From Plicaturopsis crispa FD-325 SS-3 (taxonomy: Eukaryota; Basidiomycota; Agaricomycetes; Amylocorticiales; Amylocorticiaceae): a stretch of 64,000 bases of DNA. Under the pieces are notes generated by a model. The model was not told where the DNA came from. It saw only the letters and a program-made list of their open reading frames with translations, and made no database searches. Made by a program: the position numbers and the translations under genes. Positions 1 to 64,000 of this stretch are shown piece by piece (the first letter of the stretch is position 1; every line of letters begins with the position of its first letter). The DNA lies in NCBI GenBank assembly GCA_000827205.1, contig KN832561.1:626042-690041 (forward strand). Reading direction: 5' to 3'.

Positions 1-2655
1 CCTGCCCGTCTGTACTACGAGCCCACTGGGTCACTTGACGGCGTGCCATTGCCCGTTCTTCAGGAAGGATCAATCGTCCAGCCACCCCTTAGCACGCATG
101 ATCAGCAAAAAGGTATGAAACACTGTAAAACTACGTCCACTCACTTGGAGCACCAGCGAGAATTCTAATATGTTCCGTCTCTGTCAACAGCAGTATCTTT
201 CCGAGAAAGCAGAACGGCAGGCCCGCTTGGTAGAACGAACGGTCGGAATCGGAAGAGCGCGGTCGTTCTTGCACAAAGTGTTGCCAGACGGTGAGGGCAC
301 GAAATATGGAGTCCTTCCAGCCAATAATTCGCGCGTCTTGTACCATCGCTACGATGGTAAATCGTAAATTATTAGCTACGTATTATATGTCTGAGAGGCG
401 AAAAGGCCCTACATAGATCCGCTAGGTCGCGCCACAACAGAGCCCAACTATATATCCAGAATTGATGAGCAGAAGTAGTTTACGGTAGTGGGTGCACACA
501 CCTAACGCTCACTAACCCATTCAGCAGTATAGTCGCCGAAAAGTTTGGCAGTTCCCGAGAAATCGTGCCGTGGGTCGCTAGACTGCGCAATGCAGACAGA
601 AAGCTGGGGAGCACAGGACAGTGCCCCAGCCGCTGCCGCCATTCAGAAACGGAGGAGCTCTGCCAAAGGCCATCGCTACAGGGTAACTCTATCTTCATAG
701 AGAAGCAGTGTACCATCAGGGTATGGCTGCCAAGCACAGCTGTCAGCGTGCGCTCTAAAATACAGGTGTATCACTTACCGAAACATGGCAGCGTTTGCTA
801 TATAACGGGTAGTGTCAATAATTTGGAAACGAGAGACTTGCAAGACATGCTAGGACTCACATGTATCTACGATAAACGCAAACCACCCGATACGTTTCCT
901 CTCTTCCTGGAGGGCCCACTCTGTCCAGCCTTCAGGCGAAGCCTCGAAGTCTGTCTTTGCAGTGCTGTCCTTAACAAAGACTCCACTAAACCTGGCCATC
1001 ACGATCGAAGGTGAGTGAAATATTTGGCTCAGGTCGTGGGTCACGGGCGAGGAAAATAAACGACCTGATAGGTGGTTGTTAATGTGAAGCGCGCAACCAG
1101 CCGCTATAACATACCAAAACAGTTCACAAGGAGAATCGTTTGCAATATGGGGACATCGACGCGGGGATTGTCTTCTACCATCTAGTGAGACAGCTGGTTA
1201 ATATAAGAAACGTACATGCGGCGATAGTAACGGGCAGACAAACCTCAAACATGCGATTACGCAGACGTTGGTGTGACGCCTTGGCAAACGCGAATCCTGC
1301 ATCGTCACTTGCGAACACAGTTCCAATGAAGACCTGCATATGGGAGCTATGAGATCCGCGTGGAGATATGGCTACGCGTCACGTCAAGCTGTGTTAATAC
1401 TTACGAGAGCAAGAAGAACAAAGGGAGACGGGCCGCCAGGCCTGAGTGCTAACGTTGGGCGGTGTATTATTGGATAATGCGGGTCGAATTGGCTGAAAGA
1501 TACATAAGCGTTTTTTCTGCGGAAGAGTACAGCCTGAGAGTAATGAGAGGTACGAACAGGAAGTAGAGCTCGATATACATTTGCAGTGATTTCAAAGACA
1601 GTGCCGGAGAGTCCATATCGACCGAAGGTAATCCCTGAAGAGCCCATTGTAAGTCCACGTGTACACCAATGCATGTGGAATCGATGGTCCAGCGGCTCGA
1701 CGTACTGTCAAAAGAGCTAGCATCTCCGAGCGTTTCTCCTCCGTGATGAGATGCGTTGTGGATTCCGAACGGCTACCACGGGCTACCTCAGGATTTGCGT
1801 GACCCTTTGTACTTTCGCCTATTGAAAGACTGCGTGGTGTGCTGGAGCCGCTAGCCTCGGGGATGTTAGAGCCGGAGGCCTCCGCCAAGCTCGTAGTGTC
1901 GGCCGCTTGCGCCAATGTCATCAGGTTCCCATGGTTGACTGGCATCGTCGATTCCGGAGGGCTTGAGGTAAAGAGCCACGAGAAAATATCCATGTTCAGT
2001 GTCTCCCCTGTAGAGTGTGATAGCATATTATGCAACGGGGCCGGCTGTGGGTATGCGTCAAAGAACTCCGGGGGCGTCTCGAGATCCGCGCCAGAATTCA
2101 TCGCAAGGCTATAGCGAGTCTCTGACTCTGAATTTGACATATCTGTGTGCTCCTTCGTAGGGGCAGGCGTGACGGAAGGCTCCTCAGAGCTGCCGGTGGG
2201 AGCTTGGGAGCTTATGCGCCGACGTTTGGGGGCGCGAGGGGATTGCTGTCGTTCTTCTAGGGGCTGGTGTCGTGCAATGTGTTTCTTGAGTACATCGGTA
2301 CGATGGAATCCCTGAGTAGATCATCCAGTCAAATGAGGATTTGGGCTAATTGAATGAACAATAACACTCACCCGAGAACATATATGGCAGGTCAACCGAG
2401 GATTTTCAGAATCTAGACGATAAAGCAGTTGAACGAAGTGGCAAATCAAGCGCTTTATGTACGTACGGTTGAGCTGGTGTCTCTAGAGCATACCAACTTG
2501 TGAGTTCTTCGAGGCAAAATGTCTGCCGTAGCTCTCACCTCCAAGTAATCCCGCCGCCTGAACGCCTTGTTGCAGTCAGGAAAGTCGCATGCCACGAGAG
2601 GGGCTGCCTCGTCTGCATCAGCGCCACTTGCTTCAGGGCCCGTCGCCGCAGACAT
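1..2655 (-). CDS. C2H2 zinc-finger transcription factor with fungal_trans domain, 3' end beyond window
   Basis: Probable RNA polymerase II transcription factor, nuclear. The ATG at 2653-2655 opens an exon with a first C2H2 finger (CDFPDCNKAFRRRDYLE). After introns a second finger follows (TCHICSR, then FHRTDVLKKHIARH), giving the usual tandem pair. A basic stretch (APKRRRISSQAP) and a Ser/Thr-rich linker come next. Further downstream are pieces of the fungal_trans (middle homology) domain: DPHYPIIHRPTL near 1470, ALQEERKRIGWFAFIVDT near 900, ELPCSDGLW near 680 and a late piece (IIGWKDSIFRALTVWQHF) near 300. At least six short introns are implied. The family combines DNA binding with a regulatory domain of unknown ligand. 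The stop codon lies left of position 1, so the C-terminus is missing here. The target genes cannot be named from the sequence. Confidence 0.85.
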
Positions 2656-2840
2656 ATTGAATTTGACTAGCAGGTCGTGTGCGATAAGGAATATTGACAA
2701 ATGGACAGTGGCAGTGGGCGTTGGTGGAGGAGACGGTGGTGGATCCGATTCCGACAGTCCGCAGCCGACACTAAGTACTAGCCACGTGTACCACATAGCA
2801 TCTCTCCGTGTATTCATTTCACAACGTCGACTTGAGATAT

Positions 2841-4983
2841 TCAAAGCATAACTACGCCTATTCCCTTGCCAGGTGGAACATCACCCACACTCGATACACC
2901 TGCCAAAGGGGCTGTACGCCAGTTGTAAAGATAAAAGTTCAGTAGGCCGTCGCCCTGCCCGAACTACGATTGTGGACCGTGGTTAGATGTGTGGTCATTC
3001 GGTGGGTCGGACACATTGTACACACCTTTAGGTCCTGCAGGATAGGTACATTGTCCATCAGAGTGAGTGCATTGAACACGTCGAATTTGGCTTGGTCGGC
3101 AATGATCAGCGCATCCTCCACGAGGGCATGGAGCCGCTGCTTCAAGCGGCCGTCTTCTTCAGCCCCTTCTTGGAAAGCAACATCCGTGGCATAGTAAAAT
3201 AGGTACGCTGCCTCTAGAAGACTATGTTTCGGGTGCTTGATTATCGTCGAGGGCAATGAGTAGAAGGAGAAGAAATCCGTGATCTTGTGCGTTGTCGGGT
3301 TCTGTTTGCATTTCATCAGCAATGTGCAGGTCGCGGGGAAATAGTATAATTCGAACCTCGACAACGTATGTCCAAACGACTTGCTTGGCCCGTCGCCCTT
3401 CTTGGTCGCGCGGTTCCGTGTCGACACCCCTGCCGCTCAAGAAGTTGTGTCGCACTTCCTCAATTGTCATGATGGGCGCCATGTCGAAACGCTTCATGTA
3501 TCGCGTGAACAGCTCGGCCACCTGCACGACATCCCTTTCCTCCATTTCACGCAGTCCCTGTCCCGAAGTTTCCAAGACCGGTTTTTCTGGAAGTTTGTTG
3601 AGCCGAATCATCCGCGCTTGCGTCATGTTTCGCGGGACGTAGGTGAAGCGCACGTCAACCAGCTTGGGGATATTGAGAGAGCGATGGTAATATCTAGTGC
3701 CAGTAGAAAACCGAACGGTCAAAAATGTATTACGTGGAGGACTGTGTTTACTTACCGACACGCGGAAACTGGCGTTGGTAGAACAACGCCGACAGTGTAT
3801 ATCGCTTGGAAAATGCCTTTCAGGTGACATTGCCGCGTCACTTCCTTGATCAACATCGGAGCCAGTCGTTTTGAGCGAAGCTTTTTGTGGACACAAAGAT
3901 AGTTGATCTCGCATGCTCGGAATACACTTGAAGGTCGTCAGATCGCAGGCTCGGACAGCGACTTGTAAAATATGCACTCACTTCCCTCGCACACGAAGAG
4001 ATACTGGAACCCCCGATATGAAGGCGACAAGTTTTTGGTTCGACTTGACGCGTACGCCGAGGTGCCATTCCTTGTGGTACCCTGGAGGCTTCAGCGCCCT
4101 GGTCATTGGCGTGAGGCCGGGAATGGCGAGCAGATAAAGATTTCTGAAACGAACCATTCTAGGAATTCTGCACTGTATTTAAACCGGAAGGACGCATCGT
4201 TGTCTTCGACGTAGAATAGGGATAGTAGATCGTATACTTCCTTAATCTGCGGGGAGGAGGCTGTCAGTGTTCCGTTTAAGATGGGAGGAAATAAGAGAGC
4301 ATACCTCTTTCTCCTCATTGATGTCCACAATGGACCATTCAAAGTCCTTCGGTAGGGGATACGGCTCTTGCCGTACTTGGTCTCGCGGAACGGAGGGCTC
4401 GATATATCCATCGTCTTCCGGCGGCCCCTCACCTAGATAATCGGTGCATGGTCAGACATAGACATGCATAGGACGTATAACGTGCACGCACCCATTTGGG
4501 GTACGGGCTGTGTTGACCAGAACTGCGTCGGCCATGAATCAGTGCCCCAGCACGCATACCTAGACTGCGTACGCCACAACATACCTTGTGTTCGCCCATG
4601 TCCTTCCTACCCCGGCCACCGAGTCCCGCCTTCCCTTTCACCACATCCATCACCTTCAACTGCTCCAGCGCCGCGCGCACGTTCTCCTCGCTCGCTTCTT
4701 GCGCGTCCCCGTGCTCGTTCTTGACCGCGTCCAACACATGGTCCACGAGTTCCTGCGGGATCTCATGCTTCCCCCGAAGCGCGTTGAGCGCTTTGACGGC
4801 CTTGGACTTTTTCTTCTTCTTTTTCTTCTTCTGCGCCGAGGAGGAGGGCTGTCCGTTGTCCGCCTCCGCGTCTATGTGATCGGAGTCTCCGGATTCAGAT
4901 CCAGACGCATCATCGTCTGGCCTCGCGGATGCTTCGGTTTCGTCGACGACCTCTTCTATGCGTGCCGTTTGTGATGAGGACAT
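2841..4983 (-). CDS. NMT1: Glycylpeptide N-tetradecanoyltransferase (N-myristoyltransferase)
   Basis: Transfers myristate from myristoyl-CoA to N-terminal glycine of target proteins; cytosolic and ribosome-associated. The ATG at 4981-4983 starts an acidic, low-complexity N-terminus with a lysine run encoded near 4802-4830, typical of NMT ribosome-targeting regions. Recognisable segments follow in order: [20 protein letters not shown], then FLEW and [50 protein letters not shown] and [13 protein letters not shown]. The last exon reads [20 protein letters not shown] and ends in VVML followed by a stop at 2841-2843. A C-terminal hydrophobic residue at the carboxylate is required for catalysis in the family, and it is present. 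About six introns are needed. It appears intact. It is transcribed in the same direction as the transcription factor downstream, with a 185-base gap. Confidence 0.95.
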
Positions 4984-5349
4984 TTGTGTTTAGAGTCTGT
5001 AGCAATTGGCAGGTAGTACTAGTATAGAATGTACAGAGAGTCCGCCGGCTCCGATGGAGCTCACAGAAATCGCCATGCGAATCGCGATATTACGCAGAAG
5101 AATAGGGGCGTTCGCTCGCGTGCTCTGGTTACCTCTGGTGACCTCGAAAAAATGGTCAATATATTTGGTCTTAACGGCGGACAGGGGAGTCGATCGCAAT
5201 AGGTGTTCTGGTCACCTATGGTGACCTGCTGGTGACCTCTGGAAAAGTGTCAGTATATTTGGCTTCAACGAGGGAAGGGGTATCGTCTTCAGTGGTGACC
5301 AGAAAACAAGTACATTCCATCTATACGGCAAGATATACCATCGTACCAG
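4984..5349. other. Intergenic region with two copies of a 43-base degenerate repeat
   Basis: Gap between the NMT start and the UBA3 stop. It holds two imperfect direct copies, 5138-5180 and 5232-5274, both with a GTGACCTC start, an AAAA run, a (T)CA(A/G)TATATTTGG core and a C(T)TAACG-like end. GGTGACC-type palindromic words surround them near 5210-5235. No gene is seen. A third related copy lies at 21751-21793. Confidence 0.5.
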
Positions 5350-7049
5350 CTATGCATATGAAATCCTCAACGACAAGCTGAATGGCAGCGTAGATGCGGT
5401 CACTGTGACCTCGCCACCATCCGGCACAAGCTCCGACACCTTCTTCTCGAGGTTCGGGCGCGTTGCCTCCTCCAACTGCGGAGGTGCTTGGAAGTATATC
5501 TGTTTCGTGGGCGTCGACAGCGATGGCTTCTTGATTTGACTGTTTGGAACGTCAACCGTCAGCAAGGCTACTAGAGATGGTGGGGAAGGGCTTACATGTC
5601 TTGCTTTTCCACCAGCATCTCGATCAGGCGTTCGACGGTCCAGTCTCGGCTTATTGATATTTCGAGTGCCTCACCCCCGCAAACAGGACAGTCGTCGCGT
5701 TTCTCGTGCTCGAAGGTGTACGAGTATACGCTATCGGTGCCGATTAGCATGAAGTAGTTGTTCAAGTAAGCCGCCGAACTCGTTGCAATCTTGAATGCCT
5801 CATTGCAGCACGATGCTGTGAGTTGCCCAGACGGGTGAAGGCCAGCCTTCGTAGTAAGATAAGACGGGTGACTGACCTGCAATGATGGCATTCGTGGAGG
5901 CAATGGCAGGTATGATATTCTTCACCACACCCTGCGTCAGAGACCAAGTCACGCCTTCGATCTTGAATTCTTTTGCGCGGGCTGCAGCGATGTTGTACAA
6001 CCATCCGATATGTTCTGGGTCATCCGTGTCGAGCTTCTTGTCTGCGAATTCTCATGTCAGAACGTTGACGTTCGTGTACAAAGATACAGATTGAATTTAC
6101 CGCCCTGCACGCGTGGCCATTCCAGCACAGATGCCCATTCTATGCAATGCTCGGGTAGGCGGGGAGTGTTGGCGATAGTGCAGATAGGAAATGCGGTAGG
6201 TTTGTTGAGCATGTCGAGAGAGCATTCGTAGCAGGATGTTACGGTTGGTAAAATGACCCTTGCCTGACCCTTGAAGCCTGAGCACAGCTGGTATAAGTCA
6301 CGATATAAGGTACAGCGGACGGCTGCACGATACCTTCTGTACCGCCATCGATGAGAGGCTTGAGACTTTCCGGTTCTTCTGGGTCTACCAGGTTAACTAG
6401 CGTGGCGTTCATCCACCGCCGTGCCTCTACCGAGTCGAGCCCACAAATGACGAGATTAAACTGCATATAATAATCGTCGCCCTTGTCTTGAATTTTCCCG
6501 AAATATCTGAAGCAGAATCGTGAAACCGAGTCACATTGTTATGAGGATAGGGAACCACTCACGGTGTAACTTTCACTCCTGGGACCCGATTCATAATGAA
6601 TTCCGCCGCACAGGTTGCCTTGGGCTTCCCTACATCCTTTGGCCTGATTAAGCGTTCAATGAGGACATTCCGGAAGGCTAAGCGGATCCACGCACCGGAA
6701 CAGAAATTGTCTGTTGAGGTTACTGATGTCAATGGTGTCCATGTCTATGACGTGAATGTCCTTGAAGCCGGACAGTGCGAGATTCGCCAGGATTTCGCAG
6801 CCCAAGCCACCAGCACCGATGACGAGAATCTTGCATTTATTTCGCAGGAAGTCCTTGACCTGATCAGACAGAGATGAGCTTCGCGTCGCGAGACGTCTGC
6901 AAGCACCAGACGCGAACCTCTCGACCGGCCATGAAAGATGGGTCTGTGCGAGGTCCTGGTGCGTCCAAGATCTGATCGACATGGTAGTATCTATTCTCCC
7001 AGTCGCTTGTCGATGCAAATCCGTTCGTTTGTACAGCAGCGGTGGCCAT
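5350..7049 (-). CDS. UBA3: NEDD8-activating enzyme E1 catalytic subunit (UBA3-like)
   Basis: Adenylates NEDD8 with its partner ULA1/APP-BP1, forms a thioester and passes NEDD8 to UBC12, so controlling cullin-RING ligases. The ATG is at 7047-7049. [20 protein letters not shown] near the N-terminus is UBA3-type. The nucleotide-binding loop is [19 protein letters not shown], followed by [17 protein letters not shown]. An intron splits GGTEG from [11 protein letters not shown], and the catalytic cysteine follows in [10 protein letters not shown] (codon 6231-6233). A CPVCGG pair fits the zinc site. The last exons give the ubiquitin-fold E2-binding domain and end SLRISYA at a TAA at 5350-5352. All expected catalytic features are present. 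UBA2 and UBA1 are less likely because of the length and the N-terminal motif. Confidence 0.92.
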
Positions 7050-7208
7050 TTCGCTGTGCAAGTTCACTAGTGGCTGTCAGTGGCAAGACTCGGAGTCAAG
7101 TACAGGGCTCGGGACAGTCAGCGCGTCCAGAACGCGTCAATATCGATCTTGCTTAGGTAATCTGTGCAAAACGGTCTCTTCACCTCCGTCCACCTCCTCC
7201 ACCACAAA
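7050..7208. promoter_or_regulatory. Shared divergent promoter space of UBA3 and RCL1
   Basis: Only 159 bases separate the two divergent start codons, so both 5' untranslated regions and both core promoters must lie here. I see no clear TATA box. That the region works as a bidirectional promoter is inferred from layout alone. Confidence 0.5.
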
Positions 7209-8678
7209 ATGGCGGTTCCTTCTGGTTCACTTCTCCAGTTTAGCGGGCATGCGCACCTGCGGCATCGACTTGTGCTGTCTATACTGAGCGGAAAACCTGT
7301 TCGGATAGATAAAATTCGGTCCGAGGACAAAAATCCTGGTCTAAGGGGTGCGTTATTAGCCATCCACGCGCATTCATGAAAATCTCATGTGCTAGGGCAT
7401 CAGACTTTGAAATAAGTCTACTACGACTACTGGAAAAAATTACCAATGGGACCATCATCGAGATTTCCGTTACAGGTACGTCTTCACCGCTCAATAAACG
7501 GCACAAAACTAACGATGTACCAGGTACCGCAATTCTGCTTAAGCCCGGGATAATAGCGGGAGGACCCGTTACGCACGAATGTCCTCTGTCGCGTTCTATC
7601 GGATATTTCCTTGAGCCTGTTATCATGCTCGCCCCCTTCTCGAAAAAGCCCCTTCAACTCACGATCCGAGGAATTACGACAGACGAACACGACCTTTCGG
7701 TAAGCGTTACTTAGTTCGCGGCTCGCGCCCCATCTTGACACTCTGCAGGCGGACCTAATCAGAACCGTGACATTACCGCATCTCCAACTCTTCGGTATAT
7801 CCGACGGCCTCGAATTACGAGTGAGTGTCTTTACGACTTTGAACATTGACAACCAGACTTACGACTTGCAGATAAAAAGGCGTGGATCTGCACCGCTCGG
7901 TGGCGGCGAAGTGCAATTTCTCTGTCCGGTGGTCAAGCAGGTGAAGACCATAAATTTCGTGGATCCCGGAAGAATTAAGCGCATACGAGGGATAGCGTGA
8001 GTCCGTTACTTTCCTTACTTTCTAGTGTCGCTCAAATTGTTTTCGCTCTCTTAAGACATGCCGTTCGCGTAAATCCTCAATTTTCCAATCGCATGATTGA
8101 AGCCTCCCGCTCCGTTTTAAACCGATATATCCCGGACATTTATCTTTACTCCGATGTCTACAAAGGCGAAGACAGCGGCAAGTGAGTATACGCATTGCCC
8201 ACACATTTCTTCTACACCTAATTTACCTTGGACAGATCGCCTGGCTACGCACTCAGCTTAATGGCGGAGTCTACGACGTCTGCCATACATTGCAGCGAAG
8301 CAGTATCGCAGCCAGGAGTGTCACCAGAAGACACTGCATTACTTGCAACCCGTGCACTTTTAAACGAGGTGCGACGCGGAGGCTGCGTCGACCAAAAGCA
8401 CCAAATTTTCGTGCTCCTGATGATGGTGTTGGGAAGTGAAGACGTAGGGCGATGTAGAATGGGGGAGCCCACGCTAAGAACGTATGTCAACTCATTTCGA
8501 CCCTGAATGCTCACTCACTGAACTCTAATTTAGCATCCAGTTCCTTCGGGACGTCAAAAACTTCTTCGGGGCATCGTTCAAAATTGTACCCGCGGATCCT
8601 TCGGACTCATCTTCTTCGGAGTTGCTGTATTCATGTTACGGGACAGGATACGTCAATTCGAACAGGACACTTGCTTAA
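7209..8678 (+). CDS. RCL1: RNA 3'-terminal phosphate cyclase-like protein (RCL1)
   Basis: Nucleolar component of the SSU processome. In yeast it binds BMS1 and is needed for early pre-rRNA cleavages, and it lacks cyclase activity. The ATG is at 7209. Exon 1 encodes LQFSGHAHLRHRLVLSILSG. A short intron with its acceptor in ...catcag leads to DFEISLLRLLEKITNG, then an exon with LLKPGIIAGGPVTHECPLSR and RSIGYFLEPVIMLAPF, then GITTDEHDLS. A late exon has RRGSAPLGGGEVQFLCPVVK, and the C-terminus ends SNRTLA with TAA at 8676-8678. The GGPVTHECPLSRSIGYFLE context is RCL1-type rather than RtcA-type. About six introns are implied. It appears intact. It converges with NPR2. Confidence 0.92.
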
Positions 8679-8725
8679 CTCTTTGTTCTACATGTATCTT
8701 AGGTTAATTTATATTTCATTACGCT

Positions 8726-10979
8726 TCATCGGTATATCATGACGACGTTCCCAAAGTCATCGTCCCCTTGCCCCTTCCCAACGAGGACCAGCCACTTCTT
8801 CAAAACAGGCCACCCGACCTGAAAGCGCGTTGCCAGCTCGTCGGTATGATGTTCTCCGTCCAGCAGGGAGGGGAAATCATCGGGACACGGCAACACAGGT
8901 GCGGATCGAGGGCCATGATGTGACGAGAACGACTGTGGCTGGCCGGTATGCACGGTGGGCGCCGAGGGCGACCGAGAAGCGAGGGGCCTCGTAACTGGTG
9001 TCGCGGATCCAGCTAAGGAAGTCCGGGACGCGTTGTGGCCAGCGTTTGACGCACCCAGAGCGCCGAGTGGGTTGTTCGCCGCGGAATACGTCGACAGAGC
9101 AGACTGTCTGGGCGCTGCCTCAGGCGGGCTGCTGCGTGCGTCCAACTGCATCTCGCCCGGGGACTTCGTTCCTCTCGGGCCCGACAAATGGGACGATAAC
9201 CTAGGCAGCCCCCGGCGCAGCTGGTTCTCCAGCGCCGTCTCCGCAACACTGGCTTTCCGCAGAGGGGCGGTCGGATCGCTCGACATCAAGCTCGTCACGG
9301 ACGCAGTGCTGAGGGAGGCGCCGATGGGCGATGGGTCCGGGATCTTGGTCCGGAAACGCCGCGGCGACTCGCGTTCTGGGAGGGGAGCAGACGGATCGGT
9401 CGAAGCGATAGGTGTCGACACCATAGAGATGCTCCCGCGTTTTCGTCTTATCAAAGGCGACAAAGGCTCTGCCTCTGCCTCTTCGTCTTTGCGATTTTTG
9501 TCAGGGAGAAGCATAGGCCATCGGTGGATCCTGCGCAGGAATCCCTGCGTGATGCTTGTCAGGCATGCATGACTAGGGGACGGAATCTTTGCCTTACTTT
9601 GATGACTCCGAAGCTTGTAAACCGTCTGACGTCTATACCGAGGTCGTTGACTCCGTTACGCGCCATCCAGTCGAAGACTGTTACTCCTGGCTTAAGCCGA
9701 GAATAAAGATACAGAAGCGTGGGCCAATCGGGAATGGGTCGTCCTTGGTATGTGTGATCAATATAAAAACGACCGTCAAAAACAACAGATGTTACCTGGC
9801 TTGGTTGAGTACGTTCCACATTCATCTCGTACGTGGGCCTCGTCTGCTAGCCACTGGATACTCTTTCGCAACGTGTACATGTTTGAGTATTGAAATATGT
9901 CGATCGTCATGATAACTTGATAATACCTGCAAAGCCTGGTCAAAAGAAAACAGCGCGCTGGATATGTGGCGTCTTACAGTAGGTGGGAGACGGCCTTACG
10001 AGTCAGCTCCAAATCACAGTCGGCGAGATGCGCTATCCGGCTGACATGATTCGTTCCGTCAATGAACACGCATATCTGGGCATCGTTTTCAGTAGCATTT
10101 TGAGCACGTCAAGCTGTCTTGACATACCTTCGCAATTGTGAGATCCCAATTAGCCTCTATGCGCTTTGTTAGATTGATGAGCGCAAGAGGTACCATCCAG
10201 TCCTTGACGGCTGGTGGATTTGGATAGAACGGGAAGATTTTCAGCTCTATCGAGTTGAACTTGTCGATAGGGATCGAAGTCTCGGAATACGAGTTGAGAT
10301 CCTCGTAAAGTTGCTCGAGAATCGCATGCATAGTGTGCGATGTCTCGGGCGAGGACAGAAAACTAGATTCTTCCTATATTCAACTTTCAACTCTCGAGCG
10401 AAGAGGATTGTCAATGGCAAGACCTACCTCGCAAGTCGTCAGGACCCGGCTGACTTTGCGAACGATTGGCTCGTAGCAACTCAAGTCAGCCGTGCGCTCG
10501 AACACGAAACATAGGTTATAGCGAAAATAGTTCCGAGGATAGTTGCCCTTCAACTCGACCGGGAAGCCGATAAGACGATGTTTCTTCGTTGCGCAAGTGA
10601 CAAGCCTGCCATACAGTGCGCTCGGCGGTATCACGTATTTCGAGATGTCGTCAAAGTGGAATAGCGTGCGATTCGAAGATGAAGGGCGTTTCTGCGGAGA
10701 CGGCAAGGCCCGCGAGTTCGGTCGCAAGCTCACGGGTGATATGAGAGAGGTGCTCGAATTTCGTGAGTGGGAGTTATCCACCTCTAGAGAAGGCGTAGAC
10801 GGCAAGGTAGAGGGAGAGAATGGTAGGGCTCCAGACACACTGGATGCAGGTCCAGATGCTGAGACTGCGATAAGACCCTCCGGGACCTGGTACACGATCT
10901 TTGGCCCTTGCCGGACATCAAAGACAGCATAGAATACGCTCTGGATACGAGGCAAAAACGAATCACCGTCGGAGGGCAT
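8726..10979 (-). CDS. NPR2: Nitrogen permease regulator 2 (SEACIT/GATOR1 subunit)
   Basis: Subunit of the SEACIT/GATOR1 complex (NPR2-NPR3-IML1), which acts on Gtr/Rag GTPases at the vacuole and restrains TORC1 when amino acids are scarce. The ATG is at 10977-10979. The N-terminal longin-like part contains IQSVFYAVFDVRQGPKIVYQ and KYVIPPSALYGRLVTC. A Ser/Pro-rich insert of about 70 residues lies between them, and NYFRYNLCFVFERTADLSCY follows. The middle part has LYEDLNSYSETSIPID and VPLALINLTKRIEANWDLT. The C-terminal exon (8726-9514) has a long disordered insert, then a winged-helix-like end (DELATRFQVGWPVLKKWLV, FGNVVMIYR) with stop at 8726-8728. It appears intact with several introns. The two disordered inserts are long compared with the yeast protein. 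Confidence 0.92.
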
Positions 10980-11424
10980 TGCACGTATGTTGTCAGGGTA
11001 TTATCCACCCTACGCAATCAACTTGGAAGCAGCGATTCAGGCAAGAGGCCTCAAGAGGCCGAGTGAGCACTATGCGCCACGGACAGCGCGTCCTCTTTCA
11101 GTGTATGTTGCACTGAAGCGTGCCCAACGCGAGCGTAGGCATGTATCTATCAGGGAAAATCAGAGGCGAAAATCAGTGCTTGCGTACAGCGTATTCTCTT
11201 AGCAAAATCGCGGCGTACCAAAGTGAAGCTTATGTAGAATGGCGTCTATGCTGCACTCTGCTGGTGGAAGTACGGCAAAGAGAGTCACGCACACGGAGTC
11301 GACGCGGGCCACCGCGGTCTTGCCTTCTCCCACCAGCATACTTTGTGTAAATCTTCCTGGACTATAGCTAGCAGGATCTCAGCGTCAAACACGTCTACCT
11401 GAACAGCAGAACATACGAAAGCAG
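10980..11424. other. Divergent intergenic region, NPR2 and OGG1 promoters
   Basis: 445 bases between the two divergent start codons. No convincing gene, repeat or RNA is seen. It should contain both promoters. Confidence 0.5.
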
Positions 11425-12858
11425 ATGATCCCGGCCGGTTTTCTCGCTTTGCCTGTCCCAGTCGCACAACTATCATTAGCCGCGGTGCTAAAATGCGGAC
11501 AATCCTTCCGGTGGTCAATCTTTCCTCTGTCGACACCCAACGACGTCTCGCCCGATAACTCTCCATCGCACGAGTACCGCCTCTGCCTCAGAGACCGCGT
11601 CATTTGTCTTAGGCAGTCCGCACCGGATACCCTGTTCTATCGCGCGGTGTTTCCAGACGCGTCTCAAACGCCGACAGAGGCCGACCATGCTCGTCGAGAA
11701 AAGGAAACGTTGGCGTGGATACAAGACTACTTCCAGCTCGACGTTGACCTCCTTGGACTGTACGATCAATGGAGCACACGAGATCCTGTCTTCGAAAAAC
11801 TACGGACGCGATTTGAAGGTATCCGCATGCTCAGACAGGACCCTTGGGAGAACCTCGTCTCGTACGTCCTTCTTAAAATGCTTATCCATGCCCCCATACC
11901 ACCACGTGCTAATGTAGCATCATTAGTTTCATATGCTCGTCGAACAATAATATTGCCCGCATAACGAAGATGGTCCAATCCCTTTGCAAGCAGTACTCCC
12001 CTCCCCTCCTATCTATGCCAGCCCCGGACGGAACTACTCACTCTGACTTACTCACGTACCATCCGTTCCCGCCGCCGTCAGCTCTTGCCAAACCCGAAGT
12101 TACATCGGTACTCCGGTCTCTCGGCTTCGGCTACCGCGCAGATTTCATCCAGCGGACTGCGCAGATGCTGGTCGACAAACACGGCACGTCCACAGACTCA
12201 AACGAGATGTGCGAGGTCTCCGAAGCGTGGCTGCGGACCCTTAGAACGTCCGACACCGCAGTCGCAAGGGAAGAGCTCCTGAAATTCGTCGGCGTAGGTC
12301 GCAAAGTCGCAGACTGTGTCCTCCTCATGAGTCTCGATAAGGTCAGCCCGTGCGTTGGCCAAAAAAAAATACTGAGCATGCTGATTCTTCATCCCTAGCG
12401 AGAAGTCATCCCCGTGGATACACACGTCCACCAGATTGCTATTAAGCACTACGGGCTTCGCGGCGGTTCTGGCGTCAAGCAGAACATGACACCAGCACTG
12501 TACGATGAGGTCAATAAAAAGCTAATGGGCGTCTGGGGAGATCATGCCGGATGGGCGCATTCGGTACTTGTCTTCATTCCCTTGCTGCATCCGCGCTTAC
12601 GCTGTCTCGCAGGTCTTATTCACAGCAGACCTCAAGTCGTTCTCCTCTTACGGTCTGCCCGCTGTAATCTTGCCTGCAAAGGCGTCCTCAAAACGAAGCA
12701 CCGCTGCATCCTCGCGGAAGCGGACCCGCGCTACTATTGCTGCGCCATCAGCAGCTGCTTCTGCGAATACGGCTCACGAGACTGAAGATGAAGCGCACTC
12801 TAATACAGCAAGCTTGGCAGAGAGGGTTAAGAAAAGGAGACGGACTACGGCGACATAA
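11425..12858 (+). CDS. OGG1: N-glycosylase/DNA lyase OGG1 (8-oxoguanine repair)
   Basis: Bifunctional glycosylase/AP lyase that removes 8-oxoguanine opposite cytosine; nuclear and possibly mitochondrial. The ATG at 11425 is followed by QLSLAAVLKCGQSFRW, the usual OGG1 N-terminal motif. Introns separate DPWENLVS from FICSSNNNIARITKMVQSLC, then LLMSLDK from REVIPVDTHVHQIA, then WAHS from VLFTADLKSF. The helix-hairpin-helix GVGRKVADCVLLMSLDK carries the catalytic lysine, and VIPVDTHVHQ carries the catalytic aspartate. Both key residues are present. After the fold the protein carries a Ser/Lys/Arg-rich tail ending VKKRRRTTAT, a likely nuclear localisation signal, with TAA at 12856-12858. Intact. 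Confidence 0.95.
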
Positions 12859-13480
12859 GGGTAATGTAGGACTTGCGGCCAACTCGCTTCTATCCTTTTC
12901 CTGATTCCTTACTAGTTACAAAGGTGTATGTATCTATACCATAATACTGCAAATTATGCTCTCCGAAACTATTTTGGCCCGTGGAGAAAACAGTCAGCAG
13001 CCCATTACCCCTGCTTCATTTCATTGTGAAGCAGAAAAATCGGTCTTGCTAGGCAGGCAGTGGCTGGGCATGTCCCAACCACACATGTCCTAACCACTAG
13101 CATCATCTCGGGCGCGACTACTACTTACTATTCCGGGAGAATTACCCCTAGATCGCCGTCGTTCACGCCGCCTCGATAATTTATTTCATCCACCAAATCC
13201 GTGGATGGGACTCAGACATTCGATGTGTATGGCCCCTGCACAAGGATGACACGCTTTTCCGGAGTGGTATCTCTGCGGAGAACCATATTTATTTTGTTTC
13301 TGCCGTTTGGTTGGGATGTTTTCATTTTGCGGCGTCGCCGCGTCGAACAGGTTTAGCCCCTGAGTCATTTCCGTATTGGTCAGCAGTGGTCCTCGACAAT
13401 CTTGCACCTCTTTCCGTTGTACCGTCGTGTGCAGCAGCTCCACCGTTCTCTGCTCCGTCTCTTTCTCTCCCGCGACCGCC
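12859..13480. other. Intergenic region, OGG1 3' end and SLT11 promoter
   Basis: 622 bases without a supported gene. Open frames here are short and show no family motif. The last part before 13481 is pyrimidine-rich (ctctgctccgtctctttctctcc), common upstream of fungal start codons. Confidence 0.5.
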
Positions 13481-14802
13481 ATGCCACCAAAAGCCGATAT
13501 CAACAAAGCTGGCTGGGAACAGAGCGAGTTCCCCATTTTATGCGAAACATGTACGCCTTGCACGCCTTCACTCGCTTCTCATTTTCTGACATCGTTCTCT
13601 CATATGTAGGTTTGGGAGACAACCCATTCGTCCGAATGGTGCGCATTATCTCCACATATACCAGCTACCAGTACTAACTCTCCCCCAGTCGAAGCAGGAG
13701 TTCGGCCGCTCATGCGGGACCTGCGCACGGCCCTTCACCGTCTTCCGCTGGAACCCCGGCACCGGCATGCGCTTCAAGACCACCGTCATCTGCCAGACCT
13801 GCGCCAAGGTCAAGAACGTCTGCCAGACGTGCCTCCTCGACCTCGAGTACGGCCTGCCCACGCAGGTCCGCGACACCGCGCTCGCGCTCCAGAACGAGGC
13901 ACCCACGAGCGATATCAACCGCGAGTACTATGCGCAGAATATGGAGGGGAAGGTGCGTCGTCCTCCATCATTCGCGTGTGGAGGCCAAAAGATATTGAGT
14001 GGGTATTGGGTGGGCAGCTGGAGGGGAACCAGTCGGGGCTTGATTCGGGGCGGGCGGCGAGTGCGGGGAAAGAGATGCTGAAGCAGCTGGCGCGCACGAA
14101 CCCTTACTACAAGCGCAACCAGCCCAAAATATGCTCATTCTTCGCTAAAGGGGAGTGCACGCGCGGGGAGGAGTGCCCGTATCGGTGAGTCGCCGCTTGC
14201 CCCACTCTGCCACGCCACTGACCGCGATGGAAAAGGCACGAAAAGCCGGTGGAGAACGCGCTGTCGCATCAGAATATGCAGGACCGGTATTACGGGCGCA
14301 ACGACCCCGTCGCGCGCAAGATTATGGGCACGCACGCGGACGCGCAGGGTTTGAAGCCGCCCGACGACAAGTCCATCGTGCGTATACATCCTCGTCATCT
14401 CTCTCGTAACGCGTCCACCTCAATCTAACGCTCACTGTAGACGTCGATATTCCTCTCCGCGCTACCTGCAGACGCCACAGAGCTGAGCATCCGCACGCGC
14501 GTGGTGCAGTCCCTGCCGACGGTGCAGCCGACCGACCTCAAGTCGATCGTCCACGTCGCAAAGTCCCGGTACGTCCGTCCCTCCCCATTCACGCCCTCCC
14601 GCGCCTATCACCTCTCTCCTATCACCTAACCACCATCATTCTTTCTGTGCGCAGGTGTGCATTCGTGAACTTCAAAGACCGCGCGACCGCGGAGGGCGCC
14701 GCCGAGGCGTGGGCGAACGGGCTGGACGTCGACGGCGTGCGGGTGGGCGTGAAATGGGGTCGGAGTAGGACTGCTGCAAAGCCGGCCGCCGCTGCGTCGT
14801 GA
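13481..14802 (+). CDS. SLT11: Pre-mRNA splicing factor SLT11/ECM2 (RBM22-like)
   Basis: Spliceosomal protein that contacts U6 and U2 snRNA around the catalytic centre. The ATG at 13481 opens [20 protein letters not shown]. The first intron (13551-13609) splits CETC, giving [13 protein letters not shown] after joining. Cysteine-rich pairs follow ([33 protein letters not shown]), then a CCCH finger [19 protein letters not shown]. An RRM near the C-terminus shows TSIFLSALP as RNP2-like and [19 protein letters not shown] as RNP1-like, and the protein ends AAKPAAAAS with a stop at 14800-14802. The architecture (zinc fingers, CCCH, RRM) matches the RBM22 form. About five introns. Intact. Confidence 0.94.
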
Positions 14803-15216
14803 CCGGTTTTATAGACGTTGTGTGCTAGCTTGCTTGTGTGTGATACGTGCTTTATAATGTCATCTCGCTGTACAGTGTAGCATTGAAGCTCTGATCGTAT
14901 CAGTTGATTCTGTGTGAAAAGTGATTCCATTACAGTACATCCAGATTGACAGAATTGGTGAAGGCTTGAAGTATGCAGTATGAAGGGATCTGCTAGGTGA
15001 AGGAACCGGTAGTACGAGTACATTAATTACCGAATAAGTATAGCCAGAGTAGTTGTGTATAATGCCCTAGAATAACAGAATAACGGCCATGCAGTGAATA
15101 AGGAGAAGTGGGCTACGATCCAGTGGACAGACGGGAAATGGATGCAGAGAATGTTTCCGAGCCTCCATGATGATAATGCAAAGGAGAAGATCCAGAGAGA
15201 AATTGGCTTGCTTAAG
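14803..15216. other. Convergent 3' intergenic region
   Basis: 414 bases between the stop codons of the convergent SLT11 and sulfur-transporter genes. It would carry both 3' untranslated regions. No other feature is recognised. Confidence 0.5.
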
Positions 15217-16415
15217 TTAGACGAAGAGACCACCAGCGATGAAGGAGACGAGCCAGGTTGCGTAGTCCGAGACGTGGAGGCCACTAGCGAACGAGTTCCC
15301 GAGGTTGACCAGGGATGGGCCCGCTATCAAGAAAGATACTAAGTAAGCCATTTCGCGGGAGGACACGCTCAGAAACGGTACCCACGGCAAACACCCCCCA
15401 TCGCCCACCCCACCCCAAACAGCGCAGACCCAGCGACGAGTTTCAGGTCGACATCCCCGCCCTTGGGTATTGACCACGGGCCACCTAGTCGCGGCTGCTC
15501 CCTCCCGCGGCCGTAGCGGTACAGCGCGATGGAGAGCGGGAGCGCGCTGGTGGCGAGGAAGAAGAGGGACGGGTCGAATGCGGCGTGGAAGGGGAGGACG
15601 AGGAAGGAGATTACGCGTGCGGGCTGGGTCATGTTGGACAGGCGCAGTGCGAGCGCGAAGTTGAAGGCGGTTGTGAAAGACGCGATGATCCGCAGGGTAG
15701 ACGCGGGCCGTGGAGATTTGGCCTCGTGCGCAGGGGATTTCTGAGCGGGGGACTAGAGCAGATGGAAAGATGAGGATATACCATAGCTTATGGGGTCAAT
15801 GTTACGCACAAAGAAATAGAGGGCAGCCGAAACGAGAAACGGGACTGCATGCAGCGCAAGGAGAGTCTGGCCATCAGGCCCGAGGGTATAATCCGGTGTC
15901 CCTGGAACGGTTAGGGATGGCGTCATGGCGTACGTGGTAGCGACAGCAGTCGTAAAGAACGTCGCCGTTGCGGCTATGGATCTAATCGTGGGCATCAAGA
16001 TGAATCTCAACAACGATGCCCACATGAGATACGATAGTCCCACCGTAAGGAAAATCGCGACAAGCCACATATCATATGTCTTTAAGTCTGCTGTGAGCTC
16101 AGGCGCATGTCACGTAGGAGAGGTAGCGTACCCCGATGTGCATCCATTTGCTAGTCGCGTCCCAAGGCCGACAAGCAGACCAGATATTATGAGGCCTGGT
16201 CCGGCTGTAAGTGCCTCTGGGGGGCCCAAACCGCCTGTTGCTACAGCTCCGCCAAGAACAAGTCCTGCGACAGACGCGATCGCCTCTTTGTTTCCGCGTA
16301 CAGCGCGATGGAGGAACCCAGAGATGCCCAGCACGGACCCGTTCAGGAGCAGCAGCGAGTGCACGGACAACGCGAGACCGATTCCGCCTACAAAAGAGCG
16401 AACGGGCGTGGACAT
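15217..16415 (-). CDS. YeeE/YedE (TsuA-like) sulfur-compound transporter
   Basis: Multi-pass membrane protein of the YeeE/YedE (DUF395) family; bacterial TsuA members take up thiosulfate. The ATG at 16413-16415 starts an exon of glycine-rich membrane segments ending NGCTSG. A short exon between two introns restores GHMICGLSRFSLR, joined to SIAATATFFTTAVATTYAMT, so the signature GCTSGHMICGLSR is complete only after splicing. The second half ends an exon with GVGWAMGGVC, and the next intron joins C to CGGGCCC, giving GVCPGPSLVNLGNSFASG, the second signature. The last segment ends LVSFIAGGLFV with TAA at 15217-15219. Both cysteine motifs thought to handle the sulfur substrate in the family are intact, and both halves are in one polypeptide. 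The substrate in this organism is not known. Confidence 0.85.
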
Positions 16416-17085
16416 GGTGGTGGTTGAGAACAAGAAACGTTGGGCAGCATCAGCTCGACATTTCTATCGAGTGAGGTCGATCATGGCCGTATATGAGTGC
16501 CACAGCGCCGCTGCTACATTATCATAATATTATTATTTTATCGATACGCGGGTCACGGCTGTCACATGATTATTTTACTCGGATTTACCGTTCAGCTTCC
16601 GCGGAAAAAGCCAATTTGATTTCAAATTAGGGCCAAGATTAGCGTTACGATCATTCTGCGGGTGAGGTACGCAAATTTGTGGCGATTGGAACGGTGCAAA
16701 ATGCAGAGGAACATCTAGCTCGACGCGACAGAAACTTAACGCGCCAGCGGACGGGAACCAGACAGTACTAGTGGCTTGTTTTGAGACCAGAATTTCATCG
16801 CAATAACCTGAAGATGCGAGACTGTTTCAGCATATCCCAGGTCAAAGGAGGAGGATCGCAGTCTAAGTTTGTGGCGCACAGGGAAAGCACTGTGCATTGC
16901 TCAAGGAAGAGCCAGGTAGCAGAACAGCTCGAGGTAATGCACACAAATCTGCATCTTGTATTAGCAGAAGGGTTACACAATTTGATACACATGATTTCTG
17001 CAGAATAACAAGATCAGTAAGTCTCATAAAAGACCAGTAGAACGAACTGACCTAGCGATACATAACAAAAAGCCATACATCCAGC
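16416..17085. other. Intergenic region, AT-rich in part
   Basis: 670 bases upstream of the sulfur-transporter gene and downstream of the DUF726 gene. An AT-rich patch lies at 16515-16545. No gene, tRNA or repeat is supported. Confidence 0.45.
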
Positions 17086-18982
17086 TCACCCAGAACCGTC
17101 CTTGACGTCCTCCTTGCTAGCCTTTAAGTCTGCCTCCATCGGCTTCGCGACCTTCTCCACCTGTTTCTGCACCTCCGCGCGCAAGATCCCAGGCGCCCCG
17201 CAGCGCTCCAAACACGTCCCAATCATGCCCCGCCACATCAAATGCCCATCCACATCCGCGCACTCAACATTCTCCACGCCCTGCACCTCCACAGCCTGCA
17301 AGCCCGCAACGCCCCAGCTCACCGTCGACGCCCGCGAGAGCACCGCGAGAACGTAGTCGTTCGTCGAGTAGCCGTTCACCAGCCGCCCCGCGACGACGCG
17401 GCGTATTGCGGACCACGTCGCCGCGTCCGCGGAGGCGGGCGCGCCGAGAACGAAGACGTCCTGGACGAGGTGCAGGGTTGAGGAGGGCGGGAGGGAGGCG
17501 AGGAATTTGAGCGCTTCGAGGATGACGAGCGAGCCGAGGGAGTAGCCGACGAGGGTGACGGGCCGGTTCCCGAATGCGCGCTGCGAGAGGAGCGTGCCGA
17601 GGACTGCGCCTGCTTTGACCGCGAGTGCTCTCGCGTTCATCCATGGATTATCTGTAAAGATACGTGTTGAGTTGGGTATTTGAGATGGTCAGAGTTCTCA
17701 TACCGATGATCTGCCCGATCTTGAGCCAGGCGATGGGAGAAAGGGAGCTCAGTAGAGCAGCGAATACAGTCCGCTTAATTATCTGCGCCTTCACCAGCTG
17801 CATCGCCTGCGTCTTGAGCAGCGTGCCGAATGCGTTCGATAGTGCTTCCAATGCCTCGATTTCCTGAAGCACCCGTTCAGCGACGCATAGCACGGTGAAG
17901 AATAGATATCTGCCCACCCATTGCAGAGCGACTGTATCGTCTCCACCAAAAACGGTCCACGGAGCCGTGACGTCCTCGGGCGATGCGAGCCATCCGCTGA
18001 CGCACAATCTCACCGCCAGCGTATCCACTGGCTTGGTAACAGGGACGACGGCTAGGTCACGGATTTCTCGCGTATGGCGCGCGACCATATTGGCGGTCGA
18101 TTTAGCGCCGTACGCGCCAAACAGCGCACCGCAGACGACGGAAGAGCCAGCGAGCCCACTCGCGAGCAGGCCCGCCGCCGTCCCACCTACGCCGACCCAG
18201 CCGAGCACAGTCGTGACGCCCGCACCGACGAGGGGCGCCGCCAGCCCGCCAGTGACGCCGACGAGGACACCGCCTGCAACCGCCCCGAGGCCCAGCCCCA
18301 CCTGTGTGTATGCGCGCGCCCGTAAGTACGGATACGGAAGGAGAGACGCGCAGGGCCACGCCTGCGTACCATGCGCAGCGTCTTCCCCCTGTCGGCGTGC
18401 TCCTCCTTCGCTTTGTCCGCGTGCTTTTCCGTCGCCTTGATCGCCTCCTCCGGGTGCTTCAGCGTCGAGACAATCACGCCCTCGTCTACCGTGCCGAATG
18501 CAGACAAGAAAGAGCGCGTGCGCGCGGAATAGTGTTTCGCGGTGGTGACGTGCAGGAAGAGGACCGTGTTGAGGATTTTCGACACGTCCGCGTGCGAGGG
18601 GAGTGGGGGCAGGCGCGCGGTGGAGGTTTCCGCGTACGGGTCGAGCTCGGGGCATTCGCCTGTGCACATCACATACCTAGAGTTAGGCTGCAGCTGTGAG
18701 ATGCGGGGCTGCTCTGCGGTGCTCACCACCGCCGGGCTCCTGGCATGCTATCCACGCGTTCCGGAACAAGGCCTGCGCCCACTTGTTCATTTCGCGGCTG
18801 AATGCGTCCCTTGTCCGCGTTTTTTTCTCATCGGATAGAGACGATACGCTGCACTCGACAGCCGCGTATAGTTCTGCTGTATTGCGGTGCACGGCGAGAT
18901 GGCGGCTGAAGTGCTCGAATACCGTCAACCGATCTGCCTCGCTGAGCTCTTTAGGCGGGGCGATGTTAGCCAAGTCTGCCAT
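17086..18982 (-). CDS. DUF726 / TMCO4-like membrane-associated hydrolase-fold protein
   Basis: Member of the DUF726 family (yeast Mil1/YFL034W, human TMCO4), alpha/beta-hydrolase-like proteins of poorly known substrate. The ATG is at 18980-18982. The N-terminal part is helical (REMNKWAQALFRNAWIACQE). A glycine/alanine-rich hydrophobic hairpin follows (GLGAVAGGVLVGVTGGLAAP, then VGVGGTAAGLLASGLAG), characteristic of the family. SGWLASPEDVTAPW and LSSLSPIAWLKIGQII lie beyond it. The hydrolase part has PVTLVGYSLGSLVILEALKF, with a GYSLG nucleophile elbow, then VFVLGAPASAD, NGYSTNDYVLAVLSRAS and VDGHLMWRGMIG. The stop is at 17086-17088. Serine, a later aspartate (NDYVL context) and histidine (GHLMW) are present, so catalysis is possible. 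Several introns. Intact. Confidence 0.88.
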
Positions 18983-19414
18983 GCCGTCGAGAAAAGATGG
19001 GGGTATATGTTGGGTATATGAGAGAAAGCACCGAGCTGTATAAGTTTAACGCGCAGCGATGACCGCGAGATGATCGTATACATAGGGGCTAATTGTGGTT
19101 ACCCCCAGAAATCGACAAAATATTGGATCGCAATGAACATTGGCATGTGAGGTCCGTGGTACAAATACTGCATAGCGAAGAAATCTACGAACCCATTGAA
19201 CACAAAAAGTTTATTAGTACCGCTAGTCCAGCCCCCCCTCAGGTATGATTGTGACTCTGCGAGTCTCTTCCCGCGCATTTTGCGTTCTTCCGAGGCAAAT
19301 GCATCCGTTGCATAATCATGCATAGGATAGGCTAGCGGTTACAGCGTTAGTACCTAGTGACGCATGATAAGGGTTCGCGAGGACGCCAACCTTTGGATAT
19401 GTACTCTATAGATG
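18983..19414. other. Intergenic region with one unsupported 74-codon frame
   Basis: 432 bases upstream of the DUF726 gene and downstream of the kinase stop. A 74-codon ATG-initiated frame on the minus strand (19099-19323) has a hydrophobic C-terminal half, but no recognisable family and no intron support, so I do not call it a gene. Confidence 0.4.
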
Positions 19415-20887
19415 TCAAGCGCGTCGTTTCCGGTTACCCATCGCGCGCACGCGCCTTAAGAATAGTTTGAGCGCCCTGCAAAGACTGGCGGACGCGCTTC
19501 GCCGACGCTGCCGTCGACCGCGCACAAGGTCGGGTAGTAGCGTAGACATCGCTGGCCGAAGGTCGGGATCGGCTACCCAGCAAGCTTGCAAGATGTCCCA
19601 AATATCGTCGCTAATTTCGGGATAAGAATGACGAGCGGGTCGGGCGCCTTCGTTGACCGCCAGGAGGACTGCCACGTCACTTCTGACGTCGCAGTACGGG
19701 AGACGAGTGGTTAGAATCTATACATGCCGTTGGGCGATTAGAATGTGGACATACTGGTCCTGTGAGCTACGTACCTCAAGGACGGTCATAGCGAAGGCCC
19801 ATATATCTGAAGCGGTTGTTACACGAGGTGTGCGGTCTTCGTCATCCGCGCCATTGGTCCGGAGCAACTCTTGTGCCATCCACCGGAATGTTCCTGCCAT
19901 CGCATTCGTGGTGAACCCTGATACGTCGAGGATGCGTGACAAGCCAAAATCTGACAAGCAGGCTTCGAAGTTGTCATTGATGAGAATATTAGCCTGCACG
20001 CGAGATTAGCCCTATTTACCAAGATACTTTTGGTTAGTATACATACCGCCTTTATATCGCCGTGGACTACACGGTGACGATGCATATACTCCAAGCCGGC
20101 GGCAGCTTGGCGGACCTGCGGATAACGCTCCCTCAGGGTGTATATTTCCAAGTCATATAACGAAAAACTTACCAACGCCATCCTATCCACATTTTGGTGG
20201 GTCTTCAAGTAGTAAAGAAGATCGCCGTTCTTGAAATACGGGCAGACTAGAGAAGGCACTGGCCCGTAGCCTTGATCATAGCAGATCCCCCAAAATGGGG
20301 TGACGTGACGATGATGGAGGTGGTCCCATACCAAGGCCTCTCTGGTGATTTTCTGTAGTCAAGTAATGAGCTCACGGGCGATACAATGCAAGACTACGCA
20401 GCAGCAAGCATTGGCAGGACCCCTCCAGGCTCCAGCTAGCCAATACAACGCCCGCTGCCTTCGTTCGTTTGCTCGACATGTCCTGACCTCCAGCCAAGAG
20501 ATGAGCGCGACGCACCTTCTTCAATCGTTCCAAAGATTCAGGATCCCTATGTACTACGTGGATGACCTTGACGACAGCCTATCGTGTGCAGGATAAAGTC
20601 AGTATAAATTCAATTAAAATGCACGCGGTGATTACCTAATCACTTACCTGCATCAGCTGACCATCTCTGTTCCATTCGCCCCTCCATATCTCTGCGTTTC
20701 CTCCATGAGCGAAATAATGCGTATCCGTGCGCTTGACTCTGCCAGTCAAATCGAGCATGAGGTGGTCGTCAAAGTCAGAGAATTTTTTTATGTTTGTACT
20801 ACATATCGTACTGGATAATATCCTGCTACAACTTGAAGTGCATTGCAGTCGCCTGCCTCGTCGTCCTTTAATGTGCGGTTTGGCCAA
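19415..20887 (-). CDS. TKL-like protein kinase, 5' end unresolved
   Basis: Protein kinase domain of the tyrosine-kinase-like type expanded in Agaricomycetes. Reading 5' to 3' on the minus strand: glycine loop region HGGNAEIWRGEW near 20690; after an intron KAVVKVIHVVHRDPESLERL with the ATP lysine; ALVWDHLHHRHVTPFWGI; hinge LVCPYFKNGDLLYYLKTH; catalytic loop VVHGDIKA joined across an intron to NILINDNFEACL; SDFGLSR; activation-segment end FRWMAQELLRTNG; SDIWAFAMTVLE; and the last helices EISDDIWDILQACWVADPDL with RP. The catalytic Lys, Asp, Asn and DFG are all present. The catalytic loop reads HGD rather than HRD, and the APE motif reads AQE. The C-terminal tail is unusually Arg-rich. The frame opens upstream without an in-frame ATG up to 20887, so the true start, or an upstream exon, is not identified. 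A transposon-like element begins 75 bases upstream. Confidence 0.75.
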
Positions 20888-20961
20888 TCAGAGCGTAGAG
20901 TCTAGACCGTCTAAAATTCACATTGACATTAGTCTCCCGCAGGCAGCCCCAGAGTGAAGAT

Positions 20962-21657
20962 AGTGAATGCAATTCACCCACCAAAAGTTACGACGCATCA
21001 AAATCGCGCCACGTGCTCCGGCAACTCCGCAAATCAGGCTAAGTCCCTCAAGCGTCTTTGCCCCTTCGAATCTCGATAGTGACCACTCCAACGCGTCGGA
21101 GACTCGGAGTACTTAGAATCTTTTAATCAATAGAATATGAAAGAATATATATCTAAGTTGCCTGTAAGTTATGCAGCATCGTATTGAGACCATGTACTAC
21201 TCGGTAAGGCCCTGACCAGAGACTCGGGGAGCATCGATGCCAAAAACGACGTGCGCCGTGTTGAAAAAGGGCGAAAGCGACTCACCACCTGGCCTCGTAA
21301 CAAGACCGAGGCTCGCATTCCTCCGAACACGATGGGCTATCAGCCCCGACCTCGACCCGGACCGTCCACTTAAGCCTTACTATGTTTTCTATGCTCGGTA
21401 GTGTTTGTAGGCACAGGAAATAAATATATTTGCTTACTCTGGTACATTAGCTACTACCTATTTACCCCCTGTGAGATCTCGGTATCCGACGCGTCGGGGA
21501 GCTCAATGTTCAACGTCGAAACGGCACCGCGCAGGTGCTGAAGCGCGTATATAAAGACGCTCGAGGGACTTGAGCGAGATTTGCGCAGTTGCCGGAGCAC
21601 GTGGCGCGATTTTGATGGCCGTGCGTCGTAACTTTTGGTGGGTGAATTGCATTCACT
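20962..21657. mobile_element. Non-autonomous MULE-like element (MITE) with about 100-bp inverted ends and 9-bp target duplication
   Basis: The sequence from 20962 and the reverse complement of the sequence ending at 21657 match for about 100 bases. Both start AGTGAATGCAATTCACCCAC and run through ATCGCGCCACGTGCTCCGGC and AAGTCCCTC to GCGTCTTT, with one 6-base gap and few mismatches. The nine bases AGTGAAGAT occur at 20953-20961 and again at 21658-21666, immediately outside. Long terminal inverted repeats plus a 9-bp duplication fit Mutator-like elements. The 696-bp interior has no transposase-like frame, so it is non-autonomous. The tips carry their own small palindrome (GTGAAT gca ATTCAC). 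It lies between the kinase and the GMC oxidoreductase 3' end. Confidence 0.85.
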
Positions 21658-21666
21658 AGTGAAGAT

Positions 21667-22054
21667 AAACGTTCAAACGTTCACTCATTAGATAGAACAT
21701 ATGTTTACAATGATCGTTGGATACTATATGGCGCCTACTAGCCGACCCCTAGTGACTAGAAAACTTCGTCAATATGTTTGCTCTTGACGGCGGTTTATAG
21801 AATCCTCCGAGCAGCTAGACTAGTAGACGTAGTGAGACAAGTTTTTGAATGGCTGTTCTTAGACTACTGTACTCTGATTGTAACAATAAATACAGGTACT
21901 AGGTACAGATCTCGAGTATAGTAAATACAGCACGCACAGGCGCACACCCGTTACCCTGGTTGAAGTCCTATGATAAATTATAGGCAGCAATGCCTTTGAG
22001 TATGTATCCCAGAAGAAGGATTCTACACCAGTGCCGGACTGGAATACTGCGTGA
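21667..22054. other. 3' flank of the GMC gene with a third copy of the 43-base repeat
   Basis: 388 bases between the MULE-like element and the GMC stop codon. At 21751-21793 it contains AGTGACTAGAAAA..., a GTCAATATGTTTG core and a CTCTTGACGGCGG end. This closely resembles 5138-5180 in the NMT/UBA3 gap. No gene is seen. Confidence 0.45.
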
Positions 22055-25000
22055 TCAATTTTCTGCCTTGATTATATCGGAGGCCTTCGATTCGTGTCAG
22101 AACAGTCACGGACTGGGATATAGAGGGACATTCACCTTCTCTGCGATGGCATAAATAGTTGACTGTGTATGAGCAGCGAAAAGCTGAGGAATGACGCTAA
22201 GGTAAGGATATATACGTGAGACATTACACCATATACACCATATGGGATGCACAGAGCCATGCTTACCTTCCGTCGACTACTCGTAAATTGGACGTTCCGT
22301 AAACACGTAGGCTTTGATCAACGACACCACCCATATCCTTGGGAGCAAGTGGTGCAGTGCCTAATGGATTGAGTATCAGTTTCTGTCCTGCTCAAAAGTT
22401 GCCGGGGGGCAGGCTGCGCTTGACCGGCCGTATAAGTGTATACGGTTTTACTAATAAACGCGTTCACGACCTACCACCAAAGCTTGTATACGGCCGGCCG
22501 TATAGTTTTCATGAACCATTGCAGACAACCACAATAGAATAGTTTTCATCCACCATCCGTCCCAAAATGGTTTCTACAAACCATTTTTAAACTTGAAACC
22601 GGCAAAATTGACTTTTTTATTACCATTCTGGGGAGTTGAACCCAAGCGCCCAGAAATGAAATGGTTCACAGAAACCATACAAAGTTGCTTGTTGACCGTT
22701 TAACCATTAGACTATCAGGTCTATTCTTCATAATAGATTCTGTTGACCATATTGCAGCCAAAGAAATGGTTTACATGACGCAAATTAACCAGGAATGGTC
22801 GTGGTAAACCAAAATGACAATTTGGTTTGTAAATACTAAATTTTTGACACATTATATATATACTGTACCAAAGCAGTAGTATGGTCGTTTGGCACAGTGG
22901 TCCAGCGCGCCCGTTTCTTACAGTTGTCGCGCGTTCGATCCGCGGAGGGGTGTACCTTTTTATTGTGCGGCACAACCATTTTGATTTTGGTTTAGGCGCA
23001 CTGTTCTCGAGATGGTTCACGGATACCGAACGCAATACGGTTTCTCTACACCGTTATGACCGACATCAGCTATGGTACTAGAAAACCATTCACATTTTTT
23101 TGGTGCCAGACAACTATATTCTGAAATCGATATGATTCCTGGAGACCATTCATGCCTCTCACCCTCAATTTGGTTTGCACAAACCGTATTCATGTTACTT
23201 CTGTGTCGTAAATGGTACCTCAAAACTATACGACCGGCCGTGAACGATTTTCAGTGTTAGGTCGTGAACGGCTTTATTAGAAAAACCGTATACAGTTACA
23301 CGGCCCGCGGTGCGCAACCTATCCGAGTTGCCGATGTGCTCTTACCGACAGGGTGGTAGACGCTCTTTGTGTGCGCGGATCATGGTCAGTGCGTGTACTA
23401 TCTCACAAATATGGCGTAGAAACATACTGTAGTGAACTGTTTTAGCCATCTACAGGGTGGTGTGACCGTTAGTTTCCTAAGAAAGCGCTTCGGAGCCAGA
23501 CTCACTTCAAGTAATCCTCGTCTGTCGTGACACTTGCCGGCGGGCTGTTTGGGCGATCAATCATGGAAGCCAGTGGTTCTGTCTGCGCAACCTTGCGCGC
23601 GTGCTTCAGACCCAGCTTCAGGATTTCGCTGTCTATACGCAACGTCAGTGCATGCGCAATAGCGTCGAGCACGAGCCTACACATACCGAACGAGAAGTCG
23701 AAATAGCGCGGATCGATGGTGGGCGACGCGAATGGGTCTGCGGTGTTGATATGCTGCGAAGGAAAGCTATGAGAGGCCGCCAACACGTGTAGATAGATCG
23801 AGGCAAGGTTGCTCACCACAGATCCACGGCTGAATGGCCGAGCGCCAATGCTCACTATTGTAATATAGCTCCTCCCGGCCAATATAGGCACATTAGTTCC
23901 GGATTTGCCACCAGCTGCATGGATAAGTAGTTAGTCCAGTAGCGAGACGAAAAAGAGGCAGCTACAGACTAGGTGCCATTGCTGTTTCCAGCTGCCCGAT
24001 GCTCCCGTCCACCAGCATCTGCCTCTGGATCGTGTACTGTGCCTTCTGTAGCCCCGTCACGTTCGCCTTTGCAATCTCCTGGTCGAGTGTGCTCAGGATC
24101 GAGGAGACCTCCGACGCGTTTGCAATCTGCTGCAGCGGCTGGACGGCAATGACCGCGTTGGTAGAGGCGTAAACTCCCTCGTGAGTGGTAGCACTGAATT
24201 ACGAGGAAAAATGATTTAGACCAACATCGAGAGGATAAAACAGATGGCAAGCTTACTATTGTTTGACACTGGATGCGTTGTACGAGGCGTTATTCCGAAT
24301 GATATCTATAGCCTACTAAATAAGGTTCGGTCTCTGAAGATTCCGGCACTCACCCCAAGTCAGTGGCGCGGGCTCTTTCAGCAGGAAATCTGAGCCCATG
24401 AGCATATGGTCCTATTTCGGAAGCGCTGCATCAGCGAAGAAGTCAGAGTAGACCCGACTTGAACTGAACTTACTTGGAGATTAGTGCCGACGGCCGGTAG
24501 ATCTATCACTGTCGAGATATTATAGCGCTGAAGGATGGACGAGTCACCGATACCCGAGAGCTCAAGAAGTTGCGGCGTCTTGATCGCGCCTAGACGCGCA
24601 GAAAAGCATATGAGCCCGCATATTGGATATGTCAGTATGCGAGAGACGTACCAGCGGATAATATGACCTCCTTGGTCGCGTTCACTGCGTAAGTCGTACC
24701 CCCTGCTGACATCTGCACACCGGTAGCGACAACAGAGCCATTCCGCTTAGATGTGAAAACTTTTGTTGCCTAACATTCGCATCCGACTGCTGGTAAGAAT
24801 AGGCAAAGCATAGGCGTTGCGATTTTGCGTACCTGAGCACCTGTCAATACCAAGAGGTTCTGCCGGTGTTGATTCGGCGCGAAGAACGCAGATGCAGAAT
24901 ACGACCGCTGGTTGATAGCCGGGTCCACGGAGCGTGCGGACTGAAATATACCAGTCCCGTTACCAGAGTCCTGGCCGAAAGAGGTGCCTGTGTTAGCACA

Positions 25001-26105
25001 ATACCATACCGGAAAGGGAAAACATCTTACGGGATCATCGTTCACAAAAGAGCCCGCATTCACGAAGCTCTGCGCGTAAGGGTACAGCAGGTCCGTAGTG
25101 AAAGTCGCCTTGGTGTTGAAGCCGATCTTGAGCGGTCCTGATTTACCCTGAAATGCAGGATCATTTCCGGGTGGTCCAGATGCCCTGGCCTTGAAGTGCG
25201 CGGAGCGTTTGGTAGTGCCTTCTGGGAAAATACCGCTCTCGCCTGGAGTGACGTCCTCGGACTTTTTGAAGTAGGGGAGGAGGCTGTTCCAGGTCCAGTT
25301 GGAGTTCCCAAGCGTAGCCCATGCGTCATATTCCGCCGAGGATGCACGCCCGTATGTCATGAAGTTTAAGCCGCTGGATCCACCAAGCATTTTACCACTG
25401 GTAGAACACATATTCGTCATCCGGAATATACATAGGCAATGCGAGGGGTATATACGCACATGGACGTTCCGATACCTCTGTTGTCGACGTTTGGCTGAGG
25501 GACTGTCTACAGAATTATGATTAACACGCAAGTTCTGCGAGCATCCTATATCCACAGGATGGAGGACGTACTGTGAGACTCCAGTCAAATTTGGTTTGGT
25601 TCACGGCGGCACCATTTAGGACTGAAGAAAAGTGAGTTGATAACTGTTTCCCAAAGACCAAGAGTGCAGATTAAGGGTCACTTACAAGGCGTATTGACGA
25701 AGGGCTCGTCTGTATAATACGGGCCGGCTTCGATAACGCCTACATTCCAAGCAGGATTCTCGGAGAGCCTGTAAAGGCGAGTCCGTCAGAAACGATATCC
25801 GGCCTCGCGTATATGTCCGGTATACCTTGCAGCTACAACTAAGCCGGCGTTCCCGCCACCTATAACAACCACACGAGAAAGTCATTGATTCCTTATCAGC
25901 CCCGCAAAATATGAAGACACTTACCGACAACTAAATAATGATATGATTGCGACGAGAAGCTCTTCGGATCCGTTGTAAGGCCTGAAGCCCAACATGACCA
26001 TGAGGAAGGTGAACACGAACAACGTGGTGATGTGGAAGACATACCATGAGTACGGGCACCATACGCGAACCCGGATAACGTGAGGATTGTCCACGTCAAA
26101 AGCAT
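22055..26105 (-). CDS. Secreted GMC oxidoreductase (aryl-alcohol-oxidase-like, AA3), with an intron-borne transposable element
   Basis: FAD-dependent glucose-methanol-choline oxidoreductase, probably secreted. The ATG at 26103-26105 starts a signal peptide (MLLTWTILTLSGFAYG). A GTATGT...CTTCAG intron joins THG to LTTDPKSFSSQSYHYLVVG, and the next intron joins VVG to GGNAGLVVAAR, the FAD loop. GKMLGGSSGLNFMTYGRASS is the GMC signature 1. The middle exons carry ASVDP- and DPFASPTIDPRYFDFSF-like segments. Near the 3' end two micro-exons (23428-23449 and 23346-23364) encode the link from EDYLKWLKQFTT to SVYHPVG, with the catalytic histidine codon at 23353-23355. The following exons are 22267-22360 (GTAPLAPKDMGGVVD...NLRVVDG), 22136-22196 (SVIPQLFAAHTQSTIYAIAE, second active-site His) and 22055-22084, ending IIKAEN. 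The intron 22361-23345 contains a 921-bp insertion, but donor and acceptor are intact. All catalytic residues remain. The exact substrate is unknown. Confidence 0.9.
22632..22714 (-). other. tRNA-like Pol III promoter boxes, minus strand, inside the element
   Basis: On the minus strand an A-box-like TAGTCTAATGG (22704-22714) is followed after about 61 bases by a B-box GGTTCAACTCC (22632-22642) with partly paired T-arm flanks. The D, anticodon and acceptor stems do not pair well, and an AAACCAT/ATGGTTT palindrome interrupts the middle. This is a degenerate tRNA-related sequence, not a callable tRNA gene. Confidence 0.35.
22881..22961 (+). other. tRNA-like Pol III promoter boxes with T-run, plus strand, inside the element
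   Basis: TGGCACAGTGG (22890-22900) fits an A-box. GCGTTCGATCC near 22931-22941 fits a B-box, with four of five T-arm pairs around TTCGATC. A T-run follows at 22957-22961, which could end Pol III transcription. The anticodon stem does not form. It looks like a tRNA-derived SINE-type head or a decayed tRNA, divergent from the minus-strand unit at 22632-22714. Confidence 0.35.
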
Positions 26106-27108
26106 TCTCGAGGACGTACGAAGGAGAGGAGGTGAATGGATGTAGCCCTCCGTCCTCATCCAGGGTATTTATCCTCCTGGCACTGTCTTTGTCTGTCGAC
26201 ATTGTCGTGGCGGTGGCGGTGGCAGGTAGTCGGCGGCGGCAGGTTGCCCGAATCGACGATACCTGCTTACCCCCGTTCCCTCGATGTCAGGTAGTGTAGG
26301 ACAGCCTCGTCCCACTGCTCCCCCGCATCAAGAAAGCACAGTAGGGACTGCGTATCCAGTGTGCATTGAATTCCTCGAAATCGCCGTGCCTTGGCTGTAC
26401 GACAGTTGCAATCATCCCCTTGTCAGAATGAAACCGATGCATTCATTAGTAGTGGATACGGACGCCACGAGAGTCGTGGTACTGAACGGGTTCGCTCACC
26501 GTGCTTATGTAGGAGGCCAACGGAATACGGGTTTTCGGGGCACCGCCCGTGGCGGCCGGGCATATCCTACATTTTCAAAGTAGGTGGAGCGTCCTACGTT
26601 ATAAACCGTAGACGTTAGAGTCATAGCATTTGCCTCCCTCATTTCGCCATGTAAAACATCGGTCTCGTTGCGCCAAGGAGCAACGGAAATTAACCGTTTT
26701 ACTTGAAGGCGCGGCACTGTAGAAGGCTGTTGGAGGCGTAACGAAGCCGAAGATGAGATGGCGAGCGGCCGCGATTCAGTAAAACGCCGAAGTCGGGGCG
26801 AAGAGATCGAGATCGTAAGTCGACAGTACGCCGCAAACCGACTTCGAAAGTCGTCTCCCAAGTACCTGTCTCGGACGACCTAAATATCTGAGACGGTTCC
26901 CAACGCAGCGCTTCAGGTGTACCGACCTGATGCTGCGGTCTGGAAGAAATCAGAACATGATGAGTACAGACGTCCACAGGTGTCACATAAAATCCAGAAA
27001 AGACGATACAATTGCACGATCGCAAGTCCAAAGCACAAGTCCATATAAAAAATGTAGATCCTACGATATATTCCAGTCGCCTGAAGCCGTCGGCAGCTCC
27101 TCCCTCGA
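26106..27108. other. Intergenic region upstream of the GMC gene
   Basis: About 1 kb. A TATA-like GGATAAATAC on the minus strand lies at about 26163-26172, some 60 bases upstream of the GMC start codon, and a GGCGGT-rich stretch follows at 26208-26240. Open frames around 26505-26861 show no family motif. The right part should be 3' untranslated sequence of the LEA-2 gene. Confidence 0.4.
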
Positions 27109-28408
27109 TCAAGATCCACTGAGCAGGCCCGCAAGCGATGATCCCAGGAATCCCTAAGCAGAGAGATCAGTCCGGTCAGGGCGACAGATGCATTGAGTAT
27201 ACTCACCGCGATATCTGATTCTTTCAGGGGACATGCGAACGACATGCTGTTACTGACCACCGGCGATACCGTTATAAATAGTATCCTGAGGCCGAGCTGA
27301 TTGAATGAAGGCGTTATTGAATGTGTGCGAAATGAAAAGGAGGCTGGACGCACAGTGATCTTATAGTTCACGCTGATATCACTTTTTGTTCCGCCAATGA
27401 ATCCACATTTGGTGGCCAGGTCCAGCAGGATCTTGTTACTGGGGTCATTGGCCGTCTTGTAGTCGATGGTGAAGGGGAACGTGAAGTTAGTCTGTTCGTG
27501 GGACTTGAAGTTGATGTTCTGTTCAGTCCCGCCGCCGATAGCGGTGTTGTTTATCGGGTAGAATATCTGGAATGATAATGAAAGACACGAAGTGAGAATA
27601 CATCGGAAACAGGCACAGCACAAGTCGTACCTCCGCCTTGATCTGCTTGAAGTCGACAGCAAAGTAATTCGGGTTGTTGACGGTGATGTTGACGCCCATG
27701 TTGATGCTCACGCCATCACTCTGCACTTGAATCTACAAGAGTATCAGTAGCCCGTATCATCGACTGAAACGTATGGACTAACGGTGCTACCACTCGAATT
27801 CTGCTCGACACCTCCGACGGTGATATTTGGAGGCCGGATCCACTATTGTGGAGGCATAAGCATCCGGCGGGATGAATAAGGGACAAGTGTATAAGACTCA
27901 CTAATGCGAGAGCGAGGACTATACTGATGAGCAGAAATAGGGTGACCAACACAATACAACCGCAGAATCTGCCGATACACCGTGGGCGGCTCCCCTGCAC
28001 AGGAATTCAGCTATATAGACGCATGAGCGACGATGACGGATCCAGGGCCGACGCACCTTTGCCCATTGCCCACCCTGGTGCTCGTATCTCCAGGCCCTCA
28101 TACTTTTGGGAGTCCTGTTCGCAGCATCACAATAAGCTATGCATGCCTATTGTAATACCGCTGAGCACAACGCACCTCGGCCTCGCCTGAGGGGCTTCAA
28201 ATTCCTCGTGCCGGAACCCCTCGTCCTTAGGTCGGTCACCCGCATGAGGCGCAGCGAGCGGCGGGTCGTCCCTGTACCCCCCTGCATACGGGTCGTATCC
28301 TCCTTGGTCGTAGGTCGGGTGAGCCTGCGCTCCATAGTACGGGTCGTAGTCCGGCGCATCGCCGTATGTAGGATTCTGACGACCAGCGTAAGGTTCTCGG
28401 TAGGCCAT
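27109..28408 (-). CDS. LEA-2 (WHy/NDR1-like) single-pass membrane protein
   Basis: Fungal membrane protein with a late-embryogenesis-abundant type 2 domain. The ATG at 28406-28408 starts a Tyr/Gly/Pro-rich cytosolic region (YDPYYGAQAHPTYDQGGYDP). An acidic/basic linker, then a basic patch and one strong membrane segment follow (CIGRFCGCIVLVTLFLLISI). The outer domain follows as spliced exons: PPNITVGGVEQ, MGVNITVNNPNYFAVDFKQI, KAEIFYPINNTAIGGGTEQN, then NFTFPFTIDYKTANDPSNKI. The last exons add SMSFACPLKESDIA joined to GFLGSSLAGLLSGS and a stop at 27109-27111. The NVTVxNPN-type strand is typical of LEA_2. The role in fungi is unclear; plant relatives act in stress and defence. About five introns. 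Intact. Confidence 0.8.
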
Positions 28409-28812
28409 TATGTGGGAGATAGGAATGTAGGATGTAGACCAGTACAGCAAAGGAAAAGAAAAGAACAAGCTTGGACAAGAGAAAAATGAAATACTACGGG
28501 CACACCGCAGTGCCCGAGTTAGCGCCACAAGGCCAAGGCGATGACGCTGTGCTGCGCTTACGGAGGTCGCCGCGGCCGGCGACTGAAACTCACACATACT
28601 TAAATCCAGCTAAAATTCCTTTGCATCGAAAGCAGATGAAGTCAAGCAGAAAGTACACTATCACGACGATACAAAAGTTGTCCGAGTCCACACCTCCACC
28701 AGAAAGAAACCGCGGGATAAATATTGATAAAAAGCAAGAGCAAAGACGACAGCAAAGACGACAGCAGAGAAGTCGACCGATAGGCAGAGAGAGCAGCGAC
28801 GACAGTAGCAGG
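28409..28812. other. Intergenic region between the RING-protein stop and the LEA-2 start
   Basis: 404 bases. Both flanking genes are on the minus strand, so this should hold the 3' end of the RING gene and the promoter of the LEA-2 gene. It contains an imperfect GACGACAGCAAA repeat near 28746-28770. No gene is seen. Confidence 0.45.
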
Positions 28813-30463
28813 TTATCGAAGGGTTCCTTGGGCGCCTGGTACGAAAGGCATACGCTGACCTCCAGGGGCAGCAGCGCGAGACGGGGCTCTTGATCCAGAA
28901 GACGGTCCGAGTGCCGGCATGAAGCGCTGCTGATTCGTCGACGGAGTAGGAGGCACAAAGCGCTGAGCGGTACCAGGAGGCTTGAAGCGATTCGATCCAG
29001 CAGGCTGGAGCCGGCGATTGGACTGAGGTGTCGCCTGCACAGAGTTGGATTGCAGAAGACGCGGCTGTCCTTGCGCTTGCATCGGCGGCGGCATTGACGG
29101 CGGTGCCATTGACCTGCGATCGCGATTAGGAGGGGGTCCGGGGCGCGGGGTAGAGTACGGCCCGCCTCCCTGAGTCTGTCGTCCCGGTACGAGGTTGGTA
29201 TTAGCTTGCTGTGTCGGTGGGAGCATCGTTCTGCGATGCTGTTCTGGCGCTCCCCGAGCGTGGGCCTGGCGAAGCGGGGCGGCCTGTGCGTGCGACAAGA
29301 CTTGCGCCTGGAATTGCTGAGTCTGCGGCGGTGCGTATGCGTACTGCCTGTAAAGAGGTTGGCAAACATACGGGTATCAGACCCGCCACTGAGAAGAAAG
29401 GTATTTACTCGATAAATCGTCCTGTGCCAGGCCTCTCTATTTGGTGTTGGTAGCTATCGCTGCTATTGCCGCCGCTTGCACCCGCGGACGCACGGTTGTC
29501 CTCCTGATGGGCCGAAAGACTTGGGGCTTGCTGACCAGCGGGTAAAGTAAGTCTGCTTGGTCCGACGGGGATGCCATTCGAGTGGGGGCTGGAGCTGGTT
29601 CCACCATGAGATCTGCGCAGCCTGCTTTATAAATGTGGTTAATCAAGTGTCCACAACTCGACCTCACCTGCGCGAAGCCGTCATGGGGCGCTTCCCGTTA
29701 GAATTAAAGCTGTCCGACGGCTGGGCGCCTTCTTGATGTCGTGGGCCGTATCCGGCATATTGTCGGAGTTGATTGTTTTCCGCTCTGAGTTCGTCTACCT
29801 CCCTATCCAGATGTTTTCAGCTGTTAGAATGGTGGGGCCCGGTACGAAAACGAAGTTGATAGTACGGGAGAACACCTTTTGAGCGCCTTAGCATTGGGGA
29901 GTTCGGCTTTGAAGCGTTCTAGCAAGGCTCGGTGCTGAGCATACTTTGCCTTGTAGTACCGTATCTGCGAGGCCATGGTCTCTTGCTGAAACTAAAGCGA
30001 AAGAAATACGCGTAACATTGTAAGTTGTAGAAATGTCGTGCTAAGAACGTGTGCACACCTTCGCAGCATTCGCGACCGCGTCGAAGCCATGAGGCACAGA
30101 CCGGAACCAATCTGACATGGGAGCTTCGAGCTATCCATATATACTCTCAGTGGCGAGAGGTTCCGCAAGGAGATAGTACGCACATCACGTTGGAGCGGGA
30201 CAAGTTGTATTCCTCTCTCCCCACATTGGGCACAACTCTGATCGGCGTCTAGATAAGTTGAAACATGAGGGTTCGTTTGACCATGTAGGATGAATGAGAG
30301 ACGAACTGAGATGGTTGTTGCAAATAACATGGCCGCATTCCGTCAGCCAGAATGGAATCTGAGGGGGGTGCCCAGGCTCGGAGGCGAACGACAAATGGCA
30401 TCGGTTGCAGCAGACAAACTCCCAGAAATCGAAAGCTTGAGGCGAGGAAGATATTTGCGACAT
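28813..30463 (-). CDS. RING-finger coiled-coil protein resembling ZIP3/HEI10/RNF212
   Basis: Likely SUMO or ubiquitin E3-type protein. The ATG at 30461-30463 begins MSQISSSPQAFDFWEFVCCN. The RING-like cysteines follow: CCNRC, then PFWLTECGHVICNNHL, and after an intron DQSCAQCGERGIQLVPLQRD. Next is a helical, probably coiled-coil, region: DWFRSVPHGFDAVANAAKF, QQETMASQIRYYKAKYAQHR, ALLERFKAELP, then YEVDELRAENNQLRQYAGYG. The C-terminal half is disordered and Pro/Gln/Ser/Arg-rich and ends PFVPGAQGTLR at 28813. A short divergent RING, a coiled coil and a disordered tail are the layout of meiotic crossover E3 ligases (Zip3, HEI10). The assignment rests on layout and the RING spacing, so another RING family is possible. 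Several introns. Intact. Confidence 0.65.
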
Positions 30464-31062
30464 TTATCTGCTGCAGTAGCTGCTGCTCAGGCAAACCGAT
30501 ACCCTTTGCGTCGATGATGGAAGTAGAGGAAAGAAAGACGACTGGCAAGACTGGCCAGGAAACTTGGGAGTTCGACGCGCCGAATGCGGCCGTTTTATTC
30601 CCACGTGATCGCGTTTCATAGACGTGTTTGTGGCGGCGCTTGTCTCTTGTCTTTCCTCGCCACAAATCTTGTCTACAATTTTGTTGTACTTTTGTCCCGT
30701 TGGATGGTCGCGACAGTGAAAATACCCACCCGCACATCGCGATAAAAGCACAAGGATGCGCAATCGGAGTCGAGGATCATCTCATTCAGACGGGCGCTAA
30801 AGTGATAACATACGGGCCGCGGATACTGCCCCGGTCACAAATTGACATGATTACAGGGTGTATGCCTCGAGGTGTTTTGATGCGTGTCAAAATAGGAACA
30901 AGGTCGAGCTGTAGGGTGGCGATGGCAGGCGATGCCCAAAAGATATAGTGGGACCTACTAGTACATAGCCGACGGGCGTCTGTTGGATTCAGAAGAAGAG
31001 CCCTGTCACCGGCCTTGCGACGTCCTTGTTTCTGCCCACATCGCTCCTTGCGACCTGCAGCC
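30464..31062. other. Divergent promoter region of the RING and JmjC genes
   Basis: 599 bases between divergent start codons. Open frames on both strands lack family motifs. Upstream non-coding exons of the JmjC gene could lie here, but cannot be proven. Confidence 0.45.
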
Positions 31063-34000
31063 ATGGAGGCCATGCGAAAGCGACTCATGCAAGCCAAAGT
31101 TTCCTGGGGCGCCGAATGCTCGACAGCCTGGATAGCAGCACTCGAGTCGGCGCCTCAAGCCAGACCGGAATCGGAATCGGAATCGGAACGAGCGTCGCCC
31201 TTCGACTCGTCGACCGCCGTCGACGACGCGCCACAAGAAACGTCCTGCGAGATGGACTCTGACTACACGAATCAAGACGACTTTGCGCATAGGAAATCAT
31301 TCATAACGTCCTGGGAGTGGACCGTGGAAAGCCTCGTCGCGTCGGGGCCGCGATTTTTGCCTGTGCCCCGAGTGTCGGCACTTCAATCGCCACAGGAGCT
31401 GCAGGATGCAATCGACAAGCACGAGCGAACTGGAATCCCGTTGGTCATAGAAAATTGGCACAATCACGCGAAATGGCCGAAAGATATATTTGACGTCGAG
31501 TGGTTTCGCGAGCACGCAAACAAAGGTGCGTCCAGTTTACCTCTACCTATGGAATATTTCTTATACTGCAAGTGTACAGAGGCAAATGCGCGTAATGTGC
31601 GCAATTGGAGCGATAGATCCCTGCCAATGCCTGAACTGATAGACATATTGCGTGCCGCGACACCGTTCAGCACTCCAGAAGGTGCGTCGTTATGTGGCCG
31701 GCAAGCTGTGCTCCATGATACTAATGCCTTTGTACGCAGAAACTGAGAGATGGTACGGTAAGGACGCTGAGTGTCCGGAAGCCTGGACAGAGTGGCTCGA
31801 AAAGGGCGGCGTTATTCCACAATCGCTTATTCGATACGGCTCCAACGATCTGCTGCAATACCTCCCGAAAACAGTTCGTATCCTCCTCCCTGTATGCCCC
31901 GTCATTGGAAATGGAAGTTAACACGCGATTTCGTCACAGGGTGACGGTGCTCACGCAGTCGAAACATTGATGTGCTACCTGGGCGTCGGCGATACATTCA
32001 CACCCTGCCACAAGGACCTATGTGGCTCATCTGGCCAAAACATCATGTGCTACACGGAGAACGGTGGCTCGTCCTTCTGGTTTATGACTGAGAGCGCCTC
32101 TGCACCTGCAGCTGCTGAATATTTTCACCGACTGAAGGAGGAGCTGGACCTGGAAACGCATGCAATCACTGTCGATGAGCTTGCCAAGGCACCTTTCAAG
32201 GTCTACGTCGTGGAGCAGAAGCTGGGCGATATGGTTCTTGTGCCGCCGAGGAGTTGTCATCAAGTCGTTAACCATGGGGGAATAACCATCAAGGCGTCTT
32301 GGTCCCGAATGACGCTGAAAGGTCTGACCGCGGCCCTGTATCACGAACTTCCCATTTATCGACGGTGCGTTGGATTGCCGTTCATTATTTGCTAACTACA
32401 ATGCTGATCAGTTTTATCGCGCAGGGTTTGTCGTAAGGAGACTTACCGCGTGAAATCCAATATCTATAGCGCTCTCCAACATTATACATCTGAACTCGAA
32501 GGTACAACAATCAATCCTGGTGAAGGCGCCCCTTCTGTTCGCAATTTGGCTCGGACCGTTCTCGAACTACTCAGAATGCTCGATGACATTCTCGTGGAGG
32601 AATGGTGCGAAGGCCATGGCGCGATGGAGGGCCTGGGGATATCCACACCGACGCCGAACTCGCCCGAAGATTTCTCTGAACACGTCGAATGCGACTTCTG
32701 TGGTGCCGACATATTCCAGAGCTTTTTCGAGTGTCCGAAGTGTCCTCCGCCCGGGGCGATTTCGGATAGCCGGGAGGGCAGCCCGGAGGGCGGTCTTACC
32801 CTGTGTGCAGCGTGCTACGTCGAAGGCCGGAGCTGCGCGTGCGAGATTATGGAGCCGATGCAGTGCCGCCCTTTCAGCAATTTACTGCGGACGCGTAACA
32901 AAGCCATGCAGGTCCTCCGTGACTCTCAAGCAACGGAGGAACTTTTCACAGGTCAGATTGCACTGACCGAGCTTAGCGAGGACCAGCTCTTCAGGTAAGT
33001 GGTACTCTAATAGCTGTTCTGCCTCACCTCTCAATCGGCATGCGGGCCTCGGTAGCCCACCTCCAGACGGCCCTTTGAAGATCTTCGAGGCAGCTTGCAT
33101 TCTTCGAAAGACTCGTCGAGCGATGAGCCTGAAAACCCCTCCTGGAACCGTAAGTCGGATCCATGTCATGCCCTACCGCGATTTCTCATCGAAGCATTGC
33201 ACATATGTAGAAGGCCACACGAAGCTGCACCACCCGAGTTGCACCATCCCATATAGTCCTGCATGCGTCTTCATTACTTTGCAGGAAATGTCACTCCCGC
33301 AAATGTTTCCACCACATCCTTACGGACTCTTACGTCCATTCGGCGGAGGCGATTCTGGCGGGTACTCAATCTGCGGACGATGAGTTCTGGCACGTTCGGC
33401 ACCAGGCGGGGCGTTCAGAGTTCCAAGACGCGAAGGCAGGGCTTGCGCAGGCGGAGAGGGACGGAGTCCGGCCCAATCCGCGGCATAAGCTGGCTGAAAC
33501 AGCGTTGGTCTATAGTACATGCAAGCCGATAGACAAACAGTCGACCTGTCCGGGGTGGTATGACAGATATGTGCAAATCTCCGATGTATGTTGATTGTAG
33601 TCTCTACTCGCTATAGACCTGATTCTCACGTACGAGTTGGAATTCAGATACCTATATCCACCGCGAAGCAGACTGTAGAGATCGTTTTGGAAGAGCTCCC
33701 AAAACCATCCCCGTCTAGTTCCGCCGGCGATCTGTCTCCCCTGGAGGCACTCACTCCATTGTCCTCGCCGGAGCAGATGTTCTCTGCCCTCCCTGAGGCA
33801 AATGACCAGGCAATGGGCGACCCTGTCAGAGCACCGAGTCCCTTGCCTTCCCCGACCTCGTCAGAGCATTCTGTTGGTCCGAAAGTGTTGGCAAAGCTTC
33901 CGGAGTCATCGTCGAGGAAAAGAAAGCGGCCAATGGAGGTTTTCGACGGAGTAGTACTTCCCCCGGTCCCCTCCTCGTCCTTGCGAGGTTTTCGTTCAGA

Positions 34001-36461
34001 GGCGCCGTCAAGACCTCCGACGAGCCAATCCTCAAGCGCTATGGAGGTTGATGCTATGACGGTACGTTCATCTGCCAATCATGTGGCCCAGCGCTCGTGA
34101 CGACAACTATGCTTCCAGTCTATCCAGTCACCCCCGCGAAATGCTGACGCACTGTCGGAGCCTATAGGCCCACCTCACAACAAGAAAGCGAAAGCAAGTC
34201 CGAGCCAACCACTCACTCGGCGAGAACTGAGGGCCGCCAAGAATTTGAATCACTCGACACCAGGCCATCGGCAGATCTCGCGATCGAACCACAGTGTACC
34301 AAGGTCTCCGCAGACTGCCAAACGGGTCCCTTCTGGCAGTGTAGCCTCACCGACTCGTCCCGTCGACATCGCACAGGACAAGCCCCGCGGTGATCGTCCT
34401 AGACCGCAGCCCAAGAAGACTCGGCCGCTAGCGAAAGACTCGGGGCCGTCATCTGAAGCTGGGCCGTCGCACGCAGCTGCTCTTGCGGATAGTATTAGCA
34501 ATGCCCTCCGGACAAAACCCGTCAGCCGCCCTCTGGCCTCGACCAGTGGCACCCAATCCCAGGATCACCGTCCTATTGTAGCAATTCCAGATATCACTAA
34601 ACACACCTCGCAACCTGTCGTCGCGCCACCGCCTGCTGCGCCACCATCCGCCTCTCCGGCCGTGATCGCATCGCCTGCAACTACGTCGCAGCCGGCGGTT
34701 ACGCGATCAGCTCCGACGAGCCAACAAGATTCCGACAAGATCATGAAGCTCATGGAAGACATGAAGTCCTCGCAGGATAGATGGAGGAAAGAAGTGGAGA
34801 AACAAGCTACCGAGAGCCGTGCAGCCGCAGCTGAGGCCATCGAGAAGGTGCACATGCTCGAAAAGAGAATGTCAGAGAATCGCGAGCTCGCAGACAAGGA
34901 TATTCGCCGCATGCAGGAGGACCATAGCGCAAAGGTGGAGAGACTGGAGGCGAAGATAACGAACATGGAAAACGAGTTGAAGGTCAAGAATTCACGGGAA
35001 GCACAGCTCCAGAAGAGCCTCACAGCGTGCCGGAACACTATCGACAAACAAGAGCATAATTTCAAGGCGCATCTCGATTCCCTGCAGAAGCGCGTCAAGG
35101 ACACGCTTAACGAACAGTCTTCAAAATTGCAAACGGAACTCGCCAAAGTTCAATCGCATCTCGATGGCCTGCAAAACCTAATGCCCCTTCAAGCTGAAGT
35201 TAGGGATACTAGGTTAGACGATAATCAAGCTCTTATCAGGGAAGTCATCAATGCTATTCGTTCGACGCCCGCTCCGGTACGCGGTCCAATAGTCATCGAG
35301 CAGAACGCGCTCTCCAATGCAATGTGGGAGGAGCAGATGCAGGAACGGATGAATCTTAGCTGGGGCAGACCAGTGAGTCCGAAGAGTGTTGAGTGCAACA
35401 TCGATCAGGCTAACATGCTGCAGCTCCCGCCAGCAGGGTGGAACACAGGAGCTTGGCAGAACACGAGTGGACCAAATTATCAACAGTTCTCGGGACCCAC
35501 ACCTCTCGCCGGTGTTGGCCCAAGGTTCGGAGACTTTGGGCCTCGCAATAGCAATTTTAAGATGAACAACCGAGGAAAGCCTAGGATGAAATTTTCCGGA
35601 CAATTCCATCCTTCTAACGGTCCCGGAAACTTCCAACGTGCGTTTCGTATCACTGCAATAGTCCGTTAGTCTGACAATATTCCAGAGCGCGCTCAAGCCG
35701 ACATGACTACATCCCGTTTTGAGCCTGATTCACAGCCACGCCCGCAAAGCAGTGGACGGGACACCCAGAAGCGGGACTCGGGCCACCGCAATACGTCCTC
35801 CGCAGCAGGGGGCCAACTTTCTGACACGAACGGAGAGCCTTCCAGATCCTCAACGGGTCATGGCGCCGGTCAAAACGAAAGTACGTGGACTTAGCGCCAC
35901 CTAACCCAGCCTCGGCTAATGCTTCTCGCTGTCGCAGCTCATTCTGAAGATAGACATGGAACCACAAAGGGGCGGAGGAAATCTCGCTTCGAAGATCGTA
36001 TACCGACAGGAGTCGGTGCCAGTCCTGCTACGCCTGAGCCCGAGCCCTCGGAGCATGCCTCTGGAGATGGCCGGAGCCCAGGTAGCCCTGCCGATTTGGC
36101 TGAAAGCGTTCAAAACGAGGCGAGGGGTCCTCCTGCCCGTCCCAACGAGACGCCACGCGACCATCGGCGTGAGTACCTTGATCACATTCTTTATCAAACA
36201 ACAATGGCCCATATGCGTACTTGTGTAGGCTCCCTCTCAGTGGACCACTGGGAGGACAACTACGAGACACCAGGAGACCCTCCTGCAGATCGTGAGCGGT
36301 TGAAGACGCAACCCTCCAAAGAGAAGCACGACGCACGCGACCAGCTCGCCATGAAACCTCCACCGTATATGCCTCCAGGTAAATAATCATGAATCATGTT
36401 CGACGCTGAAGCTCACGTTCCGTTCGTAGCTGAGAACCCTTGGGCGAATGCAGGCCCATGA
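31063..36461 (+). CDS. JmjC-domain protein with zinc-binding segment and long coiled-coil tail
   Basis: Probable Fe(II)/2-oxoglutarate-dependent chromatin enzyme, nuclear. The ATG at 31063 is chosen because frames further upstream lack an ATG. An N-terminal acidic region and GIPLVIENWHNHAKWP lead to the JmjC fold: LMCYLGVGDTFTPCHKDLCG, GQNIMCYTENGGSSFWFMT, then GDMVLVPPRSCHQVVNHGG. The likely metal ligands are His and Asp of CHKD and His of SCHQ, so activity is plausible. A Cys-rich segment follows (ECDFCGADIFQSFFECPKCP, later LCAACYVEGRSCACEI), then KLAETALVYSTCKP and PGWYDRYVQISD. A canonical GTATGT...TTCAG intron at about 33586-33650 bypasses a stop and joins to IPISTAKQTVEIVLEELPKP, followed by a Ser/Pro-rich region and a coiled coil (about 34730-35180). 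The tail ends AENPWANAGP at 36459-36461. About ten introns. JmjC subfamily not assigned. Confidence 0.8.
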
Positions 36462-37044
36462 TCGTTTCTGTGGATCCTATCATGTCTTGTCCGGACGGAA
36501 TCTGTCACTATCCTATGCTCAAACTTGCATGCTTTGTATCTGTTTTCTGGAAGGACATCATTATGCGTTTTTGCTGTCTTGCAGTATATTCCATCTTGCT
36601 ATCCATGTCTGTCTGTCATACCTTCCATATCTACATATCCTTGTATGTGTATACCCTACCTATCACTTCGGAGTCGTCTGGACCATGATCAACCGGATAC
36701 AAGTCTACCTACCTCTACGTATACCTTAGTACATACTCACCTCACACTGGCACCTACGGATTTCCCGATCCCAGTCTACGCGTATAGATTCAATTTATCG
36801 CTACTCTGAGCTTCACCCCGGGAAAGATAGATTTATGGCCACATCCAACACTTGAATCGCCATCGATGCCTAATGGTAGAAGATTATCGAAAGAACTAAG
36901 AGCGGGGTATAAGAGTAGCAGGTAATGATTGGATATGTGGCGGCCTCTGGGACGCGGAGAACGAGGGCAAAGCATGAAGACTAGCTGTAGTGGGGGGCAT
37001 GACGAATCCAAAAGGATGAAGGGAGATAAATGGAGAGGAGTAGA
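36462..37044. other. Convergent 3' region of the JmjC and casein kinase genes
   Basis: 583 bases with T-rich, low-coding sequence that fits two 3' untranslated regions. No other feature is seen. Confidence 0.45.
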
Positions 37045-38986
37045 TCAACCACACCGACATGTGAGGATCCGCCACAGACCACCCTTCGGCCGCGGCTCGC
37101 CATCCTGGCCAAACTCGTCCCCGTGAGAGACGCCAATGTCCCCGCCCCGCGCACGCACGGCACTCACAGCTGGCGGCGCTGCGCCGACACTCGACACCAT
37201 CGGCGACGCACGGCCGTACTGCTGCCCGTTGTACGCGTCCTCGTATTCCTGGCCCCCGTGAGCGTTAGCGTATGGGTGCGCGCCGCCCTGGCTGGCACGA
37301 TTCTGCGAGCCCACCGGGACATTCACCTGAGCAGCAGCAGACCCCGGGGTCTGTTGACCTGATGTGTTCGCGCCCCCGGGAGTGAGCGCAGCAGGAACTT
37401 TCCGCTGCTTTGAGCCATGGCGGACAAGAGCCGGGGACGGAGGAACGATTGCTTGAGACGCACGCCGTCGCTGCTCCGAGTCCCGGCGGCGGTCCTGAGG
37501 GCCTTGCGGTATACCGGCATTCTGTATTTGGGACAAGATCTGGTTCTGGCCCTAAGGGTGGAGTAAGATTCCCCGTTGCATGAAGTCTTGGTTATGCTTA
37601 CCATCGCCCCGTCTAAGCCCCGTCCGCCTGTAATATGCATTAGATGGTTTCAAGCGTCTTAAGCAGCAACCAGCACATACCATTCAGCATATTCCAGTCG
37701 AAGACACCGTCATCTACGTCGTTGTTGTTCTTCATGACCTTCGAAAAGAGTTCCCGCAAGAATTCATAATCGGGTGCTTCCTCAAAACCAAGCTTCCGGA
37801 CATAGTTCAGGTAGATACCGAACTCCTCTGTGGTGATAGCAAATTTAGCCATGGTCAGTCACTATTCAGACAGAAGAGAACGCACCGGGATAGCCCTCGC
37901 ATAATTCCTTGATAGGCGTTGTCTGCTTCTTCTCCCCGATCTTTTCGTATTTCTGTTTGTTCGTAGCGGCTTTGAGACCTTGCCACGGTAAGCTCCCGCG
38001 CAGAAAATACATAAAGACGTGGCCAAGAGCTTCTAGGTCGTCTCGTCGTGATTGTTCTGTTGCGTGGTACGGTGAGCACCGTTGAGCGCAGACAGAGTGT
38101 AAGGCATACCTCGGCCCAAGTGTGTGTTAATGCTCATGTACCGTGCGGTACCGCTTAAGCTCTTTCTTTCGCGGTACGGTATATGCTGCTTCGTCTTCGG
38201 ATCCCGATATTGCTTCGCCATTCCAAAGTCGACCACATGGATAACTGGCAAGGCAAACTTTGTGAGCGCATACTCATTCCGTCAATTAGGTTGCGGCTCA
38301 CTGTTGGCACCCTTAGTCCCCACTCGACCGATCAGGAAGTTGTCCGGCTTGATATCCCGGTAGATGAGGTTCTTCTCATGGATAGTTTGGACACGGGAGA
38401 GCTGGGAGAGGTTGAGGTTGAGTGCGGTTCCGTGGTGATACGTGAAGGATTTACCATCTGCCGTGCTGCCATGCAGACAGTCTTCACCGAGAACTTCCGT
38501 CCACACATGTCGAAGAGATCCTCCAGACTTGGCCCCAGGAGATCGATAACCAGAATATTATGCAGTCCCTCTTGTCCAAAGTGGTAGATCTGAGGTATGC
38601 CCGCTGGAGGTGGGGCCAATAAGGCTATGATACGGCCATACAAAGGAAGGCGGACGTACGACAGCCGGCCAGGATACGATACGAACGACATTCGTCACGC
38701 AGTTGCGGCGCCTCTGCTTTCCTAGGTTCCTGTTATAGCGTACGACGGGACTGAGCTCACAGCAATGTACAGACAAACATATGATACGCACGAATTTGAT
38801 GGCCACCGTCTGCGAGTTAAGCAGATTCGTGCCTTCACACGGCGTCAGGCCGGGCGCACTTAACGTCAAGGCAGACTACGCACCTTCGAAGATCACCCCG
38901 AAACTGCCTTCACCGATTTTCTTGCCCACGCGGTAATGGACGCCGACAATGTTCGCGGTAGAGGACGAATTGGTGTGAGAGGACAT
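37045..38986 (-). CDS. Casein kinase 1 (YCK/cki-type, probably palmitoylated)
   Basis: Ser/Thr protein kinase of the CK1 family. The ATG at 38984-38986 gives [20 protein letters not shown], then [14 protein letters not shown], the ATP loop. VAIKF carries the ATP lysine. [20 protein letters not shown] and [20 protein letters not shown] are classic CK1. The catalytic loop is [17 protein letters not shown] reads [20 protein letters not shown], and [20 protein letters not shown] is the CK1-specific segment. The kinase domain ends near FDWNMLNG. The C-terminal region is Gln/Gly/Pro-rich and ends ILTCRCG at 37045. The terminal cysteines suggest membrane anchoring by palmitoylation, as in plasma-membrane yeast Yck1/2. 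That anchoring is inference. About eight introns. Intact. Confidence 0.93.
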
Positions 38987-39407
38987 CTCGTCGGTTTCGG
39001 TTGCGGGCCACGGCTAGATAAATGCACTACCAGAGCTGGTTTGCGGTATCGTGTGTGTGGGCAGAGCTGTCGGTAGGGTATCCGCAGAGAAAAGGAGAGT
39101 TAGGGCCCGGGAGGCCTATTATCTGGGTGGCAGGAAATACGGCGCACGCAAACAGAAGGTCGACAGATACTGGATTGCCTTATTCGGACCCATCTGTCCC
39201 ACTCGCCTCGTTCCGACTGGCCTTGTATTTTTGGAATTTTTGTGGCAAAACGCCGTGCAGACTGCTTTGTTGTCTTCCACCAGAAAATTTGTATACATCG
39301 ACAGCCTCAGTATCAGCTAATGTACGGAGTTGTTATATTTGAAACAGTAGTACTGTGGCACAGGATATGAAAGATGGATGAATGGTCGTGAGAGTGCGAG
39401 GGTTCGT
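38987..39407. other. Intergenic region between Ran 3' end and CK1 start
   Basis: 421 bases with no supported gene. It should carry the CK1 promoter and the Ran 3' untranslated region. Confidence 0.45.
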
Positions 39408-40559
39408 TTACAGATCGTCGTCTTCTTCGGGAAGGGGGACAGCCTCTGCCTGCAATGCGCACGGATGGTTAGCACGTCATCTCTGGACAGCCGGGACCGA
39501 CGTACCTGCTGCAACTCCCTGTTGTACTGCGCCATCAACTCAGCGTCAACGGCAACTTCAGCGGGGGCGAGCGCGGGGGCGGCGACAAACTCGAGGGTAG
39601 GGTTTCTGTAAACACGAAGGCAGCTCAGTGAGGCGCCATACCCTTGAGTAGAGTATGTTTACTGACCCAACGAGTTTCCTTGCGAGCCACAGGAAGGGTT
39701 TTTCGAAGTTGTAGTTGGATTTGGCGGAGATCTCGAAGTACTGGAGGTTCTTCTTCCTGTGGAAGGTAACCGCACCAGTCTTCACTTTGCGCTCCTACGA
39801 GTAGTAGTGACTCAAATCAGACAGCCGATCGTGGCGGCGCGAGATACATATCGTAGGCCCACCTTGACATCGACTTTGTTTCCGCACAGCACGATGGGGA
39901 TGTTCTCGCAGACACGCTCGAGGTCACGGTGCCAGTTGGGCACGTTCTTGTATGTGATTCGTGACGTGACGTCGAACATGATGATGCCGCACTGGCCCTG
40001 GATGTAGTATCCGTCCCGGAGACCACCAAACTTCTCCTGTCCGGCGGTATCCCAGACGTTGAAGACGATCGTGCCGAAGTTGGTGGTGAACTGGAGAGGG
40101 TGGACCTCCACACCAAGGGTGGCTAGACAAAGCAAAAACAATGAGTTGAGTTCGTTCCACCGCGCGGAATATGCGACACAAAGGAATCAAATAGCGCGAT
40201 ATTGCGGCACGTACCGATGTACTTCTTTTCGAATTCACCAGTCAAGTGACGCTGAGGAGGAACGATGATCAGTATGCGATCTGGTGCGATTGGGTCCGGC
40301 GCGTGCGAGACACACACCTTGACAAAGGTCGTCTTTCCGGTGCCTCCATCTCCGACTACACATCATCATCCAGCATCGTGCACATACGAGGACACCCAGT
40401 GAGTTTTTGAGGACGAAACGCGACGAAAACGCCACATCGGAACATCGATGAAAGGAAATGCAGAAAAGCGCGTTAGCAAGCGCCCGAGCGCCGCAGGCAT
40501 CCTAATTCAAACGCACCAAGAACGAGTTTGAAGGTGGGGATATTTTGACCTTCAGCCAT
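39408..40559 (-). CDS. GSP1: GTP-binding nuclear protein Ran (GSP1/spi1)
   Basis: Small GTPase that drives nucleocytoplasmic transport and spindle assembly. The ATG at 40557-40559 gives [15 protein letters not shown] long first intron separates it from [20 protein letters not shown], the P-loop. Switch I contains [16 protein letters not shown], switch [33 protein letters not shown] gives the NKxD base-recognition motif and [20 protein letters not shown] the SAK motif. The C-terminus is PLPEEDDDL with TAA at 39408-39410, the acidic tail diagnostic for Ran. No prenylation cysteine is present, as expected. About six introns. Intact. Confidence 0.97.
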
Positions 40560-42533
40560 TATGAATCTCTATGAAGATGAGAGTATAGAAAGAGGAGAGG
40601 AAAGCTGCAGGCGAAAGCGGATGGTGGAGGTAAGAAGAATGAAGAAATGTGGCTGATAAGGTTTTCAGCTGTGGCGCATCTTCGCGGACCCGCAAGCACC
40701 TCGAGTCGTTATTACTGCGACAGACTCAGACAAACACTTTGTTTCCCCTTTGCTTGCATTTTATCCCGCACGGCACAGACGAACGATAAAAAGGGAGCCC
40801 TTCATTAACTCCCCAGCGCAGGTCTTCACCGGTAGCAACGAACGACCGTGGCCTTTGCCAAAGGCAATTTTACGACACGCGGAATTTCAAAGGTCGTCGA
40901 TGCTTTTGACTCTGAGTCCGACTACTCATCTACAATGATAATGAACTGATAATGGAAATCCGGTAAACTGTATAGGTATCAGCACCGTGTGCACACACTG
41001 ACTCTGCGGTGGCGCTGGATGTTTCTTGCGAGCCTCGAAGGATTGCGTCCTGGGAGTCTGGGACTCCTGCAACTCGCATCGAGGTGTGTCTATGCCAATG
41101 CATATTTTCCAAGAATAGTAGCGGAAGGTAGAGCATACGTGCTGCCTAAATCGTTAATGCTGCCTTTCGCCTTTTGAGACAGATCGACAATTTGCACGAA
41201 TAGTATTATAGGTAGGCTCATCCACGCTGATCCTAAGGCTTGGGGATTTTTTGACGAATATCCTCCTCACGCAGATGTTCAATGGAGAGGATTTACACTT
41301 GGTTCCTGCAGCCCGACCTCTGAACACGGCCCCCCTCATATTGCCCTGAGCTATGGAAGCCTGCGGACACGCTCTTGCCATGGACTTCCTCTACCAAGTC
41401 CTTATACACACCCACATCGCCCTCTTGCAAATTCATGGCGTCGAACCGCTCCTTATATGAAAAACGCCTCGCGGTAAAAACGTGGCGTGCACCTAGCAAT
41501 GCGCGAGGACGAGATAGAGGCTCGGCTTGCCGATCGGCGACATCGCGAGTGGATGGTAGTCGGATTTTGTCGGTCCTCAGCGCTTAGGGTGGAGTCCTTG
41601 ACTGCGGCGGTTACTCTGGATCCATCTCTCCTAAATCATCGGAATTTCGTGGCTCTGTACGCGGAGCTAGCGAGTTCCACTGGGCACAGAATTTCGAGAA
41701 TATGTACGATGTATGGGCGGGCGGTTGTAGACACAATATATTCAGGCCAGCGCTAGTAGTCTCCGTTCAGGCGTTGGGCTTGTTGGACCGCGCATTTTAT
41801 GCATGTAAACGTTCGACTGGTCGCACGTTGCACTCTTGTCCGTCAAAACGCAGTGTGCGTTTCTTGATCGTCCTTATCTGATAACGTCTTAGAACCGAGA
41901 CGAGTTGGAGCTACTCAGCAGCTGGCGTCAAACGGTACCGGCGAAACCCTCTAATTTTAGTGGATCCTAGAATAGAGCGACTGCGCACTGCAGTGCGCAG
42001 CAGAAACAAGTCTTCGAGTCATGAAGAGGAGGTGCCGGACGACAAAGTGGATTCAGCCACCAACAAGTCCGAGTCCGAAACGAGCGGACTTTCAAATCAA
42101 ACAAGAATGACATTCCGCGAAATTGCCCCACATTATTTCTATCTCTTTATTTCAATGGAAAATCGGCAATACAGCTCGCAAAAAGTCTCCATGACATTTG
42201 TATACAAGCTTCTGGCTATCCCAGTGGCTGATTTATGTACAGAGAATAGACTCTGCAATGGTGCGTATGCACGCAAAGTATAAATCTTTGACTCCGAACG
42301 GGGTAGCCCACGCGACGCGGATGTTGCTGACATGTGTTCGCTTAGTGTGACCGGCCGACCTTAAAAATAAAAAAGACATGCAATTTGAGATGAAGTCCCT
42401 ATATCGGACTGCAGGAAGACTTGCGTCAACGGCCGGCTCCAGTTTCATACTTATAGCTGCTTGAGACCTGCGTGAGGTCGCTCGTCCCTCTTGACTCTCG
42501 CCCTCACTGTCCAAGTGCGATACCCTCGTCAAT
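40560..42533. other. 2-kb region without a supported gene
   Basis: It lies between the divergent Ran and MFS starts. A minus-strand frame ending near 41293 (SYKERFDAMNLQEGDVGVYK, DLVEEVHGKSVSAG) looks coding-like, but it has no ATG and no clear splice partner. A plus-strand frame at 41960-42283 begins at GTG. These may be remnants of a decayed gene. The last 200 bases before 42534 should hold the MFS promoter. Confidence 0.35.
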
Positions 42534-45266
42534 AATGTCTTCGGTATCCGAGCCCCCTGCGACTCAACCAGACGCCGTAAAGGCGAGACCTGGCGCTTCG
42601 TGGAAACAAGATGAAGAACAGTGAGTGCCCTCTCGATAGGACCTCGTTTCGTGCAGGGAAACGTGCTGATAGTCGTTTAGTGTTCTCCCCAAGAATCGCC
42701 TGGGAATTGTCTTCCTGGGTTTGATGGCGTGCGTATTCTTGGCGGCAATTGACCAGGTCTGCTCTCTTCATTACTCATATCGCCCCCCTCTATTATTGAC
42801 GTTGTTTCGACTGTCACAGACGATTGTTGCCACGGCCCTGCCCACGATTGTCGAAGATCTCGGCGGAGGCAAAAACTATGGCTGGGTTGGAAGGTATACC
42901 GACCTCTCAAATGTCATTCAGTCCAGTCTCGCTAATGTGTCTAAACAACGCAGTGCATATCTTCTTTCCGCGGCCAGCTTATCGCCGCTATACGGCAAGC
43001 TTTCAGATCTTATAGGCATGCATTTGTCCATCTTGTTGACCGCACCGCGTACTGACCGCGTGAGCAGGTCGAAAGCCAATACTGTATAGCTCCATCGTGG
43101 TCTTCTTGGTACGTTGGATAATTTTTAATCTTCCTCCTCGAATCGCAATATTGAATGGTCATAGCTTGGAAGTGCACTTTGCGGCGCGGCCCAAAATATG
43201 AACTGGTTGATCATTTGTCGTGCGGTGCAAGGCATTGGCGGAGGCGGTATCATCCAGCTCGTCCAGATCACCATCTCCGATATTGTATCTCTGCAAGAGT
43301 GAGTGTGCTAGTAATGTCCTCGTTAGCACATATCTTACCTATGCTTCCATAGCCGTGGAAAATACGGAGGATTCCTTGGCGCCACTTGGGGAATAGCCAG
43401 TGTTGTCGGCCCCCTTCTCGGAGGAGTAAGCTATTGTCATGAGCATTTTTACCCGTTATTCTTACACGTCATGCAGGTTTTCACTGACCATGTTACGTGG
43501 AGATGGTGAGTAGCTCCCTTACGTTGTCAGCTTCTGACTAGGTTACTGAACTTGCAAAATTTTAGGTGTTTCTGGATCAATCTGTACATCTAAATTCTCC
43601 GTCTTTACTGTACGATCCTCTGACCTTCGCTCTTCAACAGACCCACCGGCGGTGTCGCAGCAGCCATCCTATTTTTCTTCCTCAACTTGAACCCCCACCA
43701 AGGAAGAACATTTCGCGAGCATGTCGCCGACTTCGACTTTGTCGGACTTGGCCTCCTTATTGCTGGCGTTGTCTGTCTCCTCATCGGCTTCAACAACAGC
43801 GAGACCAGCTGTACGTCGGGCCTCTCCCCTATTACATGCTGATAAACTGACAAATTATGTCTTCAGGGTCTACGCCCAGCACGATTGCGCTACTGACCGT
43901 CGGCGGCGTCTTACTCGTCGTTGCCGCCGTTAACGAGATCTACACGAACCGCTCCCCGATCATTCCACCCCGGCTATTCAAGGTGAGCACCGTAGCTATA
44001 TAAGATCTACTGATAGGCACTAAACTACCCCCACAGACAAGAACTACGGCGATCATCTTGGTCTCGACGTTCTTCCACGCCATCGCGTTCTTCTCGGGCG
44101 CGTATTATCTACCGCTGTACTTCCAGGTTTTGGGGTCTTCCGCCACCGGTGCTGGTGTAAAGTGCGTTAAATCCCGTCGAAGTACGTGTAGAAAATGCTG
44201 ACGGGCGTTGTAAAGGATGTTGCCGTTCTCTCTGGGCGGAGCCTTCTTCTCAGCCGTCTCTGGTATAGTGGTCACTCGCACCGGGGAGTACAGATACGTT
44301 ATGTGGTTTGCGTGGGCGATCTTCACGCTCGGCTATGGACTGATGACCCAGCTGGACAACACCTCGTCTCTGTGCGTATTATTTTTCGGCCCACGAATGA
44401 ACGAGCTCATTTATACCGCTGCTGCACAGGGCTGAAAAAGTTGTCTATCCTTTGGTAGCGTCTCTTGGAGTGGGCTGTCTCTTCCAGGTATGCTGCCGCA
44501 CTTTCTTGCCGTTATAGTCTTGTGTTGCTGAGCACACGTTATGTTTAGACGCCTCTCATTGGTCTACAAGCTGCCATGCCGATCAAGGACATGGCGACCA
44601 GCACATCGACCTTCGGCTTCCTCCGTACGCTCGGAGGAACGGTCGGCATTTCCATCGGCCAAGCGATATTCTCCAGCGTGAGTAGCTTCTCTCATCGTGT
44701 TGCCCACATTCCTAGTGGCTGACCTCCGCGCTGCTCTCAGACAATCCGCAAGAAAATAAGATCTATACCTAACCTCGACTTCGACACGTCCCCAAGTGCC
44801 CTCAGCGAGAGTGTCCGCAAGCTGAAAGACATTGCCGTACGTCGCTATAACATCCTTATGTACATGGCTTTGACTAAACGATGGGAATACACAGGACGAG
44901 ACTACACGCAACGCAGTCATCCACGCGTACGCGCGTTCGCTCAGCGAGATCTGGCTCGCCCTCACTCCCATAATAGGAGCCGGGTTCATCATGGGTACGT
45001 CCCCTCCTTCACACGCACGTCCTGTTCATCCACTTACTTCTCTACTTCTCCCACCAGTCCTCTTTGTGCGCAAATATACCCTGAAGCGCACGATAGTGCG
45101 TGGGGACGCGAAGAAGGACGCGGCGGATGCGGCTGGGGAGAAGACAATAGGTGGCAACGATATAGAGCAGGGGGATGCGAAGAAGGCGTCGACGGATGGG
45201 GTCAACGAGAAGTCGAAGGACGACCAAGCGAAGACGAGCATTGCGAAGGACAGGGAGGAGGTTTGA
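42534..45266 (+). CDS. MFS transporter, DHA2 (14-TMS) type
   Basis: Proton-coupled exporter of the major facilitator superfamily. The ATG is at 42534-42536. After a short hydrophilic N-terminus, [20 protein letters not shown] joins across an intron to [18 protein letters not shown], matching the DHA2 motif (LDxTIVNVALP). Then come [40 protein letters not shown], a [20 protein letters not shown] antiporter-type motif and [20 protein letters not shown]. Further helices include [60 protein letters not shown] and [20 protein letters not shown]. The C-terminal tail is very hydrophilic (Lys/Asp/Glu-rich) and ends AKDREEV at 45264-45266. About twelve introns. Probably a drug, toxin or basic-amino-acid transporter; the substrate cannot be read from sequence. 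Intact. Confidence 0.9.
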
Positions 45267-46929
45267 GCTGAGCCTCACTTGTGGCATTCACTGGGAGGAT
45301 ACGAACGCGGGCATATATGTCTGTCATTGAACGACAAGACGACACGAGACGACAGTGACGACGACTACATTTCGCACGACTGGGGTACCCAATTGTATTT
45401 ACTATACAGGTCGACACGTCTTAAGGGCATAGAGGGTTCTCATGTGTAGCGCATTTGTTATTCCGCATCGTAATCTATACATTCCATAATTATGAGACAT
45501 GTTCCATTGCGACTTTTCGCACACGCGAATAGGTTTCACCGAGCGATCCTGCGGGGAGACATTTGTAGGCCCATTCGACTGAATTCCGGACGCGCTCCAT
45601 TGTTTACAGGCTTGAAATACCCCGTTTGATTCGGCGAGGGGGTGGATGGTGAGATGCTATGGCCCACCATAATTGTTTTACGAGCGTTGTGGATAGTCGG
45701 GCGCCCGCTGGGAAAGGCCAAATTGGGCCAGCGCGCAAGATGTACAGCTCGTAGTCTGAGGCCTGAGAGATGAAGGGAGTCGAGATGCCAAGGCCAGTCT
45801 TAGTAAGTAGCGTACCTTGGGCGCTTACGCTACCCCTCAGGCTTGAGCGCTCGGCAATGACGCGCACGTGTCGCCCAAAGGCGAGCAAATGCGTGGCGCC
45901 GGACGAAAGCTAGTACCTCGTAGGCTCACCGGCGCGGTGGTACTGCGCAGATTAGGTGGGGGATCTAGGACATCATTATGAGTCGGATGAAAGCGCCATT
46001 CGTGCAGGTCGATTTGGGAGATCCATGGCTAGCAGATAACGCCAGCGCCGGGACATGACCCTATCATCCGGCGGCATGAAATCGAAGGGTACCGGGTCCA
46101 ATAGCTCGTTGTACACCTGCGAAAGATGGCCTGGATGTAGCGCCCCGTCGGCACGGAGAGTAGGTGGTCTCTTCGGCTCCGGAAGCGCTTTCTAGAGCAT
46201 GTGTGCACTAGTACTCCTGCTACCGCCTGTGTTAGAGCTGTTCATCGACTTGTCAATCCGACGTACGTACCTACTCCCGCAACTAGTCGTATTTTAAAGC
46301 ATGAAACAGGGTGTTCGCCATCTAGCATGTGCATGGCTGGGGTGCAACACTCGCGAAATGCGCTCCGAAGACGCGACGTTTCTTGGCCGGTTACCATTGA
46401 GCCTGAAAGCTTAATTTCCAAAGGTTTCAGTACTGCCCCTTTACCATTTGACCTGTCGACGGAAAAAATCAAATACCGAGGTGGCCGGAGCCTATGCGGT
46501 TTCGCGACATATGGGCTTGTTGGTAGTATGGAGACAACGCGACACTGAGGTTAGCGATGTCTCGGTGCATGCTTATGTTGACAGCGGAGTCGCGAGGAGT
46601 CACAGCTGAGACGCGTAAGATGGCCAGTACGGCACCAAGGAGCTCCCGCAGGGACAGCCCGCTCGTCAGCCGATGCCACGGACGGCAGCTGTCTATAGTA
46701 GAGTAGTGCACATTGACAGAACCTGACTTCGTAAAAGCAAGATGTCTTGTTAGGAGCCATTGCGAGAAACTGAACTGTCGCCACCTATGACTATCAGATG
46801 CTGTTGACAGCGCCTTGCCTCGAGCGCTTAGATTGACGCCCTAGCGCCCGCGAGTTTATGGCGTCCAACTACACGCCAGGGTATAAGAACTAACTTGGTT
46901 GAGAAAGATAATGGCGAGAACAAGGAAAA
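45267..46929. other. 1.7-kb region with minus-strand coding-like fragments, no gene called
   Basis: On the minus strand two stretches look coding-like: 45604-45888 (LTKTGLGISTPFISQASDYE, LYILRAGPIWPFPAGARL) and about 45985-46190 (TLRADGALHPGHLSQVYNEL, LDPVPFDFMPPDDRVMSRRW). They could be exons of an unrecognised gene or of a decayed one. I found no family match, no convincing start and no consistent splice chain. The right end should hold the GID4 promoter. Confidence 0.3.
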
Positions 46930-48587
46930 ATGAAGCGAAACCAGTATACGAGCTTGAAGAGAAACGGACTACCACGTGGACTCCTCGATGTTTCCGTCGC
47001 TGCCCTTCCCACACCGCGTTCTGCTCTCACCACCGCCTCAACAAATCCTCTGGAAATGCCAACAGGTCAAGTCGATACCATTATCCAAGAGACGGCTCAG
47101 TCAGACCAGCTCCAATCCCAAGTCAAGCTCTGTGCATCCTGCCATGGTCCCCTTTCTAACGATCCCCCAAACTCCAACCCCAATCGCAGTATTTTGAGCG
47201 AAACAGCACCTATCGAGCCATTTTGCGCTACATGCACCATACTCTTCTTCTCTCCTAGGTCGCCGTCCAACCCGGCAGAGCGACGTAGCATATGCGCTGA
47301 CGACGGGGCTAGGCTAGACAGCAGCCACGACTTCGCTGTCGTGCCGCAGCCGTCGCCGCTGCATATCGATGCCCAACACCCCGACGATGCGGAAATGTCC
47401 TCGCCGAGCTCTCTGGAGTCCGACGGAGTGTTTCATAGATCGCAGTCGACGCCACAAGCGGCGCCTCCACCTCGCTCACCGCCCTGTCAACGCACGCCGC
47501 TGAAGATCAATACCACCTCACCTGCGATTAGCGCAATCTCCAGCCCCAGTGTCGCACTCTCTTCTATCGCACTTTCTCCTGGCAATTCACGGCGCCACGA
47601 TGACCCTGTACTTTCTCCGGACCCGCTGATTGATATCACCCGACTACGGGTGCGCTCAAAAACTCACCACTGCCTCTATCCTGGTGCATCTTTCCAGGGC
47701 ACCCAGAAGAGCGGAAGAAACAGTTATGATGTCAATGTTACCATAGTAGTGCGTCTCGACTCACCTCTTGCTATGAACAGAGCACTGAAATGTTCCTATA
47801 GGACGTCGACTTCAATACGTCATTCCTATGCGGGTATCTTCGCATTCGTGGTTTGACCGACGATTGGCCTGAGCTCACGACCTATTTCGACGCGGAGATC
47901 ATCGGTAGTCGATACGGGTTCCTCACGCAAGGGTGGGGTGCTACCGAGGGAGAAGATATGATGCACTGGCAGCGCTTTCCTGCGTTCCGTCAAGTGAAGA
48001 ACGATCTGAAGCAGCCCTATTTGACGATGGATAATAGTAGGGACCGGGGCGCCGTTTTCATGCGATGGAAGGAAAGGTTCCTTGTGCCAGACCATCGTGT
48101 GCATGATATCAACGGTGCAAGCTTTGCAGGTATGTGAACTATTCAACTTCACAGCTCGGCATAGGCGGGTATCAATACAGCTTTCATTGTAGGGTTTTAT
48201 TACGTATGCGTTGATTTCAACCCGCAGCAAACCCAGACACCTACTCTACGGCCCGTCACGCAGCAAATACACTCGCGGCAAACGGACTATGACCCGACAC
48301 CTGTGTCCATGCCGTCTTATTCACCAGCATTCCCTAAACCAGATACCCCTTCCCGTGGGAGGCGGAACTCCAGCGCGCCCCAGATGAATCGCAGTTCCCC
48401 TTCCGCCTCGCGGACAAGTGCCCCGGTCGCCACTATGGGTGGATTTTACTACCATCAAAATTCAGAGCCGTGAGTGCTCAACAAATATAACGCGATAAAT
48501 AAATACTCATTGTATGTCCTTAGATACCAGCAGTTGTCGCTGTGTCATGTCCCCGAGCGCACGAGTTCTACCTTCGAATTCCGTTAA
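46930..48587 (+). CDS. GID4: GID4/VID24, substrate receptor of the GID/CTLH ubiquitin ligase
   Basis: Substrate-recognition subunit of the GID E3 ligase, which degrades gluconeogenic enzymes through the Pro/N-degron pathway when glucose returns. The conserved barrel starts at LYPGASFQGTQKSGRNSYDV and continues across an intron as NVTIVDVDFNTSFLCGYLRI, RGLTDDWPELTTYFDAEIIG, YGFLTQGWGATEGEDMMHWQ, RFPAFRQV, FMRWKERFLVPDHRVHDING and ASFAGFYYVCVDF. A long Ser/Pro-rich N-terminal region with a Cys-pair (LCASCHGPL, FCATC) precedes it. A disordered C-terminal region ends STFEFR at 48585-48587. The start is uncertain: ATG 46930 is the longest in-frame choice, but another frame from ATG 46976 (MDSSMFPSLPFPHRVLL) could join by splicing. 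About five introns. The barrel appears intact. Confidence 0.9.
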
Positions 48588-50249
48588 GGAGCTCGAGCGA
48601 TTTTTCCCATAGACATCCTTTTGCGCACCCCATGCCCTCCCTCCGTTTCCGCACAACGAACACCGTTCCCGTTGCCTTCACTGGACCACTCCCCGTCCAT
48701 CCCGCTCCACTACTCCCTCGTATCTTACATAGTTCCCGTTTACCGATATCGTGCTATCTTCCCGCATCGCGTTTTTCTCGTTAGTTAGTACCAGTCGCTA
48801 GTTCTTCCCATGTCATGCTCAGTCACCCCTTGATCTCTTGTCGCAATTGTATTTCTCTCATTCCCCGGACTCCGGTGATCTCGAGAGAAAGAAGCAGTAG
48901 CGCTACCGGCTATCATCGAAACCGTCGTGTAAATTGTACTTTCCATCCTGTACATACCTCCCCGAGGGGGGGCCGGAGTCAAAATCCCGACACCAACCCC
49001 CCCCCCCTGGTGTAAATCACGAAGCACCGGTTTTCGGGGTCCAAGTGTAAACATGAGGCGTTTCACGTGAGCGCTTATCGGCAAAGAAGGTCGGTCGGCG
49101 TCAATGGCAGTCGCGTCGCGTCGCGTGGTCGTCGCGTCCTGTCCGTGGCGGCGCGTCGAAAACACTGCTTACTGGCAGTCGACTTGAGATGTATGTAGCA
49201 TTATTTACACTAGAAGGCACGTGTATGCTGGAAAGGTGAACTGACGATTTTCGGGCCAGTGGGAAAGCAAATTGAAGCCAAAACATGTCAAACCTCAGGC
49301 TTGAGGGCCAGGGTTGCTTGAATGCAAGGTAACCGCTCGAAGAACTTTCTCGCAAGCATGCAAAAGACTACTACTACTGCGGGAACGAGCAGGCAGAAAT
49401 GAACGCTTCGCGGTAAGAAATCACGGAAGATAAACCATAAGGAACGCATTGAATGGCTCGAAGTTGACGCGTTTCGCGAGGCTGAAAGTGCGCCTCCGTT
49501 CTCTCACATAAAGCTAGCAGGCAGGGAGTGTCCGTGCAATATTTGCCATGTCTGCGCGCCGTCACTGCCCCCACCTGCCAGGTTCACATCCTTCCAGGGC
49601 TAAATTCATTGCAAGCCGGCCGTGGCACCGGTGAGGAAAAGAAGGAAAAGACAGCAGACAATCACGTTGCATCACCTCCAGTTGCAGTTGTGCTCGTCTT
49701 TTTCGAGCGTTCGTCGATTTGAAGCTGTTTTGCGGGCAATAACACAGGACTACACCGTGAGCTACCGACTGAAGTGGCGGTAAGCTTATGCCATCCATAT
49801 GTGTCGGGTGCTTCGGGGTCCGCGCTTCGCAGCCTTCGCCCGCTTATGGGCCTGTTGTCGCGATTTTCGTTCCGGGCCCCCCCTGTACCTCCCCCAAATT
49901 CTACTTAGATTCATGCTCGAGCTCTGAGATCTGAACGTCGGACAACTCGCTCATTGCTAGCCACCTGCCAGGCAGCGGCCTACTACCTCTAGCATACAAA
50001 TCCTACGGTACTCGTGGTATACGAATTCACATGGTGGTCGGCCGTCGACGTCCGCTACCGACGGTCAACTGACCAGTACTGACCACCAGCAGCCACCAGC
50101 CTGCGACTGAGCAGGCCTTAACGGGTGCAATTACACAGGTGATCTGTTTTTATCAGCTGAGCTAGTCCAGGTGAATATCATGCGCGTCGGTGGTGGTCTC
50201 GCCTACTTGAACCCGCTGCCTGCGCTGGGACGCTGCAGAGCACAACGCG
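48588..50249. other. 1.7-kb intergenic region with simple repeats
   Basis: It holds the GID4 3' region and the monooxygenase promoter. A G7 run (about 48966-48972) faces a C11 run (about 48997-49007). A (TCGCG)n-like stretch lies around 49110-49140. No supported gene, RNA or element is seen. Confidence 0.4.
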
Positions 50250-52571
50250 ATGTCGGAAAAGCACGCGCCGCGGGTGGTCATTATCGGTGAGTGCTTTTGC
50301 GCGACGAGCTCGAGAGAGTTAGACAGCTTCGAGCTGAACACACGCCTACCAATGGCGACTATTAGGCTGCGGACTGGCTGGTATTTCTGTAGGCATCGCC
50401 CTTAAGAAACAGCATCACTTCGAAAACTTCACGGTGAGCAAACTGCAATAATCTTCACAGTTTAGAGCTTGAGCCTTCAACCAGATTTACGAGAGAGATT
50501 CCAAGGTCGGAGGGACTTGGAGGGTAAGCGCAACATCTGATGAACACATAGTTGCATAGCCGCTGACTTTTATCCTACCCCAGGATAATACATACCCTGT
50601 TCGTTTTTGCCTCCTTCAACCCGTCCGCAGAATATTCAATGAAGCGATGCCCGCAGGGATGCGGATCGGACGTCCCGGGCCACTGGTACTCGCTGTCCAC
50701 CGAGCTCAATCCCTACTGGAAGAGCTACTTCATCAGTCAGCCTGAAATTCGTGCGTACTGGGAAGATCTGTACCAGAAATATGATCTCCCGGCGCATACC
50801 GCACTCAACACGCGCGTCGTGTCAGGGGAATGGGACGAGAGCGCGCAAGAGTATCGTATCTGCGTGGAGGACACGCAGACGGGCGTGCAGACGACGACTT
50901 ACGCGACGGTACTGGTCTGGGCAATTGGAGGCTTCACGGAACCGATGTACCCGGACGTGCCAGGTATAGAGAGGTTCAAGGGCGAGGCGTGGCATTCTGC
51001 GAGGTGGCGCCATGACGTGCCTTTGTCTGGGAAGAAAGTCGCGGTTATCGGGAATGGTTGCTCAGCGTATGTTCTCGCATCGTCTTGTCTGTTCAGCGCT
51101 CACTTAGACATCTACCGTTTAGTGCCCAACTGATTCCAAAAATATCAGACGACCCTACCGTCGCAGTCACTAACTTTTGTAGGACCTCGCAGTGGTACTT
51201 CCCGAGGGTAGGTTCTTACCCATCTATCTATTTTCCGAGTCTTTCCCCCTGAACTAGGCTCTCTAGATTCAATATAATTATCCCGGCTGGGTGAAATGGA
51301 GTTTTGCCAATGTTCCGGGTGTCATGCGTGCGTATCGAAATTTCCTCATGGCAACGGTACGGCGTCTTGGTGCAATGTGCATGTATGCTTACATTCACTG
51401 ATGATTGTCATAGTCCGACGCCGCATATCTGCTTTTCCGCCGTTCGGACTCCTCGATAGTCAAACTCGCTCGTCGGGTATGTACTCAACGTCCTGGCGCG
51501 CTCTAGACACTCACACGGTCAAAAACCTCCAGAAGATCACCCGGTATATCAAAGAAACAGCTCCAAAGGAATACTTGGACAAGCTCATCCCGAAATTCGG
51601 TGGGTTAATCTTCGCCACATGTATATTTTGTGCTGATATATTTCTTAGCGCCTGGTTGCAAGCGCATAATCGTCGACCCAGATTATCTCTCGAGCTTGCA
51701 TCGCCCAAACGTCGACCTCTCTTGGGAACCTATCGACGAGTTCGTCGAAGATGGGTTGAAAATGAAATCTGGGGAGGTATTCTCTGCAGACACGATCGTG
51801 TTTGCCACTGGTTTTGAAGTAGTACGTCTACCATGCTGCTCGTATGGTACGAATTCTGATGGCGCAACAGGGCAAAACCGAAATGGCTATCCGTGGGCGT
51901 ACCCAAACTATGAACGAGTACTACGCGTCCACAGGCGTGCCCTCGGCCTATCTCGGCACCTGCGTGCCAGGATTTCCCAATCTCTTCATAATTACCGGTG
52001 CGTACTGTCGGTAGCTCTCGATTGTTAGGCCTGCTCACACTGCTCACCAGGACCTAACACCGCGACCGGCCACGCGTCCCTAATATTCAGCGATGAAGTG
52101 CAGGTAAAACGATCAATGATGTGGGCTCATAGTAGGTCGTGCTGAAGGGCTTCATTGTAGATTCGATATACCATGCAAATGATCAAGCCTATCCTAGACG
52201 GGGAGATAAAATCCGTCGATGTGAAGCAGCAGGCCTCCGACGAATACAACAATTGGCTTCAGGACCGGATGTTGACTTCCGTGTGGAATGAATGCCACTC
52301 GTACTACCGTGTCGGCCAGACGGGCAAGAACTTCGCGACATTCCCCGGGCCTCTCATGCTTTTCTGGTGGCTGGCGCGTAAGCCGCGGTGGGATCACTTC
52401 ACGACAGTCGGTGGGGTAAAACGGCCTCGAAAACGGCCTCGAACGGCATGGCTCAAAACCATCCCATGGAGAGTGCTGGCATTGTTTGTTGGCTTGCTGT
52501 CGACGCTTTTAGCCCGTCGGAAGCTCGTTCAAGCGTTGAGGCCACTGGTCGCGCCGACGTCGAGAGTTTGA
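50250..52571 (+). CDS. Flavin-containing (Baeyer-Villiger/FMO-type) monooxygenase
   Basis: FAD/NADPH-dependent monooxygenase. The ATG at 50250 opens MSEKHAPRVVIIG, and an intron joins it to the Rossmann motif GCGLAGISVGIALKK. IYERDSKVGGTWRDN... and YPGSGCDVPGHWYSLS follow across introns, typical of class B flavoproteins. FKGEAWHSARW matches the FxGxxxHxxxW fingerprint. GKKVAVIGNGCSAAQLIPKI is the second nucleotide-binding loop, made across an intron. FATGFEV is the late FMO motif. GTCVPGFPNLFIITGPNTAT and NECHSYYRVGQTGKNFATFP are characteristic of the BVMO-like fungal group. The C-terminus has a hydrophobic segment (IPWRVLALFVGLLSTLLARR) that may anchor it to a membrane. The stop is at 52569-52571. 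About twelve introns. The substrate is unknown. Confidence 0.9.
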
Positions 52572-52739
52572 TGTTTGTGTATTGTCGAATGCACTGTGTC
52601 CATTTCATAGCACTAATTGATGTACTACTACTACAGAGATAACAAGATGCCATCGCATGCTTTAGTAGTGTTGACGAACTTTCGCTAAGCACTACAGACA
52701 AGAAACAAGAAATCTTCTAAATATTGGCGCTAGATTCAC

Positions 52740-54292
52740 CTACTGAAAAAGTCGAGAGCCCGAGGGCTCGCACTCGAAGTTGTGTCTGAGCGTTTCGAAG
52801 TCAAAGCTCCGCATTCCAACCCTATCGTTGAGGAGCCGGCGGAATTGAGCTTCTCGTTCAGCTGCACCTAGCGCGAGCAATGCGTCGAGGCGCTGTGGAT
52901 TGTCGTAACCTTCCCGAATGAATAACGGCAGAAGGTGTCGCATACTTGGGATCTGCGAGCCCAGAAAGCGGGCAACTGGTTGGGAGTCCGTCATCACCAT
53001 TGAACTCGATCCGGGGGATGGGGTAGCAGATTTCCCCTCCTCGTCCATTCGTAGGCAGAGAACATCCATATCAAACCGTTTCAATTTAGTCTCGTCAAAG
53101 AGCCGGCGCATGTATTCGTGGCGGTGATCCTGATGCCAGCGCAAGAGCCCGATGAATTTTTCGTCCGTGTCAACGCCTTCCTCGATAAGGATTTCTTCGA
53201 GATAACTCAGATGGGAACGAAGAAGGAACCGGCTAAGCAGGGGCGAAGGTCCTACTTTTGTGACGGTCCTTTCCCCTACCGCACCGAATAATTGGGGGAT
53301 ACGACGTTGCTTGTTGTCGTAGTGAAGCCTTCGGAAACGGCTGTCAGTCTGTACAGCCCATGAGACACGACGATCACAAGTGCGAGGTTGAATTTAGTAC
53401 TTACATTTAGGTTTGGGGGACGATACCTTTGCAACGGAGTGTGCGGGATGCCGCGAATAGCCATTAACGTCTTACTTTGCGCCTTCAGCTTGGGTCGAAC
53501 AGGACTGCCAGACTGCTTCAAAAAAAGTAAAGTCAGGACTCAAAATTGCTAAGTACAGTGAAGGGCACTCACGAAAGCACTGGCACTTCGCGGCGCTGGG
53601 TCATCATCGGCATTACCGTATGTCGTGATAGCATCGTCGTCTTCCTCGACTGATGTCTGCCATCCCCGGATAAACTCTTCTTTCGATTGAGTCGGCTGAG
53701 CCGCAGCCATTGCCCGCTTTTTGTAGTAGAGTCGTTTTGAAAGATAGCGTTTTATATATGCTTCTATAGGCCAGCCGTCGACGTATCTCCTAAAAATCGG
53801 CCGCTTTCGGAAAACCTGTTGGATGCAAAATCAGAGGGACGATGTTATTAGTATTGAGGGAGACCGTACATCACCTGGACAACAAACTGTTCCCAGGCTC
53901 CTGGATCTTGACTCTCGAATGAAATATCTACGTCAAGGTAATGAGGCGCTAAACCGCGGAGAAAGGTCTGTGTACGTGGAAATGACTATCACTGACTCGG
54001 AGTAGGATATAAATGTAAGAGGACGAACGGTAAGTTTCTTGAGTTTGTCAATGTCACCGTCCAATCGCATAGCGCATTGGAGGTCATTGTCCGTCGCGCT
54101 GCTGCGGTTGACGAGCTGCGCCATATTTGTTGGCGCTGGTATTTTCTCCATGGCTGCGACTGCATTTCGCGCATGTCTCATGCGGTCGAAAGGCGTATTA
54201 TTGACTTTGCGCTTGCCTGGCATAGCTCCTAGGAAATCGGTGATGGGAGGACGGAGTAGAGTCGATTGTCGAGGTTCTTCAAACTTCAACAT
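52740..54292 (-). CDS. Conserved-looking hypothetical protein, basidiomycete type
   Basis: I do not recognise the family. The ATG at 54290-54292 starts MLKFEEPRQSTLLRPPITDF. An intron (GTTCGT...ACACAG) joins DIDKLKKLT to TFLRGLAPHYLDVDISFESQ, then DPGAWEQFVVQ. A second intron (GTGATG...CCAACAG) joins to VFRKRPIFRRYVDGWPIEAY and IKRYLSKRLYYKKRAM. The frame continues through an acidic stretch (SVEEDDDAITTYGNADDDPA), a basic region, then LLSRFLLRSHLSYLEEILIE, RLFDETKLKRFDMDVLCLRM, FIREGYDNPQRLDALLALGA and ends SGSRLFQ at 52740-52742. It is helix-rich, soluble, without a signal peptide. The splice chain is open throughout, so I merge what could look like two small genes. It converges on the monooxygenase with a 167-base gap. 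Confidence 0.65.
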
Positions 54293-54607
54293 AACCCTCG
54301 TTCTTTTACGTTACTACGTCGGTTTCCTTATATATTCTGGTAGGTGGCTTGTAGGTCCAGATTGTATAAGTACTGCGCTCTTTCCGTTTTATTCAACCTT
54401 CATATACATAAGTAAGTAGGACGATAGGGCGATGTTCTATATAGTGTGACAAGTTGTAGAGTATACTGCATGCTGGACGATGTAATGATAAATTGACAAC
54501 AGATCTGAGTGATAACCAAAGTCCCAAAACCCCGTGAGTGCACTGTACAACCAAACATAGGAACCCAGTAAATGCAAGAAAGATGGAGCACAGGCAGGCC
54601 GCCTGGG
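54293..54607. other. Short intergenic region
   Basis: 315 bases between the start of the hypothetical gene and the stop of the next minus-strand gene. No further feature is seen. Confidence 0.45.
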
Positions 54608-57600
54608 TCATGAGTGCGAATAGTCCGAGAACATTGCGGGAAGCAAGTTCGATGATGGAGGGAACGGGGCCGAGTCCGCTATGCTGGCAGTGGCCGCCAA
54701 GAAAGGATCGGGGATCATGTTTCCTGTAGAATGTGGACGTGTTGGTTCCAGGGCCGGACCGAGTTGGGAGGCGTCGAAGGATGCACCGGTAGACAGACTT
54801 ACGGGAGGTGGCGTTCGATTTTCCAATAACTCTGTGGCCGCCATAAGGATGTTCACCTCCGTAGACAGGGTACCCAAATTGTTGACCGCCTGAGCAACCG
54901 CACTCTGCGTCGCAACTGAAACGTCGTTGACCGTCACCTGTTGCGCACTAGGGGCAACACCAGGTATATTCGGTAGGGTAGCGGAACGATCAGCAGCAAC
55001 CGTCCTCGCAGCTTGGAAGACGACCTGTGATCCGGCTACCGCGAGCGCTGTGCTCGTTTGAGTACCATCTGGACGCTGTGCAGCATCGTCTCCAAAGGCC
55101 TTCACGGTCACAGTCAATACATGCTGTTGCTTGGCGAGCTTTTGTAATGACGGATCCTGGCTCTCGGGCGAGGCAATGATCTGGGACTGAGCTTCAGCCG
55201 CTACACGCTCGGCTGCCGCTTGCAGGACTTCGATGACCTGTTGTTCGTGGTCGCCGTGCACCGGCATTGGTGGGCTCTGACTCTTCCTGGCGGAGGGAGT
55301 CTGTGCTGGGAGCAGTGGCGGTGGCGGTTGAGGTGCCGCTCGCATGATTGGCCTATGCACAGAAACCGTCAGTGATTTCATGAAATGCAGAAAAATTATA
55401 CTGACCGCAGTGATGTTCCGCTAACTTGATGCACAACTGAGTCACTTTGTACTCGTCGATTGTCGCCATTGATAGAGGGCCGTCGTGACAGTGGAAGGAT
55501 GACATCGAGAGCCGACACTGGGGCAATGTTGAGGTGGAATGTGGTTGTTAAATGTTCGTCCTGACCCTCGACGGTGAACTACAAGTCAAGACATCAGAGA
55601 TGAATCTCAGTGGACAGTTCTGCCAAAGAAACCAATCGTTACGCACCTGCGCATCGACAGTGATATCGCAACTGTCTGCCTCAGGCGGTGGCGTCCCAGA
55701 GAGCGTATCATCGCTCCATGTAAGCCATTCGGGGAGGCCAGGGCTTGAATAGATCACTTGCTGGTCCGGTCTCGCACCCCATGGATCCCATATTCGCGGA
55801 GCCCAAGTCCACCGGAGGCCCGTATACGCAATACCAGGAGGAGAACCTGCGATGCGACGCTGAAAGGGACGGAATAGCCACCCTCCGTCAGGAGTCTTTT
55901 TCGCGTCGATGTTCCATATGTGGTTCCCCTTGGATTTAGCCTTCTTGCCATCTTCGTTGAAGCGGGAGATATATGGCTGAGCCCAGAGGTAGTTGCGGAT
56001 CTAAAATAATATTCCTCGACGTAAAAACCCGCCCTTCATTGAAGCTCCGGGAGCAAATGGTACGTACCTTTTTCATCGGAATCTTTTCCTCCGGATAGCC
56101 CTGTTTCGCAAGCTGAAAAAAGTCCGTGAGTTGAACTGTCAAGGGCATAAAGGTGTTGACGATACACACCTCCTCTAGAAACGCATTCGTGAACGCCTGG
56201 ATTCGGAATTTGAACGGCCTAAAGTCGGGCGACTCATCCAAGCGCTGCATCTTCTTGGCCATCAGCGTTTGGTGTATTGGTTCGCCTTTCGCGTCCGTCG
56301 CGTCCACTGTGCTCAGGTCAGTACGAGGTGCGTAACAAGATACGGAACTGATGGGCACGCACAATTAGAACACACCCGAGTCAAGAATTCGAAGAACACC
56401 CTATCGACCTCCGCCTTATACTCGATTGGCACCTCATTCCCATGCCCTCTTACTGTCATCCCCCCGCCAACACCGCCGCCAACACCACTTCCACTCCGTC
56501 CCCTGGAGTCACCACCGGTGTAGCCGTTGTATCCGTCATCGTCCTCGTCGTCTGACGATATCTCCGCGGGGCTAACAGGCGCAGTGGATGGGGCCATTGT
56601 ACTCGAGCTGACGCTACTGGAGGCAACTCTGCCGCGATAATCGTAGTGGTCGAGCCCAATCTCCATCCCGTACCCACTGAATCCGTTGGCGCGTGTAAAG
56701 GACCCGGAACGCGATACGCGGCCAAGGGGCGCGCCACCGCTACTCGTTATACCGTTTTGGCTAGGCACGGTAGGAGGGGTGCTAAATTGTCCGGCAGCAG
56801 TGAAAGGGGGCATGGTACCTGCAAGCATGCCGATATTCTTCGGGTTAACACCGCCCGCACCTCCGTTAGGGTCAGGAGAATTTGCCTCCGAGCTAAACTG
56901 GCTGCTGAGGGGTCCGCCGAGCTGACGCGTTGTGGGGAAAGTAGTCGCGTCAGACCATGTCGCACGAGTAGGGAATGGTGGGGGAGAGGTATGAGGTGGT
57001 GAAGTGATATTCGACGAAGAGGCGATGGAGGAGAGGGGATCTGACGGTGAGAATGTCATGGGAGCGGAGTGTGGAGGATTGTGGGAATGAGCGTGAACAA
57101 ACGGTGGAGGTGGTGAGTGTTGCTGTTGCTGCGAAGCGTGCATTTGGTGTTGCGGTGAGTGATGCTGGGAGTGCGGCAGATGATGGACTGGACGATGCTC
57201 CTGTGCGAACGCATGCTGCTCTTGCGCAAAAGCCTGCTCCTGCTGAAATGCCTGGTGATCCTGCATTGCCTGTTCAAACTGACGGTTCTGTCTGTGCATC
57301 TCGCGCTCCATCTCGAGCTCAATCTCATGTTGCTGGTGCTGCAGCACGCCATTATAGCTCTCTCGTCGTACAGGGCTTTGCCGATGGCTTCCGCCGTGGG
57401 TTTCAATGTGCTCGACGGGACTGAAGAGGGGAGGATCCTCGAGTGCAGGCTCAAGTTTAATCGCCTTGTTCACGCGATCGCCCGTTGCAATCGATGACGC
57501 GCAGCGTTTGCGGGAGGATTCGGTAGATCCCTCTGGAGGCGACGCGGGTCCACTGCCTTGTATGTCAAGCATGGGGTTAACGGCATTTGGGTCGAGTATG

Positions 57601-58851
57601 GAGTTTGGCCCATTAGGATCGAGCATCGCGTTCACCCCATTTGGATCTAGCATGGGGTTTGGGGCGTTACGGTCCAGCATGGAATTCACCGCATTTGGGT
57701 TGAGCATGTTTTCCAGAGCACTGGATTGAACCTCAAGCATACCGCCTTGACGGCCGTCGAGTAGCGTGTTGGGAACGTTGCCTGGGCCTGTACCCTGTAC
57801 GCCGACCATCGCATCTAAGTTCAAATTGAGATTGACACCAAGATCTGAGGGCGGGAATTGCGAGACTGTGTGTGGGTGAGAGAGTTGATGTGGGTGGGAG
57901 GGGGAATTGCGGGTAGAGGGTGGCATAGATGCTTGTGGGTGTGAATCTGCGAGGGGATGTGTCTGAGATGGGGGAGCTGGATTATCGACGATATTCATGG
58001 CGGCCATAAGAGTTTGGAGAAGGTCCGCGGTCTTTTTCAGCTCGCTGATTTTCAGACCGGCTTGTGTTGTCTCGCCAACCTCGCATGCGGCTCTAGCAGA
58101 CTCGGCTACGCTGATCGCGCTGTTTCGGATTTCAAGCGGCAAGATAAAATAAAACGAGAAAGGGGGCAAAAATCGTAGCCGTCAGTAACTACGCACGCAG
58201 ATTTCAAGAGAGGGTGTAAAGTACGAACTTGGTCAGCATAGTACCCATGATGTACAGGTGGGCATCGCCACCCGTCTCGGGCGATCCTGACCCCTCCTTC
58301 AACCCGTCGACTGCTAGTCCAGCTCCAGTTGCGTTGCCCATACTGTACTCGGCCGGCGGGAACATGAAACCAGGGTCATCGTATCCAGAATCTGTAGCAC
58401 TAGACGGCGGGTGTAACGCAGATGCCAATGAAGACGTGTACGACGTGTGTGCACCACTAGGGGAAGTGGCGTTCGAAGGAGGCGACGCTGCTTGCGAGTG
58501 GATGCCCTGGTGTAGGCTGTGCGTCTGCGAGTGGAGGGGGAATGACGAGTTACCGAGAGTGTTATGTGAGGGGAAATCAGGGAGGAAATTCGGGGCTGAT
58601 GCACGAGCCGGCATGGGTACGAGGACTGGCACGGGTGTCACGGGCGAGGATGCAGTTGTGCCAGATAAGTCGGGCATATGCTGATTCTGAATATGTGGCT
58701 GGTGGTGAATGTCGATTCCGAGAGCAGAGGGGGCACCGGGCTCAGTGTTATTCTGAGACGGTACAAATGGTGGTGGTATGTCTATGTCGCCTGAGGCGTG
58801 CGGGGTGCCTGCGGGGACCATGTGGGATACAGAACCGCCTCCGTCTGCCAT
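54608..58851 (-). CDS. Large unrecognised protein with Ig-like segment and 9-residue tandem repeat
   Basis: I do not recognise the family with certainty; the composition suggests a nuclear regulator. The ATG at 58849-58851 starts a disordered Pro/Ser/His-rich region. A helical part follows (AISVAESARAACEVGETTQA, GLKISELKKTADLLQTLMAA), then a long disordered part with the MLDPNxxNx repeat and a His/Gln-rich stretch. The conserved core comes late: VPIEYKAEVDRVFFEFLTRV, DFRPFKFRIQAFTNAFLEE, GYPEEKIPMKK joined to IRNYLWAQPYISRFNEDGKK, AKSKGNHIWNIDAKKTPDGG and WLFRPFQRRIAG. PGLPEWLTWSDDTLSGTPPP resembles a putative Ig (He_PIG-like) strand motif. The C-terminus is helical and Ala/Gln-rich, ending FSDYSHS at 54608. 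About eight introns. Intact reading frame throughout. Confidence 0.7.
57555..57707 (-). repeat. 27-bp coding tandem repeat (MLDPNxxNx)
   Basis: Inside the preceding gene five complete 27-base units plus a partial one encode MLNPNAVNS, MLDRNAPNP, MLDPNGVNA, MLDPNGPNS, ILDPNAVNP and MLDIQG. The units keep the frame and vary mainly at positions 4, 6, 7 and 9. Confidence 0.85.
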
Positions 58852-59600
58852 GGACCGCGTTTATTCCCAGTGAAATGTCCTGAAACACAGCTGCGAGCAG
58901 ATACGCGGAGGGAATATCGCGAGAGACCAAAAGGCGCCGTGCAAGCGAGGCGACGAGGCCCGAGATCGATTTGAAAAGCTAGCGGGTGTCTCCTGCACGT
59001 GGAATTTCGCGACGGCGCAGAACAACGAGGTGAAGACGCTGTTCTCTGGCTGCGAGCTTTTTTTGCAATATTCTGTCAAGCAGAATCAACGCAAGACTGC
59101 GCTCCGCCAGTTGCGACTGTCTGGATTGTCGTGTGCGTGAGCTGTGGCGCGCTGTCTAAGACTCGCACAGATTCGTATAGTTCAATGTTCAAGATTTCGA
59201 GGGGAAACGCTAGCGAACGAACAGACAGATGACGGTAGACGGCAAAAAGAAAACAGAGGCTACAGCTATAGAGCGCACAGACAAGAGAAAGAAAGTCATC
59301 GGGAATCGGCTCTTCCGAATTCCGATGTCTAGGCCAGGCACTTTGGCTGTGAAAAACTTCTCCGCCTGATCCACGCGCCGATCGTCCTGCGCAGTAGTCG
59401 TCCTCGGCCTCGCCGATAACACGACCGAACGATGGCAAAGCATCCTTTTTATGAAATTTGGCGGTGGAACTCGGTCGTGAAGATGATGGACCACTCCTTT
59501 TCAAGCCGCCTTGATGCCTGAAAAGCTACAGCCAGAGGGAAAGACGAGCCAGATTAAATATCTCGATTCATAGAGCACATTAGACACAAAATAGGAGACT
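58852..59600. other. Intergenic region between LUC7 stop and the large unrecognised gene
   Basis: 749 bases, both flanking genes on the minus strand. A minus-strand open frame within 59076-59504 contains LKRSGPSSSRPSSTAKFHKK and LPSFGRVIGEAEDDYCAGRS, which look coding-like, but it starts at TTG and lacks a clear splice partner. It might be a small unrecognised gene or a 5' exon. The promoter of the downstream gene must also lie here. Confidence 0.35.
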
Positions 59601-60718
59601 TTAGTACCTCCTCCTCGGCGAACGCGACCTGTCTCTGTCCCTGCGCGACGAGCTCCTGTCACTGTACAATGTGTCAGTAGGGGTTCTCGGGGAGGAACGC
59701 GAGGAAAGCAAAAACGTACTCATACCGATGCCTATCGTACCCACGGTCACCACCTCTGTCGCGATCTCGACTGTCGCGGAAACCTCCACCAGAAGCTGCC
59801 GTAGGTCCGCTCGCAGATGGCGGGGGTGCCATCGTCTTACGCTTCTCGCGGTCCTCGCGGAATTTCTGTAGCATGTTCCGCAACTCGTGGTAGCCCAGGT
59901 GCATCTGGAAAGACGGTCAATCACATTTACAAGCTCATGCGTGTGTGTGCACACGCACCTTTCCACCGAAGTGGTCTGCAAGACGCCTGTCCGAGTCGAG
60001 TACACTCAGGTACGCCCCACAAACATCGCACACCCGCAGCTTTTGGTGTCCAGACGCTCCGCTCGTGTCCGTCAGCACCTGCAGCTCCCGCTCCTTCTCG
60101 CTCTTCTCCGCCTTCAGAGCCTCAATGGCAGCCATCTCTCGCATTGACTCATCCACCTGGCCCTGCTCTCCGAGCGTCTCGATCTTCTCCGTCCCTCCCT
60201 GAATAGCCAACTCTATCTCCGCGATTTCACGCATGAGGTTGGTCGTCTTGGCGTTCTCCTCGGGAGTTTTCTCCAGTCGCCGGTGCGCCGCACGGATGCG
60301 TCTGTCACACTCGTCCACAAACGCAAAGATGTTTGCCTCGTACTCCGTCTGGAAGCGCGCGAACAGTGGGTCAGACGGATTCGCCTCGCGTGCGGCGTTG
60401 AATTCCGTTTTAAGGCGCTCCGTATGAGACTTCGGGCACGCGCCCAAGTCCATTTTCTGCGTGCTGTTAGCGAATAGAGAACGGTGCGAAAAAAGGCGCG
60501 CGTACGGTGTTCGTGAAAAGTGCATGCGGACAGGTTCCACACAAAAAGTTCCGGCATACTTTGTCATCGGACCACACAAGATTGGCATTAGCTACGCCCA
60601 TTGCCTCTGGGCCCATCATTTGCTGCGGCAGACGTCAGTTTCTAGTACCAGCCCGTTTGTGTGCGCTTGCAAAGCGTACCTCGAGCAGCTTCCGCTGCAT
60701 TTCTGCTAATCTTCCCAT
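59601..60718 (-). CDS. LUC7: LUC7-like U1 snRNP protein
   Basis: U1 snRNP component that stabilises 5' splice-site recognition. The ATG at 60716-60718 gives MGRLAEMQRKLLE in a tiny first exon. Then QMMGPEAMGVANANLVWSDD leads to the first zinc finger VCRNFLCGTCPHALFTNT, joined to KMDLGACPKSH. A long charged helical part follows (ANIFAFVDECDRRIRAAHRR, EIAEIELAIQGGTEKIE). The second finger reads LRVCDVCGAYLSVLDSDRRL and ADHFGGK, joined across an intron to MHLGYHELRNMLQKFREDRE. The C-terminus is Arg/Asp/Ser-rich (SRRDRDRSRSPRRRY), an RS-like tail. Stop at 59601-59603. About five introns. Intact. Confidence 0.95.
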
Positions 60719-62465
60719 GTTGCTTTTCCGTTTTCTGCTGTTCGAGCAGTGTTCAGAGCAGTATCCGAAGTAGAGGTGTCAGAGGACAAAGCCGTGCAAG
60801 TGGTTTGCAAGTTGAAGACAGGAAATCTTGCAATGTCTGCGGAGGTGGCGGCGGAAGTCCCCTGAGACAAACAGGACACAACAACCGCCCGTGATTCGTT
60901 CCTTCTGCCAAATTGGTCTCAGCCAGAAAGGGTTCGATTCTTCGAGAGCGTCGAACGTGGAATTTTATGCTGGTACCTTATGCTGGACATGGCGAGCTGT
61001 CATATATCTCTGGAAATGCTTTGACGGGACCATTCAACATGTATCCCCAAATTCTATTAGAAATGAGTAGTATCTACTTTTTGTGAGTCCAAAATTATGG
61101 ATCTCGACTATGTTTTCCCCACAAAAAGCGCCTTCTTAGCCATGATGTGAGCAATTACTGTAGTACCACTTTGAGGGGTGCCGAGAATTTTATTGCCAAA
61201 ATGCTGCCTTCCGGAGCTTTTCGATGCACGAGCCGAAGCAGCTAGAGAGTTTTGTTCATTGTCGCTGAGCGGCTTTTTCTTCAAGTCAAGCAGCCAGTCG
61301 AGCATGGAGGTACGTAGACATGGATCATCGTACAGAAGGATGGCTTTCAAGGGGTCGACGGGCTGCTAGCACTGCGACCAAGGTTAGAGTCGAGGTCAAA
61401 TGCGAAGCAGAGGAAACGGCCTACCGCGAAAAAAAGGGTTTATCTGACGAACGGGAGGAGCTCCAAACCGCGAATTTCCTCCACACGGGCGGCTTCACGC
61501 CGGCGGAATGCTATTGCGCTAAGATAATTGGCAATACTCAGCCCCTGCGAATGCCACAACGATTGCCGCAAAAAATCACGTACCACGTCGATCAACATGG
61601 GTCAATGAGTACCCGCTCGCCGTCTTGAAGTGCGTTTGCACTGCGCTCACGTGTACATAGTGGGACACAATATAGGACCGCGTTGAAAGGGTTCAGTCTG
61701 TCCAGACTGCAGAGGGTTACGATAGCACCTGACCGGCTAGGACCGGTATTATAACTGGTGGAACCACGCCCACAACACAGTGGTGCAAGTGCCAAGTGGT
61801 CTCATGCAGTCGGACTGTTCAGTACATCTTCCTAGTCTACAGAAGAATATATAAGTATGTCGGCAAAAGGAGCGAGTCGTGGAAAGCACTGACCAACAAA
61901 CATGCCGTATCTACGTAGATTGCTGGTGGTACAGTCCTTTCGGAACACCTTGTCCGAGACTAGTCTCCCAAAGGCAGGTAGTAGACAATTCCTTGAACCT
62001 CGCAGGCTCGGATATCCTCTGCAGCATCAAGCATGTCACGGAAACGTTAGTATAGCGGTCGAGAAACACTGGGATCCACCAGCCACACCGTGACGCACCA
62101 TGGATACCCTGGCCCGCAAAAGCCCGCAGACTTCGAACTGGCATCCTATCCCTTCTGTAGGTCGTCGTCCGATTATTTGAGTCCTTTGAGTCCTTTTGGG
62201 CGCAGAAAGAACAGCTAATTAGGGTCTTGCTGCGCCGAGGCGCGCTACGCGCGTCACTCCTGTCGTACGCTGTTCGAAGAGCACTTTTCGCGCCGTTTTA
62301 GTCCCCAGAGCAAGCCGAGATGAAACGAGGAACTACAGGGCCAATATTAGAGGGAGGGAGCGTCGCAAACGACGCTAAGAAGACGTCGGTGAATTTCTGA
62401 ATTTTTGAATTTTCAAACTCTTGAATCGGGTCTCGGACAAGGTTTTCCGAAAGGACTGTAGCAGC
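60719..62465. other. 1.7-kb region without a supported gene
   Basis: The left end is the LUC7 promoter. Open frames here start at non-ATG codons or are short, and none shows a family motif. A minus-strand frame at 61108-61350 (LDWLLDLKKKPLSDNEQNSL) begins at TTG. Nothing else is called. Confidence 0.35.
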
Positions 62466-62473
62466 CATCAACC

Positions 62474-62957
62474 AGGACCCCGGCTTATCCTGTGTTAGGT
62501 TGTATCCTAATGCGGACGGATTTGGCCCCAAAAAACTGCGTACGTTCGATCCCAGTGCGGACGGAAAGGCCAAAAAATCGAAAAATGTACGATCTTTCCG
62601 CCTTACGGATGAGGACCGTCGGTAGCGACGTTCGATCCCTGTGCGGACGGAACTGGTGAGCGAGGCATGCCGCCGCCGGCCTCAGTACTTGACGCTGGTG
62701 CGGGGGTCGCGTCGGCCCGGCGTCGGACCCCCCGGCGAGGCGGAGGTGCGTCGGTTTTGATGTTGTATCCATAATTTGGCGGGGGTGCGGACGGATGGGC
62801 GATTTCGACAGCATATATCGCGAATGCGGACGAATTTTGCAAAAAAATGGTAGTCCGATCCTAATGCGGACGCAAACGGGCCAAAAATCGTGCGGACGGA
62901 AAGGGCCAAAATCATTGATTTTAGGATACAACCTCTATCAGCATAAGCCGGGGTCCT
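62474..62957. mobile_element. 484-bp non-autonomous element (MITE) with 8-bp target duplication and TGCGGACGGA motif array
   Basis: Both ends begin AGGACCCCGGCTTAT (left at 62474, right end reverse complemented from 62957), and similarity continues to GGTTGTATCCTAA, about 37 bases. CATCAACC occurs at 62466-62473 and at 62958-62965, directly outside. There is no coding capacity. The interior has seven TGCGGACG(G)A-type motifs in one orientation, starting at 62511, 62556, 62642, 62786, 62825, 62865 and 62891, with nearby GGCCAAAA words. The 8-bp duplication and repeated internal motif are hAT-like, but the superfamily is not proven. Confidence 0.85.
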
Positions 62958-62965
62958 CATCAACC

Positions 62966-63359
62966 CCAGTCAAAAGTCGGTCGAGCCGGGGAGAAGGAAT
63001 GAGAAGAAAATCGAGTGGCTCAAGCTCCCTCGATTTCGCCTCGAATTGAGCCATCTGGTAGATTTTTTTCGAGCGAAATGTGAGGCATTCGGAGCGAAAT
63101 CGAACGGTTTGATGGGACACTTAGCCGCCTCACGCTCACTCGATGCTACTCGATTATTTTCCTTATATCTAGCTTGCATTTGAATGGAATTGCTTTGAAT
63201 GGAATCATAATAATCGGGTTACAATGGAACATATATTGGGACACGGTAATCTACGACAGCGGGACTATACATATATCTACGCCGGTATGAACCTCCCTCC
63301 CACCCCTCCCTCAACGCGCTCTGCTCACGTTGAAGGTATCCAGTTCCGATGTGCTCAAA
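62966..63359. other. Flank of the MITE, no gene
   Basis: A short inverted pair (TGGCTCAA near 63013 and TTGAGCCA near 63047) and AT-rich sequence to 63240. No gene is seen. Confidence 0.4.
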
Positions 63360-64000
63360 TCAACGGCGGTAGGTCCCCGACGAGTGCGCCAGCGGCGGTG
63401 TAGGATGCTCTGCAACCATATGACCACTGCAGAAGATACATACATGGGCCAGTGCTAGGTGGAATGTGCACGCGTGCCCGAAGACTTCCCGGCCAACAAA
63501 GACGCCCTTTCCGCCACTTGATGCGCGTGCTCGACCTTGCGGCTAAAAGGCCCTCGATGAACCAGCGTCATGACGGCTTTGGCAGCGCCCCCGCTCACGA
63601 TCAGGCAGCCGCCGCGGGCCACAGTCGCTGTGAATGTACGTGACCTACGGGGCCCACCTAGTACGGACTTCTTGAATGTGCCGCGGCCTGCGGGCATCGT
63701 TGACGCCGAGGTAGGATCCACACGGAAACTGGTAATGTTGCTATTGCGCCCTCCATGAAAATCAGAGCTGGACTTTGCTTACCAGAATAAGATCAAAGCA
63801 GCGCTTCGAGAGACAGAGCCTGCATCAGAACTGGTGGTCACAAGTAAGAAGATTGTATCGCAGACATCAGAAATGGTGAACGTACTACAGAATGCCCTCG
63901 ACCGTCTACGGCTGCACGGCACATCCACGCGGCGAATGCACATGTGGAGCTGCCGACGTAGCAGTATGCAGCACACCGCTCCAGTCCTGACGCAGTAAAG
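63360..64000 (-). CDS. Possible multi-exon gene fragment, unrecognised, running off the window
   Basis: On the minus strand several open pieces can be chained by short GT-AG introns. They are SVSRSAALILFW (near 63790-63830), FRVDPTSASTMPAGRGTFKK (near 63670-63730), then ATVARGGCLIVSGGAAKAVM and TLVHRGPFSRKVEHAHQVAE (near 63490-63630). After an intron that may run from 63471 to 63410, the last exon ends at 63360, or at 63311 in another frame. The hydrophobic first piece suggests a membrane protein. I do not recognise the family, the start is outside the window, and the exon chain is tentative. Confidence 0.25.

Follow-up and report, generated by a model that had tools for sequence, protein, structure and literature searches.

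A recently inserted non-autonomous DNA transposon in an intron of a GMC oxidoreductase gene of Plicaturopsis crispa, with probable retention of splicing

Transposons in introns are ordinary, and in maize the Ds and dSpm elements are spliced from transcripts. The ends of hAT transposons are of the YAG type, and a length of 921 bp, that of the element described here, is long for a MITE. Introners of the DNA-transposon type, as presented in passages of PMC9860276, have terminal inverted repeats (TIRs), duplications and an intron setting. For the KDZ group, passages of PMC12730594 report 8-bp duplications for Zisupton and for one Dileera family, TIRs for Zisupton, and for Kyakuja a 7-bp duplication with CA..TG ends and without TIRs.

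The locus examined lies in a window of 64,000 nt (the whole stretch of DNA that was analysed, C8:626042-690041; the genome searched comprises 33.2 Mb in 49 contigs). Its short GT-AG introns, its GMC oxidases and the abundance of KDZ transposase genes are in keeping with a basidiomycete. It is very probably the product of a recent insertion, in which a non-autonomous cut-and-paste DNA transposon of about 920 bp entered a 56-nt intron of a GMC oxidoreductase gene, the enlarged intron likely still being spliced whole. In such an event, a transposase encoded elsewhere would have mobilised the element, insertion into the 56-nt intron would have generated an 8-bp target site duplication, and the enlarged intron would be excised, presumably with efficiency, at the splice sites of the host; pairing of the inverted repeats possibly loops the element out and helps splicing. 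The maize Ds and dSpm elements are alike in that a transposon within pre-mRNA is removed and the protein kept, whereas at this locus the host intron's own splice sites would serve.

An earlier note on this DNA had placed a 921-bp element between two copies of AGTTGCCG within the 985-nt intron, and all of its coordinates proved exact (Table 1). Recomputation also returned the remainder that it had given: subtraction of the element and one AGTTGCCG leaves 56 nt with both splice sites kept. Read on the minus strand, the duplication at this copy is CGGCAACT. The insertion point is situated 12 nt behind the donor (20 nt with the duplication) and ahead of a branch-like CTGAT, 16 nt before the end of the intron.

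Table 1. Positions in the window of the host gene, the enlarged intron, the inserted element and its parts
Feature	Position	Strand	Basis
GMC oxidoreductase (host gene), 639 aa in 20 exons; start codon uncertain	22055..26042	-	gene model, alignment, domain match
Exon 17, SVYHPV(G), 19 nt, upstream of element	23346..23364	-	gene model
Exon 18, (G)TAPLAP...VVDG, downstream of element	22267..22360	-	gene model
Intron 17 of 19, phase 1, GTAAGA...CATTAG, 985 nt	22361..23345	-	gene model and boundary check
Copy of the non-autonomous DNA transposon, CGGATAGGTTGC...CAGCCTGCCCCC, 921 bp	22405..23325	- (orientation arbitrary)	copies, duplications, identities
First copy of the target site duplication (plus strand: AGTTGCCG)	23326..23333	.	
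Second copy of the target site duplication (plus strand: AGTTGCCG)	22397..22404	.	
One arm of the terminal inverted repeat, 117 nt; complementarity with the other arm 78%	23204..23320	-	
Terminal inverted repeat, other arm	22411..22527	+	
tRNA-Ala-like segment, A box and B box 22890-22941, then TTTTT	22883..22956	+	
Weaker tRNA-like segment, A/B-box-like motifs 22633-22706	22618..22723	-	

The gene model, put together by hand with the GMC family as reference, is uncertain in its first exon, and a weak GTCTGT donor is needed for the intron before CTGGTGGCAAATCC. Its joined exons are free of stops and frameshifts over all 639 codons, and the protein matches positions 1-217 of 218 of GMC_oxred_N (6.4e-34) and positions 1-139 of 139 of GMC_oxred_C (4.7e-33). 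The closest solved structures are 4ynt and 7vkd (~1e-91), and the alignment to 4ynt extends across HPVGTA. In agreement with the claim that the exons join in frame at the catalytic motif, SVYHPV runs directly into GTAPLAP in the model. The other 18 introns of the gene measure 48-70 nt, and 985 nt is about 15 times the usual intron length of the gene. The nearest paralogue, on C11 (69% over the best stretch), carries a phase-1 intron of 56 nt where the enlarged intron stands, and the paralogue on C22 has one of about 68 nt there, its exon reading HLSG instead of HPVG (both sets of boundaries were set by eye). Because these introns are short, the 56-nt empty form corresponds to what relatives have. 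The position of the element inside an intron, as originally proposed, is thus borne out by the gene model, by the short intron at the same place in two paralogues and by the HPVGTA alignment to solved GMC enzymes.

Genome-wide, at least six near-full-length copies of the element are present, including the copy in the intron, together with at least one partial copy of 378 bp that stops at a run of N. Their identity to the intron copy is 99.9% on C9, 99.2% for the second copy on C8, 94.9% on C1 and on C6, and 93.9% on C10; apart from the terminal C run, no difference separates the copies on C1 and C6 (100% identity). The closeness of the intron copy to that on C9, taken with the identity of the C1 and C6 copies, points to several recent moves, and the insertion, judged from its near-identical copies, is young. 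The family termini are CGGATAGGTTGC...CAGCCTGCCCC(C), and each of the six near-full-length copies is flanked by an exact 8-bp direct repeat that differs from all the others, namely CGGCAACT at the intron copy (minus strand) and ACCGAGTC, GAGCTCCG, CTGCAAAT, CCCGAGGC and GTAAACAG, the repeat boundary in C1 and C6 having been read by eye from the flanks (an element C run of 4 or 5). Downstream of the C10 copy (L006) is a gene resembling epoxide hydrolases (EHN, 8.4e-27), and the distance from the copy to its likely start is about 110 bp, as counted by eye.

These copies bear on the possibility that the long intron is ancestral and is bounded by a pair of AGTTGCCG that arose by chance. In either orientation AGTTGCCG occurs five times in the window, three of them outside the intron pair, so that the pair alone could be a chance occurrence. 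A chance origin is settled against by the other copies, each with its own 8-bp repeat. Since 921 bp with exactly the same ends recur elsewhere five times, bounded by a different duplication each time, an ancestral long intron is refuted, and the paralogous introns are short; we assign this explanation next to no probability. The designation of the sequence as a transposable element, likewise made in the earlier note, is upheld by the long TIRs and by the other near-full-length copies, at least five in number, which have 8-bp duplications of their own.

A second alternative is that the element behaves as an introner, supplying the splice sites and so creating the intron. TIRs, duplications and the intron setting are common to the element and to DNA-transposon-type introners as passages of PMC9860276 characterise them. 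However, the splice sites are those of the old intron and not of the element or the duplication, the paralogues have the intron without the element, and the C10 copy is upstream of its neighbouring gene rather than in an intron of the coding region. The two are therefore alike in their DNA-transposon-like marks and differ in that no intron was created here, which makes the introner explanation very improbable.

Other inverted repeats were seen in the window. Downstream, next to the GMC gene, is an unrelated inverted-repeat element of about 700 bp (20961-21658), the arms of which (20961-21059 and 21553-21658, 90% identity) hold two of the other occurrences of AGTTGCCG. Two inverted repeat pairs are found at 61920-61960/62430-62471 and 62474-62510/62921-62957.

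The TIRs of the inserted element are imperfect and about 100 bp long, a second alignment of the arms giving 82% complementarity over 95 nt. A Pfam search with its longest ORF (110 aa) gave no match at E<=1, and the element, which encodes no transposase, is non-autonomous; the term "complete" that had been applied to it holds for its structure, but not in the sense of an autonomous element. It resembles MITE-like non-autonomous TIR transposons in being non-coding and in its inverted termini, fixed-length duplication and near-identical copies, and differs from them in its low copy number (at least seven) and in its tRNA-like segments.

Duplications of 8 bp are compatible with hAT, Zisupton and Dileera. 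The element has the 8-bp duplication of hAT, and its inner terminal bases, TAGG/CAGG, resemble hAT ends; this YAGG lies 4 bp inside the ends of the element, and four extra conserved bases, CGGA and CCCC, stand outside the motif. The genome contains 13 matches to the hAT dimerisation domain, and none of the terminal matches listed has a hAT gene nearby. Zisupton and one Dileera family have duplications of this length, and Zisupton has TIRs, according to passages of PMC12730594, and KDZ transposase genes are common in the genome (43 matches, 42 over the cut-off); no KDZ element with the termini of the element was found, and a diverged relative on C2 is the only physical neighbour of a KDZ-like gene. 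Kyakuja, as these passages of PMC12730594 define it, is excluded by the 8-bp duplication, the CGGA..CCCC ends and the TIRs, which leaves Zisupton, Dileera and hAT as candidates.

No autonomous partner with the same ends was found in searches with each terminal arm. A paired-motif pattern gave 16 matches, of which 14 are known copies or the C2 relative and 2 are, by eye, without element structure. Exact matches to the first 12 bases occur at 11 places, which comprise seven family copies, the C2 relative, a single end on C9 and two places without further similarity (by eye). When two mismatches were permitted in the first 14 bases, 223 places were obtained as against 222 for a reversed control, and terminal matches are thus not in excess; among the 100 of these 223 places listed, none with 0-1 mismatch was, by eye, near a KDZ or hAT match. 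Two KDZ regions, when aligned, are 67-72% alike, with no clear borders. The single family end on C9 (L051:9462-9507) is 96% identical over 46 bp, and neither a second end nor an exact duplication for it was found in 19 kb.

The C2 relative (L053:8523-9340) is 818 bp long and diverged, has the exact 8-bp duplication TACGAGAC, and has its first 100 bp in common with the element at 76%. It lies about 170 bp downstream of a CxC4/KDZ-like gene (L053:6288-8354; CxC4 5.2e-47; KDZ 21.2 bits against a curated cut-off of 26.6). The relative was considered as the end of a KDZ element, but the exact 8-bp duplication at 818 bp favours a separate short element, and nearness to the CxC4/KDZ-like gene is not proof of kinship.

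Because the donor, the CTGAT and the acceptor are all outside the element, the enlarged intron is most likely still removed whole. On these sequence features, splicing of the 985-nt intron is most likely intact and the protein unchanged, and the wording of the earlier note, that the element sits there "without destroying the gene", is consistent with the sequence as something we infer from it. Splice-site score matrices were built from 18 introns only; by these, the donor outscores those of 3 of the 18 other introns and is among the weaker donors of the gene, and the acceptor outscores 10 of the 18. Within the intron, two donor-like sites score at least as high as the real donor, and no acceptor scores as high as the real one.

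The insertion might instead impair the gene, through intron retention, a premature 3' end in the element or cryptic splicing, and so produce a reduced-function or null allele that is tolerated by virtue of the paralogues or because the insertion is very young. The unusual length of the intron, the two cryptic donors, AATAAA-like stretches in the element on the strand of the gene (by eye) and the paralogues on C11 and C22 all speak for impairment, and the intact frame is no proof of function, since 99.9% identity to the C9 copy implies an insertion too recent for the exons to have decayed. On the other hand, the splice signals are all outside the element and no acceptor rivals the real one, and we consider impairment unlikely. 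The unspliced product was computed to have 578 residues, including the histidine of HPVG, followed by 16 more codons to a stop, and would lack the C-terminal region, including the AAHTQ histidine, which we take to be the second catalytic residue. The statement that a naive reading would leave the gene truncated before its catalytic histidine was accordingly imprecise, since the codon for the HPVG histidine precedes the intron.

With respect to whole removal of the intron, the predicted fold of the intron RNA has an energy of -340.3 kcal/mol, compared with -263.4 +/- 7.3 kcal/mol for 40 shuffles of the element, and about 91 arm-to-arm pairs are expected in it. In this fold the first bases of the element are also predicted to pair near the acceptor. 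Relative to the shuffles, the fold brings no shortening of the distance from donor to branch, which is 24 steps, 25 of 40 shuffles being as short or shorter. Pairing of the inverted repeats of the element may possibly help splicing.

The A box and B box consensus, with 25-60 nt between the two, was scanned as a pol III pattern on both strands of the 64-kb window. It has two matches in the whole window, both inside the element, on opposite strands and pointing outward. Among dinucleotide shuffles of the element, 35 of 3000 have a match and 0 of 3000 have one on each strand, numbers that are somewhat flattered because the motifs had been noticed by eye before the test. The set of tRNAs used for comparison consisted of 40 of 53 listed matches, the list itself deriving from 63 scored candidates of 681; the matches omitted were for the most part the lowest ones and further copies of gene types already represented. 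Over its 5' part, the plus-strand segment agrees with the genome tRNA L088 in 30 of 33 aligned bases, with a 2-base gap; the anticodon of L088 was read by eye as CGC, which makes it a tRNA-Ala. The score of the segment, 25.0, is reached by none of 400 shuffles (maximum 20.5) and is the highest in the window. The minus-strand segment scores 21.5 against tRNA L086, and none of 400 shuffles reaches this value; this does not set the segment apart from background, since elsewhere in the window an unrelated stretch scores 22.0.

True tRNA genes in the element are unsupported by either ARAGORN, which gave no tRNA genes in the window, or Rfam, which gave a tmRNA match that is only sub-threshold (11.8 bits, the gathering score being 47), no match to the Ala-like segment at E<=10, and four matches to the minus-strand segment, all sub-threshold. 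The pol III pattern was not found in the C2 relative. A search of the literature with narrow terms turned up no description of a fungal TIR element that carries tRNA-like sequence, which is weak evidence of absence. The element could be conceived as a hybrid of a TIR element and a SINE-like one, in which tRNA-derived pol III modules, one on each strand and directed outward, perhaps let the ends be transcribed by the element itself and the paired TIRs loop out and aid splicing; this idea we regard as doubtful.

The insertion is a confirmed, young, non-autonomous transposable element, ordinary in kind. Gene finders tuned to introns of 50-70 nt would probably cut the gene at 23346. As the insertion is young, its presence or absence could be tracked among strains, and it offers a natural test of the splicing of a 985-nt intron in a short-intron fungus. 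The tRNA-like modules are the less ordinary part of the element and are worth a second look.
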